From: Streptomyces lincolnensis
Lineage (GTDB): Bacteria > Actinomycetota > Actinomycetes > Streptomycetales > Streptomycetaceae
Assembly (NCBI RefSeq): GCF_021173675.1
Contig: NZ_JAIHON010000001.1
Coordinates: 372,001-436,000, forward strand
Length of the DNA stretch: 64,000 nt
Direction of reading: 5' to 3'
Below the pieces are notes generated by a model. It did not search any database. It was not told the origin of the DNA and worked only from the letters and a program-made list of their open reading frames with translations. Made by a program: the position numbers and the translations under genes. Position 1 is the stretch's first letter, and each line of letters starts with the position of its first letter. This document shows positions 1 to 64,000 of the stretch, one piece after another.

Positions 1-478
1 CGTTGGCGCCGCCGGTCAGGTCGTGCGCGTTGAACATCACGTGCTGGCCGATGAAGACCAGCGCGAGGGTGGCGATGCCCAGGTAGGCGCCGCTGAGCCG
101 GCCCGAGATGGGGCTGAACAGGCCGCCCGCGACGCCCGCGACCAGGACGGCGAGCACGGCCGCGAGCCAGGTCGGCAGGCCGAGGCCGGTGAGGCCGTCT
201 CCGCCGCCACCGCCGTCGCCGCCGTCGGCCGCGAAGACGCAGTAGCCGTAGGCGCCGACGGCGAGGAAGAAGGCGTGGCCCATGGAGAGCTGGCCGGTGG
301 CGCCGGTGAGGAGGTTGATGCCGATCGCGCCGATCGCGGCGGCCATCGCGAACAGGCCCGCCTGGAGCCAGAAGCGGTCCAGGTAGAAGGGCAGCGCGAG
401 GAGGAGGACGGTGCCGGCGGCCCAGACGTACAGCCGTGCGGGCACGGCTCGCAGGGGCCTGAGAAGGGCTTCAGACAC
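1..478 (-). CDS. livM: Branched-chain amino-acid ABC permease LivM, C-terminus cut off by window edge
   Basis: Inner-membrane permease of a HAAT-type (LivHMGF) importer. The first 159 residues are visible: a short cytoplasmic lead, hydrophobic segments, and the family-typical stretch GINLLTGATGQLSMGHAFF, followed by a Gly/Asp-rich loop (GGDGGGGGDG) and the segment ISGRLSGAYLGIATLAL. The GTG start at 478 overlaps the livH stop by 8 nt, so translation is probably coupled. The reading frame runs off the left edge, so the C-terminal half is missing only because of the window. It is the last visible gene of the livF-livG-livH-livM operon. No substrate-binding protein is in view; it may lie to the left. 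Confidence 0.9.
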   Translation of the reverse strand, partial: MSEALLRPLRAVPARLYVWAAGTVLLLALPFYLDRFWLQAGLFAMAAAIGAIGINLLTGATGQLSMGHAFFLAVGAYGYCVFAADGGDGGGGGDGLTGLGLPTWLAAVLAVLVAGVAGGLFSPISGRLSGAYLGIATLALVFIGQHVMFNAHDLTGGAN

Positions 479-1361
479 GGGCCGGCTCCTTCGTGCCGAA
501 CAACCCGGCGGGCCGGATGAGCAGGATCGCGACCATGACGAGGTAGGGCGCCAGGTCGCCGAGACCGCGCCCGAGGAACGTCAGGTCGCTCTGGTAGCCG
601 GTGGCCAGCGACTCCGTGACGCCGACCAGCAGGCCGCCGACGAGTGCGCCGGTGGTGGAGTCCAGTCCGCCGAGGATGGCGGCCGGGAACGCCTTCAGCG
701 CGGCGAGCGAGGTCGCCCGTTCCAGGCCCGGCGTCGGGAAGACGGTGAGGAACAGGGCGGCCACGGCGGCGAGCCCGCCCGCCACCGCCCACGCGCCCAG
801 CGAGACCCGCCCCAGCCGTACGCCCATCAGCGCCGCCGTCTCCGCGCTCTCCGCCGCCGCGCGCATCGACACGCCCCAGGAGGTGTACCGGAAGGCCAGC
901 AGGAACGCGGTGATGAGCAGCGCCGCCGCCACGAACGCGGCGATCCGGGTGTGCGCGAGGGAGATCGGTCCGAGCGCGAGGACGGCGTCGCCCCAGGGGT
1001 CGCCGAGCGCGAGGACGTCGGTGCCGATACGGCGGGTCAGTTCGGTGGTGAGCAGGATGTCGACGCCGATGGTGACGATGGCCAGGACGCTGTGGTCGGA
1101 GCCCCGGTAGCGCCGCATCACCAGGAACTCCACGGCCGCGCCCACGAGCGCGGCGCCCGCGATCCCGACGAGCAGCGCCGGCCAGAAGCCGAGATCGTCG
1201 TGGAGGGTCGCGGTGACATAGCCGCCCGCGAGCAGCAGCGAGGCGTGGGCGAAGTTGACGACCTCGGTGGCCCGGAAGATCACCACGAACCCGAGCGCGA
1301 TGAGCGCGTAGACCGAGCCCAGCGAGACGCCGTTGAGCAGGATCTCGGCGAAGGTGCTCAT
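471..1361 (-). CDS. livH: Branched-chain amino-acid ABC permease LivH
   Basis: Inner-membrane permease of 296 residues, the usual size for LivH. It opens with MSTFAEILLNGVSLGSVYAL and continues with FVVIFRATEVVNFAHASLL, the conserved N-terminal signature of LivH/UrtB permeases, and has about eight hydrophobic segments. It would pair with LivM to form the channel of a leucine/isoleucine/valine (or related amide/urea) importer. The ATG at 1361 overlaps the livG stop (ATGA, 4 nt) and its own stop overlaps the livM start, a tightly coupled operon. The substrate cannot be decided from the permease alone. Confidence 0.92.
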   Translation of the reverse strand: MSTFAEILLNGVSLGSVYALIALGFVVIFRATEVVNFAHASLLLAGGYVTATLHDDLGFWPALLVGIAGAALVGAAVEFLVMRRYRGSDHSVLAIVTIGVDILLTTELTRRIGTDVLALGDPWGDAVLALGPISLAHTRIAAFVAAALLITAFLLAFRYTSWGVSMRAAAESAETAALMGVRLGRVSLGAWAVAGGLAAVAALFLTVFPTPGLERATSLAALKAFPAAILGGLDSTTGALVGGLLVGVTESLATGYQSDLTFLGRGLGDLAPYLVMVAILLIRPAGLFGTKEPARV

Positions 1362-2182
1362 GATCCGGCCCCCAGGTAGGCGCGTACGACGGCGGGATCG
1401 TTCTGTACGTCGGCGGGGGCGCCGTCGGCGATCCGGCGCCCGAAGTCGAGTACGGTCACGGCGTCCGCGAGCCGCATCACCACCCCCATGTCGTGTTCGA
1501 CCAGCACGATCGAGATGCCGAGGCTGTCCCGGACGCCCGCGATCACGGCGGCGGTCCGGCGCCGTTCGTCGGCGGTCATGCCGGCGACCGGCTCGTCCAG
1601 GAGCAGCAGGCGCGGCTCCATGCACAGCGCGCGGGCGAGTTCGGCGAGCTTCTGCTGCCCGTACGGCAGGGAGCCCGCCGGGCGGTGCAGGCAGTCGGCG
1701 ATGCCGACGAACTCGGCGATCTCGCGGACGCGGGCGCGGTGCAGCCGTTCCTCGCGGGCCGCCGAGGGCAGCCGCAGTCCGGCGGCGAGGAAGCCGGTGC
1801 GGGTCAGCCGGTGCCGGCCGAGGAGCAGGCTGTCCTCGACCGTGGCCAGCGGCGGCAGCGCGAGGTTCTGGAAGATGCGGGCCACTCCGAGGTCGGCGAT
1901 GCGGTGCGGCGGCATGCCGGTCAGCTCGTGGTCGCCGAAGCGGACACTGCCCCCGGTGGCCCGGTAGACCCCGGAGAGCACGTTGAAGCAGGTGGACTTG
2001 CCGGCGCCGTTGGGGCCGATGAGGGCGTGCACGGTGCCGGGGCGGACGGTGAAGCAGACGTCGTCGAGGGCGGTGAGCCCGGCGAAACGGACGGTGAGAT
2101 TCCGGACGTCGAGGGTGTCCAGGGGGGTGTCCCCGGTGGTGCCCACGCCGGTGCCCACGCTGGTGTCCATGCTGTGGCTCAC
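1358..2182 (-). CDS. livG: Branched-chain amino-acid ABC transporter ATPase LivG
   Basis: Cytoplasmic nucleotide-binding subunit of 274 residues. Visible motifs: Walker A GPNGAGKST, a degenerate signature LPYGQQKLAELARAL (the YGQQ form usual in LivG), Walker B LLLLDEPVAGM, and the H-loop VEHDMGVVM. The C-terminal extension after the H-loop (DFGRRIADGAP...) is typical of LivG. The called ATG overlaps the livF stop by 4 nt. About 20 low-complexity residues rich in Thr and Gly precede the ABC domain, so an internal start is possible, but the overlap favours the long form. Confidence 0.92.
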   Translation of the reverse strand: MSHSMDTSVGTGVGTTGDTPLDTLDVRNLTVRFAGLTALDDVCFTVRPGTVHALIGPNGAGKSTCFNVLSGVYRATGGSVRFGDHELTGMPPHRIADLGVARIFQNLALPPLATVEDSLLLGRHRLTRTGFLAAGLRLPSAAREERLHRARVREIAEFVGIADCLHRPAGSLPYGQQKLAELARALCMEPRLLLLDEPVAGMTADERRRTAAVIAGVRDSLGISIVLVEHDMGVVMRLADAVTVLDFGRRIADGAPADVQNDPAVVRAYLGAGS

Positions 2183-2973
2183 CCCTTCCAGCGGGTCAGC
2201 GTCCGCCGTACCGCCCGCTCGGCGTCCGCCGCCGCGTCCTCGTCGACCACGCCCAGATAGCGGCGGCGCACCTCGTCGGAGGCGGCCAGTTCCGGGGCCG
2301 GGCCGGAGAGGGTGACCTCGCCGACTTCGAGGACGTACGCGTGGGTGGCGAGCCGCAGGGCGAGGGCGGCGTTCTGTTCCACGAGGAGGACGGAGGTGCC
2401 CTGGGCGTTGATCTCGCGGACGGTGTCGGCGATCCGCTCGGCCATGAGCGGGGCCAGGCCCAGCGAGGGTTCGTCCAGGAGCAGGACCCTGGGACCGGCC
2501 ATCAGGGCGCGGGCGACGGCGAGCATCTGCTGTTCGCCGCCGGAGAGCAGACCGGCGCGCTGCCCCGCCCGTTCGGCGAGCACCGGGAAGAGCTCGTGCA
2601 CCCGCTCCAGGGCGGCGGCCCGGCCCGAGCGATCACCGCCGAGGGCGCCCGCGCGCAGATTGTCGGCGACCGTCATCCGGGCGAACACCCGCCGGCCCTC
2701 CGGTACCTGGGACACCCCGGCGGCGACCACCCGGTCCGGCGGCAGCCGGTCCAGCCGTCGGCCGCCCAGGCTCACGCCGCCCTCGGTGACCGCGCCGCCG
2801 TGGAAGGACAGCGTCCGGCTGATCGCCCGCAGCAGCGTGGACTTGCCGGCGCCGTTCCCGCCGAGCACCGTCACCACGGCTCCCTCGGGCACCTCCAGGG
2901 ACACCCGGCGCAGTGCCCGCACGGGTCCGTACCCGACCGACAGGTCGTGTACGACCAGTCCGGATCCGCCCAT
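2179..2973 (-). CDS. livF: Branched-chain amino-acid ABC transporter ATPase LivF
   Basis: Second cytoplasmic ATPase of the importer, 264 residues. Motifs: Walker A GGNGAGKST, signature LSGGEQQMLAVARAL, Walker B VLLLDEPSLGLAPL and H-loop LVEQN, the last two typical of LivF. It ends with a short extension past the usual YLG motif. It is the promoter-proximal gene of livF-livG-livH-livM. The 232-nt region to the divergent PucR-type gene holds a 13-bp repeat array (2985-3049) immediately upstream of this start and presumably the promoters for both directions. Confidence 0.92.
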   Translation of the reverse strand: MGGSGLVVHDLSVGYGPVRALRRVSLEVPEGAVVTVLGGNGAGKSTLLRAISRTLSFHGGAVTEGGVSLGGRRLDRLPPDRVVAAGVSQVPEGRRVFARMTVADNLRAGALGGDRSGRAAALERVHELFPVLAERAGQRAGLLSGGEQQMLAVARALMAGPRVLLLDEPSLGLAPLMAERIADTVREINAQGTSVLLVEQNAALALRLATHAYVLEVGEVTLSGPAPELAASDEVRRRYLGVVDEDAAADAERAVRRTLTRWKG

Positions 2974-2984
2974 GGACTTCCCCC

Positions 2985-3049
2985 TGTCGTCACTCGGTGG
3001 CGTAACTCGATGTCGTCATGCGGTGTCGTCATGCGGTGTCGTCACTCGG
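2985..3049. repeat. Four copies of a 13-bp repeat upstream of livF
   Basis: Units at 2985-2997, 3011-3023, 3024-3036 and 3037-3049 follow TGTCGTCAtgCGG or TGTCGTCActCGG; the last three are exactly head-to-tail. They start 12 nt upstream of the livF ATG, in the intergenic region shared with the PucR-type gene at 3206. They could be regulator-binding sites or a simple tandem repeat; nothing here decides. Confidence 0.7.
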
Positions 3050-3205
3050 TGTGGCGCTCACCCCAGCACCGGCCGGGGCGTCCGTCCACGGCCCGAGGCC
3101 GAAACGCTGCGGGTGCCCAGCGGGCCGGGCCGGGGGTTGTGCGCGCGCACAACACCGCGTGTCAGGGGCCTGTGCGCGGCGGCCTGCAGGTGGCATCCTC
3201 CGGCC

Positions 3206-4402
3206 ATGGGAGGGCGACGGCCGCGGACCGGTCATGACTGGAAGCTGCTCGCGGAGTCCTGCGGGGCTCTGCTGGAACGAGTGCCGGAACTGGTGGACGA
3301 GCATCTGCGGCAACTCACCGAGTACTCCCCCGTCTACGGGCAGGTGCTCCCCCACGACCAGCAGTGGCGGGAGGCCGAGGAGGCGTTCCGGATCGGCATC
3401 GAGACGATCTCCGCGCCCCGGGACTCGCCGCGCCGCGATCTGGAGTACGCCGAGGACGCGGGCCGGCGGCGGGCCCGGCAGGGGCTGCCGCTGGACCTGC
3501 TGGTGCACGCCTACCGCAACGCCGGCTATCTCGTGTGGGACGCGCTGGTGGAGGGGGCGGCCGGGCGGGAGCCGGAGCGGCTGGGGGCGCTGATGCGCTC
3601 GACGACGATGGTGTGGTCGGCGGTGGACGCGCAGGCGCAGGCCGCCTCGGAGGCGTACCGGGCCACCGAAGCGGAGCTGCGGCGGCGGACCGACGAGCAG
3701 TTGCAGGCGCTGCTCGACGCGTTGCTGGAGGGGCAGCAGACGCCGGGGCTCGCCGCGCGGGCGGCCGCGGGCCTGGATCTGCCGGAGCACGGGCCCTACG
3801 TGGTGGTGGTGCTGCGTGCCGAGCGGCGGGAGGCGTGCGAGCGGCCGGTGGGCGGTGCGGGGTTCCGGTTCGTCTGGCGGATGCGGGCCGACTGCGAGGT
3901 GGGGGTCGTGGCGCTCACGCCCGGCCAGGGCCTGGACGGGGTGGCGCGGGCGCTCGACGGGCGGTGCTCGGGGCCCGGCGGTATCAGTCCGGTGGTGCCG
4001 GGCCTGGCCGAGCTGGGGCGGGCCCGGCGGCTGGCCGAGCTGGCGCTGCGCACCTGCCCGCCGGACGCCACCGCCGTCGTACGCCTGGACCAGCGGATGC
4101 CGACCGCGCTCGTGGTGAGCCAGCCCGAGCTCGCCGACCGACTCGTCTCGGACGTGTTCGGCGAGCTGCTCACGCTGGAGCCGGGCGACCGGGCCGTCCT
4201 GCTGGAGACCCTCGACGTGTGGCTGACCTGCGAGGGCTCGGCGGGCCGGGCGGCCGGACGCCTGTACTGCCACCGCAACACGGTCTTCAACCGGCTACGG
4301 AGGCTGGAACAGCTGACCGCACGGTCGCTGGCCCGGCCACGGGATCTGATCGAGATGACGTTGGCGCTGGACGCGTACCGGTTGTCGGGCGTGCGCAGGT
4401 GA
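3206..4402 (+). CDS. PucR/CdaR-type transcriptional regulator with RsbRD-like N-domain
   Basis: 398-residue DNA-binding regulator. The N-terminal third is helical and matches the RsbT-co-antagonist-like domain (RsbRD_N) often fused to PucR regulators; the middle is the GGDEF-like linker; the C-terminus carries the PucR helix-turn-helix with the hallmark YCHRNTVFNRLRRLEQLT. The ATG at 3206 was chosen because it starts the N-domain directly; the reading frame is open much further upstream, but that region is antisense to livF. It is divergent from the liv operon, so regulation of that transporter or of nitrogen/amino-acid use is plausible but inferred. Confidence 0.87.
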   Translation: MGGRRPRTGHDWKLLAESCGALLERVPELVDEHLRQLTEYSPVYGQVLPHDQQWREAEEAFRIGIETISAPRDSPRRDLEYAEDAGRRRARQGLPLDLLVHAYRNAGYLVWDALVEGAAGREPERLGALMRSTTMVWSAVDAQAQAASEAYRATEAELRRRTDEQLQALLDALLEGQQTPGLAARAAAGLDLPEHGPYVVVVLRAERREACERPVGGAGFRFVWRMRADCEVGVVALTPGQGLDGVARALDGRCSGPGGISPVVPGLAELGRARRLAELALRTCPPDATAVVRLDQRMPTALVVSQPELADRLVSDVFGELLTLEPGDRAVLLETLDVWLTCEGSAGRAAGRLYCHRNTVFNRLRRLEQLTARSLARPRDLIEMTLALDAYRLSGVRR

Positions 4403-4441
4403 AGGCACCCGGATCCCGGACCCCTCCCCCCGCCCGGCCTC

Positions 4442-5572
4442 TCAGGTCAGGAAGTCCCGGGCGATCTGCTCGGCGACCCGTTCCAGGATGGGGCCCGCGT
4501 CGGCGATGCACTTCGCCACGTCGGGCTCGGCGTCGGTGAGCGGGTAGACCCGGCGGATGCCGGCGCGGCCGAGGGCCTCCGGGGGCAGGGCGAGGCGGCC
4601 GCAGACCGCGACGACCTCCTTGTCGGCGGCGCGGGCCGCCGCGGCGACGCCGGCCGGGGCCTTGCCGTGCAGGGTCTGCTCGTCGAGGGAGCCCTCGCCG
4701 GTGATCACCAGCGTGGTCTTCTCCAGCGCGGCCGCGAAGCCCAGGACGTCGAGCATGACCTCGATGCCGGGGCGGAACCGGGCGCCGACGAGCAGGGCGC
4801 CGTAACCGATGCCGCCGGCGGCTCCCGCGCCCGGGGCGGCGGCGTGCTTCGCGGCCTGCGCGCCGACGGTCTTCTCCAGCACCTCGGCGTAGTGGGCCAG
4901 GGCCGAGTCCAGCGTCTCCACGTCGTCCGGGGAGGCGCCCTTCTGCGGGCCGTAGACCGCCGGGGCGCCCTTCGGGCCGGTCAGCGGGTTGTCGACGTCG
5001 CTGGCGAGGACGAACTCGACGGACGCCAGCCGCGGGTCGAGCCCGGACAGGTCGGCCGAGGCCAGGGCGGCGAGGCCCTCGCCACCCGGGGGCACCGGTT
5101 CGCCCTCCGCGTCCAGGAAGCGCGCGCCCAGCGCGGACAGCATGCCGGCGCCGCCGTCGGTGGTGGCGCTGCCGCCGACGCCGAACACGATGGTCCGCGC
5201 GCCCGCGTCCAGGGCTGCGAGCAGCAGTTCGCCGGAGCCGTACGTGGAGGCCGTCAGGGGGGCGAAGACACCGGCGGGCAGCCGCTGGAGGCCGCTCGCC
5301 TCGGCCATCTCCACGACCGCGGTGTCGCCGCGCAGCGCGAACGCGGCCGTCACCTCGTGGCCGAGGGGCCCCGCGACCCGCACCTCGTGGCGCTCGAAGC
5401 CCGCGGCGACCGCCGCGGCCACCGTCCCGTCGCCGCCGTCGGCCACGGGCAGCGCCTCCACCTCCAGGCCCGGTACGACCCGGCGCAGCCCCGCCGTCAC
5501 CCGCTCGGCGACCTCCACGGCCGTCAGCGAGCCCTTGAACTTGTCCGCGGCGATGAGCACGCGCTGTGTCAC
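4442..5572 (-). CDS. Glycerate kinase, GlxK/GarK family
   Basis: 376-residue cytoplasmic kinase that phosphorylates D-glycerate (2- or 3-phosphoglycerate product depends on subclass). The N-terminus RVLIAADKFKGSLTAVEVAE and the following VADGGDGTVAA are diagnostic; later GVGGSATTDGGAGMLSALG and GEGSLDEQT are also family signatures. Start is a GTG at 5572 (VTQRVLIAADKFKGS), which places the conserved block at the usual distance from the N-terminus; the frame stays open upstream but that sequence is antisense to the next gene. It converges on the PucR-type gene with a 39-nt gap. A single-gene unit by orientation. Confidence 0.93.
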   Translation of the reverse strand: MTQRVLIAADKFKGSLTAVEVAERVTAGLRRVVPGLEVEALPVADGGDGTVAAAVAAGFERHEVRVAGPLGHEVTAAFALRGDTAVVEMAEASGLQRLPAGVFAPLTASTYGSGELLLAALDAGARTIVFGVGGSATTDGGAGMLSALGARFLDAEGEPVPPGGEGLAALASADLSGLDPRLASVEFVLASDVDNPLTGPKGAPAVYGPQKGASPDDVETLDSALAHYAEVLEKTVGAQAAKHAAAPGAGAAGGIGYGALLVGARFRPGIEVMLDVLGFAAALEKTTLVITGEGSLDEQTLHGKAPAGVAAAARAADKEVVAVCGRLALPPEALGRAGIRRVYPLTDAEPDVAKCIADAGPILERVAEQIARDFLT

Positions 5573-5752
5573 CAGTTGTCCCCTTGCTCTCCGGGCCCCA
5601 CGAACGCGAGGCCAGTCGCGCCGCTGCGACCTTAACCGCAGGACACCCCCGCCGTCATGCCCCGCCCGGACCCTGGGACGGCCCCGGAAGCCGACTGTGC
5701 GCGGCGGCCCGAACCCCGGGCGGACCGCCCCGGAATCGGGTAGACCGGAACC

Positions 5753-6826
5753 ATGACCCCTGTGGGCACCGAGCCAGAGCTCGCCGACCGCGTCCTCGGG
5801 GGCTGGCTGGGCCGGATCGCGGGCAACATGCTCGGCAAGCCGGTCGAGCAGGGCGACCTGTGGACGCGGGACCGGATCGACCGCTATCTGCGGCAGGCCG
5901 CCGCACTGCCGCTCACCGACTACCTGCCCGAGCCCGTCGGCGAGAGCGACGGCGTCGAGCTGCGCCCCGAGTGGCGTCAGTGCGTGCGCGGCCGCATCCA
6001 CGGCAGCTGCCGCGACGACGACGTCGACTACGCCATCCTCGGCCTGGACCTCCTGGAGACCCACGGCTTCGGCTTCAGCACCGAGCAGGTCGGCGAGCTG
6101 TGGCTGCTCAGACTGCCGTACCTGCAGACCTTCACCGCCGAGCGGGCCGCGTACCGCAATCTGGCCAACGGCCTCAAACCGCCCCTGACCGCCACCTACG
6201 ACAACCCGTACCAGGAGTGGATCGGCGCCCTGATCCGTGCCGACGTCTACGGCTGGACCTCCCCCGGCGCCCCGCGCCGCGCCGCCTCGCTCGCCCGCCG
6301 GGACGCGGTGCTGTCCCACACCGGCAACGGCGTGTACGGCGCGATGTGGGCGGCGGCGCTGGTCGCGTCCGCGTTCACGGCCGGCACGGTCCGGCAGGCG
6401 GTGGACCAGGCCCTGGCCGTCATCCCCGGCGGCAGCCGGCTCGCGCGGACCGTGCGGCGGGTCGTGTCCCTCCACGACACCCGGATGACCTGGGAGGACA
6501 CCCTGACCACGGTGGCCGAGGAGACCGCCGGGCTCGGCTGGATCCACACCGTCCCCAACGCCGCCGTCCTCACCGCCGGGCTCCTGTACGGCGACGGCGA
6601 CTTCACCCGCACCATCACCCTCACCGTCCGGGGCGGCCTGGACACCGACTCCAACGGCGCCACCGCGGGCTCGGTGGCCGGCGTGCTCACCGGCGCGGAG
6701 GCCATCCCGGCCCAGTGGAAGGACCCGCTGGAGGACACCGTGCACAGCGCGGTGTTCGGCTTCGACGGGGTACGGATCAGCGAACTGGCGGAGCGGACGG
6801 TGCGGTTGGTGGAGACGGAGGGCTGA
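5753..6826 (+). CDS. ADP-ribosylglycohydrolase family protein
   Basis: 357 residues, cytosolic. Belongs to the ADP-ribosylglycohydrolase (DraG/ARH-like) fold: VLGGWLGRIAGNMLGKPVE near the N-terminus corresponds to the GxxxGDAxG-type opening, RDDDVDYAILGLDLLE holds the first acidic metal ligands, and GGLDTDSNGATAGSVAGVL is the second metal-binding motif (DTD). Family members remove ADP-ribose from proteins or small molecules; the actual substrate is not predictable. It is followed by a Nudix hydrolase and a sirtuin on the same strand, a grouping of NAD/ADP-ribose enzymes. A TAGACC box 6 nt before the ATG suggests a leaderless start. Confidence 0.88.
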   Translation: MTPVGTEPELADRVLGGWLGRIAGNMLGKPVEQGDLWTRDRIDRYLRQAAALPLTDYLPEPVGESDGVELRPEWRQCVRGRIHGSCRDDDVDYAILGLDLLETHGFGFSTEQVGELWLLRLPYLQTFTAERAAYRNLANGLKPPLTATYDNPYQEWIGALIRADVYGWTSPGAPRRAASLARRDAVLSHTGNGVYGAMWAAALVASAFTAGTVRQAVDQALAVIPGGSRLARTVRRVVSLHDTRMTWEDTLTTVAEETAGLGWIHTVPNAAVLTAGLLYGDGDFTRTITLTVRGGLDTDSNGATAGSVAGVLTGAEAIPAQWKDPLEDTVHSAVFGFDGVRISELAERTVRLVETEG

Positions 6827-6875
6827 GGGCGGGGCCCCGGGCCCGGACGCGCGCGGTCCGGGGCCCGGCTCTGGT

Positions 6876-6881
6876 TACCCT
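6876..6881 (+). promoter_or_regulatory. -10 box for leaderless Nudix gene
   Basis: TACCCT ends 6 nt before the ATG at 6888 and no Shine-Dalgarno sequence is present, so transcription probably starts at the A of the start codon. Fits the actinobacterial TANNNT -10 consensus; inferred by spacing only. Confidence 0.5.
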
Positions 6882-6887
6882 TCCTGG

Positions 6888-7382
6888 ATGACCACCACCC
6901 AGGACTTCGCCACCTACATCGCCGGTCTCCCCCGCGTCCTCGCCGGCGCCGCCGCCCTCTTCCGCGACACGGCGGGCCGGGTGCTGCTCGTCGAGCCCAA
7001 CTACCGCGAGGGCTGGGCGCTTCCGGGCGGCACGATCGAGTCCGACGACGGCGAGACCCCGCGCCAGGGCGCCCGCCGCGAGACCGCCGAGGAGATCGGC
7101 CTCGACCGCGAACTCGGCCGCCTCCTCGCGGTGGACTGGGTGCACGGCGCGGGCCGCCCGCCCCTGGTGGCCTACCTCTACGACGGTGGCGTCCTGCCCG
7201 ACGACGCCCTGGAGGCGATCCGCCTCCAGGAGGAAGAACTCCTCTCCTGGCGCCTCGTCCCCCGCGAGGAACTCCCCGCATACCTGCCGGGCTCCCTGGG
7301 CCGCCGCGTCCTGGCCGCCCTGGACGTCCTGACGGAGGGGTCGGGCACGGCGGAGCTGGAGAACGGGCACCGGGTGGCCTGA
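6888..7382 (+). CDS. Nudix hydrolase
   Basis: 164-residue hydrolase for nucleoside diphosphates linked to a variable moiety. The Nudix box is clear: GGTIESDDGETPRQGARRE continuing into TAEEIGL, with the RExxEExG core intact. Compared with the standard GX5EX7REUXEEXGU it carries two extra residues before the first Glu (GGTIESDDGE instead of GGxxExGE). Substrate not predictable; because it sits between ADP-ribosylglycohydrolase and sirtuin genes, an ADP-ribose-type substrate is an attractive inference. Probably leaderless (see 6876). Confidence 0.9.
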   Translation: MTTTQDFATYIAGLPRVLAGAAALFRDTAGRVLLVEPNYREGWALPGGTIESDDGETPRQGARRETAEEIGLDRELGRLLAVDWVHGAGRPPLVAYLYDGGVLPDDALEAIRLQEEELLSWRLVPREELPAYLPGSLGRRVLAALDVLTEGSGTAELENGHRVA

Positions 7383-7455
7383 GCCGAGACCCGCCTCCGG
7401 CGGACGGCCACCCCACCGTCCCGATATGCGGTCGCCCCGTCCCGTCCGGTCGACC

Positions 7456-7461
7456 TACCCT
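7456..7461 (+). promoter_or_regulatory. -10 box for leaderless sirtuin gene
   Basis: TACCCT lies 6 nt before the ATG at 7468, the same box and spacing as for the Nudix gene upstream (6876), again without a ribosome-binding site. Confidence 0.5.
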
Positions 7462-7467
7462 CGCCCC

Positions 7468-8235
7468 ATGACCAAGCCCCTCGTCGCCCTGCTCAGCGGC
7501 GCCGGTGTCTCCACCGACTCCGGGATCCCCGACTACCGCGGCCCGAACGGGCTGTGGCGCGAGGATCCCGAGGCCGAGAAGCTGGTGACGTACGAGTACT
7601 ACATGGGCGATCCGGAGATCAGGCGGCGCTCGTGGCGGATGCGGCGCGAGAACCGGGCGCTGAAGGCCGAGCCGAACGCGGCGCATCTCGCCGTGGCGGA
7701 GCTGGAGCGGGCCGGGGTGCCGGTGCGGGTGATCACGCAGAACGTGGACGGGCTGCATCAGCTGGCCGGCGTACCGGCCCGCAAGGTGCTCGAACTGCAC
7801 GGCACCGCACGGCAGTTCGTGTGCACCGGGTGTCACGTCCGGGGCCCGATGGAGGACGCGCTCGCCCGGGTCGAGGCCGGGGAGGAGGATCCGGCGTGTC
7901 TGGAGTGCGGCGGGATCCTCAAGTCGGCGACCGTGATGTTCGGTGAGCACCTCGACCCGGTGGTGCTGGGCGACGCCCTCGCGATCAGCAAGGCGTGCCA
8001 GGTGTTCGTCGCCGTCGGCAGCAGCCTCCAGGTCCACCCGGCGGCGGGGCTCGCCGGGGTCGCCGCCGACCACGGGGCCCGGCTGATCATCGTCAACGCC
8101 GAGCCGACACCGTACGACGACCGGGCCGACGAGGTGATCCGGGAACCGATCGGGACAGCGCTGCCCGCCCTGCTGCGTCGGCTGCGGGAGCCGGGTGCCC
8201 AGAGGACGCCCGGAGGACGCCCGGAGCGCGTCTAG
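7468..8235 (+). CDS. NAD-dependent protein deacylase (sirtuin)
   Basis: 255-residue Sir2-family enzyme that removes acyl groups from lysines using NAD and yields O-acyl-ADP-ribose. Motifs in order: GAGVSTDSGIPDYRG (NAD binding), TQNVDGLH, catalytic His in LELHG, a Cys4 zinc module (CTGC and CLEC), GSSLQVHPAA and the C-terminal NAD-contact IIVNAEPT. All key residues are present. Start at ATG 7468 puts the first motif at residue 10; an upstream in-frame ATG would add a non-homologous leader. Its stop overlaps the stop of the convergent ogt gene by 3 nt. Confidence 0.93.
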   Translation: MTKPLVALLSGAGVSTDSGIPDYRGPNGLWREDPEAEKLVTYEYYMGDPEIRRRSWRMRRENRALKAEPNAAHLAVAELERAGVPVRVITQNVDGLHQLAGVPARKVLELHGTARQFVCTGCHVRGPMEDALARVEAGEEDPACLECGGILKSATVMFGEHLDPVVLGDALAISKACQVFVAVGSSLQVHPAAGLAGVAADHGARLIIVNAEPTPYDDRADEVIREPIGTALPALLRRLREPGAQRTPGGRPERV

Positions 8236-8744
8236 AACAACACCGCCCCCCGTTCGAAGTCCAGCAGGCGGCGCTTGCGGTCCAGGCCGCCGCCGTACCC
8301 CGTGAGGCTGCCGTCGGCGCCGACGACGCGGTGGCAGGGGACGATGATGCCGACCGGGTTCTTGCCGTTGGCGAGGCCGACGGCACGGGAGGCGGCCGGG
8401 TTGCCGAGGGCGTCGGCGAGTTGGCCGTAGGAGCGGGTCTCGCCGTAGGGGATGCGGCGCAGTTCGTCCCAGACGGTGCGCTGGAACGGGGTGCCGTGCA
8501 GGCGGAGTTCGAGGGTGAAGTCCTGCAACTCGCCCGCGAAGTAGGCCTTCAGCTGGTCGGTGGCCTCGCCGAAGGCCGGGAGGTCGTCGCGGGGGCCGAA
8601 GGACTCCTCGGGTGGGCGGTGGCGTTGGTCGGTCATGTAGAGGCCGCACAGGACACCGTCGTCGGCGACGAGGGTGAGGGGGCCGTACGGGCTGTCGATC
8701 ACGGTGTGGTGCCTCTTGGCGTTCATCGCATTCATCGGGTTCAT
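8232..8744 (-). CDS. ogt: Methylated-DNA--protein-cysteine methyltransferase
   Basis: 170-residue suicide repair protein that takes the methyl group from O6-methylguanine onto its own cysteine. The acceptor motif IIVPCHRVVG is intact, preceded by the helix-turn-helix block FQRTVWDELRRIPYGETRSY. Start: three in-frame ATGs at 8744, 8735 and 8726 encode MNPMNAMNAK; 8744 is preferred because AAGGA lies about 8 nt upstream, overlapping the stop codon of the Ada-AlkA gene. The two repair genes are thus an operon with the ribosome-binding site formed at the upstream stop. Confidence 0.92.
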   Translation of the reverse strand: MNPMNAMNAKRHHTVIDSPYGPLTLVADDGVLCGLYMTDQRHRPPEESFGPRDDLPAFGEATDQLKAYFAGELQDFTLELRLHGTPFQRTVWDELRRIPYGETRSYGQLADALGNPAASRAVGLANGKNPVGIIVPCHRVVGADGSLTGYGGGLDRKRRLLDFERGAVLF

Positions 8745-8755
8745 CGCGTACGTCC

Positions 8756-10243
8756 TTACACGGGCAGGAAGTTGATGGGGTGGCTGTCCGTCGCCCACAG
8801 GTACTGGACGGCGTACGCCCGCCAGGGGCGCCAGGCCGCCGCGCGGGCCGTGAGGGCCGCCGGGGTGGCGGGCAGGCCCAGGTCCTGGGCGGCGCGGCGG
8901 ATGCCGAGGTCGGTGGGGAGGAAGGCGTCGGGGTCGCCGAGGGCGCGCATGGCGATGACGTCGACGGTCCAGGGGCCGAAGCCCGGGAGGGCCAGCAGCC
9001 GGGCGCGGGTCTCGGACCAGTCGCTCTCCACACCCAAGTGGAGTGAGCCGTCGGCGAGTTGGCCGACCAGGGTGGTGAAGGTGGTGCGGCGGGTGCGGGG
9101 CATCGCCAGTGACTCGGGGTCGAGAGAGGCGAGTCGCTCGGGGGTCGGGAAGAGGTGGGTGAGGCCGCCCTCGGGGTCATCCACCGGATCGCCGTACGCC
9201 GCGACCAGGCGGGCCGCGTGGGTGCGGGCCGCGGCTGTGGAGACCTGCTGGCCGAGGACCGCGCGGACGGCGAACTCCGCCTCGTCCACCGTGCGGGGTA
9301 CGCGTCGGCCGGGGGCCTTGTCGACCAGGGGCGCGAGCAGCGGGTCCGTGCGCAGCTGGTCGTCCACGGCGACCGGGTCGGCGTCCAGGTCGAGCATGCG
9401 GCGGCAGCGGCTGATGGCGACGGTCAGGTCGCGCAGGTCGGTGAGGGTGAGGCGGCAGGCGATGTGGTCGGGCTTCGGGGTGAGGGCCACGATGCCGTGG
9501 CCGTACGGCAGGCGCAGCGTCCGGCGGTACGCGCCGTCCCGCCACTCCTCGACGCCGGGGACGGCGGTCGCCGCGAGGTGGCCGAAGAGGTTGTCGGGGT
9601 TGAGAGGGGCGCGGAACGGCAGGCGGAGGGAGAGCGCGCCGGAGGTGGCCGGTGCCTGGGCGTCCCGCTTCGGCAGGCGGGCGCGCAGCTCGCTCGGGGA
9701 CAGCGCGAAGACCTCGCGCACGGTGTCGTTGAAGGTACGGATGGAGGAGAACCCGGCGGCGAAGGCGATCTCGGCCATCGGCAGCGGGGTCGTCTCGATG
9801 AGGAGGCGCGCGGTCTGGGCGCGCTGGGCGCGGGCGAGGGCGAGCGGGCCCGCGCCCAGCTCGGCGAGCAACTGGCGTTCGATCTGCCGGGTGCTGTAGC
9901 CGAGCCGGGCGGCGAGACCGGGTACGCCCTCGCGGTCCACGACGCCGTCGGTGACGAGCCGCATGGCCCGGGCGACGAGGTCGGCGCGCTGGTTCCACTC
10001 CGGGGAGCCGGGGCTGGTGTCGGGGCGGCAGCGCTTGCAGGCCCTGAAGCCGGCCTGCTGACAGGCCGCCGCGCTCGGGTGGAAGGTCATGTTCTCGGGC
10101 TTGGGCGGCACCACCGGACAGCTGGGCCGGCAGTAGATGCGGGTGGTCAGGACGGCCGTGAAGAACCAGCCGTCGAACCGCGCGTCCTTGGACTGGACCG
10201 CGCGCACGCAGCGCTCGGTGTCGGTGTGCATTCCCCTCTGCAT
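8756..10243 (-). CDS. Ada N-terminal / AraC HTH / AlkA 3-methyladenine glycosylase fusion
   Basis: 495-residue three-part DNA-alkylation repair protein. Residues about 10-80 form the Ada methylphosphotriester/zinc domain with Cys38, Cys42, Cys69 and Cys72 (RIYCRPSCP and CKRC) at the same numbering as E. coli Ada; about 90-195 is an AraC-type HTH (AARLGYSTRQIERQL); about 200-495 is the AlkA N-domain plus HhH-GPD glycosylase (LGQQVSTAAART, LLALPGFGPWTVDVIAMRALG, catalytic Asp in the last block). It lacks the Ada C-terminal O6-transferase, which is supplied by the downstream ogt gene. An internal ATG at 10231 is an alternative start. Methylated Cys38 in family members activates the regulon, so autoregulation is likely. 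Confidence 0.93.
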   Translation of the reverse strand: MQRGMHTDTERCVRAVQSKDARFDGWFFTAVLTTRIYCRPSCPVVPPKPENMTFHPSAAACQQAGFRACKRCRPDTSPGSPEWNQRADLVARAMRLVTDGVVDREGVPGLAARLGYSTRQIERQLLAELGAGPLALARAQRAQTARLLIETTPLPMAEIAFAAGFSSIRTFNDTVREVFALSPSELRARLPKRDAQAPATSGALSLRLPFRAPLNPDNLFGHLAATAVPGVEEWRDGAYRRTLRLPYGHGIVALTPKPDHIACRLTLTDLRDLTVAISRCRRMLDLDADPVAVDDQLRTDPLLAPLVDKAPGRRVPRTVDEAEFAVRAVLGQQVSTAAARTHAARLVAAYGDPVDDPEGGLTHLFPTPERLASLDPESLAMPRTRRTTFTTLVGQLADGSLHLGVESDWSETRARLLALPGFGPWTVDVIAMRALGDPDAFLPTDLGIRRAAQDLGLPATPAALTARAAAWRPWRAYAVQYLWATDSHPINFLPV

Positions 10244-10323
10244 GCCTCAAGGATCGACCACGAACCGGCCGGAGGCTGGCGAGAATCCGACATCGACCTG
10301 GGCTGTCCAGCGCCCGTCCCGGG

Positions 10324-12246
10324 TCAGCCCCGGGCGCTCGTGCCCTTGTCCGGCCGCCACGCCGACTCCCTCAGCAGCCGCAGCCCGTTCAGGCCGACCA
10401 GGACCGTCGAGCCCTCGTGCCCGGCGACGCCGAGCGGCAGCGGCAGGTGTCCGATCAGGTCCCACAGGACCAGCCCGGTGATGAAGACGCCCGCGATCAC
10501 CAGGTTCTGCACGACCAGGCGGCGGGCGGCCCGGGAGAGGCGTACGACGGCCGGGACGGTGGCGAGTTCGTCGCGTACGACGACGGCGTCCGCGGTCTCC
10601 AGCGCGAGGTCGGAGCCCGCCCGGCCCATGGCGATGCCGGAGTGGGCGGCGGCCAGGGCGGGGGCGTCGTTCACGCCGTCGCCGACGAAGAGCACCTTGC
10701 GTCCGGCGGCGTGCAGATCGCGCACGGCGTCGACCTTGTCCTCGGGCAGCAGTTCGGCGCGGACGTCGGTGAGGCCGGTGGCGCGGGCGACACGGGCGGC
10801 GGCCCGGGGGTTGTCGCCGGTGAGCAGGACGGGGGCGGTGCCGGTCAGGGCGGTGAGGGCGGCGGTGGTCGCGGCGGCGTCGGGGCGGAGGCGGTCGGTG
10901 AGGGTGAGGGTGCCGACCGGGGTGCCGTCGCGGGTGACGAGGACGACGGTGGCGTCGCTGTCGGCGTCGTCCGCGCGGCCGACGGTGATCGTCCGGCCCT
11001 CGACCACGGCCGTGACCCCGCGTCCCGGGGTCGCGGTGAAGTCCTCGGCGGGCGCGATCCGCAGGCCGCGCGTCCGGGCGGCGGCGACGATCGCGCGGGC
11101 CAGGGGGTGCTCGCTGGGGTGCTCGGCCGCGGCGGCCAGGGCGAGCAGGTCGTCCTCGCCGAGGCCGGAGTGCGGCAGCGGGGCCACGCCGGTCACCTCG
11201 GGGGCGCCCTCCGTCAGCGTGCCGGTCTTGTCGAGGGCGGTGGCGTCGATCTCGCCGAGGCGTTCCATCGCGACGGCGGACTTGACCAGGACGCCGTGCC
11301 GGCCGGCGTTGGCGATGGCGGACAGCAGCGGCGGCATGGTGGCGAGGACGACCGCGCACGGCGAGGCGACGATCATGAAGGTCATCGCGCGCAGCAGCGC
11401 GTCGGTGAGGTCGGCGCCGAAGGCGAGCGGGATCGCGAAGACGGCGACGGTGGCGGCCACCATGCCGACGGCGTACCGCTGTTCGATCTTCTCGATGAAC
11501 AGCTGGGTGGGCGCCTTGGTGCGCGAGGCCTCCTCGACGAGGGTGACGATCCGGGCGATCACGGAGTCCGCCGGGTCGCGCTCGACGCGGACGCGCAGGG
11601 CGCCGGTGCCGTTGAGGGTGCCCGCGAAGACCTCGTCGCCGGGGGCCTTGGCGACCGGGAGAGGTTCGCCGGTGATGGTGGCCTGGTCGGCCTCGCTCAT
11701 CCCGTCCAGCACCTGTCCGTCGGCGCCGATGCGCTCCCCCGGGCGGACCAGGATCAGATCGCCGACGGCGAGCTCGGCGGTGGCGACCGTCTCCTCCCGG
11801 CCGTCGTCGGTGAGCCGGGTCGCGGTGGCCGGCGCGAGGTCGAGCAGCCCGCGCACCGAGTCGGCGGTCCGGGCGGTGGCCAGGGCCTCCAGGGCGCCGG
11901 AGGTGGCGAAGATGACGATCAGCAGGGCGCCGTCGCGGACCTGGCCGATCGAGGCCGCGCCGAGGGCCGCGACGATCATCAGCAGATCGACGTCCAGGGT
12001 CTTCTCGCGCAGCGCGCGCAGTCCTTCGAGGGCGGGTTCCCAGCCGCCGGTGGCGTAGGCGACCGCGTACAGGGGGCCGTACAGCCAGGCCGGGACACCG
12101 CTCAGGTCCAGCGCCAGTCCCAGCAGGAAGGCGACGGTCGCCGCGAGGGCCCAGCGGGCCTCGGGCAGGGCCAGGACACGGGTGCGGCGGCGGGGGGCGG
12201 GACGGGCGGACGTGGGCACGGCGGTGGGAGTGAGAGTCGTGGACAC
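10324..12246 (-). CDS. P1B-4-type metal-exporting ATPase (NmtA/CtpJ-like)
   Basis: 640-residue membrane P-type ATPase. The transmembrane metal motif is SPC (residues 295-297, VASPCAVVL) and the last transmembrane region has HEGST (about 608-612): this pair defines the P1B-4 class (Co2+/Ni2+/Fe2+ exporters) rather than the CPC zinc/cadmium class. Phosphorylation site D339 in DKTGTLTEG; hinge GDGVNDAPALA. There is no N-terminal metal-binding domain. Start: GTG at 12246 with TATGGT 7 nt upstream fits a leaderless mRNA; ATG codons at 12258 and 12270 are alternatives, but the last lies inside the operator. It is divergent from nmtR, which should repress it until metal binds. Confidence 0.9.
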   Translation of the reverse strand: MSTTLTPTAVPTSARPAPRRRTRVLALPEARWALAATVAFLLGLALDLSGVPAWLYGPLYAVAYATGGWEPALEGLRALREKTLDVDLLMIVAALGAASIGQVRDGALLIVIFATSGALEALATARTADSVRGLLDLAPATATRLTDDGREETVATAELAVGDLILVRPGERIGADGQVLDGMSEADQATITGEPLPVAKAPGDEVFAGTLNGTGALRVRVERDPADSVIARIVTLVEEASRTKAPTQLFIEKIEQRYAVGMVAATVAVFAIPLAFGADLTDALLRAMTFMIVASPCAVVLATMPPLLSAIANAGRHGVLVKSAVAMERLGEIDATALDKTGTLTEGAPEVTGVAPLPHSGLGEDDLLALAAAAEHPSEHPLARAIVAAARTRGLRIAPAEDFTATPGRGVTAVVEGRTITVGRADDADSDATVVLVTRDGTPVGTLTLTDRLRPDAAATTAALTALTGTAPVLLTGDNPRAAARVARATGLTDVRAELLPEDKVDAVRDLHAAGRKVLFVGDGVNDAPALAAAHSGIAMGRAGSDLALETADAVVVRDELATVPAVVRLSRAARRLVVQNLVIAGVFITGLVLWDLIGHLPLPLGVAGHEGSTVLVGLNGLRLLRESAWRPDKGTSARG

Positions 12247-12265
12247 CCGCACCACCATACAGGAA

Positions 12266-12295
12266 CACATGAAGACTCATTCATCTGTTCATGTG
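12266..12295. promoter_or_regulatory. NmtR-type operator between the ATPase and regulator genes
   Basis: Inverted repeat CACATGAA (12266-12273) and TTCATGTG (12288-12295) with 14-bp spacer; a second, nested pair ATGAA/TTCAT lies at 12269-12284. The layout resembles SmtB/NmtR-class ArsR operators. It covers the space between both divergent start codons, where the -35 regions fall. Confidence 0.75.
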
Positions 12296-12302
12296 CGATG
12301 GG

Positions 12303-12308
12303 TAAGAT
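12303..12308 (+). promoter_or_regulatory. -10 box for leaderless nmtR
   Basis: TAAGAT followed by 7 nt and the ATG at 12316; no Shine-Dalgarno. The operator just upstream would block this promoter. Confidence 0.5.
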
Positions 12309-12315
12309 ACCCGCC

Positions 12316-12675
12316 ATGGGTCATGGAGCCGCGGCAGCGCAGACAGCCACCGAGCGCGTACGTCTGGACGCGGACAACGTCGCCAAGGTCGCGACCACCC
12401 TCCAGGCCCTGTCCACTCCCTCCCGGCTGCTGATCCTGGCGCGCCTGCGCGAAGGACCGCTGCCCGCCACGGAGTTGGCCGCGGAGGTGGGCATGGAGCA
12501 GTCGGCCTGCTCGCACCAGCTGCGGCTGCTGCGCAACCTGGGTCTCGTGGTGGGTGAGCGACGCGGCCGGTCGGTGGTGTACGCGTTGCACGACCACCAT
12601 GTCGCCGAACTCCTCGACCAGGCCGTCTACCACGTGGAGCACCTGCGCCTCGGCCTCAACGACCCCGCCGAGTGA
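12316..12675 (+). CDS. nmtR: Nickel/cobalt-sensing ArsR-family repressor NmtR
   Basis: 119-residue winged-helix metalloregulator. The N-terminus MGHG supplies the amino-terminal and His3 ligands known from M. tuberculosis NmtR, and the alpha-5 site is complete with the exact spacing D93-x-H95-x10-H106-x2-H109 (HDHHVAELLDQAVYHVEH). The DNA-reading helix MEQSACSHQLRLLRNLGLV matches the family. Metal binding should release DNA and derepress the adjacent P1B-4 ATPase. The pair is arranged head to head around the operator at 12266-12295, as in mycobacteria. The C-terminal tail is shorter than in M. tuberculosis NmtR as I recall it. Confidence 0.93.
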   Translation: MGHGAAAAQTATERVRLDADNVAKVATTLQALSTPSRLLILARLREGPLPATELAAEVGMEQSACSHQLRLLRNLGLVVGERRGRSVVYALHDHHVAELLDQAVYHVEHLRLGLNDPAE

Positions 12676-12708
12676 CGTGAGCCGGCGTCACCCGTAGCCG
12701 CCAGGACG

Positions 12709-12746
12709 TCGGGCCGGGACGCCGAGTCGACGGCGTCCCGGCCCGA
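12709..12746. terminator. Bidirectional hairpin between convergent nmtR and beta-galactosidase genes
   Basis: Perfect 15-bp stem, 12709-12723 with 12732-12746, and an 8-nt loop; sits midway between the stops at 12675 and 12751. No T-tract, which is usual for high-GC actinobacteria. Confidence 0.8.
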
Positions 12747-12750
12747 TCGG

Positions 12751-16869
<4,119 letters not shown>

Positions 16870-16879
16870 TCAATGAGAT

Positions 16880-16898
16880 GAACGAAACCGTTTCGTTC
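16880..16898. promoter_or_regulatory. Palindromic operator candidate 2
   Basis: 19-bp palindrome GAACGAAACCGTTTCGTTC (9-bp arms around one base), 51 bp (about five helical turns) from the first palindrome at equivalent positions. Two matched sites allow looping. It also overlaps an upstream in-frame ATG of the LuxR-type gene, arguing for the downstream start. Confidence 0.65.
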
Positions 16899-16940
16899 AG
16901 AAGCGGTGAGTTGCGGTACGGAGAGTTCAGGAGGAAGGGC

Positions 16941-17804
16941 ATGACCACTGTTCTCGTGGTGCACGAACAGTCCTTGCAGCGGCTCGGTCTGCGCATGCTC
17001 CTGGCGGCCCAGCCCGGTCTGACCGTGATCGGCGAAGCGGCCGGCGAGGTCGAGGCGGTCCGGACGAGCGAGCGGCTGCACCCGGACGTCGTCGTGATGG
17101 ACGGCGGCGGCCTCGGCACCCGCGGTATGGAGAGCGTGCGCGGCATCGCGCGTTATTCCCGCGTCCTCCTGCTGAGTCCCTCCCTGGACGACGCCCCCAT
17201 GTACGCCGCCCTGCGCGCCGGGGCCGGCGGCTTCGTCCTCCCGGACGTCACCCCCGAGCAACTGGCCGCCGCCGTGCACTCGGTCGCCGTCGGCGACGCG
17301 GTCGTCTCACCCGGCCTGACCCGCGAACTCATCGACGCCGTCCGTAGGGAACGCCCGCCGACGGCCGCCCCCGGACGCACACACCGGCTCGACAGCCTCA
17401 CCGGGCGCGAACGCGCCGTCCTCACCGCGGTCGCCTGCGGCTTCTCCAACGCGGAGATCGCCGAACGGCTGTCGATCGCCCCGACGACCGTGAAGTCCCA
17501 CGTCAGCAACATCCTCACCAAGATCGGTGCCCGGGCCCGCGTCCAGGCGGTCACCTTCGCCTACGAGACGGGGCTGGTGCGCCCGGCGGTGGCCGGTCCG
17601 GAGTGGTGGGCCGGGGCCCCGACGAGCGCCCTGCCCCGTCCGGCGGAGCCCCTGGCGCGCGGTGCGGCGGGTGCTGCGGCAGGTGCTGCGGCGGGCGGGA
17701 CGACAGGTCCGGCGCCCTCGGCGGTCCCGGCGCGGACGACGGCCGCACAGTCGGCGGTTCCGAGCCGACGCGCGCAGGCGCGGCCGCTGGCGACGGCGGC
17801 CTGA
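16941..17804 (+). CDS. Atypical LuxR/NarL-family regulator with degenerate receiver domain
   Basis: 287 residues. Residues 1-125 have the receiver fold and retain D54 (VVMDGG), but the acidic pair that should follow strand 1 is H8-E9 (LVVHEQ) and the invariant lysine of strand 5 is P101 (GFVLPDVTP), so phosphorylation by a histidine kinase is doubtful. Residues about 150-215 are a standard LuxR HTH (LTGRERAVLTAVACGFSNAE). A low-complexity Ala/Gly/Pro tail of about 65 residues follows. Start ATG 16941 has an excellent AGGAGGAAGG; an earlier ATG lies in an operator palindrome. No partner kinase adjoins. It is divergent from the beta-galactosidase gene and might control it. Confidence 0.85.
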   Translation: MTTVLVVHEQSLQRLGLRMLLAAQPGLTVIGEAAGEVEAVRTSERLHPDVVVMDGGGLGTRGMESVRGIARYSRVLLLSPSLDDAPMYAALRAGAGGFVLPDVTPEQLAAAVHSVAVGDAVVSPGLTRELIDAVRRERPPTAAPGRTHRLDSLTGRERAVLTAVACGFSNAEIAERLSIAPTTVKSHVSNILTKIGARARVQAVTFAYETGLVRPAVAGPEWWAGAPTSALPRPAEPLARGAAGAAAGAAAGGTTGPAPSAVPARTTAAQSAVPSRRAQARPLATAA

Positions 17805-17976
17805 CAGGCCGGGAGCACCGAGCGGCGACGAACCGCGGCCGCGATCGGGGAGCGAGGCACGGCGCGGGGCGCGCCGGGTGGGCGGATCCGGGCCGCCGAT
17901 CGGAGGAGCCTCCGGCCGGAGGCCGGACAAGGCCGGTGGCCGAAGCTGCTCGGAAGCCGGAGGCCGAGCGCCGTGG

Positions 17977-19176
17977 TCACGTCCTCTCGCCGTCCGTGTC
18001 CCGGTACAGGTAGTGGGCCGTGCCCGAGAGGGTGGCGCGCGCCCAGGCGGCCATGTCGGCGGGGCCCATCGTGTCCCAGTCGGGGGTCCGCTCCACCTGG
18101 GCGCGGCCGATACGGCGGCCCAGGGCGGTGAGCCGGTTGGCCTCCTCGCGGCGTTCGGCGTCGTAGCGGGTCAGCGCCTCGTCCGGTGACGCGGTGGTCC
18201 GCAGAGCGCGCTCCAGGCAGCGGGCGTCCTCGATCGCCTTCACGGCACCGCTCGCGGTGTGCGGCCGGGTGAGCGCGCCGGCGTCGCCGGCGAGGACGAC
18301 GCCCGAGGCGGCGTAGCGGGGCAACGGCAGGTCCAGCATCGGCTGCACGGCGATCGCCGAGTCGGCGCAGGACTCGACGACCTCCGCCCACCGGGCCGGG
18401 AAGTGCCGGCGCACGACGTCCTTGACGCGGGCCGCCAACTCCGGGTCGGCGCCCGGTGGATAGGCGGCCGAGGGGTCGTACGGCGTGCCCGCGGGCGGGA
18501 ACATGTACACGCCCCAGTTCAGCAGGCGCCCGCCGTCGGTCGCCGGCATCAGATAGAAGATCCCGTGCCCGCCGGGAAAGACCACGGTGACCAGCGCCCG
18601 CTCCGCCTCCCGCACGACGGACCGGCTCAACGCGGTCTCCGGCAGGCAGCCACGCCACAGCGCGTATCCCGCGTACTCGGGCACCGCCTCCGGCGCCACC
18701 AGCGAGCGGACCACCGACCGGTGCCCGTCGGCGCCCACCACCAGGTCGTAGCTGTGCTCCTCACCGTTCACCAGGATCGTGGCACCGCCCGTGCCACCCT
18801 CCCGGTGCACGGCGTCCACGCGTGAGCCGGACCGGTACTCCGCCCGTTCCACCCGGGCGCGCAACGACCGCCACAGCAGGTACCAGTTGCAGACGGCCAC
18901 CTCCATCGGCTGCCGCCACAGCTCGCGTTCACCACCCCGGTCCGTCACGTGCAGCCACGCCCGCTCGGTGACCGGGAGGAACGGCATCGCGGGATCCAGG
19001 TACCCGGTCTTCACCCACTCGTCCAGCAGCCCGGGCGGTACGGCGATCCCGAACCCGCGGTCCGCGAAGCCCCGTTCGGTGCGCTCGTGCACCACCACGT
19101 CGTAGCCCGCGCCGGTCCCCGCCACCGCCGCCGCGCACCCGGCGACACTGCCGCCCACCACCGCCATCCGCGCCAC
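17977..19176 (-). CDS. FAD-dependent monooxygenase (aromatic hydroxylase type)
   Basis: 399-residue flavoprotein of the p-hydroxybenzoate-hydroxylase fold. FAD-binding VVGGSVAGCAAAVAG near the N-terminus, DG motif VVGADGHRSVVRS and GD motif VLAGDAGALTRPHTASGA are all present. Substrate unknown. Start is uncertain: GTG at 19176 lies 6 nt from GGGGGA; GTG 19182 and ATG 19167 are alternatives. It is downstream of, and co-oriented with, the GlxA-type regulator but separated by a hairpin (19218-19242), so it may be transcribed separately. It may belong to the neighbouring sulfation/encapsulin-like cluster as a tailoring enzyme; this is inference from position only. Confidence 0.85.
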   Translation of the reverse strand: MARMAVVGGSVAGCAAAVAGTGAGYDVVVHERTERGFADRGFGIAVPPGLLDEWVKTGYLDPAMPFLPVTERAWLHVTDRGGERELWRQPMEVAVCNWYLLWRSLRARVERAEYRSGSRVDAVHREGGTGGATILVNGEEHSYDLVVGADGHRSVVRSLVAPEAVPEYAGYALWRGCLPETALSRSVVREAERALVTVVFPGGHGIFYLMPATDGGRLLNWGVYMFPPAGTPYDPSAAYPPGADPELAARVKDVVRRHFPARWAEVVESCADSAIAVQPMLDLPLPRYAASGVVLAGDAGALTRPHTASGAVKAIEDARCLERALRTTASPDEALTRYDAERREEANRLTALGRRIGRAQVERTPDWDTMGPADMAAWARATLSGTAHYLYRDTDGERT

Positions 19177-19217
19177 CGTCACTCCCCCGTCCCGGCCGGT
19201 GTGCCCGCTGCCTCCGA

Positions 19218-19242
19218 CCCGCACCGCTTTCCACGGTGCGGG
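19218..19242. terminator. Hairpin between regulator and monooxygenase genes
   Basis: Perfect 9-bp stem CCCGCACCG/CGGTGCGGG with a 7-nt loop, followed on + by further G residues. Lies between the regulator stop (19296) and the monooxygenase start, so it may end the regulator transcript. Confidence 0.65.
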
Positions 19243-19295
19243 GGTGCCATCCCGTTGGCAAGGGGCGCGCGGGCGCGACGGGCGGAAACGAGCGG

Positions 19296-20306
19296 TCAGT
19301 CGGCCTGTCCGTCGGGTGCCCCGTCGGCGTCGGCCCGCAGACCGGTGGACTCGGTGAACGCGCGCCGGTAGGCGGCCGGTGACACGCCGACGACGCGATT
19401 GAAGTTGCGGCGCAAGGTCGTCGCCGTACCCATGCCGACCTGGGTGGCGATGTGCTCGATGCTCTCGTCGGTCGTCTCCAGCAGTTCCTGTGCGCGACGG
19501 ATGCGCTGGGCGAGCAGCCATTGCAGGGGGCTGGTGCCGGTGAGCGCGATGAACTGGCGGCTGAAGTGGCGCAGGCTCATGTTCACCCGGCGTGCGAGCT
19601 CGGCGACCGTGACCGGTTCGTCGAGCCGTTCCCTCGTCCGGTCGAGCAGGGCGGACAGTCCGTACCGGTCGCCGGCGGAGCCCTGGCCGTCGTTGCCGGG
19701 CAACGGGGTGGCGATGAACTGCGCCTGTCCGCCGGCCCGGTGCGGAGCCGCCACGAGCCGTCGCGCCAGCGTGTTGGCCATGACCACGCCGTGGTCGTTG
19801 CGGACCATGTGCAGACAGAGGTCGATCCCGGCGGCCTGGCCCGCGGAGGTGAGCACGTCGCCGTCGTCGATGTACAGCACACCGGGGTCCACCTCGACCT
19901 CCGGATACCGCTCGGCCAGCCGTCCGGTGTACATCCAGTGGGTGGTCGCGCGCCGCCCGTCGAGCAGCCCGGCGGCGGCCAGCACGAAGGCCCCGGTGCA
20001 GATGGAGGCGACCCGCGCGCCCCGGTCGTGCGCCGCTCGTACGGCTGCCACCAGGTCGGCGGGCGGCCGGTCCATGGCCTCGTCACAGGCCGGGACGATC
20101 ACCGTGTCCGCCTTCATCAGGTCATCCAGCGTGTGCGATGCCTCGGAGCGCAGCCAGCCCCCGACATTGGCACCGGGGGACGCGCAGACGGCCAGCTCGT
20201 AGCCGGCCCCGGCCGCCTCCGGATTTCCGGGTCCGAAGATCGTGCAGGGGATGGAGAGCTCGAACAGAGGCATCCCGTCGGTCACGGCCAGCGCCACGGT
20301 GGTCAT
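19296..20306 (-). CDS. GlxA-type AraC-family regulator with DJ-1/PfpI domain
   Basis: 336 residues. N-terminal about 190 residues form a class I glutamine-amidotransferase-like (DJ-1/PfpI) domain with the nucleophile-elbow Cys in VASICTGAFVLAAAGLLDGRRA; the C-terminal part is a double AraC HTH (VTVAELARRVNMSLRHFSRQF and IEHIATQVGMGTATTLRRNF). Regulators of this layout often sense small metabolites. It is divergent from the nine-gene operon starting at 20378 with only 71 nt between starts, so it is the best candidate for that operon's regulator. A TACAAT box 7 nt upstream of ATG 20306 indicates a leaderless transcript. Confidence 0.9.
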   Translation of the reverse strand: MTTVALAVTDGMPLFELSIPCTIFGPGNPEAAGAGYELAVCASPGANVGGWLRSEASHTLDDLMKADTVIVPACDEAMDRPPADLVAAVRAAHDRGARVASICTGAFVLAAAGLLDGRRATTHWMYTGRLAERYPEVEVDPGVLYIDDGDVLTSAGQAAGIDLCLHMVRNDHGVVMANTLARRLVAAPHRAGGQAQFIATPLPGNDGQGSAGDRYGLSALLDRTRERLDEPVTVAELARRVNMSLRHFSRQFIALTGTSPLQWLLAQRIRRAQELLETTDESIEHIATQVGMGTATTLRRNFNRVVGVSPAAYRRAFTESTGLRADADGAPDGQAD

Positions 20307-20313
20307 GGCACGA

Positions 20314-20319
20314 ATTGTA
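20314..20319 (-). promoter_or_regulatory. -10 box for leaderless GlxA-type regulator gene
   Basis: On the minus strand TACAAT is followed by 7 nt and the ATG at 20306, without a ribosome-binding site. Confidence 0.5.
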
Positions 20320-20377
20320 CGCTCGATGTCCTTTCGGCCGGTTGAGGAGGCCGTCGGCCGGCGCGAGGGTCGTAGAC

Positions 20378-21667
20378 ATGAGCAATCCGACAGCACACAC
20401 GTACCGGGAGACCCACGGCGAGGAAACCCGGCTCTCCGGGGCCACGGGCCGTGCCTGGCTGGCGATCGCCCTGGGGGTCGCGGCCGTCGGCTGGGGCGCC
20501 AACCAGTTCGCGCCGCTGCTGTTGATGTACCGCTCGGAACTGGGCGTCGCGACGACCACGGTGGAGGCGACCTACGCCCTCTACGCGGTCGGACTGATCC
20601 CCGGGCTGCTCCTCGGGGGCCCCTTCTCCGACCGGTACGGCCGCCGTCGGGTGCTCGTACCGGCGCTGATCATCTCGGCGCTCGCCAGCGGACTGCTCAT
20701 GCTGGCCGGATCGGGGCTGAGCTGGCTGTTCGTCGGACGCCTTGTCGCCGGCGCCGCCAGTGGGGCGGCGTTCAGCTCGGGCACCGCGTGGATCAAGGAG
20801 CTCACCGTCAGCGGTTCCGGTCAGGACGAGCACACCGGCGCCCGGCGCGCGACGGTCGGGATGACCACCGGCTTCGCCGTGGGTCCGCTGATCGCGGGTC
20901 TGCTGGCGCAGCTGGCACCGAACCCGGTGGTCAGCTCCTACCTGCCGCATGTGGCGCTCACCCTCGCGACCGTTCCCTTCGTGCTGCGGACCCCCGAGGT
21001 CCACCGGCCGAACGAGGAGGCCAGGCTCTGGTCCCGGCTCCACCTGTCCGAGGCGAGCAGCCGCCGGTTCTGGAGCGTCGTCGCGCCGCTGGCACCCTGG
21101 GTGTTCGGCGCGTCCTCGATCGCCCTGGCTTACCTTCCCGGTCTGGTCCTTGACCGGCTCGGCGACAACGCGCTGATGTTCAGCGCGGTCGTGACCATGC
21201 TGACCATGGTCGCGGGCATCGCGGTGCAGCCCCTGGCGCGTCGGGTCAACCACCCGGACAAGCCCCGTCTGATCGCCACCTCGCTCGGCATCGTGGTGGC
21301 CGGACTGCTGCTCGGCTCGCTGGCCGCGACGACCGTGCACTGGTGGCTCGTCGGCATCGCCGCGCTGGTGCTCGGCGCCGGCTACGGCTGCTGCCTGGTG
21401 TGCGGCCTGATGGAGGTGCAGCGCATGGCGGGCGCCGAGAACCTGGGCAGGCTGACCGCGATCTTCCAGGCGCTCGCCTATCTCGGCTTCGGGGCGCCGT
21501 ATCTGCTGGCCGTGATCGAGCACGTGGTGCCGGCCTCGGAGCTGCTGTTGCTGACCGCCGTGCCGGCGGTGCTCACCCTCGCCTGGACCACCTACCGGGC
21601 CACGCACGGGACGGACCCGGCGAAACAGCGGAAAACGACCGCATCCGGCTCCGCGGTGCGGGGGTAG
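20378..21667 (+). CDS. MFS transporter, first gene of the sulfation/encapsulin-like operon
   Basis: 429-residue membrane protein with about 12 hydrophobic segments and the MFS motif A between helices 2 and 3 (GGPFSDRYGRRRVLV). A soluble lead of about 25 residues precedes the first helix. Start ATG 20378 has GAGGGT about 7 nt upstream. As the first gene of a co-oriented set (next gene 9 nt downstream) it probably exports the cluster product, or imports a precursor; the sequence does not say which. Control is probably by the divergent GlxA-type regulator. Confidence 0.88.
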   Translation: MSNPTAHTYRETHGEETRLSGATGRAWLAIALGVAAVGWGANQFAPLLLMYRSELGVATTTVEATYALYAVGLIPGLLLGGPFSDRYGRRRVLVPALIISALASGLLMLAGSGLSWLFVGRLVAGAASGAAFSSGTAWIKELTVSGSGQDEHTGARRATVGMTTGFAVGPLIAGLLAQLAPNPVVSSYLPHVALTLATVPFVLRTPEVHRPNEEARLWSRLHLSEASSRRFWSVVAPLAPWVFGASSIALAYLPGLVLDRLGDNALMFSAVVTMLTMVAGIAVQPLARRVNHPDKPRLIATSLGIVVAGLLLGSLAATTVHWWLVGIAALVLGAGYGCCLVCGLMEVQRMAGAENLGRLTAIFQALAYLGFGAPYLLAVIEHVVPASELLLLTAVPAVLTLAWTTYRATHGTDPAKQRKTTASGSAVRG

Positions 21668-21676
21668 TCGCACCGG

Positions 21677-22285
21677 ATGGCCGTCATTCCGCGAACCGAT
21701 CACAGCAGTGAGGTGACCGACTTGAGCACGAGTCCGATATGCACGTGCCGGCCCGGTGGAACGGTGTGGCTCATGGGGCTGCCGAGTTCGGGCAAGACGA
21801 CGATCGCGAGGTCGGTCGCGGACCGGCTGCGGGAGGAGCATCGCAGGGTGGAGACGCTGGACGGGGACGAGATCCGCGGCTCGCTCTCGGAGGGGCTGGG
21901 TTTCTCCCGGCAGGACCGGGACAGCAACGTGCGGCGCACCGGACTGGTGGCGGAGATCCTCGCCCGCAACGACGTCCTGGTCCTGGTGCCCGTGATCGCC
22001 CCCTACGCGGACAGCCGCGAGGCGGTACGCGAGCGCCACGAGCGCAGTGGGACGCCCTACCTGGAGGTGTACGTCGCCACCCCCTCCCGGGTGTGCGCCG
22101 ACCGCGACGTGAAGGGCCTGTACGCGCGGCAGGCGGCCGGTGAGTTATCCGGCCTGACCGGTGTCGACGACCCCTACGAGGAACCGGCGAGCCCCGATCT
22201 GGTGCTGGAGACACACCGCCAGGACATCCAGGAGTGCACCGCCGCGCTGCGGGCGCTGCTCGTCGAGAGGGGACTCGCCCGATGA
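21677..22285 (+). CDS. cysC: Adenylyl-sulfate (APS) kinase
   Basis: Phosphorylates APS at the 3'-OH to give PAPS, the sulfate donor of sulfotransferases. P-loop MGLPSSGKTT, APS-binding LDGDEIRGSLSEGLGFSRQDRD, NVRR, and the lid segment DVKGLYARQAAG are intact. As called it has 202 residues; a TTG at 21722 with GAGGTG 6 nt upstream would give 187 and is a serious alternative, since the first 15 residues are not part of the family. It is followed with a 4-nt overlap by cysD, so PAPS synthesis is encoded as one unit. Confidence 0.92.
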   Translation: MAVIPRTDHSSEVTDLSTSPICTCRPGGTVWLMGLPSSGKTTIARSVADRLREEHRRVETLDGDEIRGSLSEGLGFSRQDRDSNVRRTGLVAEILARNDVLVLVPVIAPYADSREAVRERHERSGTPYLEVYVATPSRVCADRDVKGLYARQAAGELSGLTGVDDPYEEPASPDLVLETHRQDIQECTAALRALLVERGLAR

Positions 22286-23232
22286 CCACCACGACGACAC
22301 GGACGACCGAGGACCGGACGGCGGACGACGCCGGGCTCCACACGCTCACGCACCTGGACATCCTGGAGGCGGAGGCGGTGCACATCTTCCGGGAGGTGGC
22401 CGGGGAGCTGGAGCGCCCGGTGATCCTCTTCTCGGGCGGCAAGGACTCCGCCGTGATGCTGCACCTGGCGCTCAAGGCGTTCGCGCCCGCGCCGCTGCCC
22501 TTCGGGCTGCTCCATGTGGACACCGGCCACAACTTCCCCGAGGTGCTGGCGTACCGGGACCGCACCGTCGAGGAACACGGACTGCGGCTGCGGGTGGCCC
22601 GCGTGCAGGACTTCATCGACTCCGGTGAGCTGCGTGAGCGTCCGGACGGGACCCGTAACCCCCTCCAGACCGTGCCGCTGCTGCACGCCATCGGCGAGGG
22701 CCGCCACGACGCGGTGTTCGGCGGCGGACGCCGGGACGAGGAGAAGGCACGCGCCAAGGAGCGGGTGTTCTCGCTGCGCGACGAGTTCGGCGGCTGGGAT
22801 CCGCGCCGGCAGCGGCCGGAACTGTGGCAGCTGTACAACGGCCGGTGCTCCCCCGGCGAGCACACACGGGTCTTCCCGCTGTCGAACTGGACCGAGCTCG
22901 ACGTGTGGCAGTACATCGCGCGCGAGAGGATCGAACTGCCGGCGATCTACTACGCGCATGAACGATTCCTCTTCTTCCGCGACGGCATGTGGCTCGCCCC
23001 CGGTGAGTGGGGCGGCCCGAAGGACGGCGAACGGACCGCGACCCGCCGGGTGCGCTACCGCACCGTGGGCGACATGTCCTGCACGGGAGCGGTCGATTCG
23101 GACGCCGACACCGTCGAGCGGGTCATCGAGGAGATCGCCGTGGCCCGGCTGACCGAACGCGGTGCGACCCGGGCCGACGACAAGATGTCCGAGGCCGCCA
23201 TGGAGGACCGCAAGCGCGAGGGGTACTTCTAG
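22282..23232 (+). CDS. cysD: Sulfate adenylyltransferase subunit 2
   Basis: 316-residue catalytic subunit of ATP sulfurylase, which makes APS from ATP and sulfate with CysN. PP-loop VILFSGGKDSAVMLHLALKA, then VDTGHNFPEVLAYRD, FGGGRRDEEKARAKER and the C-terminal DDKMSEAAMEDRKREGYF are family hallmarks. A Thr-rich, probably disordered N-terminus precedes the domain. ATG overlaps the cysC stop (ATGA); cysN starts 2 nt after its stop. No cysH, sulfite reductase or sulfate transporter gene is nearby, which points to PAPS for sulfation rather than assimilation. Confidence 0.95.
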   Translation: MTTTTTRTTEDRTADDAGLHTLTHLDILEAEAVHIFREVAGELERPVILFSGGKDSAVMLHLALKAFAPAPLPFGLLHVDTGHNFPEVLAYRDRTVEEHGLRLRVARVQDFIDSGELRERPDGTRNPLQTVPLLHAIGEGRHDAVFGGGRRDEEKARAKERVFSLRDEFGGWDPRRQRPELWQLYNGRCSPGEHTRVFPLSNWTELDVWQYIARERIELPAIYYAHERFLFFRDGMWLAPGEWGGPKDGERTATRRVRYRTVGDMSCTGAVDSDADTVERVIEEIAVARLTERGATRADDKMSEAAMEDRKREGYF

Positions 23233-23234
23233 CC

Positions 23235-24479
23235 ATGACCGTCGACACACTTCGGTTCGCCACCGCGGGCTCCGTCGACGACGGCAAGTCCACCCTGGTC
23301 GGACGACTGATGCACGACTCAAAGTCGGTCCTCGCCGACCAGCTGGAAGCCGTCGAGCGGGCCTCCCGCACCCGCGGCAAGGACACTCCGGACCTCGCGA
23401 TGCTCACCGACGGCCTGCGCGCCGAGCGGGAGCAGGGCATCACCATCGATGTCGCCCACCGCTACTTCGCCACCCCGCACCGCCGGTTCATCCTGGCCGA
23501 CACCCCGGGGCATGTGCAGTACACCCGCAACATGGTCACCGGCGCCTCGACCGCCGAGCTGGCCGTCGTCCTGGTGGACGCGCGGGCCGGCGTGGTCGAG
23601 CAGACGCGCCGGCACGCCGCGGTGGCCGCCCTGCTGCGGGTCCCGCACGTGGTACTGGCCGTCAACAAGATGGACCTGGTCGACCACGACGAGACGGTCT
23701 TCGGCCGCGTCGCCGAGGAGTTCGGTGCCTACGCCGCCTCTCTCGGGGTCCCCGAGATCACCGCCGTTCCCATCTCCGCGCTGCACGGGGACAACGTGGT
23801 GACCGCCTCGCCGAACATGCCCTGGTACGGCGGCCCGACCGTGCTCGGGCACCTGGAGAGCGTGGACGTCGACCACGACCCGACGCAGGACGTGGCCCGG
23901 TTCCCGGTCCAGTACGTCATCCCCGCGCCGCCCGAGGAGCCCTCCGGCCGCGGCTGCGCGGGCCAGGTGGCCTCCGGTGTGCTGCGGGTGGGCGAGCCCG
24001 TGACGGTACTGCCGAGCGGGCGCCGCAGCACCATCGCGGGCCTGGACGTACTCGGCCGGTCCGTCGACCTGGTCCGGGCTCCCCAGTCGGTCACCGTCCG
24101 GCTGACCGACGATCCGGACGTCTCCCGCGGTGACATGATCGTGCCCGAGGACACCTCGGTGACGCCGACGCGGCATCTGACCGCGACCGTCTGCCATCTG
24201 CACGACACCCCGCTCGAACCCGGCTCCCGGGTGCTGCTCAAGCACACGACACGGACCGTCAGGGCCGTCGTCGAGGAGATCCCGTCCCGCCTCGCGCTGG
24301 ACGACCTCTCCCAGCACCCGGCTCCCGGGCACCTGGCGGCCAACGACATCGGCCGGGTGGTGCTGCGGCTGTCCGAACCGCTGCCCGTCGACCCCTACGC
24401 CGACTCACGGCGCACCGGTTCCTTCCTGCTCATCGACCCCGGCGACGGCACGACCGTCACGGCCGGGATGGTGTGCTGA
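23235..24479 (+). CDS. cysN: Sulfate adenylyltransferase GTPase subunit 1
   Basis: 414-residue GTPase that drives CysD. EF-Tu-like G motifs: G1 GSVDDGKST, G2 region ending EQGITIDVAHRYF, G3 DTPGH, G4 NKMD and G5 SALHG. Two beta-barrel domains follow. Length is that of stand-alone CysN; there is no C-terminal APS-kinase domain, which is encoded by the separate cysC. Gap to the next gene is 49 nt with its own ribosome-binding site. Part of the cysC-cysD-cysN cassette inside the encapsulin-like operon. Confidence 0.95.
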   Translation: MTVDTLRFATAGSVDDGKSTLVGRLMHDSKSVLADQLEAVERASRTRGKDTPDLAMLTDGLRAEREQGITIDVAHRYFATPHRRFILADTPGHVQYTRNMVTGASTAELAVVLVDARAGVVEQTRRHAAVAALLRVPHVVLAVNKMDLVDHDETVFGRVAEEFGAYAASLGVPEITAVPISALHGDNVVTASPNMPWYGGPTVLGHLESVDVDHDPTQDVARFPVQYVIPAPPEEPSGRGCAGQVASGVLRVGEPVTVLPSGRRSTIAGLDVLGRSVDLVRAPQSVTVRLTDDPDVSRGDMIVPEDTSVTPTRHLTATVCHLHDTPLEPGSRVLLKHTTRTVRAVVEEIPSRLALDDLSQHPAPGHLAANDIGRVVLRLSEPLPVDPYADSRRTGSFLLIDPGDGTTVTAGMVC

Positions 24480-24528
24480 CCCGTCGCCGCTCCCCCCACT
24501 TCGCCGCCTCACGCAGAGGGTGATGAGC

Positions 24529-25245
24529 ATGTCCCACTTGGTGATCTTCGACTGCGACGGCGTCCTGGTGGACAGCGAGACCCTGTCCGCCGAGGTCATG
24601 CGGACCATGGCGCGGGAACTCGGCGCCTCCTTCACCGGCGACTCCGCGCTCGCGTTCATCCAGGGCCGCAAGGTGGCCGAATGGACGGCCGAGCTCGGCG
24701 AGATGGTCGGCCGTGAACTGCCCGAGGAGTTCGTCCCGGAGTTCCGGAAGCGCTGCACGGACGCGTTCGACCGGGATCTCGTCGCCACGGACGGGATCGA
24801 GGACGTGCTCACCGCGATGGAACCCCCCTTCTGCTGCGCCTCCAGCGCGCCGATGCAGAAGATCCTTCACGTTCTCGGCCACACCGGGCTGCTGCACTTC
24901 TTCCCGGAGGGCCGCCTCTACAGCGCCTACGAAGTGAAGGTCTGGAAGCCGGACCCCGGACTGTTTCTGCACGCGGCCGCGGCGCACGGCGTTCCGCCGG
25001 AGCGATGTGCGGTCGTGGAGGACAGCGCACCGGGCGTACGGGCGGGTATACGGGCGGGAATGACCGTCTTCGCCTACGCGCCCGACGGAATCCCGGCCAT
25101 CGGCGAGGGAGCCGGACAACCCGGCACCTCCGAAGAGCCCGAGGGTCACCTCACGACGTTCACCTCCATGCGGGAGCTGCCGTCATTGCTACGCCGATGG
25201 CGCTCGACGCTCCCCGACCACACCAGTCCCCTACAGCACCCCTGA
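24529..25245 (+). CDS. HAD-superfamily phosphatase/phosphomutase (subfamily IA)
   Basis: 238 residues. Catalytic motif I FDCDGVLVDSE (nucleophile D8, acid D10), motif II CCASSAP, motif III Lys in KVWKPDPG and motif IV VVEDSAPG are all intact; the cap domain is helical. Similar proteins dephosphorylate sugar phosphates or act as beta-phosphoglucomutase-type enzymes. Of three in-frame starts (GTG 24520, ATG 24523, ATG 24529), the last is best spaced from AGAGGG. About 40 low-complexity C-terminal residues (EEPEGHLTTF to SPLQHP) extend past the fold. With the transaldolase next to it, a sugar-phosphate-derived intermediate is a reasonable inference. Confidence 0.85.
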   Translation: MSHLVIFDCDGVLVDSETLSAEVMRTMARELGASFTGDSALAFIQGRKVAEWTAELGEMVGRELPEEFVPEFRKRCTDAFDRDLVATDGIEDVLTAMEPPFCCASSAPMQKILHVLGHTGLLHFFPEGRLYSAYEVKVWKPDPGLFLHAAAAHGVPPERCAVVEDSAPGVRAGIRAGMTVFAYAPDGIPAIGEGAGQPGTSEEPEGHLTTFTSMRELPSLLRRWRSTLPDHTSPLQHP

Positions 25246-25258
25246 AAGGGATGCCCTG

Positions 25259-26572
25259 ATGTCTGTTGTGCACCGATCCCACCTCCGCGCGCCCGCCGCG
25301 AGGCACACTCGGGAAACCGACGGCTCCACCGGCCTGAGCGTTCTGGAAAGGCTCCAGCGGACCAACCGTTCCGCCGAGATCTGGTGGGACTCCCCGCCCC
25401 TGGACTTTCCGGCCTGGCGCGACGAGGTGCTCAGCCGTGCTCCCGCTCCGGCGGTTCGCAAGCGATGGGCCGCCCAGTTCGAGCGGTTCATGACTCCGAA
25501 CGACCCCGAGGGGTCCTTAGTGCGCGGGGTGACGACGAATCCGTCACTCATCGCCAAGAGCGTCCTCAACGCACCCCAGAAGTGGTCCCGCGAGGTCCGG
25601 CGGCAGGCCACACAGCAGAAGACGTTCGACCCGGAGTCGGTGTTCCGGCTGATCTACCGCGAGGTCGTCGCGCAGTCGGCGATCGCCATGGTGCCGATGT
25701 GGCAGCAGACCGACGGCCGGTACGGCTGGGTGTCGGCCCAGCTCGACCCGCGCAGCATGTTCGACCCGGACAGGATGCTCGACGAGGCGCTGACCCTGGC
25801 CCAGCAGAGCCCCAACGTGATGGTCAAGGTGCCGGGCACGCCCGCGGGGTACGAGGTGATCAGGGAACTGGTCGCCAGGGCCGTCTCGATCAACAACACG
25901 CTCACCTACACGGTGCCGCAGTTCCTTGCCTGCGTCTCCGCGGTGGAGGACGGACTCGCGGCGGCGGAGCGGGCCGGCATCGGCACCGACCGCTGGCGTG
26001 CGGTGATCACGCACATGATCGGCCGCTACGGCTCGCACGGCGACCTGCTCAAGGAAGCCGGCGAACTCGGTGTCGAGCTCGGCCCGCTGGACGTGCGCTG
26101 GGCGGAGGTCGCGGTGCTGAAGCGGATCCAGCGGATCCTCGGTACCCGTCACCACCCGGTGAAGATGCTGCTGTCCAGCCTGGAGGTCGAGGACCCGTGC
26201 GTCGGCACGGACGTGGTGAGCATGCATCTGGAGCAGACGGCCGGGGCGGACATCGCCTACACCTGCAAACCGGCCTTCGTCGAGGCGACCATGCGACGCG
26301 AGGAGGACCTGGTCGGCTTCGCCCCGGACGCGATCGACCAGCCGGTGCCCCCGGACGTCCTGGCCCGGCTCAACCGGCTGCCGTACTTCCGGCGGGCCGT
26401 CGAACCGGACGGTATGCGGCCGGAGCAGTTCGCCGATCACGGCGCCTTCGTCACCACCCGCTCCGAGGTGAACCACAACACGCGCCGGCTGATCGACTTC
26501 ATAGAGCACCACATCGACGAACTGCCCGTGTCCGTGCGGTACGCCGGGTACGCGGGCGGACGCCGCTCCTGA
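25259..26572 (+). CDS. Long transaldolase-family protein
   Basis: 437 residues, against about 220 (FSA) or 317 (TalB) for classical members. Conserved parts: RGVTTNPSLI (90-98 region), catalytic Lys K190 in NVMVKVPGTPAGY, and SINNTLTYTVPQFLA, the equivalent of the TalB NLTLLFS strand. Family members transfer a dihydroxyacetone unit through a Schiff base on this Lys. The first 25 or so residues (Arg/His/Ala/Thr-rich) precede the family core LSVLERLQR and could be a targeting tail. Transaldolases in some antibiotic clusters build unusual sugars, which fits a biosynthetic role. Gaps of 13 nt before and 32 nt after. Confidence 0.85.
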   Translation: MSVVHRSHLRAPAARHTRETDGSTGLSVLERLQRTNRSAEIWWDSPPLDFPAWRDEVLSRAPAPAVRKRWAAQFERFMTPNDPEGSLVRGVTTNPSLIAKSVLNAPQKWSREVRRQATQQKTFDPESVFRLIYREVVAQSAIAMVPMWQQTDGRYGWVSAQLDPRSMFDPDRMLDEALTLAQQSPNVMVKVPGTPAGYEVIRELVARAVSINNTLTYTVPQFLACVSAVEDGLAAAERAGIGTDRWRAVITHMIGRYGSHGDLLKEAGELGVELGPLDVRWAEVAVLKRIQRILGTRHHPVKMLLSSLEVEDPCVGTDVVSMHLEQTAGADIAYTCKPAFVEATMRREEDLVGFAPDAIDQPVPPDVLARLNRLPYFRRAVEPDGMRPEQFADHGAFVTTRSEVNHNTRRLIDFIEHHIDELPVSVRYAGYAGGRRS

Positions 26573-26604
26573 CCAGCCCACCGACAGCGAGGAAGGACGG
26601 ACAG

Positions 26605-27753
26605 ATGTCCCTGGACCATCCGGACCGCGAGAAGCCGCTCATCATGGTGGTGGGCTGCGGCGACCTGGCCGCGCGGCTGCTCAGCATGCTGCTGCACACA
26701 CCGGACACCAACCGGGTCGTGCTGGCCGGCCGGGACGTGGAGAAGATGACCAGGACGGTGAACCTCGCCAGGTTCACCGCGACGAACCTCGGTCTCATCC
26801 CCGAGGTGACCGTCGAACGGATCGACCTCGACGACGTCGCCGCGACCGCCGGGACTCTGGCGCGGGTGCGGCCGGACATCGTCTTCATGGCGGCGTCCCT
26901 TCAGTCGTGGCGGATCATCACGAAGCTGCCCAAGGAGCACTTCGAAGCGCTGGACGAGGCCCAGTTCGGCCCCTGGCTGCCCATGCACCTGACGCTGAAC
27001 CACCGGCTCGCCGCGGCGGTCCGCGAATCCGGCACGGCACCGAAGGTGCTCAACGCGGCCTTCCCGGACGCGGTCGGCCCGATCCTGGACAAGGTCGGGC
27101 TGGCCCCCACGGCGGGCATCGGCAACGTCGCCAACATCATCCCGGCGCTGACCTTCGGCTACGCCATCGAGGCGGGCGTCGATCCGTCCTCGGTGGAACT
27201 GCGCCTGGTCGCCCAGCACTACTTCAGCCACTACGTCCCCCGGTTCGGCAACGAGGGCAACGGGCGCTACCACATGTCGGCGACCGCGCACGGCAAGCCT
27301 CTCGACGACGTCCCGCACGGGGCGGTCTTCGCGCACCTCAGCGGCCGGCTGCGCAGGCTCGGCGGAGACGCCGGCCAGTTGCTCACCGCCTCCTCGGCGA
27401 TGCGCGTCCTGCACGCGATGGCGACCGACAGCGGGGTGCGGGCCCACGCCCCCGCCCCGAACGGGCTGCCCGGCGGCTACCCGGTGCGGGTCGGCCGGGA
27501 CGGCCCGGCCTTGGACCTGCCGGACGGGATGCCGGTGGACACCGCCGTCGCGATCAACGAGGAGTGCCAGCGGGCGGACGGCATCGACCGCATCGACGAC
27601 GACGGGACGGTGACCTTCGCCGAACGCGAGATGTCGATCATGAAGCGGCTCCTCGGCTACGAGTGCCGGACCATGCCGCTGGCGGAGTCCGCGGACTGGG
27701 CCGAGGAGCTCGACGCCAAGTACCGCGCGTACGCGGCACGCGTCACCGGCTGA
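26605..27753 (+). CDS. Saccharopine-dehydrogenase-like NAD(P)-binding protein
   Basis: 382 residues. The N-terminus has a Rossmann dinucleotide fold: PLIMVVGCGDLAARLLSML (GxGxxA at 17-22) ending in an acidic/Arg strand VVLAGRD, which suggests NADP, then a VERIDLDD/RPDIVFMAAS strand pair as in saccharopine dehydrogenases. I do not recognise the C-terminal half, which includes NAAFPDAVGPILDK and HYFSHYVPRFGNEGNGRYH. Probably an oxidoreductase on a carbonyl or imine of the pathway intermediate; the substrate is unknown. Start ATG 26605 has AGGAAGGACGG upstream. It lies directly between the transaldolase and the capsid-like gene. Confidence 0.7.
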   Translation: MSLDHPDREKPLIMVVGCGDLAARLLSMLLHTPDTNRVVLAGRDVEKMTRTVNLARFTATNLGLIPEVTVERIDLDDVAATAGTLARVRPDIVFMAASLQSWRIITKLPKEHFEALDEAQFGPWLPMHLTLNHRLAAAVRESGTAPKVLNAAFPDAVGPILDKVGLAPTAGIGNVANIIPALTFGYAIEAGVDPSSVELRLVAQHYFSHYVPRFGNEGNGRYHMSATAHGKPLDDVPHGAVFAHLSGRLRRLGGDAGQLLTASSAMRVLHAMATDSGVRAHAPAPNGLPGGYPVRVGRDGPALDLPDGMPVDTAVAINEECQRADGIDRIDDDGTVTFAEREMSIMKRLLGYECRTMPLAESADWAEELDAKYRAYAARVTG

Positions 27754-27830
27754 GCCGGCGGCCGAGGCGCGGCCCGTCCCCGAACGACCGCACTCCTGAC
27801 CTGTTCCACCTCACCCCCATGGGAGACGAG

Positions 27831-28718
27831 ATGACCACCCAGCAGCTCGGCAGTGAGATCGAGATCCCCTACGAGGACTCGTACAACGAGAACCTCACCC
27901 CCGGCGAGGACTTCGCGCGGTGCGTCGCGTCGAGGACCGACGAGGACGAGGTCGTCGTCCCGTTCCACGCCTACCTCCCCGCGTCCTTCCCCCTGTTGAA
28001 GACCCGGCCCCGCTACATGGTCCGGCATCTGCTCAAGGTGGGTCGGGTCCGCGAGGGACACGGCGACTACCTGGAGGAGTTCACCCGGGTGGACGTGGCA
28101 CCGAGCGGCATCGCGTACCAGGCGACGCCGGAGTCCACCTTCGGCTCCGCCCTGCGGACGGCCGGCTTCACCGACGTGGAGATGGCGCTGAACGTGCCCG
28201 TGGAGTTCGTCCGCAAGCCCGGATTACTGGCCAGCTTCATCGACTACCGCATGTTCGTCCGCATGTGGACCCAGGAGAACGAGATCCTGCTGTACGGCAG
28301 CAAGGACGGCGCGGTCGAGGGCCTGCTCAACATGAAGGGCCTGCGCACCCGGTCCGGCCGTGGGGACGTCTTCCGGGCGCTGTCCCTCGCGGCCTGCGAG
28401 GTCGAGGAGACCGGCGGCTCCTGCGACGGCATCGTCATCCACCCGGAGCTGTACTGGCTCGCCGCGGAGAACGGGTTCCTGGAGAGGTTCAAGAGTGCGG
28501 GCATCACCGTGTCGCGCACCCGCATGATGCCCCGGGGCAGCGCCCTGCTCGGCGACTTCCGCGCGGGCGCGACCCTGCTCAATCCCAACATCTCCACCCT
28601 CACGCTCAGCAAGGACCCGCGGGCGGCGGACCGACGGATCATCACCGCGCGCACCAGGATGGGACTCGCGGTGCACGTTCCCCAGCACTTCGTCCTCCAC
28701 CACCACGAGGAGGACTGA
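27831..28718 (+). CDS. HK97-fold capsid-like protein, probable natural-product encapsulin
   Basis: 295 residues with no signal or membrane segment. The layout is that of encapsulin/HK97 shell proteins: N-terminal arm (1-45), extended E-loop region (about 58-112), spine helix (about 130-155) with TQENEILLYG and VEGLLN, comparable to the EDEVIFRG...GLL stretch of T. maritima encapsulin, then an A-domain with GIVIHPELYWLAAENG, ALLGDFRAGATLL, ITARTRMGLAVHVPQHFVL. No phage gene is near. It sits 77 nt after the Rossmann-protein gene and 3 nt before a sulfotransferase gene. Encapsulins embedded in biosynthetic clusters (called Family 3) have been proposed from computational surveys. GGGAG precedes ATG 27831. 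Assignment is by my own alignment by eye, not a search. Confidence 0.72.
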   Translation: MTTQQLGSEIEIPYEDSYNENLTPGEDFARCVASRTDEDEVVVPFHAYLPASFPLLKTRPRYMVRHLLKVGRVREGHGDYLEEFTRVDVAPSGIAYQATPESTFGSALRTAGFTDVEMALNVPVEFVRKPGLLASFIDYRMFVRMWTQENEILLYGSKDGAVEGLLNMKGLRTRSGRGDVFRALSLAACEVEETGGSCDGIVIHPELYWLAAENGFLERFKSAGITVSRTRMMPRGSALLGDFRAGATLLNPNISTLTLSKDPRAADRRIITARTRMGLAVHVPQHFVLHHHEED

Positions 28719-28721
28719 GCG

Positions 28722-29636
28722 GTGCCCGCCGGCAAGCCGCAGATCCTGTACATCACGGGCATGATGCGCTGTGGCAGCACCTTCGTGGGCAACGTCCTCA
28801 ACGAACTGCCGGGCGCGGTGCACATCGGTGAGCGGTACTTCCTGTGGAAGAACGCACTCCTGCGGGACGGTACGAACTCCTTGTGCGGCTGCGGACTTGA
28901 CCTGCTGAAGTGCGAGGTGTGGTCCGGTCATCTCGGCGAGGTGGACGACCGCAAGGCCCGACGGCTGTGGGGTCTTCAGGAACGTCACCTGCGAACGCGT
29001 CACACCGCCGCACGCCTGGCGGAGTCGCGCGGACGCAGGGCCGCCCCGGCCGAGGTGGGTGAACTCGGTGACGCGATCGCCGCGGTCCACCACGGCATCA
29101 CGGCCGCGAACGGCCCCGGGCTGATCATCGACAGTTCGAAGAACGCGGCGGACGCGGCGGTGCTCGCCCGGCGTCAGGACCTCGACGTCCGGCTGCTGCA
29201 CATCGTGCGGGACCCGCGGGCCACCGTGTCGTCGTACCTGTCGCCGAAGCAGTACCTGGAGCGGATGAGTGCGGCGAGGACCCTGTCCTACTGGGCGGGA
29301 TTCAACCTGGCGTCGGAGGCCGTGGGCCGGTCACTGGGCGACGGACGGTATCTGCGGATCCGCTACGAGGACTTCGTCCGGCGGCCCCGCGCGGTCACCG
29401 GGGACATCGCCCGGTTCGCGGGACACGAGGACATCTCGGCGATCGGGTTCGACGAGGACTCCTCCGTCCTGCTCGGCACCAACCACACCATCACCGGCAA
29501 CCCCGACCGGCTGCGACAGGGCCGAGTGCAGATCAAACGGCACGAGCCCTGGCGAGAGAGCATGTCGCGGCCCGGGAAGCTGGCGGCCTTCGCCGGGGTG
29601 GCGCCCCTGATGCTCAGGTACGGCTATCGCGGTTAG
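28722..29636 (+). CDS. PAPS-dependent sulfotransferase
   Basis: 304-residue enzyme that transfers sulfate from PAPS to a hydroxyl or amine. 5'-phosphosulfate loop MMRCGSTFVGN (residues 14-24), 3'-phosphate site IVRDPRATVSSY (161-172), and near the C-terminus NHTITGNPDRLRQGRVQI as in actinobacterial sulfotransferases. A CGCG...C cysteine cluster at 55-64 is also typical. GTG start at 28722 lies 3 nt after the capsid-like stop with GAGGAGGA inside the preceding gene, so the two proteins are probably co-translated and made in proportion. PAPS would come from cysCDN of the same operon. Its end overlaps the convergent macrodomain gene by 23 nt. Confidence 0.9.
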   Translation: MPAGKPQILYITGMMRCGSTFVGNVLNELPGAVHIGERYFLWKNALLRDGTNSLCGCGLDLLKCEVWSGHLGEVDDRKARRLWGLQERHLRTRHTAARLAESRGRRAAPAEVGELGDAIAAVHHGITAANGPGLIIDSSKNAADAAVLARRQDLDVRLLHIVRDPRATVSSYLSPKQYLERMSAARTLSYWAGFNLASEAVGRSLGDGRYLRIRYEDFVRRPRAVTGDIARFAGHEDISAIGFDEDSSVLLGTNHTITGNPDRLRQGRVQIKRHEPWRESMSRPGKLAAFAGVAPLMLRYGYRG

Positions 29637-30147
29637 GCGTGCGAAGCCGCGCGGCGAACGCCTCGTGGGACCGCTCGTCGAAGAGGACGAACCTGACCTC
29701 CTCGACGGCGGTCCGCGTGCTCCGTACCGTCTCCACCGCGATCCTCGCCGCATCGTCCATCGGCCAGCCGTAGATCCCGGCGGACACGGCCGGGAAGGCG
29801 ACGGTACGGGCGCCCAGCTCGTCGGCGACACGCAGGGACGCGCGGTAGCAGGACGCCAACAGCTCGGAGCGATCCTCCTGTTGGCTGTACCGCGGACCGA
29901 CCGTGTGGATCACCCAGCGGGCGTCCAGCTCACCCGCGGTCGTCGCGACGGCCTGGCCGGTGGGGAGGCCCTTGCCATAGTGACCGGCCCGGAGTCTGCG
30001 GCAGTCCGCGAGGATCGCGGGACCGCCCCGCCGGTGGATGGCCCCGTCGACCCCGCCGCCGCCCAGCAGCGAGGAGTTGGCCGCGTTGACGATCGCGTCG
30101 GCGCTGACGCGGGTGATGTCGCCCTGGGTGAGGGTGAGGGTGGTCAT
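29614..30147 (-). CDS. Macrodomain protein (O-acetyl-ADP-ribose deacetylase type)
   Basis: 177-residue cytosolic protein made of one MacroD-type macrodomain: [21 protein letters not shown] opening, [14 protein letters not shown] (catalytic loop with Asp), VIHTVGP, and SAGIYGWP at the diphosphate loop. Such proteins hydrolyse O-acetyl-ADP-ribose or mono-ADP-ribosyl esters. ATG overlaps the stop of the upstream FAD oxidoreductase (ATGA), so both are one operon. The 3' end overlaps the sulfotransferase gene tail-to-tail by 23 nt. Confidence 0.92.
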
Positions 30148-31553
30148 GTCTGACGGAGCCTCCTCCAGACCGCCTTCGCCGCGTTGTGGCCCGACATGCC
30201 GTGTACGCCGGGGCCGGGCGGGGTGGCCGAGGAGCAGATGAAGACGGCCGGGTGCGGGGTGCCGTAGGGGAACAGGGAGATCTTGGGGCGCAGCAGGATC
30301 TGGAGGCCGGCGACCGCGCCGGAACCGATGTCGCCGCCGACGTAGTTGGCGTTGCGGGCGGCGAGTTCGGGCGGGCCGGCGGTCGCGCGGGCGAGGACGC
30401 GGTCCCGGAAACCCGGGGCGAAACGCTCCAGTTGACGCTCGATGGCGTCGGTGAGGTCTCCGGTCCAGCCGCTGGGGACATGGCCGTACGCCCAGAAGAC
30501 CTGCTTGCCCTCCGGAGCCCGGCCGGGGTCGACGACGCCGGGCTGCACGGTGATCATGAACGGCCTGTCGGGTGCCCGGCCCTCCCGGGACGCGGCCCGC
30601 AGGGCGGTGCCGATCTCGGCGCTGCTCGCGCCGATCTGCACGGTGGTGGTGCGGTGGGCCTCCGGCGCGGTCCAGGGCACGGGGCCGTCCAGCGCGTAGT
30701 CGACCTTGAAGACGCCGGGGCCGTACTTGTAGCCCGCGTAGTGGCTGCCGAAGCCGGCGATGCGCGCGAGGGCCGTGGGTGAGGTGTCGAAGACGTAGGC
30801 GCGGGCGGGCGGCAGGTCGTCGAGGCGCTTGACCTCGTAGTCGGTGTGGATGGTGCCGCCGAGGTCCTTGAGGTAGTCGGCGAGCGCGTCGGAGATGGAC
30901 TGCGAGCCGCCGCGGGCCACGGGCCAGCCGCGGGCGTGCGCGGCGAGCGCGAAGACGAGGCCGACGGCGCCGGTGGCGAAGCCGCCGAGCGGGGCCATGA
31001 CATGCGCGACGAGCCCGGCGAACAGGGTCCTGGCCCGCTCGTCGCGGAAGCGGCGCATCAGCCAGGTCGACGGGGGCAGGCCGACGAGGCCGAAGCGGGC
31101 GAGGGTCACCGGGTCGCGGGGCAGCGCGGTCAGCGGCAGCGACATGAAGTCCCGGACCAACGTGTCCCACTGGGGCAGGAAGGGCTCCACCAGCCTGCGG
31201 TACGTGCCCGCGTCGCGCGGTCCGAAGGAGGCGGCCGTCTCGCCGACCGAGCGGGCCAGGACGGCGGCGGTGCCGTCGGGGAAGGGGTGCGCCATGGGCA
31301 GGTCCGCGTGCAGCCACTGAAGGCCGTAGCGCTCCAGGGGCAGCGCGCGGAAGGCGGGTGAGTTGATGCCCAGCGGGTGGGCGGCGGAGCAGGGGTCGTG
31401 CCGGAAGCCGGGGAGGGTGAGCTCCTCGGTGCGGGCTCCCCCGCCGACGGCGTCGCGGGCCTCGAAGACGGCCACGGAGAAGCCACGGCGGGCCAGCTCC
31501 ACGGCGGCCGTCAACCCGTTCGGCCCCGCTCCCACCACGACCACATCGAGCAT
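30144..31553 (-). CDS. FAD/NAD(P)-dependent oxidoreductase, phytoene-desaturase-like
   Basis: 469 residues. N-terminal dinucleotide fold [20 protein letters not shown] with the acidic strand [16 protein letters not shown]-terminal FAD contact [26 protein letters not shown]. This is the layout of carotenoid-desaturase/isomerase-like flavoproteins (CrtI/CrtH-like; also mammalian PYROXD2), but no carotenoid genes are adjacent, so the substrate is open. Start ATG 31553 has GAGGTG 7 nt upstream. Stop overlaps the macrodomain gene start. Confidence 0.88.
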
Positions 31554-31642
31554 CGACGACACCTCGGACCCCTTCGTCAGCCGATGGCCAGTTGAGGTCA
31601 GGATATGACGGGGTACCGACAGGCCCGTCCCGGGAGCCGTCT

Positions 31643-32485
31643 CTACCGCCCCCGCAGCAGTTCGACCACCCGCCGGGCCGTCGCCTCGTCCCGGGCCGCG
31701 GTGAACGGGAGGGTGTTGTGGCCGGTGATGCGGAAGGGCTCGCCGGAGCGGGTCAGGTGGGTGCCGCCCGCCTCCTCGACCAGGAGGATGCCCGCCGCGT
31801 GGTCCCAGGCGGCCTCCCAGGAGAAGGCGACCGCGTCGGACTCCCCGCGGGCGACCGCGAGGTACTCCAGGCCCGCCGAGCCGCAGGGGCGCGGGGCGAC
31901 ACCGTCGGTGCGCAGGCCGAGCAGGGCGCGCTTCTCGTCGTCGGTCGTGTAGTCCGGGTGGGAGGTGGCCACGCGCAGGTCGCGCCCCGGTTCCGGGGAG
32001 CCGGCGCGCAGCCGCTCGCCGTCGAGGAACGCGCCCCGGCCGCGCACCGCCGTGGCCATCCGGTCGGGTACGGCGGCATAGGTCCACGAGGCCCTCAGGA
32101 CTCCGCCCTGGGCGAGGGCGACCAGGGTGCAGAAGCCGGGGTCGCCGTGCACGAACTGCCGGGTGCCGTCCACGGGGTCGACTATCCAGACCGGGGCGTC
32201 GCCCTGTATCGCCTCGTAGGACAGCGGGTTGGCGTGCACCGCCTCCTCGCCGACCACGACCGAGCCGGGCAGCAGGGCGGCCAGCACCTCGGTCAGGTAC
32301 AGCTCGGCCTTGCGGTCGGCGTCGGTCACCAGGTCGTGCGGCGCGGTCTTCTGCTCGATCTCGTGCGCGGCGAGCCGGCGGAAGCGCGGCATGATCTCCG
32401 CGGCGGCCGCCTTGCGCACGGCCTCCTCCACGTCGGTGGTGTGCCGGGCGAGAAACTCGTCGATGGTTTCCTTGTTCTCGATCAT
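31643..32485 (-). CDS. Inositol-monophosphatase-family phosphatase
   Basis: 280-residue Mg-dependent phosphatase. Metal motifs [22 protein letters not shown] and [15 protein letters not shown] are intact. The family covers inositol-1-phosphatase, histidinol-phosphatase and 3'(2'),5'-bisphosphate nucleotidase (CysQ); these motifs alone do not separate them. A CysQ role in recycling the PAP left by the nearby sulfotransferase is conceivable but is only positional inference. ATG 32485 has a GGAG very close (2 nt), so the start is not firm. 89 nt separate it from the next gene downstream (31553). Confidence 0.85.
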
Positions 32486-32591
32486 GACTCCATGAGAGCA
32501 CGCGTCACTGACAATCCCCACCCTTGAGTCGCACGGCCGGTGGAATCGGCGTGAACACGGGGTACCGCGGGCCGCCGGGCCCGCCCGGGCG

Positions 32592-34445
32592 TCAGCGTCC
32601 CACCGCGTACCCCTGCATGCCCCGGGGATTCGCCGCCGCCGACAGGATGCCGGTCCGCGGGTCCCGTGCGACCGCGCACAGCCGCCCCTCCGACCAGGGG
32701 GCGCCCACGGTCACCTCGTGCCCGCGCCGGCGCAGCTCCGCCACGATGCCCGGGTCCGTGCGGGCTTCGACGGTGACGCTGCCCGGTCGCATGCCGCGCG
32801 GGTAGAAGGAGCCGGGGAAGCTGTCGTTGTGCCAGTTCGGGGCGTCGATCGCGCCCTGGAGGTCGAGGCCGCCGCGGACCCGGGCGCGCAGCGCGACCGC
32901 GAGGAGGAAGTGCAGCTGCCACTGGTCCTGCTGGTCCCCGCCGGGCGTACCGAAGGCCAGGACCGGGACCCCGTCGCGGAGCGCGATCGAGGGCGTGAGG
33001 GTGGTGCGGGGGCGGCGGCCCGGGGTGAGCGAGTTCGGCAGGCCCTCCTCCAGCCAGGTCATCTGGAGCCGGGTGCCGAGCGGGAAGCCCAGCTCGGGCA
33101 CGACGGGGTTGGACTGGAGCCAGCCGCCGCTGGGGGTGGCGGCGACCATGTTGCCCCAGCGGTCGACGACGTCGAGGTGGCAGGTGTCGCCCCGGGTGGA
33201 GCCGTCGGCGGCGACGTCCGGCTCACCGGGCACGGGCGAGGTCGGCGGCTTGGCGACCGTGGGCTCCCCCGTCCCCATCGCGACCGTCGGCTCCCCGGCG
33301 CCCAGGGGGTCGAACCTGGGCTCGCCCGTGGCCACCAGGTCGGCGTAGGCGCTCAGCCGCGGGGTGCGCCCGCCCGGGCTGCCCGGCCGCAGCTCGTGGG
33401 AGGCCTTGTCCCCGACGAGCTCCCGCCGTGCCGCGTTGTACTCCTCGGACAGCAGCTCGGCGAGCGGCACCTCGGCCGCGTCGCCGTACCATGCCTCCCG
33501 GTCGGCCATGGCGAGCTTGCAGCCCTCGACGAGCAGGTGGACGTAGTCGGCGGACCCGTACTCGGGCAGTTCGGGCGGGAGCAGGGCCAGCTGCTGCAGC
33601 AGGACCGGGCCCTGGCTCCAGGGGCCGGCCTTGCACACGGTCCAGCCGTTCCAGTCGTACGTCGCCGGCGTCTCGTAGGTCGCGGACCAGTCGGCGAGGT
33701 CGGCGGCCGTGAGCGTGCCGGTGTGGCGCTCGCCGCTGGTGTCCATGGTGGGCCGCCCCGCCTGCCGCACGAGCGCCTCGGCGATGAAGCCGGTGCGCCA
33801 CACCTCGCGGGCCGCCTCGATCTGCTCCTCCCTCCCGCCCGCGCCGGCGACCTCGGCGAGCAGCCGCTTCCAGGTGGCGGCGAGGGCGGGGTTGCGCAGC
33901 AGCTCGCCGGGCCGGGGCGCCTTCCCGCCCGGCAGGTACACGTCCGCCGACGTGGTCCACTCCGTCTCGAAGAGCTCCCGGACCGTCTCGACGGTCGCGC
34001 CGACGTTCTCCACGGGCGGGTGCCCGTGCTCGGCGTACCCGACGGCGTACTTCAGGACGTCGGCGAGCGGCTTGGTGCCGTGGTCCCTCAGGAGCAGCAT
34101 CCAGGCGTCGAAGGCACCGGGGACGGCGGCGGCGAGGGGCCCGGTGCCGGGCACGAGGTCCAGCCCCAGCGCCTTGTAGTGCGCGACGCTCGCCCCGGCG
34201 GGCGCGACCCCCTGCCCGCACAGCACCCGCACCTCGCCACCGGCCGGGGCGAGCAGGATCGGCACCTCACCCGCCGGCCCGTTGAGGTGCGGCTCGACGA
34301 CGTGCAGCACGAAGGCACCCGCCACCGCCGCGTCATAGGCGTTGCCGCCGTCCTCCAACACCGCCATCGCCGACTGCGAGGCCAGCCAGTGCGTGGAGGA
34401 CACCATGCCGAAGGTGCCCTGGAGAGTGGGTCGGGTGGTGAACAC
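32592..34445 (-). CDS. Gamma-glutamyltransferase-family (YwrD-like) protein without signal peptide
   Basis: 617-residue Ntn-hydrolase precursor. The nucleophile is T421 in RGDTCHLDVVDRWGNMVAAT, where autocleavage would make the two subunits. Other family blocks: AVLEDGGNAYDAAVAGAFVL and RRPRTTLTPSIALRDG. No signal sequence, unlike the secreted homolog at 54480. Directly before the nucleophile lies an unusual repetitive insertion of about 35 residues containing GEPTVA twice (384-389, 393-398) plus GEPRF and GEPDVA. Start is GTG 34445 with GAGGAG 7 nt upstream. Substrate may be gamma-glutamyl or another amide. Confidence 0.9.
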   Translation of the reverse strand: MFTTRPTLQGTFGMVSSTHWLASQSAMAVLEDGGNAYDAAVAGAFVLHVVEPHLNGPAGEVPILLAPAGGEVRVLCGQGVAPAGASVAHYKALGLDLVPGTGPLAAAVPGAFDAWMLLLRDHGTKPLADVLKYAVGYAEHGHPPVENVGATVETVRELFETEWTTSADVYLPGGKAPRPGELLRNPALAATWKRLLAEVAGAGGREEQIEAAREVWRTGFIAEALVRQAGRPTMDTSGERHTGTLTAADLADWSATYETPATYDWNGWTVCKAGPWSQGPVLLQQLALLPPELPEYGSADYVHLLVEGCKLAMADREAWYGDAAEVPLAELLSEEYNAARRELVGDKASHELRPGSPGGRTPRLSAYADLVATGEPRFDPLGAGEPTVAMGTGEPTVAKPPTSPVPGEPDVAADGSTRGDTCHLDVVDRWGNMVAATPSGGWLQSNPVVPELGFPLGTRLQMTWLEEGLPNSLTPGRRPRTTLTPSIALRDGVPVLAFGTPGGDQQDQWQLHFLLAVALRARVRGGLDLQGAIDAPNWHNDSFPGSFYPRGMRPGSVTVEARTDPGIVAELRRRGHEVTVGAPWSEGRLCAVARDPRTGILSAAANPRGMQGYAVGR

Positions 34446-34574
34446 GGACGGCTCCTCACAGCACGACGACGATCGGATGATCGTACGCAGCCGTACCCAA
34501 CGCTCCACGGCCGTACGCGGCCCCGCGGCCGACGAGGCACTCGACACGCTCGGCGCACTCGGCGCCGTACACGG

Positions 34575-35393
34575 CTACCGCGGGCGCCCGCCCGCCGTGA
34601 GCAGATGCCCGCTCACTCCCAGCAGCGACGGCTCGGACTCGATGTGCCGGCTCGCCGCCAGCACGGCTTCCCGGCGCTCCGGGTGGTCCAGCCAGTCCTC
34701 GATCCCGCCCATCAGCCAGGCGGCCCCCTCGACGCCGTACTGGCCGTCGACGGTGAGTCCCGCTTCCCCGAACTCGGTGATCACCTCGTCCGGTCGGGCG
34801 AAGTACGCCCGGGTGAACAGGCCGCCCTCGTGGTAGCGGTGCCGGCCGTCCGTCAGGGTGGTGTCGGTCCGCTCGCGGTGGCCCGGGTCGAAGTACCGCT
34901 CCTCCCGCAACAGGTCGTGCAGTTGCGCGAACCGGTTGATGGTGGCCGCGACCACCGGACCGCCCGGCCGCACCACCCGGTGCGCCTCGGCCAACGCCCG
35001 TACCCGGTCGGCCCGTTCGGGCAGGTGGTACAGCGGGCCGAGCAGCAGGACCACGTCGTACGAGGCGTCGGCGGCGGCCAGGTCGCGGGCGTCCCCGAGC
35101 CGCGCGGTCACCCCCGGCAGCCGGGACGCCTGCTCGACATGGAGCGGCACGGGATCGACGAGGTCGACCTCGTGTCCGTCCTCGGCCAGCCACGCGGCGT
35201 GGATGCCGCTGCCGCCGCCGACGTCCAGCACGCGGGCAGGTGCCGGGGGCAGTAAGCGCCGCAGTACGTCCTGCGTGCGCCAGTACTCCAGCCGTCCGGC
35301 GGGGGCGCCGCCCTCTCTGAGACGGGCGTCCTCCTCGCCCCGGGAGTAGTAGGCGAGGATCTCCTCGTGCACCTGTGGTGTCGTCTCGGTCAT
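34575..35393 (-). CDS. Class I SAM-dependent methyltransferase
   Basis: 272 residues. SAM-binding motif I VLDVGGGSGIHAAWLAEDGHEVDLVD, motif II around DASYDVVLLLGPLYHL, and the post-motif EAHRVVRPGGPVVAATINRF. Methyl acceptor unknown; the long C-terminal part may determine it. ATG 35393 begins the conserved sequence MTETTPQVHEEILAYYSRG. The gene lies between a two-component system and the GGT-like gene on the same strand, with 129 nt to the latter and 40 nt after the response-regulator stop. Confidence 0.88.
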   Translation of the reverse strand: MTETTPQVHEEILAYYSRGEEDARLREGGAPAGRLEYWRTQDVLRRLLPPAPARVLDVGGGSGIHAAWLAEDGHEVDLVDPVPLHVEQASRLPGVTARLGDARDLAAADASYDVVLLLGPLYHLPERADRVRALAEAHRVVRPGGPVVAATINRFAQLHDLLREERYFDPGHRERTDTTLTDGRHRYHEGGLFTRAYFARPDEVITEFGEAGLTVDGQYGVEGAAWLMGGIEDWLDHPERREAVLAASRHIESEPSLLGVSGHLLTAGGRPR

Positions 35394-35433
35394 CGCCCCA
35401 GACTGATCGTCGCCGGCCGCGGCGGGCAACGAC

Positions 35434-36099
35434 TTATCCGCTGCCGCGTGCGGTGACCAGGCCCGACTCGTAGGCGAAGACGACCAGTTGGGCCCGGTCG
35501 CGGGCGCCGAGCTTGGTCATGGCACGGCTGATGTGCGTCTTGGCCGTGAAGGGGCTGATGACCATGTGCGCGGCGATCTCCTCGTTGGTCAGTCCCCGCG
35601 CCGCCAGCGCGGTCACCTCGCGTTCGCGGCGGGTGAGGCATTCCAGGCCGGGGGCGGTGGTCCGGTCCGGGGGACGGGAGACGAACTCGCCGATCAGGGT
35701 GCGGGTGACCGACGGGGAGAGCAGGGCCTCGCCGCGTGCGACGACCTCGATGGCCTGGAGGAGGTCGGCCGGCTCGGTGTCCTTCAGCAGGAAGCCGCTC
35801 GCGCCGGCCCGCAGCGCCTCGAAGACGTACTCGTCCAGGCCGTAGTTGGTGAGGATCACGACCCGGACGGCGTCCAGGGCGGGGTCGGCGGCGATCCGGC
35901 GGGTCGCCTCGATGCCCGTCATGACCGGCATCTGGACGTCGATCAGCGCGATGTCGGGCACCAGCGCGCGCACCAGCTCCACGCCCCGTTCCCCGTCCGC
36001 CGCCTCCCCGACCACCTCGATGCCGTCCTCGGCGTCGAGCAGGGCCCGGAACCCGGCGCGCATCAGCGCCTGGTCGTCCACGAGTGCCACGGTGATCAT
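35434..36099 (-). CDS. NarL/LuxR-family response regulator
   Basis: 221 residues. Canonical receiver: acidic pair in ALVDDQALMR, phospho-acceptor Asp in IALIDVQMPVMTG, Lys in GFLLKDTEP; then a LuxR HTH CLTRREREVTALAARGLTNEE. All phosphorylation residues are present, unlike the regulator at 16941. ATG overlaps the stop of the sensor kinase gene (ATGA), so it is the cognate regulator. Target genes unknown. Confidence 0.93.
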   Translation of the reverse strand: MITVALVDDQALMRAGFRALLDAEDGIEVVGEAADGERGVELVRALVPDIALIDVQMPVMTGIEATRRIAADPALDAVRVVILTNYGLDEYVFEALRAGASGFLLKDTEPADLLQAIEVVARGEALLSPSVTRTLIGEFVSRPPDRTTAPGLECLTRREREVTALAARGLTNEEIAAHMVISPFTAKTHISRAMTKLGARDRAQLVVFAYESGLVTARGSG

Positions 36100-37211
36100 C
36101 CGGTCTCCCCCAGCGGCAGTTCCGCCCGTACCGAGAAGCCGCCCTCCGGACGCGGGCCGGTGTGCAGGCCGCCGCCGAGGGCCGTGACGCGTTCGCGCAT
36201 GCCGGTGAGGCCGATGCCGGGCTCCGGCGGGCGGTCCGGGTCGGCGGTGCCGTCGTCGTCCACGCGGATCGTCACGTCGTCGTCGCCGTAGGCGAGTTCG
36301 ACCCGGACCTTCGCCCCGCCCGCGTGCCGTGCCGCGTTCGTCAGCGCCTCCTGGACGATCCGGTACACGGCGCGGTCGAGGGTGGCGGGCAGGGGCCGTT
36401 CCTCGCCCGTCACGGTCAGGTCGACGGCCAGGCCCGCCGCCCGCGCCCGCTCCACCAGCAGCGCGGGCGTGCCGCCGGTCGGCTCGTCGGTGCGCAGGAT
36501 CTCCAGCGTGGCGCGCAGCTCGCGCATCGCCTCGCCACCGGCCTCCTGGATGGCGAGCAGCGCGGGCGGCACCTCCTCGCCTCGCTTGCGGGCCAGGTGC
36601 ACCGCGACGCCCGCCTGGAGCTTGACGATGGAGATGCTGTGGGTGAGCGAGTCGTGCAACTCCCGGGCTATGCGCAGACGTTCCTCCCCGGCGCGGCGCA
36701 GGGCCGCCTCCTCGCGGGTGCGTTCGGCCTCCAGGGCGCGTTGTTCGGTCTGGCGCAGGTACGCCTGCCAGTTGCGGTCGGCCAGCCCCGTCACCACCGC
36801 GCACAGGAACCAGCCCGCGAGCAGGGCCGCCCTCTCGGCCACCTCCCCGTTCGTCGGGTCCGTCGCCACGAACGCCGCCAGGTACACCCCGCCCGCCCCG
36901 GCCGCCCATCCCCGGTGTCCCACGCGGGAGGCGGTGTGCATGGCGGCGAGGACGGGCAGCGCGGCGATCGGTCCCGGGTGCGCGTGCAGGACGTACGCGG
37001 CGCCGGTCGCCGTCGCCACGGCCAGTACCGCCAGGGGTGCCGCGCGGTAGAAGGCCAGGGCGGCCGAACCCAGCACGATCAGTGCGTGGTCGACGGCCGT
37101 GGTGTCGCCGTCGAACGCGGCCGTGGTCACGACGAGGGCGCCGACCACGACCGCGAGGGCCGCGTCGGCGAACCGTCTGCGTGCGACCTGGTCGACCACG
37201 TGTCCGCTCAT
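36096..37211 (-). CDS. Membrane sensor histidine kinase (HisKA_3, NarL-type)
   Basis: 371 residues. About four to five membrane segments in residues 10-145, a short coiled coil (LRQTEQRALEAERTREEAALRR), then HisKA_3 with phospho-acceptor His in ELHDSLTHSISIVKLQAG, and a HATPase domain (IVQEALTNAARHAGG; GIGLTGMRERVTALGG). No extracytoplasmic sensor domain beyond the membrane helices. First gene of a two-gene operon with the response regulator. Confidence 0.92.
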   Translation of the reverse strand: MSGHVVDQVARRRFADAALAVVVGALVVTTAAFDGDTTAVDHALIVLGSAALAFYRAAPLAVLAVATATGAAYVLHAHPGPIAALPVLAAMHTASRVGHRGWAAGAGGVYLAAFVATDPTNGEVAERAALLAGWFLCAVVTGLADRNWQAYLRQTEQRALEAERTREEAALRRAGEERLRIARELHDSLTHSISIVKLQAGVAVHLARKRGEEVPPALLAIQEAGGEAMRELRATLEILRTDEPTGGTPALLVERARAAGLAVDLTVTGEERPLPATLDRAVYRIVQEALTNAARHAGGAKVRVELAYGDDDVTIRVDDDGTADPDRPPEPGIGLTGMRERVTALGGGLHTGPRPEGGFSVRAELPLGETG

Positions 37212-37377
37212 GCACGCACGCTAGCTCCCGGCGCCGACCCCCGCGTCAGCCCTGTGGACAACTCCCGTCCTACTCCCCCCGCAGTAGTCCGCCGCCGGTG
37301 CCCGCCCGCCGGCGCAGCCCCGACTGTCTCCGGCCGTACGACGACCGCGCCCGCCCCGGACACGCAGGCTGCTGTGC

Positions 37378-38454
37378 ATGTCCACACCCTTCCGTTCCAC
37401 ACCCCGTTCCGCACCCCGTTCCACCTCCTTCCGCTTCACCGAACCCCTGCCGCCCAAGTCGGCCACCGGTCGCGTCGCCGAGGTGTACGACCAGATCGCC
37501 CGCGACTTCGGCATCGCCGAGCCGGCCACCTTCGTCGTCCTGTCCTCGGCCCCCGAACTCCTCGCCGCGACCTGGGCGTTGATGCGCGAGTCGCTGATCG
37601 CGGGCCCCGGCGGCCGGACCGGCAAGGAGCTCGCGGCGCTCGGGGTGTCGCGTGCCAACCAGTGCCCGTTCTGCGTGGACGCGCACACCGTGCTGCTGCA
37701 CGCCACCGGCGACCACGCGCTCGCCGAGCGCATCGCCCGCGGGGAGCGCCCGGAGAACAAGGAGCACGCGCGTGTGCTCGACTGGGGAGGGCACACGCGC
37801 GTGCCGGGCGCCGACTTGGAGCCGTATCCGTTCCCGCGGGAGCACGCGCCCGGCTATCTGGGCACCGCGCTCGCCTTCCACTTCATCAACCGGATCGTGT
37901 CGGCCCTGCTCACCGAGCGGCTGCTGCCGGGCAACGCCCAGCGGTTCCGGACGGTACGCAGCCTTGCGGGCCGCACCCTCGCCCGCACGGTACGGCGTCC
38001 CGCCCGGCCCGGCGCGGCCCTCGCGCTGCTGGACCTTCCCGACGCCGGTGAGGCCCCCGCGTGGGCGGCCGGCACGGCCGTCGGCCCGGCGTACGCGGCG
38101 CTGCTCAGGGCGGCCATGGCGGGCGCCGGCCTGCTCGACGGCGACGAGCCGGACCTCGTGGAGGACACCCTTCAGGAGTGGGACGGCACCCATCCGCCGC
38201 TCACCCTCGACGGGTTCCCGGACCGCCGGGAGCGTCCCGGTGCCCGTCTCGCGCTCCTCGCGGCGCTCGCGCCGTACCGGATCACGGCCGAGGACGTGGC
38301 GGCCTGGCGGCGCCCGGAGCACACCGATCACTGTCTGGTGCACCTGGTGGCCTACGGCGCGTTCCTCGCCGTGGACCGTGTCGAGTCGGCCCTCCCCCGT
38401 CCCATCACCCGGACATACACGGACACATGGCGCACCGACAAGTGGGCACAGTGA
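37378..38454 (+). CDS. AhpD-like carboxymuconolactone-decarboxylase-fold protein
   Basis: 358 residues. The central part carries the alkylhydroperoxidase CxxC motif in SRANQCPFCVDAHTVLLHATGDH, with the downstream His of the AhpD relay, suggesting thiol-based peroxidase chemistry. The C-terminal 200 residues look like a second, degenerate copy of the helical fold without CxxC. The N-terminus has a short imperfect repeat rich in Arg, Ser, Thr and Pro (FRSTPRSAPRSTS). Reading direction is opposite to the two-component genes to the left. Confidence 0.8.
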   Translation: MSTPFRSTPRSAPRSTSFRFTEPLPPKSATGRVAEVYDQIARDFGIAEPATFVVLSSAPELLAATWALMRESLIAGPGGRTGKELAALGVSRANQCPFCVDAHTVLLHATGDHALAERIARGERPENKEHARVLDWGGHTRVPGADLEPYPFPREHAPGYLGTALAFHFINRIVSALLTERLLPGNAQRFRTVRSLAGRTLARTVRRPARPGAALALLDLPDAGEAPAWAAGTAVGPAYAALLRAAMAGAGLLDGDEPDLVEDTLQEWDGTHPPLTLDGFPDRRERPGARLALLAALAPYRITAEDVAAWRRPEHTDHCLVHLVAYGAFLAVDRVESALPRPITRTYTDTWRTDKWAQ

Positions 38455-38566
38455 CAGCCCGGGTACGGAGCGAGTTGACACTTTCGCACCACAGGGACTC
38501 GTGTGACACTGTCGTCCCGTCCGCAGTGCGGACCACCTCCGCACCGTCCCCCACGAAAAGTGCGCC

Positions 38567-39232
38567 GTGCGTCCTCTCTCCTTGCCGCTCGCCCTCACCG
38601 CACGTCTGTCGCCGGTCGTCGTGCTCGCCGTGTCGGGATGGGCGCTGACCTCCGGACCGGCCGACACCTCGGCCGCAGGGCCCAAGGACGAGCAGCCGAC
38701 CGGGCCCCGGTCCGCCTCCGCCCCGGCGACGGCGGCGGCCTCGAAGACGTACGCCACCGCTCCGGCACCCTGCTCCGCCATGGCGAAGAAGACGGTCGAG
38801 TCGCTGGTACCGGGGGCAAAGACAGCCGGCAAGGAACTCCGCTCGACGGACTCCAAGCTGCGCCGCACCTGCTCCTGGAACGCGCTCAAGGGGTACGACT
38901 ACCGCTGGCTCGACGTCTCCTACGAGATCATGGAGTCCGACGAATCGGCCCGGAAGTCCTACAAGGAGACCGTCACCGAGAAGAGCGGCGGCGGTGACGT
39001 GCCCGGTCTCGGGGACTCGGCGTACTCGGTGGTGAACCTCACCACCGAGGACAAGCAGGAGACCCGTGAGGGCGTGGTGGTGGCCCTGGTGTCCAACGCG
39101 CTGGTGACGATCACGTACAACGGCAGCGACTTCGAGTCGAAGAAGGCGCCCGGTACGGACGAGATCAACAAGGGCGCCATCAAGGCCGCCAAGGAGGCGG
39201 TGGCGGTACTGGAGGACGGCCCGAAGAGCTGA
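38567..39232 (+). CDS. Secreted DUF3558-like protein
   Basis: 221 residues. A GTG start at 38567 gives an N-terminal signal (basic MRPLSLPLALTAR, then a hydrophobic core to about 28); there is no clear lipobox Cys. A Thr/Ala/Pro-rich linker follows, then a domain with two cysteines (APCSAM and RRTCSWN) that matches the DUF3558 pattern of actinobacterial exported proteins. Function unknown. The last eight codons form one arm of the large inverted repeat at 39197-39255. Confidence 0.72.
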   Translation: MRPLSLPLALTARLSPVVVLAVSGWALTSGPADTSAAGPKDEQPTGPRSASAPATAAASKTYATAPAPCSAMAKKTVESLVPGAKTAGKELRSTDSKLRRTCSWNALKGYDYRWLDVSYEIMESDESARKSYKETVTEKSGGGDVPGLGDSAYSVVNLTTEDKQETREGVVVALVSNALVTITYNGSDFESKKAPGTDEINKGAIKAAKEAVAVLEDGPKS

Positions 39233-39255
39233 CCGTCCTCCAGTACCGCCACCGC
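39197..39255. terminator. 23-bp perfect inverted repeat overlapping the end of the secreted-protein gene
   Basis: Left arm 39197-39219 (inside the coding end), right arm 39233-39255, 13-nt loop containing the TGA. Perfect over 23 bp. Sits between convergent genes (stops at 39232 and 39264) and so serves both strands. Confidence 0.8.
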
Positions 39256-39263
39256 ACGGCCCG

Positions 39264-40820
<1,557 letters not shown>

Positions 40821-40874
40821 GAGCAGGCCAATCGATCAGAATGGGAGGGGACAGGCCGTGCGGGGGCCTCGGTA

Positions 40875-40904
40875 CCTCCCTTCCCGGGACGGCGGGAAGG
40901 GAGG
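40875..40904. terminator. Hairpin between LLM and transporter genes
   Basis: Perfect 12-bp stem CCTCCCTTCCCG/CGGGAAGGGAGG with a 6-nt loop. Located between the LLM stop (40934) and the NCS1 start (40820), both on the minus strand: terminator or attenuator within the catabolic set. Confidence 0.7.
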
Positions 40905-40933
40905 CGGCAAGGTGTGGGGGGTCGCGGGGACGG

Positions 40934-41953
40934 TCAGCCGTTGACGGCGGGGATGACCTTCGAGCCGTAGGCGTCGATGACGGCTTCCTGGGCGTCGTGC
41001 ATGTCGTACACGGCGAACTGGTCCACGCCCAGTTCGCGCAACGCGTTCAGCTTCTCGATGTGCTTCTCGACCGGCCCGATGAGGCAGAACCGGTCCACGA
41101 TCTCGTCGGGCACGAACTGGGTGTCGGGGTTGCCGCTGCGCCCGTGGTGGGAGTAGTCGTACCCCTCACGGGCCTTGATGTAGTCGGTGAGTTCGTCGGG
41201 TACGGCGGCGGAGTGCTCGCCGTACTTCGAGACCAGGTCGGCCACGTGGTTGCCGACCATGCCGCCGAACCAGCGGCACTGCTCGCGCGCGTGGGCGAGC
41301 GCCTCGGGCGAGTCGTCCTCGGTGACGTACGCGGGGGCCGCCACGCAGATCTTCACCTCCGACGGATCGCGCCCGGCGGCGACGGCGGCGTCCTTGACCG
41401 CCTTCACCATGTACTCGGTGAGGTACAGGTCGGCGAGCTGGAGGATGAACCCGTCGGCCTCCTCGCCGGTCATCTTCAGTGCCTTGGGGCCGTACGCGGC
41501 CATCCAGACGGGCAGTTCGGCGTCCTCCTTGATCCAGGGGAACCGCACGACCGTGCCGCCGAGGTCGGCCTCCTGCCCCGAGCCGAGCGCGCGGATGACC
41601 TTCATGGCCTCGCTGATGCGCGCCAGCGTGTTGGGCGTGCGGCCCGCGACGCGCATCGCGGAGTCGCCGCGGCCGATGCCGCAGACCGTGCGGTTGCCGA
41701 ACATGTCGTTGAGGGTGGCGAAGGTGGAGGCGGTGACCTCCCAGGTGCGGGTGCCCGGGTTGGTGACCATCGGGCCGACCTTCAGCTGCGAGGTGTTGGC
41801 CAGGATCTGGCTGTAGATGACGAACGGCTCCTGCCAGAGCACGGCGGAGTCGAAGGTCCAGCCGTAGGTGAAGCCGTTGCGTTCGGCCCGCTTCATCAGG
41901 CTGACGACCTTCGAGGCCGGCGGGTCGGTCTGGAGAACGAGTCCGAAGTCCAT
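40934..41953 (-). CDS. LLM-class (F420/flavin-dependent) oxidoreductase
   Basis: 339 residues of the luciferase-like monooxygenase barrel: MDFGLVLQTDPPASKVVSLM opening, GPMVTNPGTRTWEVTAS, GIGRGDSAMRVAGR, and DEIVDRFCLIGP near the C-terminus. Cofactor by family is F420 or FMN. It lies 11 nt downstream of dihydropyrimidinase, so it acts in the same pathway; reduction of the pyrimidine ring (the step otherwise done by dihydropyrimidine dehydrogenase, which is absent here) is a possible role. ATG 41953 has AGGAG 8 nt upstream. Confidence 0.85.
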   Translation of the reverse strand: MDFGLVLQTDPPASKVVSLMKRAERNGFTYGWTFDSAVLWQEPFVIYSQILANTSQLKVGPMVTNPGTRTWEVTASTFATLNDMFGNRTVCGIGRGDSAMRVAGRTPNTLARISEAMKVIRALGSGQEADLGGTVVRFPWIKEDAELPVWMAAYGPKALKMTGEEADGFILQLADLYLTEYMVKAVKDAAVAAGRDPSEVKICVAAPAYVTEDDSPEALAHAREQCRWFGGMVGNHVADLVSKYGEHSAAVPDELTDYIKAREGYDYSHHGRSGNPDTQFVPDEIVDRFCLIGPVEKHIEKLNALRELGVDQFAVYDMHDAQEAVIDAYGSKVIPAVNG

Positions 41954-41964
41954 GGGCGCCACTC

Positions 41965-43368
41965 CTAGGTGAGGTACTGACAGGTGGAGCGGGCCACGTA
42001 CGCGCCCTGACCGGCGTGCCCGGTGTACTCCCGCTCGGTGATGACGAGTTCGCCGCGTGAGAGAACGGTCTCCACGCGGCCGGTGACGCGCTTGCCCTCG
42101 TACGCCGAGTAGTCGACGTTCATGTGATGGGTCTCGACGGACAGGACCTGCTCGGCGTTCGGGTCGTAGATGACGATGTCCGCGTCGGCGCCCGGGGCGA
42201 TGGTGCCCTTCTTCGGGTACATGCCGAACATCCGGGCCGGGGTGGCGCAGGCGATCTCGATCCAGCGGCGGCGGGTGAGCTGTCCGTCGACGACCGCCTG
42301 GTGGAGCAGGTCCATGCGGTTCTCCACGCCCGGCAGACCGTTGGGAATCTTGGAGAAGTCGCCGCGGCCGAGATCCTTCTGGCCCACGAAGCAGAAGGGG
42401 CAGTGGTCGGTGGAGACGACCTGGAGGTCGTTGGTCCTGAGTCCCTGCCACAGCTTGGCCTGGTGCTCCCGGGGCCGCAGCGGGGTCGAGCAGACGTACT
42501 TGGCGCCCTCGAAGTCGGGCTCGGCCATGTTGTCCGTCGACAGGAACAGATACTGCGGGCAGGTCTCCCCGAAGACGTTGAGCCCCTCGTCGCGCGCCCG
42601 CGCCAGCTCGGCCACTGCCTCCATGGCCGAGACGTGCACGACGTACAGGGGGGCGCCCGCGACCTGCGCGAGCTTGATCGCCCGGTGGGTGGCCTCGGCC
42701 TCCAGGAGCGACTTGCGGACCTCGCCGTGGTAGCGCGGATCGGTCTCGCCGCGGGCCAGGGCCTGTTCGACCAGGACGTCGATGGCGATGCCGTTCTCCG
42801 CGTGCATCATGGCCAGCGCGCCGTTCTCGGCGGAGCGCTGCATGGCGCGCAGGATCTGGCCGTCGTCGCTGTAGAAGACACCGGGGTAGGCCATGAACTG
42901 CTTGAAGGAGGTGACTCCCTCCTCGACCAGCAGGTCCATCTCCTTGAGCGTGTCGTCGTTCACGTCGGCGACGATCATGTGGAAGGCGTAGTCGATCGCG
43001 CAGTTGCCCTCGGCCTTGGCGTGCCAGGCGTCCAGGCCCTCGCGCAGGCTGCGGCCGACGCTCTGCACCGCGAAGTCGACGATCGTCGTGGTGCCGCCCC
43101 AGGCCGCGGCCCGGGTGCCGGTCTCGAAGGTGTCGGAGGCGAAGGTGCCGCCGAAGGGCAGCTCCATGTGGGTGTGGCCGTCGACGCCGCCCGGGATCAC
43201 GTACTTCCCGGTGGCGTCGAGGACACGCTCCGCCGTCCAGGCCTCGGCGGCGGGGGTGCCGCTCGCGGCGAGGGCGGCGACCTTGCCGTCCTCGATCAGG
43301 ACGTCGGCGTGGATCTCGTCGGACGCGGTGATGACGAGACCGCCGCGGATGAGGGTGCGGCCGGTCAT
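41965..43368 (-). CDS. hydA: Dihydropyrimidinase / D-hydantoinase
   Basis: 467-residue amidohydrolase that opens the ring of dihydrouracil, dihydrothymine or hydantoins. Binuclear metal site: HTHMELPFGG, the carbamylated Lys in GVTSFKQFMAYPG, YVVHVSAMEA, and STDHCPFCF with the catalytic Asp. Length is standard. Upstream lies a ureidopropionase gene (125-nt gap), which would hydrolyse its product, and downstream the LLM gene (11-nt gap). All share the minus strand. Confidence 0.94.
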   Translation of the reverse strand: MTGRTLIRGGLVITASDEIHADVLIEDGKVAALAASGTPAAEAWTAERVLDATGKYVIPGGVDGHTHMELPFGGTFASDTFETGTRAAAWGGTTTIVDFAVQSVGRSLREGLDAWHAKAEGNCAIDYAFHMIVADVNDDTLKEMDLLVEEGVTSFKQFMAYPGVFYSDDGQILRAMQRSAENGALAMMHAENGIAIDVLVEQALARGETDPRYHGEVRKSLLEAEATHRAIKLAQVAGAPLYVVHVSAMEAVAELARARDEGLNVFGETCPQYLFLSTDNMAEPDFEGAKYVCSTPLRPREHQAKLWQGLRTNDLQVVSTDHCPFCFVGQKDLGRGDFSKIPNGLPGVENRMDLLHQAVVDGQLTRRRWIEIACATPARMFGMYPKKGTIAPGADADIVIYDPNAEQVLSVETHHMNVDYSAYEGKRVTGRVETVLSRGELVITEREYTGHAGQGAYVARSTCQYLT

Positions 43369-43407
43369 GGGTTCACGCTCCGTTCGGTATTCGTGAAAGT
43401 GCCGGTT

Positions 43408-43478
43408 GTCGGGGGCTGCTCGCGCCCACGCGGCGGTAGCCGCATGTCGGCGCTGCCCCGCGCCCCCGAGGGGCGCGA
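43408..43478. repeat. Streptomycete-type G+C-rich intergenic repeat with hairpin
   Basis: On the minus strand it begins GGGGCGCGGGGCAG and ends GCGCGAGCAGCCCCC, resembling the repeat at 54433. Contains the hairpin CGCGCCCC/GGGGCGCG (43459-43477). Fills most of the gap between the ureidopropionase and dihydropyrimidinase genes and may act as a terminator. Confidence 0.5.
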
Positions 43479-43492
43479 GGTCACCGTCGGTC

Positions 43493-44335
43493 TTACGGCG
43501 CCGTCAGCGGGCCGTACGCGTCCGGGCGGCGGTCGCGGTAGAACTGCCAGCGGTCGCGGACCTCGCGGAGCTTGGCCAGGTCCAGGTCGCGCACGACCAG
43601 TTCGGTCTCCTTGTCGCCGGCCACCTCGCCGACGAACTGGGCCTCCGGGTCCACGAAGTACGAGGTCCCGTAGAAGTCGTTGTCGCCGTACTCCTCGACC
43701 CCGACCCGGTTGATCGCGCCGACGAAGTACTCGTTGGCGACGGCCGCCGCCGGCTGTTCCAGCTGCCACAGGTAGCCGGACAGGCCGCGCGAGGTGGCCG
43801 AGGGGTTGAAGACGATCTCGGCGCCCTCGAGACCCAGCGCCCGCCAGCCCTCCGGGAAGTGGCGGTCGTAGCAGATGTAGACACCGATCTTCCCGACCTT
43901 GGTGTCGAAGACCGGCCAGCCGCTGTTGCCGGGGCGGAAGTAGAACTTCTCCCAGAAGCCCGGCACCTGGGGGATGTGGTGCTTGCGGTACTTGCCGAGG
44001 TAGGTGCCGTCGGCGTCGATCACGGCCGCCGTGTTGTAGAGGACGCCGGGCTGCTCCTCCTCGTACATCGGCAGGATCAGGACGAGGCCCAGCTCCTCGG
44101 CCAGCGCCTGGAAGCGCTGGACGATCGGGCCGTCGGGGATCCGCTCGGCGTACTCGTAGAACGCCTTGTCCTGGACCTGGCAGAAGTACGGTCCGTAGAA
44201 CAGCTCCTGGAAGCACAGGACTTGGGCGCCCTGCGCGGCCGCGTCGCGAGCGGCCTGCTCGTGCACCCGGATCATCGATTCCTTGTCGCCCGTCCAGGCG
44301 GTCTGGAAGAGGGCGGCACGGATCACTGTGCTCAT
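43493..44335 (-). CDS. Beta-ureidopropionase-like nitrilase-superfamily hydrolase (copy 1)
   Basis: 280 residues. Catalytic triad of the nitrilase fold: Glu in LCFQELFYGPYF, Lys in YLGKYRKHHIP, Cys in VGVYICYDRHFPEGW. It would hydrolyse N-carbamoyl-beta-alanine (or N-carbamoyl amino acids) formed by dihydropyrimidinase. Very close to copy 2 at 47371 along its whole length (same size, same EYGDNDFYGTSYFVDP block), a recent duplication. First gene of the right half of the set; 13-bp direct repeats (44397-44441) lie upstream. Confidence 0.92.
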   Translation of the reverse strand: MSTVIRAALFQTAWTGDKESMIRVHEQAARDAAAQGAQVLCFQELFYGPYFCQVQDKAFYEYAERIPDGPIVQRFQALAEELGLVLILPMYEEEQPGVLYNTAAVIDADGTYLGKYRKHHIPQVPGFWEKFYFRPGNSGWPVFDTKVGKIGVYICYDRHFPEGWRALGLEGAEIVFNPSATSRGLSGYLWQLEQPAAAVANEYFVGAINRVGVEEYGDNDFYGTSYFVDPEAQFVGEVAGDKETELVVRDLDLAKLREVRDRWQFYRDRRPDAYGPLTAP

Positions 44336-44396
44336 CGGGACCTCCGGTCGCTCGGTGTGCGAGGAGCCTAGGAAGTCCGAAAGCCTGCTTTGAGTT

Positions 44397-44441
44397 GCAC
44401 GGTGTCACGTCTGCGGGGGTCGGGCGTGGCACGGTGTCACG
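44397..44441. promoter_or_regulatory. Paired 13-bp direct repeats upstream of ureidopropionase copy 1
   Basis: GCACGGTGTCACG occurs at 44397-44409 and 44429-44441, 32 bp (about three turns) apart, 62 nt upstream of the start at 44335. Candidate binding sites for the PucR regulator encoded next to it. Confidence 0.6.
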
Positions 44442-44490
44442 CTGTCGAGAGCCCATGTTTCACCGCCGTTTTCCCAGGTCGTGGCAGGTT

Positions 44491-46059
44491 TCAGCGTTGT
44501 TGCGCGTCGTGCGCCAGGAGCGCGATGTGCACGGACGCGGCCTGCTCGAAGTCGTCGAGGTCGACCCCGAGCCGGGTCTGTATCGCCTCCAGGCGGCGGT
44601 AGAGCGCCGGTCGCGAGACGTGGTGGAGCTGGGCGGTACGGGACTTGTTGCGTCCGGTGGCCAGATAGGTCCGCAGGACGGCGAGCAGGTCCTCCCCCGC
44701 CCCGCACAGCAGCCCGTCCAGTTCGCGCTCCGCGAAGGACTGCACCTGCGGGTCGTCGCGCAGCAGCCGGATCAGCCCGCGCAGATGGACGTCCTTGAGG
44801 CGGACGACGGCGGGGAGCTCCAGCACGGCCGAGGAGTCCGCCACCGCGTCGGCGACGTGCTGGGCCTCGCGCAGGCCGGCGGGGACGTCCTCCCAGAGGA
44901 TCCGCGGGTCGGCCGAGGCCACGACGGTCCGCGCGGCCTCGGAGCGCACGCGCGCCGCGAAGTTCGCCGTGAGCACCGCGGCGTCCTGGTCCCTGGCCAG
45001 GCTCAACAGCACGGCGGTGGCGCCGTCGGCGAGTTCGGCCACGAGCCCGGGCAGGCCCAACAGCCGTAGGACCCGGTCGAGTTCGGCCGGATCCGCGTCC
45101 CGTACGACCAGCGGGACGAAGGTGCGCCGGTTGACCGGAAGTCCCGCCGCCCGCGCGCGCGGCAGCAGCTGCCGTGCCGGTACGACTCCGCTGACCAGGT
45201 CGGTCAGCAGGCTCTGCGCGGACTGTTCCTCCCAGGTGTGGGCGGAGGTGCCGCCGAGCATGCGGTGCAGCACGAGCGCCTCGGCGGCGCGGTCGGCGAG
45301 CAGCCGCCCGGTGGCGGTGTCGCCGCGGTAGCCGCACAGCAGGATCCGGCCCCACCGCTCCCCGCGCCCGCCGAGTTCGGCGCGGATCCAGCCGTCGCCC
45401 TCGCTGCCGCCGGCCTGGCGGGCGATGCGTTCCCAGTCGCGCAGTACGTCGTCGACGGCGGGCCGCTCCCCGGCCGTGGCCAGCACGCGGTGGGCGAGGT
45501 TGGTGACGACGACGGGGCAGGCGCTGTGGTGGGCGATCTCGTCGAGCAGATGCTGCAGCGGGGCGCCCGCGGTGATGAGTGCGGTCAGGGCGGTGCGGAC
45601 CGCCTCGGACATGCTCACGGCGGCGAACTTGCGCCGCACCAGCCGGGCCTGCACCTCCTCGGTCAGCTCGGCGAAGGGGAACGGCCGGTGCAGGACGACC
45701 ATGGGCAGCCCGCACCGCTCGGCCGCCCGGCGCATCACCTCCGGCGGGGCCGGGAAGGCGCGGCCGAGCCCGAGGACGACGGCCGCGGCCTCCGCGCGGT
45801 GCAGGGACTGGATGTACTCGGCCTGCTTGCCCGGGTCGCCGGCGAGGAGCACGCCGGTGGTGAGCACCATCTCGCCGCCGCTGAGCATCACTCCGACGTC
45901 CGGGGCCTCGGCGACGTGCACCCAGCGCACCGGACGGTCGAGCTGGCCGGCTCCGGCCACCACCTCGGGTTCCCCCGCGAGGACCCGCTCCAGGGCGAGG
46001 ACCTGACGGACCGACAGGACCGGTGCGACCGGCTCCCAGGTCTCCGGGATGGTGGCCAT
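44491..46059 (-). CDS. PucR-family regulator with purine-catabolism N-domain
   Basis: 522 residues. Residues 15-135 form the PucR N-domain (VRQVLALERVLAGEPEVVAG; MVLTTGVLLAGDP), a GGDEF-like linker is in the middle, and the C-terminus has the PucR HTH (LATGRNKSRTAQLHHVSRPA, LYRRLEAIQTRLGVDLDD). Such regulators typically respond to nucleobase degradation intermediates, which fits its place inside the pyrimidine locus. AAGGGAAA precedes ATG 46059. The aminotransferase gene ends 28 nt upstream, so both may share a transcript. Confidence 0.9.
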   Translation of the reverse strand: MATIPETWEPVAPVLSVRQVLALERVLAGEPEVVAGAGQLDRPVRWVHVAEAPDVGVMLSGGEMVLTTGVLLAGDPGKQAEYIQSLHRAEAAAVVLGLGRAFPAPPEVMRRAAERCGLPMVVLHRPFPFAELTEEVQARLVRRKFAAVSMSEAVRTALTALITAGAPLQHLLDEIAHHSACPVVVTNLAHRVLATAGERPAVDDVLRDWERIARQAGGSEGDGWIRAELGGRGERWGRILLCGYRGDTATGRLLADRAAEALVLHRMLGGTSAHTWEEQSAQSLLTDLVSGVVPARQLLPRARAAGLPVNRRTFVPLVVRDADPAELDRVLRLLGLPGLVAELADGATAVLLSLARDQDAAVLTANFAARVRSEAARTVVASADPRILWEDVPAGLREAQHVADAVADSSAVLELPAVVRLKDVHLRGLIRLLRDDPQVQSFAERELDGLLCGAGEDLLAVLRTYLATGRNKSRTAQLHHVSRPALYRRLEAIQTRLGVDLDDFEQAASVHIALLAHDAQQR

Positions 46060-46087
46060 GGCGGTGTTTCCCTTGCTCTGGTCGTTG

Positions 46088-47374
46088 CTAGTGGATGCTC
46101 CTCAGAGCGCTCTCCAGGATCGCGGCGCCCTCCTCGGCCTCCGCGACCGTGAGGGACAGGGGCGGGGCGAGGCGCAGGGCGCTGGTGTTGTGGCCGCCGC
46201 CCTTGCCGATGAGCAGCCCGCCCGCGCGGGCCGCTTCGAGTACGGCGCTCGCGGCATCCGGGTCGGCCTGGTCCGTGCCGGGTTTGACCAGCTCGATGCC
46301 GATCATGAGTCCCCGGCCGCGCACCTCCCGTACCCCCGGGGTCTGCGCGGCGACCGCCCGCAACCGCTCGATGAGCAGTCCGCCGACGCGCCGGGCGTTG
46401 CCCTGGAGGTCGTGTTCCAGCAGGTAGGTGAGGTTGGCGAGGCCGGCCGCCATGGTGATCTGGGTGCCGCCGAACGTCGAGATGCTGTTGGCGTCCAGGC
46501 AGTTCATGATCTCGCCGCGCGCCACGACCCCGCCGATGGACATGCCGTTGCCGATGCCCTTGGCGAAGGTGAGGATGTCCGGCGGGCCGTTGCGGTCGTG
46601 GGCCTGCCAGCCCCAGAAGTGCTCGCCGGTGCGGCCCCAGCCGGTCTGCACCTCGTCGGCGATCCACAGGATGCCGTGCTCGTCCAGCACCTCGCGGAAG
46701 GCCGCGTACAGGCCGTCCGGCGGTGAGGTGAACCCGCCGACGCCCTGGATCGGTTCGGCGATCAGGGCCGCGGGCGGGCGGGTGTGGCCGAGCAGGTCCT
46801 TCAGGTCCTCGACGCAGGCCGCGATGAAGTCGTCGTCACCGAGAGAGGCGTACGGGCCGCGGGTGCGCACGCCGCCGTGGACGTAGAGCGTCTGGAGCGG
46901 GGAGAGCGAGGTGGGCGACCAGCCGCGGTTGCCGGTGATGCCGACCGCGCTGAAGGAGCGGCCGTGGTAGCTGTTGCGCATCGCCAGGATCGTGTTGCTG
47001 CGGCGATAGGTCGTCGCCAGCAGCAGGGCCGTGTCGTTGGCCTCCGTGCCCGAGGTGGTGAAGAAGACCCGGGCGTCCGGGATGCCGCTCAACTGGGCGA
47101 TCCGCTCGGCGAGTTCGACCATCGGGCGGTTCAGGTACAGGGTCGAGGAGTGGATGATCCGCCCGGCCTGCTCGCTCACCGCCTTCGTCACCTCGGGCAG
47201 CGAGTGCGCGGTCATCGTGGTGAGGATGCCGCCGAAGAAGTCGAGGTACTTGGTGCCCTCGGCGTCCCAGACGTACCGGCCCTCGCCGTGCGTGATCTCC
47301 AGGGGGTCCTCGTAGTAGAGGGCGAGCCAGTCGGGCAGGACGGCCCGGTGGCGGCCCAGCAGGTCCTTGGTCAC
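46088..47374 (-). CDS. Class III aminotransferase (beta-alanine / 3-aminoisobutyrate type)
   Basis: 428-residue PLP enzyme. FFTTSGTEANDTALLLA, the aldehyde-contact DEVQTGWGRTG, and the PLP Lys in ILTFAKGIGNGMSIGG are intact. Sequence style is that of AGXT2-like transaminases. In this set it would convert beta-alanine or 3-aminoisobutyrate, the end products of reductive pyrimidine degradation, to the semialdehyde. Start GTG 47374 overlaps the stop of ureidopropionase copy 2 (GTGA, 4 nt). Confidence 0.9.
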   Translation of the reverse strand: MTKDLLGRHRAVLPDWLALYYEDPLEITHGEGRYVWDAEGTKYLDFFGGILTTMTAHSLPEVTKAVSEQAGRIIHSSTLYLNRPMVELAERIAQLSGIPDARVFFTTSGTEANDTALLLATTYRRSNTILAMRNSYHGRSFSAVGITGNRGWSPTSLSPLQTLYVHGGVRTRGPYASLGDDDFIAACVEDLKDLLGHTRPPAALIAEPIQGVGGFTSPPDGLYAAFREVLDEHGILWIADEVQTGWGRTGEHFWGWQAHDRNGPPDILTFAKGIGNGMSIGGVVARGEIMNCLDANSISTFGGTQITMAAGLANLTYLLEHDLQGNARRVGGLLIERLRAVAAQTPGVREVRGRGLMIGIELVKPGTDQADPDAASAVLEAARAGGLLIGKGGGHNTSALRLAPPLSLTVAEAEEGAAILESALRSIH

Positions 47375-48213
47375 GGCTGTACCAGCCCTTCGTAGGCGTC
47401 GGGACGGCGGTCGCGGTAGAAGGCCCACTGCTGCCGGACCTCTTCGATCAGGTCGAAGTCCAGGTCGCGGACGACGAGTTCCTCCGCCTTGTCGCCGGCG
47501 GTCTCGCCGACGAACCGGCCGCGCGGGTCGACGAAGTACGAGGTCCCGTAGAAGTCGTTGTCGCCGTACTCCTCGATGCCGACCCGGTTGATCGCGGCGA
47601 CGAAGTACTCGTTGGCGACGGCGGCGGCCGGCTGTTCCAGCTGCCAGAGGTAGGAGGACAGGCCGCGGTGGGTGGCGGACGGGTTGTACACCAACTGAGC
47701 GCCGTTCAGGCCGAGTTGGCGCCAGCCCTCCGGGAAGTGGCGGTCGTAGCAGATGTAGACGCCGACCTTGCCCACGGCGGTGTCGAAGACCGGCCAGCCG
47801 ACGTTGCCCGGTTTGAAGTAGTACTTCTCCCAGAAGCCCTTGACCTGGGGGATGTGGTGCTTGCGGTACTTGCCGAGGTAGGTGCCGTCGACGTCGATCA
47901 CGGCCGCGGTGTTGTAGTAGAAGCCGGACTGCTCGACCTCGAAGACCGGGACGACGATCACCATGCCGGTCTCGCGCGCGAGTTCCTGCATACGACGGGT
48001 GGTCGGCCCGTCGGGCACCGGTTCGGCCCAGCGGTAGTGCTCCGGCTCCTGGACCTGACAGAAGTAGGGGGCGTTGAAGACCTCCTGGAACCCGATGATC
48101 CTCGCACCCTGCCGGGCCGCCTCGCGGGCGTGCTCCTCGTGTTTCGCCACCATGGACTCGGTGTCGCCGGTCCAGGTGGCCTGGACCAGAGCGGCGCGTA
48201 CGACGTTGGCCAT
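47371..48213 (-). CDS. Beta-ureidopropionase-like nitrilase-superfamily hydrolase (copy 2)
   Basis: 280 residues with the same triad as copy 1: Glu in GFQEVFNAPYF, Lys in YLGKYRKHHIP, Cys in VGVYICYDRHFPEGW. Most of the middle and C-terminal sequence is identical or conservatively changed relative to copy 1; the substrate-facing region differs (FEVEQSGFYY versus YEEEQPGVLY). First gene of the left half of the catabolic set, translationally coupled to the aminotransferase. Upstream inverted repeats at 48241-48273 suggest control. Confidence 0.92.
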   Translation of the reverse strand: MANVVRAALVQATWTGDTESMVAKHEEHAREAARQGARIIGFQEVFNAPYFCQVQEPEHYRWAEPVPDGPTTRRMQELARETGMVIVVPVFEVEQSGFYYNTAAVIDVDGTYLGKYRKHHIPQVKGFWEKYYFKPGNVGWPVFDTAVGKVGVYICYDRHFPEGWRQLGLNGAQLVYNPSATHRGLSSYLWQLEQPAAAVANEYFVAAINRVGIEEYGDNDFYGTSYFVDPRGRFVGETAGDKAEELVVRDLDFDLIEEVRQQWAFYRDRRPDAYEGLVQP

Positions 48214-48240
48214 GAGCTGCTCCTTCGACGGGACGCCAGA

Positions 48241-48273
48241 GCCTCTACGCCCGTAGACGAAGGCCGTAGAGGC
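48241..48273. promoter_or_regulatory. Inverted repeats upstream of ureidopropionase copy 2
   Basis: GCCTCTACG (48241-48249) pairs with CGTAGAGGC (48265-48273); CTACGCCCGTAG (48245-48256) is nested. Lies 28-60 nt upstream of the start. Candidate operator or 5'-leader hairpin. Confidence 0.55.
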
Positions 48274-48405
48274 ACGAACGTAAGCCTCCTCGGCGGCCTT
48301 GCCAAGACCATCGTCGTTAACCCGCTGAGTCGATCACGTTTCACACCCCTGTGGGTGAGCGACCGGGCCGATGACCAGCTTTGTCGGGAGCCTGTCAGGC
48401 GGATG

Positions 48406-50532
48406 TCAGGCGGAATGTCCGGCGACACGGAGGGCGTGGACCAGGTCCCAGTGGCGCTCGTCCGAGACGCCCCGCGCGGCCGCCACGAGCAGCGGTACGA
48501 GCGTGCGCGGATCGGGCTCGGCGCTGCGCGCGGCCTCCTCCGGGGTGCGGACGCGGACGTAGGCGTCGAGCAGGGCGCGGGCCTCGCGGTGGCGGCCGTC
48601 GCCGGTCATCGCCAGGACCGCCCGGCCGATCTCCACGGCCGGCCGGGCCACCCCCTGCCGCAGGATCTGCTCCCCGTCGGGGCCGCGTCCCGCCTCCCTC
48701 AGCGCGTCGGCGGCGGCGACGAGTCCGTCCGCGGGCAGGGAACCGGCCTCCCACAGGAGCGTCGCCCAGTCGGCGCCGAGCCCGGCCCGGTGGAGCTCCA
48801 CGGCGAGCAGCGGGTAGCGGGCGGCCGGCCAGTGCGCGATCTCGGCCAGCAGCTCGTGCGCCTCACCGCTGCGGCCCTCCCGCCGCAGCCGCACCAGCCG
48901 CTCGACGGTCCGGACGGTCTCCCGCCGGGCCTCCGCGTCCAACGGCTCGGGCGCCGGTTCCGGCGTCCCCGCCGCCTCCCGCCCGGCCTCCGCGGCCCCG
49001 GCGAACCGGGCCCCGCGCAGCCGCCGCCCGCTGACCGCGGGCGCCGTCGGCAGCTCCGGCACGGCGGTCGGGGGTACGACGACCGGTGCGGCCTCCTCCT
49101 CCACCATCCCGGCGAACCGGGCCCCGCCGCGGCGACGCTTGCGCTGCTTGGCGGTCGGTGCGGGGGCCTCAGGCGGTGGGGCGGTGGGGGGTGCCTGGTG
49201 AGGGGTGGGGGTGGGGGCTTGTGGGGCTGCGGTGTACCGGCCGTATGCGGGGTCTTCCTCCGGTTGGGCCGTGGAGGCCGACCGGTGGGTGCCGAGGGCG
49301 TTGTCCTGTGGCTGCGGCGCCGGGGCCGGCCGGTCGTCGTGCGAGGCGGGCGCGCGAGGGGCGTACTCGTCGCGCAGGGGGCCTTCCGGGGCCCGCGTGT
49401 CAGGGCCCGGAGCCAGGTGGTGGCGGTCGGGGGCCTGAGGCGTGTACTCCGCGTCGGCCTCCGGCCGGGCGGCGCGCTGCTGCGGCATGACGGGGAATCC
49501 GCCGTCCTGAGCAGCACCGCGGGAAGCGGGGCCGTACGCGCCGCTGCCCTCGTGGGAGCCGCCGGTCTCCCAGCGGCCTTGGCCCGAGGACGTCCCGAAG
49601 ACACCCGGTTCCTCCGTGCCCGCCCCGAAGGAGTCGCCCGGGTGCGCGCGGGTCCCATGAGCCCTCTCCGCGTCCGGTCGCGCACCGAACGCGCCGTCCT
49701 GGTCCGGGTCCGTGTGGCCCCCGCGGAAGGACTCGACGTCCGATCGCGTCCCGAACGAGTCACGCGCGTCCGGGGCCGTGCCGGCCCCCCGCAAACCGTC
49801 CGCGCCGGGACGCGCCCCGAACGCTTCGCTCGTGTCCGAGTCCGCGCGCGCCCCTTGAAAGCCCCCGGCATCCGGCCGCGCCCCGAACGCTCCCCCCGCG
49901 CCCGGGTCACCACCGTCCGCACGCCCCTCGGCTGCCGGTTGATAACCCCCGTCGATACGGAACGGCCGACCGGCACGAACATCGGTTCGACTGCGGGGCA
50001 TCTCCCGGACCGGGCCACCGGTCGCGCGGCGGTCCAACTCGGCCATGCGGGAACGGAGTTCGGCGCAGCGGCGGGTCGCGCGTTCGTGGTCGTCGCGGGC
50101 CCAGGCGAGGTCGAGACGGAGGGCGTCGGCCTCCTCGCGGGTGGCGGCGGAGGCGAGCAACCGTCCGAGTTCCGCCTGCCGTTCGGCGGCGTAGCGCTGC
50201 TCGCGGAGCATGACGTCGAACCGGTCACCGAGGGCGTCCCGGCCGCCGGGCCGGGCGTCGTGGGCGAGGAGCGCGTCGGCGTGCAGGACGCGGGCGCGTT
50301 CCGCCTCGGTGGCGGCGAGGGCCTGGCCGTGCTCCGCCGCGAGGTCCTGGAGGAGCGCCTCCACCACGTCCCAGGGCGGTATCTCGGCACCGTCGAGGCA
50401 GGCCCGCATGCCGTCGGGGTCGCGCTGCCAGAACACCCCGCACCAGCCGCAGCCCTGGTCCAGGCGCGCCAGCAGTCCGTTCAGGTAGTTCGCGAACTCC
50501 CTCACCCGACCCGGGAGTTGACCCACAGCCAT
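48406..50532 (-). CDS. Large repetitive protein of unknown function
   Basis: 708 residues, no signal or membrane segment. Residues 60-170 form a predicted coiled coil rich in Ala, Glu and Arg; 215-315 is a low-complexity repeat region with units of about 20-25 residues built around FGARPDA/FGTRSD; 360-460 is Pro/Ala-rich; two identical GARFAG motifs (470-475 and 507-512) follow, each after a basic cluster; 525-705 is helical and TPR-like. An N-terminal CGWC pair (28-31) is notable. I do not recognise a function. Start ATG 50532. The next upstream gene on this strand is the XRE regulator 145 nt away. Confidence 0.75.
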   Translation of the reverse strand: MAVGQLPGRVREFANYLNGLLARLDQGCGWCGVFWQRDPDGMRACLDGAEIPPWDVVEALLQDLAAEHGQALAATEAERARVLHADALLAHDARPGGRDALGDRFDVMLREQRYAAERQAELGRLLASAATREEADALRLDLAWARDDHERATRRCAELRSRMAELDRRATGGPVREMPRSRTDVRAGRPFRIDGGYQPAAEGRADGGDPGAGGAFGARPDAGGFQGARADSDTSEAFGARPGADGLRGAGTAPDARDSFGTRSDVESFRGGHTDPDQDGAFGARPDAERAHGTRAHPGDSFGAGTEEPGVFGTSSGQGRWETGGSHEGSGAYGPASRGAAQDGGFPVMPQQRAARPEADAEYTPQAPDRHHLAPGPDTRAPEGPLRDEYAPRAPASHDDRPAPAPQPQDNALGTHRSASTAQPEEDPAYGRYTAAPQAPTPTPHQAPPTAPPPEAPAPTAKQRKRRRGGARFAGMVEEEAAPVVVPPTAVPELPTAPAVSGRRLRGARFAGAAEAGREAAGTPEPAPEPLDAEARRETVRTVERLVRLRREGRSGEAHELLAEIAHWPAARYPLLAVELHRAGLGADWATLLWEAGSLPADGLVAAADALREAGRGPDGEQILRQGVARPAVEIGRAVLAMTGDGRHREARALLDAYVRVRTPEEAARSAEPDPRTLVPLLVAAARGVSDERHWDLVHALRVAGHSA

Positions 50533-50677
50533 CGCCCAGCTCCCGCCCGACCGGAACACTCCGGTCCGTAGGCAACACCAGCCGTGTTACGGGACTGCTA
50601 CGGGGAGTTTTCCGCAGCAGTGCAGGTATCTCATCACACACGCCCGGCCACTGAGCGTCAGCCGCCCCGCGCGCCCC

Positions 50678-50929
50678 TCACGCGGGCACCGGCGCACACA
50701 GTCCGGCCAGTTCGTCCATGGACAGGCCGAGGGCCCGCGCCAACGCGGCGACCGTGAAGAAGGCCGGCGTCGGGGCCCGGCCGGTCTCGATCTTCCGCAG
50801 CGTCTCGGGGGAGACACCGGCGACGGCCGCGACCTCCGTCATGCTGCGGCCGGCGCGGGCTTCACGCAGCAACAGCCCGAGCCGCTCGCCGCGTTCGCGT
50901 TCTTCAGGAGTGAGAGGGGTGCGCACCAT
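50678..50929 (-). CDS. Small XRE-family DNA-binding protein
   Basis: 83 residues, one Cro/CI-type HTH (SMTEVAAVAGVSPETLRKIE, then the second-helix block FFTVAALARALGLSMDELAG). Divergent from the methionine aminopeptidase gene with 32 nt between starts, and the palindrome at 50942 between them is its likely operator. A TAGAAT box 6 nt before the ATG suggests a leaderless transcript. Confidence 0.88.
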   Translation of the reverse strand: MVRTPLTPEERERGERLGLLLREARAGRSMTEVAAVAGVSPETLRKIETGRAPTPAFFTVAALARALGLSMDELAGLCAPVPA

Positions 50930-50941
50930 GACACCATTCTA

Positions 50942-50954
50942 ATACCGGTATAGT
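50942..50954. promoter_or_regulatory. XRE operator candidate and map -10 box
   Basis: ATACCGGTAT (50942-50951) is a perfect palindrome between the divergent XRE and map starts. TATAGT (50949-50954) overlaps it and lies 7 nt before the map ATG, fitting a leaderless promoter that the bound protein would block. Confidence 0.6.
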
Positions 50955-50961
50955 AATTGGC

Positions 50962-51729
50962 ATGGTGGAGCTGAAGACAGACACATCGATCGACGCCATG
51001 TACGAGGCGGGCCAGGTCGTCGGGCGCGCCCTGACGGCCGTGCACAAGGCCGCCGACGTCGGCGTTTCCCTGCTGGAGCTGGACGAGGTGGCGCGCGAGG
51101 TGCTGCGGGAGGCGGACGCGACGTCGCCCTTCCTCGGCTACCGGCCCTCGTTCGCGCCCACGCCCTTCCCCGCGGTGATCTGCGCCTCCGTGAACGACGC
51201 GATCGTGCACGGCATCCCGACCGGCTACCGGCTGCGCGACGGCGACCTCGTCTCGATCGACTGCGGTGCCCAACTGGGCGGCTGGGCGGGCGACTCGGCG
51301 ATGAGCTTCGTCGTCGGCACGCCCCGCCCGGCCGACCTGCGGCTGATCGAGACCGCCGAACGGGCACTGGCGGCGGGCATCGAGGCGGCCGTCGTGGGCA
51401 ACCGCATCGGGGACATCGCCCACGCGATCGGAACGGTCTGCCGGAACGGCGGCTACGGCATCCCCGACGGCTTCGGCGGCCACGGCATCGGCCGGCGTAT
51501 GCACGAGGACCCGCCGGTGCCGAACGAGGGCCGCCCCAGGCGTGGCATGCCGCTGCGGCACGGCATGGTCCTCGCTATCGAGCCCATGCTCATCGGCAGC
51601 GGCAAGGACGGCTACCACGAGGCCCCGGACGGCTGGACCCTGAAGACGAACGACGGCTCCCGCGCGGCCCATGTCGAGCACACGGTGGCCATCACGGACT
51701 CGGGGCCGCGGATCCTGACCGCACGCTGA
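50962..51729 (+). CDS. map: Methionine aminopeptidase, type I
   Basis: 255-residue metalloprotease that removes N-terminal Met from nascent proteins. Metal ligands appear in order: Asp in VSIDCGAQLGGWAGD (and the second Asp in the same block), His in FGGHGIGRRMHEDPPV, Glu in AIEPML and Glu in AAHVEHTVAIT; NDAIVHGIP provides the substrate-binding His. Shorter N-terminus than the SH3-motif forms. Streptomycetes usually have several map genes, so this may be an accessory copy, paired with its own XRE repressor. Confidence 0.92.
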   Translation: MVELKTDTSIDAMYEAGQVVGRALTAVHKAADVGVSLLELDEVAREVLREADATSPFLGYRPSFAPTPFPAVICASVNDAIVHGIPTGYRLRDGDLVSIDCGAQLGGWAGDSAMSFVVGTPRPADLRLIETAERALAAGIEAAVVGNRIGDIAHAIGTVCRNGGYGIPDGFGGHGIGRRMHEDPPVPNEGRPRRGMPLRHGMVLAIEPMLIGSGKDGYHEAPDGWTLKTNDGSRAAHVEHTVAITDSGPRILTAR

Positions 51730-51744
51730 GCCGCGCGCTGAGCC

Positions 51745-51768
51745 GCGGGCACCGCTGAAGGTGCCCGC
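51745..51768. terminator. Hairpin after map
   Basis: GCGGGCACC/GGTGCCCGC, 9-bp perfect stem, 6-nt loop, 16 nt after the map stop; then a C-rich run. Confidence 0.75.
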
Positions 51769-51902
51769 ACCCCCCGTTCGTGCGAAGGTGTTCTACGAAC
51801 GCGCGCCCCAGGTGTAACCGGCTCCCACCCGGGTTACCCGACCCCGGCACGTCGATCAGCGAGGGCGTCCCAGGCCCCGCAGGGACGCCGGATGGGAACG
51901 CC

Positions 51903-54473
<2,571 letters not shown>

Positions 54474-54479
54474 AGACAA

Positions 54480-56276
54480 CTACGGCGCGGGGTACACCAC
54501 TTGCGCAGACCCCCCACCCCGCCGCACAGTCTCAGCCGCCGCCAGCCACTTCCCCCCAGGCAACCGCTGCACACCGGTAGCCGCCCCGATCTCAGGGTTA
54601 AGCCGGAACACGTGCCCGATCGCCTCCAACCGAGCCCTCAACCCACCGTTGTACAACCCCGGTTCCAGCTCGGTCTGCGCCGCGTTCCTCTGACTCGCCC
54701 GCGGAGCAGCAATCGCGTCCACCAACGGCAACCCACGATCAAGGAACCCGGTCAGCACCTGCAACACGGTCGTGATGATGGTCGCCCCACCCGGTGACCC
54801 CACCGCCACCACAGGCCGGCCGTGCTGGTCCAGAACGATCGTCGGCGCGATGGAGGACCGCGGCCGCTTCCCCGGCCCCGGCAGGTTCGGGTCGTGCACG
54901 GCCGGATTGGCCGGAGCGAAGGAGAAGTCCGTCAGTTCGTTGTTGAGGATGAACCCACGCCCCGGCACGGTGATCCCGCTGCCACCGGTCTGCTCGATGG
55001 TCAGCGTGTAGGAGACGACGTTCCCCCACTTGTCGGCCGCCGTCAGATGCGTGGTGTTCTCCCCTTCGTACGTCGTGGGAGCCGCCGTCCCGCCGCTGGA
55101 GCAGTCCGCGGGGTGACGCGGATCCCCCGGCGCCACCGGACTGGTGAGCACCGCGTCGTCCTTGATGAGGCAGGCCCGCGAGTCGGCGTACCGCTGTGAC
55201 AGCAGCTCCTTCGTCGGTACGTCCTCGAAGGCCGGGTCCCCGACCCACCGCCCCCGGTCCGCGAACGCGACCCTGCTGGCCTCGATGAAGCGGTGCAGGT
55301 ACTGGACGTCGCTCGCCTTGGACAGGTCGGTGTTCTCCAGGATGTTGAGGGCCTCGCCGACCGTCGTGCCGCCGGAGGAGGAGGGCGCGATGGAGTAGAC
55401 GCCGAGCCCGCGGTAGGAGGTCTTCGTCGGCTTCTGGAGCTTGGCGCGGTAGGCGGCGAGGTCCTTCTCGGTGAGGTCGCCGGGGCGGGCGTTCCATCCC
55501 GAAGCCGGGTCCACCGGCGGCTTGTTCACGGTGTCCACGATGTCGTCGCCGAGGTCGCCGTGGTAGAGCGTGCCGACGCCCTTCCGGGCCAACTCGGCGT
55601 AGGTGCGGGCGAGATCGGGGTTCTTGAAGGTCGAGCCGACGACCGGCAGCTGTCCACCGGGGAGGAACAGCTTCGCGGTGTCGGGGAAGTACCGGAACCG
55701 GGTCTCGTTCGACGCCGTCTGCGAGCGGAAGGTGTCGTCGACGACGAACCCGTCCCGGGCGATCCGCTCGGCGGGCTTCAGGACGCTGCCGAGCGATCTG
55801 CTGCCCCACTTGCCGAGGGCCGTGGCCCAGGTGGCGGGCGTGCCCGGTGTGCCGACGCTCAGACCGCTGCTCACGGCGTCGGCGAAGGCGAGCGGCTTGC
55901 CGTTCTCCAGGAACAGGTCGGAGCCGGCCGTCAGCGGTGCCGTCTCCCGGCCGTCGATCGTGTGCACCGTACGGGACTTGGCGTCGTAGTAGACGAAGTA
56001 GCCGCCTCCGCCGATGCCGGAGGAGTACGGCTCGGTGACGCCGAGCGCGGCGGCCGTGGCGACGGCCGCGTCGACGGCGTTGCCGCCCTTCTTCAGGACC
56101 TCGATGCCGGCGGCGGAGGCGTCCGGGTCGACACTGGCGACGGCACCGCCGTAGCCGACGGCCACCGGGGTTTTCGCGGGTGTGCTCCGCTCGGCGGGTG
56201 GCGCCGCCGCCCCCACCGACACCACGGCGGCCGAGACCGCCAGTACCGAGAGTTTCCGCGCGACAGGGCGACGCAT
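54480..56276 (-). CDS. ggt: Secreted gamma-glutamyltransferase
   Basis: 598-residue exported Ntn-hydrolase that cleaves glutathione and transfers gamma-glutamyl groups. Signal peptide MRRPVARKLSVLAVSAAVVS to about residue 25. Family blocks GGNAVDAAVATAAALGVTEP and GRETAP (substrate-binding Arg), autocleavage site in YEGENTTHLTAADKWGN (second Thr as nucleophile), then GSGITVPGRGFILNNELTDF and SSIAPTI. Start ATG 56276 has GGAGG 7 nt upstream. Converges on the Clp gene with 6 nt between. A paralog without signal lies at 32592. Confidence 0.94.
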   Translation of the reverse strand: MRRPVARKLSVLAVSAAVVSVGAAAPPAERSTPAKTPVAVGYGGAVASVDPDASAAGIEVLKKGGNAVDAAVATAAALGVTEPYSSGIGGGGYFVYYDAKSRTVHTIDGRETAPLTAGSDLFLENGKPLAFADAVSSGLSVGTPGTPATWATALGKWGSRSLGSVLKPAERIARDGFVVDDTFRSQTASNETRFRYFPDTAKLFLPGGQLPVVGSTFKNPDLARTYAELARKGVGTLYHGDLGDDIVDTVNKPPVDPASGWNARPGDLTEKDLAAYRAKLQKPTKTSYRGLGVYSIAPSSSGGTTVGEALNILENTDLSKASDVQYLHRFIEASRVAFADRGRWVGDPAFEDVPTKELLSQRYADSRACLIKDDAVLTSPVAPGDPRHPADCSSGGTAAPTTYEGENTTHLTAADKWGNVVSYTLTIEQTGGSGITVPGRGFILNNELTDFSFAPANPAVHDPNLPGPGKRPRSSIAPTIVLDQHGRPVVAVGSPGGATIITTVLQVLTGFLDRGLPLVDAIAAPRASQRNAAQTELEPGLYNGGLRARLEAIGHVFRLNPEIGAATGVQRLPGGKWLAAAETVRRGGGSAQVVYPAP

Positions 56277-56420
56277 GCGTACCTCCAGTCCAGGACCGTC
56301 CGCGCAGCGTAACCACATCGCCGGGGCCCTGACAGCCCCCATCGGGCCAGGTGTCGCACGAACGCCACACATCGAACACCGGTACGTACCAGTCGCGTCG
56401 GCCCGCTAGCATGCGCGCCC

Positions 56421-57179
56421 ATGAATGACGACGTGCGCAACATCGTTCTGGGTGTCGTGGCCGCCGGTATCAGCGCGGCGCTCGGCTGGCTCGCCCGGAC
56501 CTACCTGTGGAAGCGGAAGCTCCGCCGCAAGCAGGCCTTCTTCGGGCTGCCCGACAACTCCGAGTCGCTGCTCGTCGTCAACCGCGACGCGGGCAGCCCC
56601 GATCTCGCGGTGCACCGCTTCGACGTGTTCGCGCTCCTGGAACTCGCCGCGCTCATCAAGGACTGCGGCGCGCACGCCGAGGTGGTCACCCAGGACCAGG
56701 CGCGGCAGGGCTTCGGCGAGCGGACGGAGTTCTGCATGGGCGGTCCGGGGTCGAACCGGCGCATGGCCGCCCATATGCACGCCATGCTGCCCGGTGTGCG
56801 GGTGAACACCGACCCCGATCCGGGCCCGGACCGGCTGGCCTTCCAGGTCGGCAGCGAGCGCTACCGCATGGAGCCCGGCCTGGTCGAGTACGTGCTGCTG
56901 GCCCGGCTCACGGCCGGGCAACCGGGGCTGACCCGGCCCGTCTTCCTGTTCTGCGGCCAGCGCGCGATCACCAACCAGGGCGCGACCCGCTACCTCGCCC
57001 GCAACCACGAACGGCTGGCCCGCAAGCACGGCAACAACTCCTTCGTCCTGCTGCTGAAGGTCGTCAACTCGCAGGCCTACGGCCCCGATGTCGTCGAACT
57101 CGTCGCGGACGTCACCCGGGAGGCACAGGCACCGCTGCCGGCACCCGCGGCTCCACGCAACTCCCACCGCGCCACCTGA
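56421..57179 (+). CDS. Membrane-anchored conserved hypothetical protein
   Basis: 252 residues. One N-terminal membrane helix (NIVLGVVAAGISAALGWLAR) followed by a basic patch (WKRKLRRK), so the remaining 220 residues should face the cytoplasm. The soluble part has alternating strands and helices (ESLLVVNRDAGSPDLAVHRFD; FRYRMEPG-type blocks) but no catalytic motif that I know. I do not recognise the family. It stands alone, divergent from ggt. Confidence 0.7.
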   Translation: MNDDVRNIVLGVVAAGISAALGWLARTYLWKRKLRRKQAFFGLPDNSESLLVVNRDAGSPDLAVHRFDVFALLELAALIKDCGAHAEVVTQDQARQGFGERTEFCMGGPGSNRRMAAHMHAMLPGVRVNTDPDPGPDRLAFQVGSERYRMEPGLVEYVLLARLTAGQPGLTRPVFLFCGQRAITNQGATRYLARNHERLARKHGNNSFVLLLKVVNSQAYGPDVVELVADVTREAQAPLPAPAAPRNSHRAT

Positions 57180-57212
57180 GTTCCAGCACATTTCGGCAAT
57201 CGTTACTCCCAC

Positions 57213-57256
57213 GTAACCTACCGACGGGTTACCTGCGGTAAGAGGGCGAGGTTACC
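57213..57256. promoter_or_regulatory. GGTTAC repeats upstream of CocE-like gene
   Basis: GTAACC (57213-57218) and GGTTAC (57227-57232) form an inverted repeat with an 8-bp spacer; a further GGTTACC is at 57250-57256. 40-83 nt before the GTG at 57296. Candidate operator. Confidence 0.5.
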
Positions 57257-57295
57257 GTCTGGTCACTTTGCACTTACACGAGTAGGGAGTGACCC

Positions 57296-58861
57296 GTGGG
57301 ACACCCTCGCAAGGCCCTGCGTACGACCGCCGTGGGCGCCGTCTCGGCGACGCTGATCGCCGGTGGCGTCCTCACGGGCACCTCCACCGCGGCCGCGGCG
57401 CCCGGCATCCGCTTCGTGGACATCGCCGGCGACGGCGGCACCGTTCTGAAGGCGAACGTCCTGACGCCGGCCGACGCCGACGGCACCCGCCGCTACCCGC
57501 TGCTCGTGCTCCCCACGAGCTGGGGCCTGCCCCAGGTCGAGTACCTCGCGCAGGCCCAGCAGCTGGCGAACTCCGGCTACGTCGTGGTCAGTTACAACGT
57601 GCGCGGCTTCTGGCAGTCGGGCGGCGAGATAGAAGTCGCGGGCCCGCCCGACACGGCCGACGCCTCCAAGGTCATCGACTGGGCGCTCGCGCACACCCCG
57701 GCCGACGCGCGCAAGGTGGGCATGGCGGGCGTCTCGTACGGCGCCGGCATCAGTCTGCTCACCGCGGCCAAGGACAGCCGGGTCAAGGCGGTCGCCGCCC
57801 TCAGCGGCTGGGCCGACCTGATCGACTCGATCTACTCGGGCCGCACCCAGCACGTCCAGGCCGCCGGTCTGCTGGACGGCGCGAGCCTGGTCACCGGCCG
57901 TCAGAGCGCCGAACTCCGGCAGATCTTCGACGACTTCTACGCCTCGAACCTGGCGAAGGAACACGTCATGATCGAGTGGGGGAAGAAACGTTCGGCCGCC
58001 ACATACGTGGACCAGCTGAACAAGAACGACACCGCGGTCATGATGGCCAACGCCTGGGGCGACACGATCTTCCCGCCCAACCAGTACGCGGACTTCTACG
58101 AGAAGCTGACCGGCCCGAAGCGGCTGGAGTTCCGTCCCGGCGACCACGCGACCGCCGAGCTGACCGGTCTGTTCGGCCTGCCCAACGACGTGTGGACCGA
58201 CACCGAGCGCTGGTTCGACCACTACCTCAAGGGCGCGGACAACGGCATCGATCGCGAGCTGCCGGTCCGGCTCAAGTCCCGTTCCACGGGCGGCTACGAG
58301 GGCTATCCGGACTGGAAGTCGGTCGGCGAGACCCGTAGGAAGATCGCCCTCGCGGGCACGAGGACGATCCGCGCCAACGTCGACTCCGGCGCCAACGGCG
58401 GGGTCGTCTTCCTGTCCAGCATCCTCGACCAGGTCGCGCAGCTGCCCCCGGTCGCCTCGATCCCCCTGCTCCCCCGCCGCTGGGCCGCCGTGTGGCAGTC
58501 GGGGAAGTACCCGGCCGCCCAACAGGTGCGCGGCACCGCGAAGTTGCACACCACCCTCACCCCGACCAAGGAGAGCGGCACCCTCGTCGCCTACCTCTAC
58601 GACGTGGGGCCGCTCGGCCTCGGAAAGCTGGTCTCCAACGCGCCGTACACCTTCCACGGGCGGACGCCCGGGAAGCCGTTCGACATCGACCTGGAGCTGT
58701 TCTCCACGGCGTACGACGTCCCGGCAGGGCACCGACTGGCCCTGGTGGTCGACACGGTCGACCCGCTCTATGTCGAGCACAACCCGTCCGGCGCGCAGCT
58801 GACCTTCTCCTCACCGGCGAACGACCCGTCGTACGTGTCGATCCCGCTGCGCGAGCAGTGA
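57296..58861 (+). CDS. Secreted CocE/X-Pro-dipeptidyl-peptidase-type hydrolase
   Basis: 521 residues. N-terminal signal MGHPRKALRTTAVGAVSATL ending near AAAA|PG. Alpha/beta-hydrolase fold: oxyanion region PTSWGLPQ, NVRGFWQSGG, nucleophile Ser in VGMAGVSYGAG, acidic residue in ANAWGDTIFPPNQ and His in GDHATAEL; the last 190 residues are the jelly-roll C-domain typical of the S15/CocE family (LVAYLYDVGPLG; LALVVDTVDP). Extracellular peptidase or esterase; specificity unknown. Start GTG 57296 with AGGGAGT upstream. Possible regulation through GGTTAC repeats. Confidence 0.88.
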   Translation: MGHPRKALRTTAVGAVSATLIAGGVLTGTSTAAAAPGIRFVDIAGDGGTVLKANVLTPADADGTRRYPLLVLPTSWGLPQVEYLAQAQQLANSGYVVVSYNVRGFWQSGGEIEVAGPPDTADASKVIDWALAHTPADARKVGMAGVSYGAGISLLTAAKDSRVKAVAALSGWADLIDSIYSGRTQHVQAAGLLDGASLVTGRQSAELRQIFDDFYASNLAKEHVMIEWGKKRSAATYVDQLNKNDTAVMMANAWGDTIFPPNQYADFYEKLTGPKRLEFRPGDHATAELTGLFGLPNDVWTDTERWFDHYLKGADNGIDRELPVRLKSRSTGGYEGYPDWKSVGETRRKIALAGTRTIRANVDSGANGGVVFLSSILDQVAQLPPVASIPLLPRRWAAVWQSGKYPAAQQVRGTAKLHTTLTPTKESGTLVAYLYDVGPLGLGKLVSNAPYTFHGRTPGKPFDIDLELFSTAYDVPAGHRLALVVDTVDPLYVEHNPSGAQLTFSSPANDPSYVSIPLREQ

Positions 58862-58909
58862 TCTCCGGCCGGCGCCGGGCGGGTATGGCTCTGTGAACTG
58901 CCACCCCCC

Positions 58910-59008
58910 TTACGGTCCAGGGGCCGTGGGGGGACCCCCACCCGGCAGCAGCGTCCCTGATTCGGCCATGGGGATGAACGCCACATCGTAGTCGAGGCCA
59001 CGGAACAC
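58910..59008 (-). CDS. Possible 32-residue small protein downstream of the amino-acid ABC ATPase
   Basis: GTG-started frame beginning MFRGLDYDVAFIPMAESG and ending in a Gly/Pro tail before TAA; 16 nt after the ATPase stop, with GGGGGAGA about 7 nt upstream. No homolog recognised; could be chance, or a remnant of a lost operon gene. Confidence 0.25.
   Translation of the reverse strand: MFRGLDYDVAFIPMAESGTLLPGGGPPTAPGP
58926..58941. terminator. Hairpin between CocE-like and ABC ATPase genes
   Basis: GTGGGGGGACCCCCAC, a near-perfect GC palindrome between convergent genes (stops at 58861 and 59025). The loop is tight, so confidence is limited. Confidence 0.4.
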
Positions 59009-59024
59009 GGTTCGTCTCCCCCGC

Positions 59025-59768
59025 TCAGTGCTTGAGGATCTTGGAGAGGAAGTCCTTGGCGCGTTCGCTGCGCGGATCGGTGAAGAACCCCTCGGGGGTG
59101 CGGTCCTCGACGATGCGGCCGTCGGACATGAACACCACGCGGTTGGCGGCCGACCGGGCGAAGCCCATCTCGTGGGTGACGACGACCATGGTCATGCCGT
59201 CACGGGCGAGTTGCTGCATGACCTCCAGCACCTCGTTGATCATCTCCGGGTCGAGGGCCGAGGTCGGCTCGTCGAACAGCAGCGCCTTGGGCTCCATGGC
59301 GAGCGCGCGGGCGATGGCCACCCGCTGCTGCTGGCCGCCGGAGAGCTGCGCCGGGTACTTGTCCGCCTGGTCGGCGAGGCCCACCCGGTCCAGGAGTTCG
59401 CGGGAGCGCCGGTCGGCCCGCTCCTTCTTGTACTTGCGGACCTTGACCTGCGCGAGCGAGACGTTCTGGAGGACCGTCTTGTGGGCGAACAGGTTGAAGG
59501 ACTGGAAGACCATGCCGACCTCGGCACGGAGCCCGGCGAGGGCCCGGCCCTCCTCCGGCAGCGGCTGTCCGTCGAGCGTGATGGAACCGGAGTGGATGGT
59601 CTCCAGTCGGTTGATCGTCCTGCACAGCGTCGACTTCCCCGACCCCGAAGGGCCGATGACCACGACCACCTCCCCCTTGCCGACGGTGAGGTTGATGTCC
59701 TGAAGGACATGCAACTCCCCGTAGTACTTGTTCACGTCCCGCAGCTCGATCAACGGATCGACGGCCAT
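59025..59768 (-). CDS. Polar amino-acid (glutamate/glutamine) ABC transporter ATPase, orphan
   Basis: 247 residues, PAAT family: Walker [10 protein letters not shown], signature [15 protein letters not shown], Walker [17 protein letters not shown]-loop VVTHEMGF. Resembles GluA/GlnQ. In actinobacteria gluA is normally followed by gluB, gluC and gluD; here the next gene downstream is a convergent hydrolase, so binding protein and permeases are missing locally. It may serve permeases encoded elsewhere or be a leftover of a broken operon. Upstream, co-oriented, is the DUF6278-like gene, 126 nt away. Confidence 0.9.
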
Positions 59769-59894
59769 GCCCAGCCCTACCCACTCTCAGCTGTGTCGTA
59801 GGTGCCGCAAACTATCCGGGCAAGATCGGAGTTAAGGGACGACACGCACCTTTCGGGCATTAGCCGTATTTACGTCGCACTGTGGGCCAGGGTT

Positions 59895-60302
59895 TCACTC
59901 CTCGGCGACTTCGGCGTACAGCTGGGAGAGCTCCGGTACCCCGCTCGCGGCCCACTCGTGGCCGGAGGTCACGACGTCGAACTCGCGCCCGGAGGCGAGC
60001 CGGATCACGGGCTGGCCGTCCGGTCTCAGATCCCAGCCGGCACCGGGAACGGTCCGCACGAGGACCGTGCCGAGGTAGAGCCCGGCGTCGTTGCCCAGCC
60101 AGTGCAGTACCTCCTCGTCGTCCCGCCAGCGCGGCACCAGTTGATCCAGAGCCTCCAACGAAGCCGCCGTGTCGTCGAGTTGGACGCCCTCCCGGGACGC
60201 CTGGGAGCGCAGTAGCTCGCACTCGGAGAGGAGTTCGGCGATGCCCTCGGGGTCGGGGGTGCCGGGTTTCTCGCTCCGGTTGCCCAGAAAAGGGATCTTC
60301 AT
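59895..60302 (-). CDS. DUF6278-like small conserved protein
   Basis: 135 residues, cytosolic. Starts MKIPFLGNRSEKPGTPDPEG, then IAELLSECELLRSQASREGV, LEALDQLVPRWRDDEEVLHW, LGNDAGLYLGTVLVRTVPGA and ELSQLYAEV. I associate this pattern with a family of streptomycete proteins of unknown function (DUF6278, from memory). No catalytic motif. Divergent from the secreted SGNH hydrolase. Confidence 0.7.
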   Translation of the reverse strand: MKIPFLGNRSEKPGTPDPEGIAELLSECELLRSQASREGVQLDDTAASLEALDQLVPRWRDDEEVLHWLGNDAGLYLGTVLVRTVPGAGWDLRPDGQPVIRLASGREFDVVTSGHEWAASGVPELSQLYAEVAEE

Positions 60303-60466
60303 ATGCCCAGCGTGACACTCACCCCGCCGCGCGCACCACAGGCGCGCTGGCCGTCGATTCCGGTCGACTTCAGGCCGAGTTCACGCATGGCGCGTTGACG
60401 CGTCACCCGTGTCTCTCTAGCGTCGCGATGCGTCTTTTGTCACGTGGTGAGCGGGAGGAGCCAGCC

Positions 60467-62314
60467 GTGCGCGGAAGCATCCGGAGGTGGGCCGGTTTCC
60501 GGGGATACGCCGGTTTCTGGGACGACCGCCTCGGCTCCCACGGCCACGTCGCTCTCGTCGCCGTCCTCGTCCTCGCCGCCCTGTGCGCGGCCCTGGCACC
60601 GGCACCCGCTCCACGGGCCGCCGCCGTCCCCCGGGCGGCCGGGCCCGTCCCGCTGGAGCGGCTCTTCGACAACACGGCGGTCGGCGAGGACTCCCGGCCG
60701 CAGGCGGCGGACTTCGACGGTTCGGGCGCCTCCCTGTCCGCCCAGGACCTCGCGAACGCGGGCTGGACGCCCGGCCGCACGCTCACCGTGCGAGGCGCGC
60801 ACCTGACGTGGCCGCGACGGCAGCCCGGCGAGCCGGACAATGTGCGCGCCGCCGGACAGGACGTCCGTGTGACGGGCCGCGGCGACGCGCTGGCCTTCCT
60901 GGTGGCGGGCACCGGCGGAGACACCGTGAGCGGACCGGGCACGGTCTCGTACGCCGACGGCTCCCGCTCCCCGTACCGCCTGACCGCCCCCGACTGGCGC
61001 ACGGGTCCCCTCGCCACCAAGGCGGTCGCCCTGCCGCACATCAACACCCCGGACGGTCAACTCGCCGAGCAGGCGCGGCTGTACGTCGTGACGGTCCTGC
61101 TGGCCGAGGACCGCGAGGTCGTCTCGGTACGGCTGCCGCGCGCCGGTGATCTGCATGTGTTCGCGGTGTCGGTGCGGGCCACCACGCCGGGCTGGAGCGG
61201 GAGTTGGGCCGCGGCCACCTCCGGGCTTCCGGCCGTGGGGCCCTGGGCGGACCGGACCGTGCGGCTGGTGGTGCACACCTCGGCGGGCGGGCCCCGGGTG
61301 CGGCTGCGGTTCGACAACACCTTCGCGGCCACGCCGGTACGGATCGGGCGCGCGACGGTGGCCGTGCAGGCGACCGGCGCCCGGGCGCGAGGGGTGCCGG
61401 CGCGGCTGTCCTTCCGGGGCGCGGCCGGGGTCGACATCCCGGCGGGAGCGCAGGCGTTCAGCGATCCGCTGACCTTCGCGGTGCCGTCGGACACCAACCT
61501 GCTGGTCAGCTTCCACCTGCCCCGGACCGTGTCCGCGGCGCCCGTGCACCGGCTCGCGGTGCAGCGGTCGTACGTGAGCGGGCCGGGCGACCACACGGCG
61601 GACCGGGCCCCGACGGCGTACACCACGGTCCTGACGAGCTGGCCGCTGCTGACCGGGGTGGACGTGGGCGGCGGGCCGGGGTCGGTGGTGCTGCTCGGCG
61701 ACTCGATCACCGACGGGGACCAGTCCACGATGGACGCGAACCGGCGGTGGCCCGATGTGCTGGCCGCCCGTCTCCTGGCCCAGGACGTGGTCCCGCGCTA
61801 TGGCGTGCTCAACCAGGGGATCTCCGCGAACCGTGTGGTCAGCGACCGGTATCCCGGCGACGGGGTCTCCACGGACTCGGGCGGGGTGAGCGCCCTGAAC
61901 CGCTTCGACCGCGATGTCCTCGCCCAGACGTCCGTCCGTACGGCGGTGGTGTTCGAGGGCGTCAACGACGTGCGGTGGGGCGCCACGGCGGACCAGGTGA
62001 TCGCCGGTCTCCGGGAACTCGCCGACCGGGGCCGTGAGCGCGGGCTGCGGATGCTGGCGGCGACGATCCTGCCGTGCGAGGGCGAGGCGCGGTGCACGGC
62101 CGTGGTGGACGCGGAGCGGGTCGCGGTGAACACCTGGATCCGGGAGGCCGGGGTGTTCGACGGTGTGCTCGACTTCGACGCGGTGGTCCGTGACCCCGCG
62201 CGTCCCCCGCGGATGCTGCCCGCGTACGACAGCGGGGACCATCTGCATCCGGGGGACGCGGGGCTCGCGGCGCTGGCCGAGTCGGTGGACCTGGGCCTGT
62301 TGCGGAGGGCTTGA
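60467..62314 (+). CDS. Secreted two-domain SGNH/GDSL hydrolase
   Basis: 615 residues. A hydrophobic segment at about 30-50 (VALVAVLVLAALCAALAPAP) is an export signal or anchor. Residues 60-400 are a beta-rich domain of the type found before the catalytic domain in XynE-like esterases; 405-615 is the SGNH domain: block I VVLLGDSITDGDQ (Ser), block II NQGISANRV (Gly), block III FEGVNDVRWG (Asn), block V YDSGDHLHPGD (His). Probable polysaccharide or lipid esterase. Start: GTG 60467 with GGGAGGAG 6-7 nt upstream is preferred over ATG 60428, which has no ribosome-binding site. Confidence 0.87.
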   Translation: MRGSIRRWAGFRGYAGFWDDRLGSHGHVALVAVLVLAALCAALAPAPAPRAAAVPRAAGPVPLERLFDNTAVGEDSRPQAADFDGSGASLSAQDLANAGWTPGRTLTVRGAHLTWPRRQPGEPDNVRAAGQDVRVTGRGDALAFLVAGTGGDTVSGPGTVSYADGSRSPYRLTAPDWRTGPLATKAVALPHINTPDGQLAEQARLYVVTVLLAEDREVVSVRLPRAGDLHVFAVSVRATTPGWSGSWAAATSGLPAVGPWADRTVRLVVHTSAGGPRVRLRFDNTFAATPVRIGRATVAVQATGARARGVPARLSFRGAAGVDIPAGAQAFSDPLTFAVPSDTNLLVSFHLPRTVSAAPVHRLAVQRSYVSGPGDHTADRAPTAYTTVLTSWPLLTGVDVGGGPGSVVLLGDSITDGDQSTMDANRRWPDVLAARLLAQDVVPRYGVLNQGISANRVVSDRYPGDGVSTDSGGVSALNRFDRDVLAQTSVRTAVVFEGVNDVRWGATADQVIAGLRELADRGRERGLRMLAATILPCEGEARCTAVVDAERVAVNTWIREAGVFDGVLDFDAVVRDPARPPRMLPAYDSGDHLHPGDAGLAALAESVDLGLLRRA

Positions 62315-62355
62315 GCGTGTTGCAGGGGGGCCTGGGTCCATCCGGGAGGCTGTCG

Positions 62356-63135
62356 CTACACGTCCAGGTCCACCACGACCGGCGCGTGGTCCGACGCGCC
62401 CTTGCCCTTGCGCTCCTCGCGGTCGACGTAGGCGTCGGTGACGGCCTTGGCGAAGGGTTCGTTGCCGTAGACCAGGTCGATGCGCATGCCGCGGTTCTTG
62501 GGGAAGCAGAGCTGGCGGTAGTCCCAGTAGGTGTAGGGGTGCTCGTACTTCAGGGGGCGGGGGACGACGTCGGACAGGCCGGTCTCGCGCAGGGCGGCGA
62601 GGGCGGCGCGCTCGGCCGGGGTGACGTGGGTGAGGCCCTCGAAGGCGGCCACGTCGTAGACGTCGTCGTCCGTCGGGGCCACGTTGTAGTCGCCCAGGAC
62701 GGCGAAGGGGCGGCTGCCGCCCGCGTCGCCCGCGACGGCCGCCTTCAGGGCCTCGAACCACTGGAGCTTGTAGGCGTAGTGGGGGTGGTCGACCTCGCGG
62801 CCGTTGGGCACGTACACCGACCAGACGCGGACCGGGCCGCAGGTCGCGGCGATGGCCCGGGGCTCGGGGGCGCCGTCGTAGCCGGGGTCGCCGGGCAGGC
62901 CCTTGACCACGTCCTCGACGCCTACGCGGGAGATCACCGCCACGCCGTTCCACCGGCCGGTGGCGTGGACCGCCGCCTCGTAACCGGCCTCGCGCAACTG
63001 GTCGAACGGGAACTGCTCCTCGGCCAGCTTGGCCTCCTGGAGGCACAGCACGTCGGTGCCGCTGCTCTCCAGCCAGGCCAGGAGCCTCGGCAGGCGGGCG
63101 GTGATCGAGTTCACGTTCCAGGTCGCGATGCGCAT
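62356..63135 (-). CDS. xth: Exodeoxyribonuclease III / AP endonuclease
   Basis: 259-residue EEP-fold enzyme for base-excision repair. Motifs MRIATWNVNSITAR, CLQEAKL, VLGDYNVAPTDDDVYD, RIDLVYGNE and GASDHAPVV contain all catalytic residues. ATG 63135 starts at the conserved Met; a TTG 9 nt upstream is less likely. Its stop is 42 nt from the end of the convergent SGNH hydrolase gene; the MBL-fold gene lies upstream on the same strand. Confidence 0.94.
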   Translation of the reverse strand: MRIATWNVNSITARLPRLLAWLESSGTDVLCLQEAKLAEEQFPFDQLREAGYEAAVHATGRWNGVAVISRVGVEDVVKGLPGDPGYDGAPEPRAIAATCGPVRVWSVYVPNGREVDHPHYAYKLQWFEALKAAVAGDAGGSRPFAVLGDYNVAPTDDDVYDVAAFEGLTHVTPAERAALAALRETGLSDVVPRPLKYEHPYTYWDYRQLCFPKNRGMRIDLVYGNEPFAKAVTDAYVDREERKGKGASDHAPVVVDLDV

Positions 63136-63165
63136 GCCTGACAACCTACCGGGCGGCTCCGACAG

Positions 63166-63807
63166 TCAGAGCAGAGCCGCCTCACCGGGCGCGAGGCGCA
63201 GGTGTTCCGTGCCGCCGAGGGTGCCGATCTGGTTGTCGTAGATGGGACGCGCGAGGTCGGCGAGGAGGGCGTCGTGGATGTCGTAGGCGCGCTGCGGCTT
63301 CACCTCGCGGACGTAGTCGATGACCTCGGAGATCTTGCTCCAGGGGGCCATCACCGGGAGCATCAGCGTCTCCACGGCGTGGTCGGGGACGGTGAGGGCG
63401 TCGCCGGGGTGGAAGACGCTGCCACCGTCGACGAGGTAGCCGACGTTGGTGATGCGCGGGATGTCCGGGTGGATGACGGCGTGCAGTTCGCCGTGGACCT
63501 GGACGTCGAAACCGGCCGCGGTGAAGGTGTCGCCGTGCCCGACGGTGTGCACTCGGCCGGGGAAGGCGGTGGAGATCTTCTCGGCGACCGACTTCAGGGT
63601 CCAGATCTCGGCGGCCGGGTTGGCCTCCAGGGCCGCGCGCAGCCGCTCCTCGTTGAAGTGGTCGGGGTGCTCGTGGGTGACGAGGATCGCGTCCGCGCCG
63701 ACCGCGGCGTCCTCCTCGCTGAATCCCCCGGGGTCGAGGACGAGGGTCTGTCCGTCCTTCTCCAGGCGGACGCAGGCGTGCGACTTCTTCGTGAGCTTCA
63801 GCGTCAT
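63166..63807 (-). CDS. MBL-fold metallo-hydrolase (UlaG-like)
   Basis: 213 residues. Zinc motif THEHPDHF (HxHxDH), further ligands in GELHAVIH and FHPGDAL, then APWSKISEVIDYVREVKP. Small stand-alone MBL proteins of this type resemble UlaG/RNase Z-like hydrolases; substrate unknown. It begins MTLKLTKKSHACVRLEKDG at ATG 63807 and lies 31 nt upstream of the exonuclease III gene on the same strand. Confidence 0.9.
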   Translation of the reverse strand: MTLKLTKKSHACVRLEKDGQTLVLDPGGFSEEDAAVGADAILVTHEHPDHFNEERLRAALEANPAAEIWTLKSVAEKISTAFPGRVHTVGHGDTFTAAGFDVQVHGELHAVIHPDIPRITNVGYLVDGGSVFHPGDALTVPDHAVETLMLPVMAPWSKISEVIDYVREVKPQRAYDIHDALLADLARPIYDNQIGTLGGTEHLRLAPGEAALL

Positions 63808-63852
63808 GGAGCCATCCTGCCTCGGTGGTCGGACGGGGGGCCGGAGGGGGGC

Positions 63853-64000
63853 TCAGTCGGTGGGGGTGGTCTCCTCGCGGATGACCTGCTGGGCCACCTT
63901 GAAGGCGCTGTTCGCGGCCGGTACGCCGCAGTAGACGGCCGCCTGGAGCAGCACCTCCTTGATCTCGGTCGGGGTGAGGCCGTTGCGCAGCGCGGCGCGG
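63853..64000 (-). CDS. pcaC: 4-carboxymuconolactone decarboxylase, C-terminal fragment at window edge
   Basis: Only the last 48 codons are in the window; the N-terminus lies beyond the right edge. The readable end RNGLTPTEIKEVLLQAAVYC then GVPAANSAFKVAQQVI is characteristic of PcaC (or the PcaC half of PcaL) of the beta-ketoadipate pathway. Stop at 63853. It could be a stand-alone enzyme or the end of a PcaDC fusion; this cannot be told from the fragment. Confidence 0.8.
   Translation of the reverse strand, partial: RAALRNGLTPTEIKEVLLQAAVYCGVPAANSAFKVAQQVIREETTPTD

What the first reader, a model, noticed from the sequence alone, without database searches (positions are those of the whole stretch)
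20378..29636. Nine-gene operon joining PAPS synthesis, sulfotransferase and an encapsulin-like shell protein
MFS, cysC, cysD, cysN, HAD, transaldolase, Rossmann protein, HK97-fold protein and sulfotransferase lie on one strand with gaps of 0-78 nt and several overlaps. Seen: the order, spacing and motifs. Known: CysDNC make PAPS, sulfotransferases use it; encapsulins in biosynthetic clusters have been proposed. Inferred: a pathway making a sulfated metabolite in or on a protein nanocompartment, with export by the MFS protein.
Basis: partly seen in the sequence, partly recalled or inferred. Interest (0 to 1): 0.95.

Follow-up and report, generated by a model that had tools for sequence, protein, structure and literature searches.

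The report
Protein-shell operon for a sulfated sugar
A Streptomyces operon encodes a Family 3 encapsulin (a bacterial protein predicted to have the fold of a virus coat and to form a hollow shell) next to a sulfotransferase, a complete set of sulfate-activating genes and relatives of sugar-building enzymes, and it would likely make and export a small sulfated sugar-like compound with the sulfation step probably in or on the shell; it matters because I found no paper that shows what this shell family does.

Summary
Nine co-directional genes (20378-29636) have gaps of at most 77 nt; the same set recurs in three other Streptomyces genomes and, reordered, in Nocardia tenerifensis. The HK97-like protein is a Family 3 encapsulin (NCBIfam 333 bits, cut-off 180; model closest to HK97 prohead). 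The general idea is published: Family 3 shells in biosynthetic clusters, often with sulfotransferases (PMC8346489). Added here: (1) The transaldolase-linked shells fall in one well-supported clade; the operon holds no peptide-building gene. (2) In 74 of 74 non-redundant actinobacterial Family 3 loci a sulfotransferase (either of two families) lies within four genes of the shell, although other pathway genes differ. The window's sulfotransferase subfamily is almost confined to such loci (9 of 10 hits in 382 genus genomes). (3) A sister cluster has the same transaldolase-HAD-dehydrogenase core and PAPS genes but no shell, and another sulfotransferase family. Best reading: a sugar-type pathway whose sulfation step is coupled to the shell, shell plus sulfotransferase being a portable module. 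Shell assembly, cargo, product and chemistry are untested; cargo-tag evidence is inconclusive. Verdict: new variant of a known kind.

The parts
19296..20306 (-). AraC/DJ-1-type transcriptional regulator, divergent from the operon; probable cluster regulator
   Evidence: HTH_18 5e-22, DJ-1_PfpI 4e-18; adjoins the MFS gene in 4 of 4 Streptomyces type-A loci
20378..21667 (+). MFS transporter, likely exporter of the product
   Evidence: MFS_1 8e-34; same gene in all five type-A loci
21677..22285 (+). cysC, adenylyl-sulfate kinase
   Evidence: TIGR00455 182.8 bits, cut-off 138.7
22282..23232 (+). cysD, sulfate adenylyltransferase small subunit
   Evidence: TIGR02039 435.9 bits, cut-off 396.6; one of three copies over the cut-off in the genome
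23235..24479 (+). cysN, sulfate adenylyltransferase large subunit
   Evidence: TIGR02034 507.7 bits, cut-off 336.1
24523..25245 (+). HAD-family phosphatase-like hydrolase
   Evidence: PF00702 7e-18; best NCBIfam hit 6-phosphogluconate phosphatase, below its cut-off
25259..26572 (+). transaldolase-like enzyme: Schiff-base Lys190 kept, transaldolase acid/base Glu replaced by Gln161
   Evidence: PF00923 2e-27; alignment to solved transaldolases; columns in relatives
26605..27753 (+). NAD(P)-type oxidoreductase with lactate/malate dehydrogenase fold, no named family
27831..28718 (+). Family 3 encapsulin shell protein (alternative start 27819)
28722..29636 (+). sulfotransferase of a subfamily almost confined to Family 3 shell loci in the genus
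   Evidence: PF13469 52.3 bits, cut-off 27

Best explanation
This operon would likely make a small sulfated sugar- or polyol-type compound, with its sulfotransferase probably working in or on a shell that the neighbouring Family 3 encapsulin is predicted to form. Shown: gene content, order, conservation, the predicted HK97 fold, and the pairing of shell and sulfotransferase across loci. Inferred from families: CysD/CysN and CysC turn sulfate and ATP into PAPS; the transaldolase-like enzyme forms a C-C bond through a Lys190 Schiff base, perhaps as an aldolase because the transaldolase Glu is a Gln; the HAD protein removes a phosphate; the dehydrogenase-fold protein oxidises or reduces a carbonyl/hydroxyl; the sulfotransferase sulfates a hydroxyl; the MFS protein exports the product. 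Further inferred: shell plus sulfotransferase is a portable module joined to different upstream pathways, and the shell's job is tied to sulfo transfer (housing the enzyme, or holding a reactive intermediate).
For: All nine genes recur in four Streptomyces genomes (window included) and, reordered, in Nocardia tenerifensis. In a tree of 82 shells the 10 labelled as transaldolase/dehydrogenase-linked (5 read in loci, 5 inferred from equal contig lengths) fall in one clade of 13, support 100/99; the other three have no checked context. Sulfotransferase within four genes of the shell in 74 of 74 non-redundant loci, adjacent in 57: 59 of 74 match Sulfotransfer_3 and 15 of 74 Sulfotransfer_5, agreeing with my two gene clusters of 59 and 15. 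The next most frequent single gene cluster within four genes, an SDR, occurs in 51 of 74. Reverse test: the window's sulfotransferase finds 10 of 382 genus genomes at 1e-12; 9 hits lie next to a shell gene, the tenth (36% identity) has none in the stretch read. Background: Sulfotransfer_3 over its cut-off in 6 of 21 relatives (Sulfotransfer_5 not measured). Shell and sulfotransferase distances correlate (rho 0.88, 32 loci), shell and cysD much less (0.36), shell and cysN 0.51. Five genus genomes hold a sister cluster with homologous HAD, transaldolase and dehydrogenase genes and, where the stretch reaches, MFS (4 of 5) and complete CysCDN (3 of 5), but no shell there, with a Sulfotransfer_5, an SDR and an N-methyltransferase-like gene instead. 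CysD and CysC each occur three times over the cut-off in the genome, so this set is additional to the others.
Against: No transcript, protein or product data. The shell-free sister cluster shows that the transaldolase core does not need a shell. The universal pairing joins two unrelated sulfotransferase families into one function, while other genes were counted as single clusters, so other functions met by unrelated families (oxidoreductases, transporters) were not given the same chance. No cargo tag could be fixed: the sulfotransferase of this type has no tail (2-4 residues after its last conserved motif), and the N-terminal extension of the transaldolase-like protein is long only in the Streptomyces loci. 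Shell distances follow the SDR (rho 0.94, 53 loci) and the AMP-ligase (0.80, 49 loci) too, where these exist. The 74 loci include close relatives and are all Actinomycetota; the published Mesorhizobium class is not described with a sulfotransferase in the section read. The dehydrogenase assignment rests on fold alone; a profile comparison with seven malate dehydrogenases was not significant. The position of FSA Tyr131 appears to be Met, so aldolase activity is a guess. Two of the five genomes with the shell-free cluster (G248, G025) carry a shell of another type elsewhere.
Confidence: 0.5

Rival explanations
1. The transaldolase-like enzyme (with the dehydrogenase) is the likely cargo, and the shell holds a reactive aldehyde or ketone; the sulfotransferase works outside.
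For: In the four Streptomyces loci the transaldolase-like protein carries about 20 extra N-terminal residues: 40-42 residues before the conserved WWDS motif, against 16-20 in 103 of 116 other listed relatives. Sequestration of aldehydes or ketones by Family 3 shells is proposed in PMC8346489.
Against: The extension is shorter (27) in P0243, which I infer to be shell-linked, and absent in the NCBI-called Nocardia protein P0345 (13); three relatives of unknown context are long too (P0244 44, P0297 54, P0303 39). 69 of 74 Family 3 loci have no member of this transaldolase cluster in the stretch read, but all have a sulfotransferase.
Confidence: 0.2
2. Sulfate is a leaving group, not a decoration: the sulfotransferase would activate a hydroxyl, and the shell would contain the electrophile formed when sulfate leaves.
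For: A common other locus type (representative L060) has LysW carrier protein, LysX, ArgC-like reductase and split transketolase, which resembles, from recall only, the vazabitide/azinomycin route in which an aziridine forms by sulfate elimination. The one studied Family 3 cluster makes chloromethyl-pipecolic peptides. Sulfotransferase is the only function among those I counted that all 74 loci share.
Against: No homologue of the aziridine-forming enzymes was sought; no amine-forming or cyclase family was named among the nine genes.
Confidence: 0.15
3. The shell gene is a stray phage capsid or a relic without function in this operon.
For: The fold is that of HK97 capsids, and 26 further genus genomes have matches to the profile below its cut-off, of unknown nature apart from one.
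Against: No PHROG hit for the shell, and no phage structural gene among the neighbours scanned; intact, and 84-98% identical to the other Streptomyces type-A shells; one clade tied to one operon type.
Confidence: 0.05
4. The operon is one unit for a sulfated metabolite, but the shell stores or protects the product, or has a role in regulation, and houses no enzyme.
For: No reliable cargo tag was found in the operon proteins compared.
Against: Gives no reason for a sulfotransferase subfamily that is almost confined to shell loci.
Confidence: 0.1

Closest known systems
Family 3 (natural product) encapsulin clusters, PMC8346489
   Same: Shell protein of the same curated family; inside a metabolic gene cluster; sulfotransferase next to the shell, as the paper reports for many.
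   Different: No NRPS, PKS, LysW-type carrier, ligase or SDR in the operon; transaldolase, HAD and dehydrogenase-fold genes instead. Transaldolase is not mentioned in the paper's main text; its supplement could not be read.
Chloromyxamide cluster of Myxococcus (the one studied Family 3 cluster, as told in PMC8346489)
   Same: Carries a Family 3 encapsulin of unknown role.
   Different: Makes chlorinated pipecolic-acid peptides; this operon has no peptide machinery.
Transaldolase / fructose-6-phosphate aldolase (PF00923)
   Same: Family match, Schiff-base Lys, TTNP and N-x-T motifs.
   Different: 77-87 residues longer than the 350-360-residue transaldolases of the PDB that it matches; Gln where they have Glu (as in FSA Gln59), and apparently Met where FSA has Tyr131.
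Shell-free sister cluster in five genus genomes (L133-L137)
   Same: Homologous HAD, transaldolase-like (55-57%) and dehydrogenase-fold genes and, where the stretch reaches, CysCDN, with an MFS protein.
   Different: No encapsulin in the stretch; Sulfotransfer_5, SDR, N-methyltransferase-like gene and SARP regulator instead; the MFS protein falls in another cluster.

Membership tests
Family 3 encapsulin shell protein | Match over the curated score of NCBIfam NF041188 | tested here: met
   333 bits against 180; NCBI names the 98% identical S. lincolnensis protein so
Family 3 encapsulin shell protein | HK97 fold | tested here: met
Family 3 encapsulin shell protein | Lies in a metabolic gene cluster, not in a phage | tested here: met
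   Neighbours scanned are enzymes and regulators; no PHROG hit for the shell
Family 3 encapsulin shell protein | Self-assembly into an icosahedral shell | not testable with these tools
   needs expression and microscopy
Family 3 encapsulin shell protein | Dedicated cargo loading | tested here: inconclusive
   terminal extensions compared; no tag constant in this type
Published Family 3 operon classes (peptide-type clusters) | NRPS/PKS, amino-group carrier or other peptide machinery in the cluster | tested here: not met
   None among the nine genes; the carrier cluster occurs in 32 of 74 loci but in none of the five transaldolase ones. Supplementary class figures not seen
PAPS synthesis CysD-CysN-CysC | All three subunits over curated scores | tested here: met
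   TIGR02039, TIGR02034, TIGR00455
PAPS-dependent sulfotransferase | Sulfotransferase Pfam family over cut-off | tested here: met
   PF13469 52.3 bits, cut-off 27; activity and PAPS use not tested
Transaldolase superfamily PF00923 | Family match and Schiff-base lysine | tested here: met
   96.6 bits, cut-off 27; Lys190 aligned
TalB-type transaldolase | Catalytic Glu (E96 of TalB, recalled number) | tested here: not met
   Gln161 aligned to that Glu of 3r5e; Gln in 10 of 10 sequences aligned, window included
Fructose-6-phosphate aldolase | Gln59 and Tyr131 (residues as in PMC13259622) | tested here: inconclusive
   Gln met; Tyr131 position reads Met by my motif alignment, not by structure
Saccharopine dehydrogenase | PF03435 over its cut-off | tested here: not met
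   15.9 bits against 25.1
Lactate/malate dehydrogenase | Fold | tested here: met
Lactate/malate dehydrogenase | Sequence family membership | tested here: inconclusive
   hhalign probability 2.8 with seven MDH sequences of the genus and order; no NCBIfam hit up to E 0.1

The most novel reading that the evidence does not exclude
Actinobacterial Family 3 encapsulins are sulfotransfer chambers: the shell and its own sulfotransferase form one portable module that has been plugged into several unrelated pathways, here an aldolase-type sugar pathway without any peptide machinery, and in at least some of them sulfation activates a hydroxyl so that the shell contains a reactive electrophile.
Probability: 0.2. 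Interest if true: 0.88.

Novelty: new variant of a known kind. Interest (0 to 1): 0.62.

Why it matters
My searches pointed to no paper that shows a function or cargo for a Family 3 encapsulin: only two papers of the library hold the phrase 'family 3 encapsulin', and the listings named no other (open-licence papers only; one search listed 25 of 4,960). If shell and sulfotransferase are a fixed pair across different pathways, the cargo question narrows to one enzyme and one reaction, and this nine-gene operon, short and free of giant synthases, is a convenient system to test it by expression in a laboratory Streptomyces. It would also give a natural nanocompartment for sulfation chemistry.

Tried and rejected
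Prophage capsid: rejected (no phage structural gene among the neighbours scanned). Saccharopine dehydrogenase for the Rossmann protein: the Pfam hit is below its cut-off and the predicted fold is that of LDH/MDH. Cargo tag on the transaldolase-like N terminus: looked good on 5 shell-linked against 4 shell-free proteins (a fifth shell-free one was cut short by my gene call) but weakened by wider data, so not claimed. Cargo tag on the sulfotransferase C terminus: absent in this operon type. Shared terminal 5-mers between proteins of one locus: only scattered matches that I took as chance or as shared domain motifs. Function from plasmid neighbourhoods of distant dehydrogenase and transaldolase relatives: Mesorhizobium, Shinella, Planktothrix, Sinorhizobium and Martelella contexts gave no clear pathway; no shell relative on plasmids at 1e-5. 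Wider taxonomic sample for the transaldolase: 1 of 394 class genomes at 1e-60, the window's own. Pfam on another Family 3 shell (L059): only a sub-threshold Linocin_M18 match. Promoter/terminator scan: nothing above shuffles. Literature: searches returned nothing; some searches gave listings. Read beyond listings: PMC8346489 (passages, section 9) and PMC13259622 (passages). Limits: 26 of the 42 genus genomes with any NF041188 match are under the curated score; one, a split shell gene (G145), was looked at, the rest were not and are not counted. In one search only the best six candidates of each genome were scored, and the shell genome G385, whose sulfotransferase matches at 53%, is not among the listed hits; whether it was in that draw of 382 is not shown. 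The vazabitide/azinomycin comparison and the TalB residue number are recalled.
Full report
Observation. The nine genes at 20378-29636 are intact and lie on the + strand. Gaps are 9, -4, 2, 43, 13, 32, 77 and 3 nt, so there is one overlap, not several. Profiles name MFS, CysC, CysD, CysN, HAD, TAL_FSA and Sulfotransfer_3. The shell protein has no Pfam hit up to E 0.1 but scores 333 bits with NCBIfam NF041188, family 3 encapsulin, cut-off 180. NCBI already names the 98% identical protein of Streptomyces lincolnensis a family 3 encapsulin.

Conservation of the operon. In a genus sample, 16 of 392 genomes (own included) have a shell over the curated score; 42 of 392 have any match at 1e-3. I fetched the 15 other neighbourhoods plus one with a split shell gene. 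tblastn with the nine proteins found the whole set in G314, G154 and G031 besides the window (cysN of G154 in two pieces); in G154 and G031 the MFS gene lies behind the sulfotransferase on the other strand. A scan of one genome per species (GTDB r220) gave 66 named shell loci. Among them Nocardia tenerifensis (L057) has MFS, transaldolase, dehydrogenase, shell, sulfotransferase, cysD, a CysN-CysC fusion (619 residues, both parts matched) and HAD in one row. Proteins of Amycolatopsis minnesotensis, of an unclassified Nocardia and of three contigs without an organism name also appear to pair the shell with the dehydrogenase or transaldolase; I infer this from equal contig lengths, not from reading the contigs.

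Shell tree. I built a tree of 82 shells: the 74 of the loci below and 8 of the proteins. The other three, P0122, P0125 and P0131, have no checked context; because of them the label needs 4 changes on the tree. The program warns that some long branches meet, the Nocardia pair among them, and that P0131 is long and of odd composition.

Other Family 3 loci. I clustered the genes of 74 non-redundant loci: the window, 15 genus stretches and 58 named loci; 8 duplicates were dropped, and the split-shell locus of G145 was left out. Gene calls came from a codon-usage script. A sulfotransferase lies within four genes of the shell in 74 of 74, next to it in 57. Scanned one by one, 59 of 74 match Sulfotransfer_3 and 15 of 74 Sulfotransfer_5, in line with two gene clusters of 59 and 15. 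The next most frequent single cluster within four genes is an SDR, in 51 of 74. This comparison is uneven: I joined two sulfotransferase families by function but counted other genes cluster by cluster. The split-shell locus, read in pieces, also has a Sulfotransfer_5 relative beside it. The upstream pathways differ, judged from one representative each: LysW, LysX, ArgC-like, split transketolase and kinase/M20 genes in L060; a carboxylic-acid-reductase-like protein, aldo-keto reductase and DAO in L045; a DUF4135/LanC-like protein and a DegT aminotransferase in L085; and transaldolase, HAD and dehydrogenase here. cysD occurs in 33 of 74, cysN in 32, cysC in 19 and the carrier protein in 32. The loci are all Actinomycetota, include close relatives and some short stretches, so 74 is not a count of independent events.

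Reverse tests. The window's sulfotransferase finds 10 of 382 genus genomes at 1e-12 (six candidates scored per genome). Nine hits lie next to a shell gene at the coordinates; the tenth (G121, 36%) has no shell within the stretch read. The shell genome G385 is not among the hits; whether it was drawn is not shown. As background, Sulfotransfer_3 is over its cut-off in 6 of 21 relatives; Sulfotransfer_5 was not measured. The transaldolase-like protein finds 9 of 392 genus genomes with long matches at 55% identity or more; the other matches listed are at about 30-35% over part of the protein. Four of the nine are this operon. The other five (55-57%) are a sister cluster with HAD, transaldolase, dehydrogenase, a Sulfotransfer_5-type enzyme, an SDR, a glycine/sarcosine N-methyltransferase-like gene and a SARP regulator, without a shell (families named from L136, the rest by clustering). 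An MFS gene is seen in four of the five and complete cysC, cysD and cysN in three (L133, L135, L136); L137 ends within cysC, and L134 ends before them. Two of these five genomes (G248, G025) carry a shell of another type elsewhere. In shell loci with a Sulfotransfer_3-type enzyme and cysD (32), shell and sulfotransferase distances correlate at rho 0.88, shell and cysD at 0.36; with cysN (31 loci) shell and cysN reach 0.51, with the SDR (53) 0.94, with the AMP-ligase (49) 0.80. Common descent of neighbours inflates such values; cysD serves as the internal contrast.

Cargo. Streptomyces shell-linked transaldolase-like proteins have 40-42 residues before the WWDS motif; 103 of 116 other listed relatives have 16-20. 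But P0243, inferred to be shell-linked, has 27, Nocardia P0345 has 13, and P0244, P0297 and P0303, whose context is unknown, have 39-54. The sulfotransferase of this type ends 2-4 residues after its last conserved motif, whereas some other loci carry long tails with similar ends. No cargo is assigned.

Verdict. The finding is real and conserved. The general idea, Family 3 shells beside sulfotransferases in biosynthetic clusters, is published (PMC8346489, section 9 read). The operon type with a transaldolase is not mentioned in that main text; its supplement could not be read. The added results are the distinct clade, the shell-sulfotransferase pairing in all loci examined, and the shell-free sister cluster. 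Product, chemistry, shell assembly and cargo remain predictions.

Noticed in passing
L133-L137 (G248, G001, G025, G044, G119): Shell-free sister cluster with the same transaldolase/HAD/dehydrogenase core, Sulfotransfer_5, SDR, glycine/sarcosine N-methyltransferase-like gene and SARP regulator; L133, L134 and L136 carry a second transaldolase-like gene, and L133 and L134 also MetK, MTHFR and a PfkB kinase. Product unknown to me.
   Followed up: partly
L031-L035, L050, L054, L056, L060-L062, L094, L095, L100 (sulfotransferase C termini): In 14 of the 59 Sulfotransfer_3-type enzymes beside a shell the protein ends in a tail, often low-complexity and of very different length, with similar last residues within groups (PLWPGE-type, RGEA-type, WTSD/WTWD-type); this looks like a cargo tag, though most loci lack it.
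   Followed up: partly
L046 (G145): Shell gene matched in two pieces in different frames beside a Sulfotransfer_5 relative: pseudogene or sequencing error; not mended.
   Followed up: no
L037 11299-12806 (G154): cysN reads in two overlapping pieces in different frames; frameshift or sequencing error; not mended.
   Followed up: no
L175 7324-11345 (G000:C33): A further CysC/CysD/CysN region in the same genome lies next to a weak sulfotransferase relative and a NMT1-like binding protein: a second possible sulfation locus.
   Followed up: no
L138, L141 and plasmid hits H1-H11: Distant relatives (about 42-46%) of the dehydrogenase-fold protein occur on rhizobial plasmids, in the two read beside alanine racemase and a HAD hydrolase; the family has no name.
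   Followed up: partly
window 29614-30147: A macro-domain gene on the other strand overlaps the last 23 nt of the sulfotransferase gene.
   Followed up: no
window 12751-16659: Large family 2 beta-galactosidase with a laminin-G-like domain, upstream of the cluster; no relative in the stretches read of G154 and G031, while that of G314 ends too early to tell.
   Followed up: no
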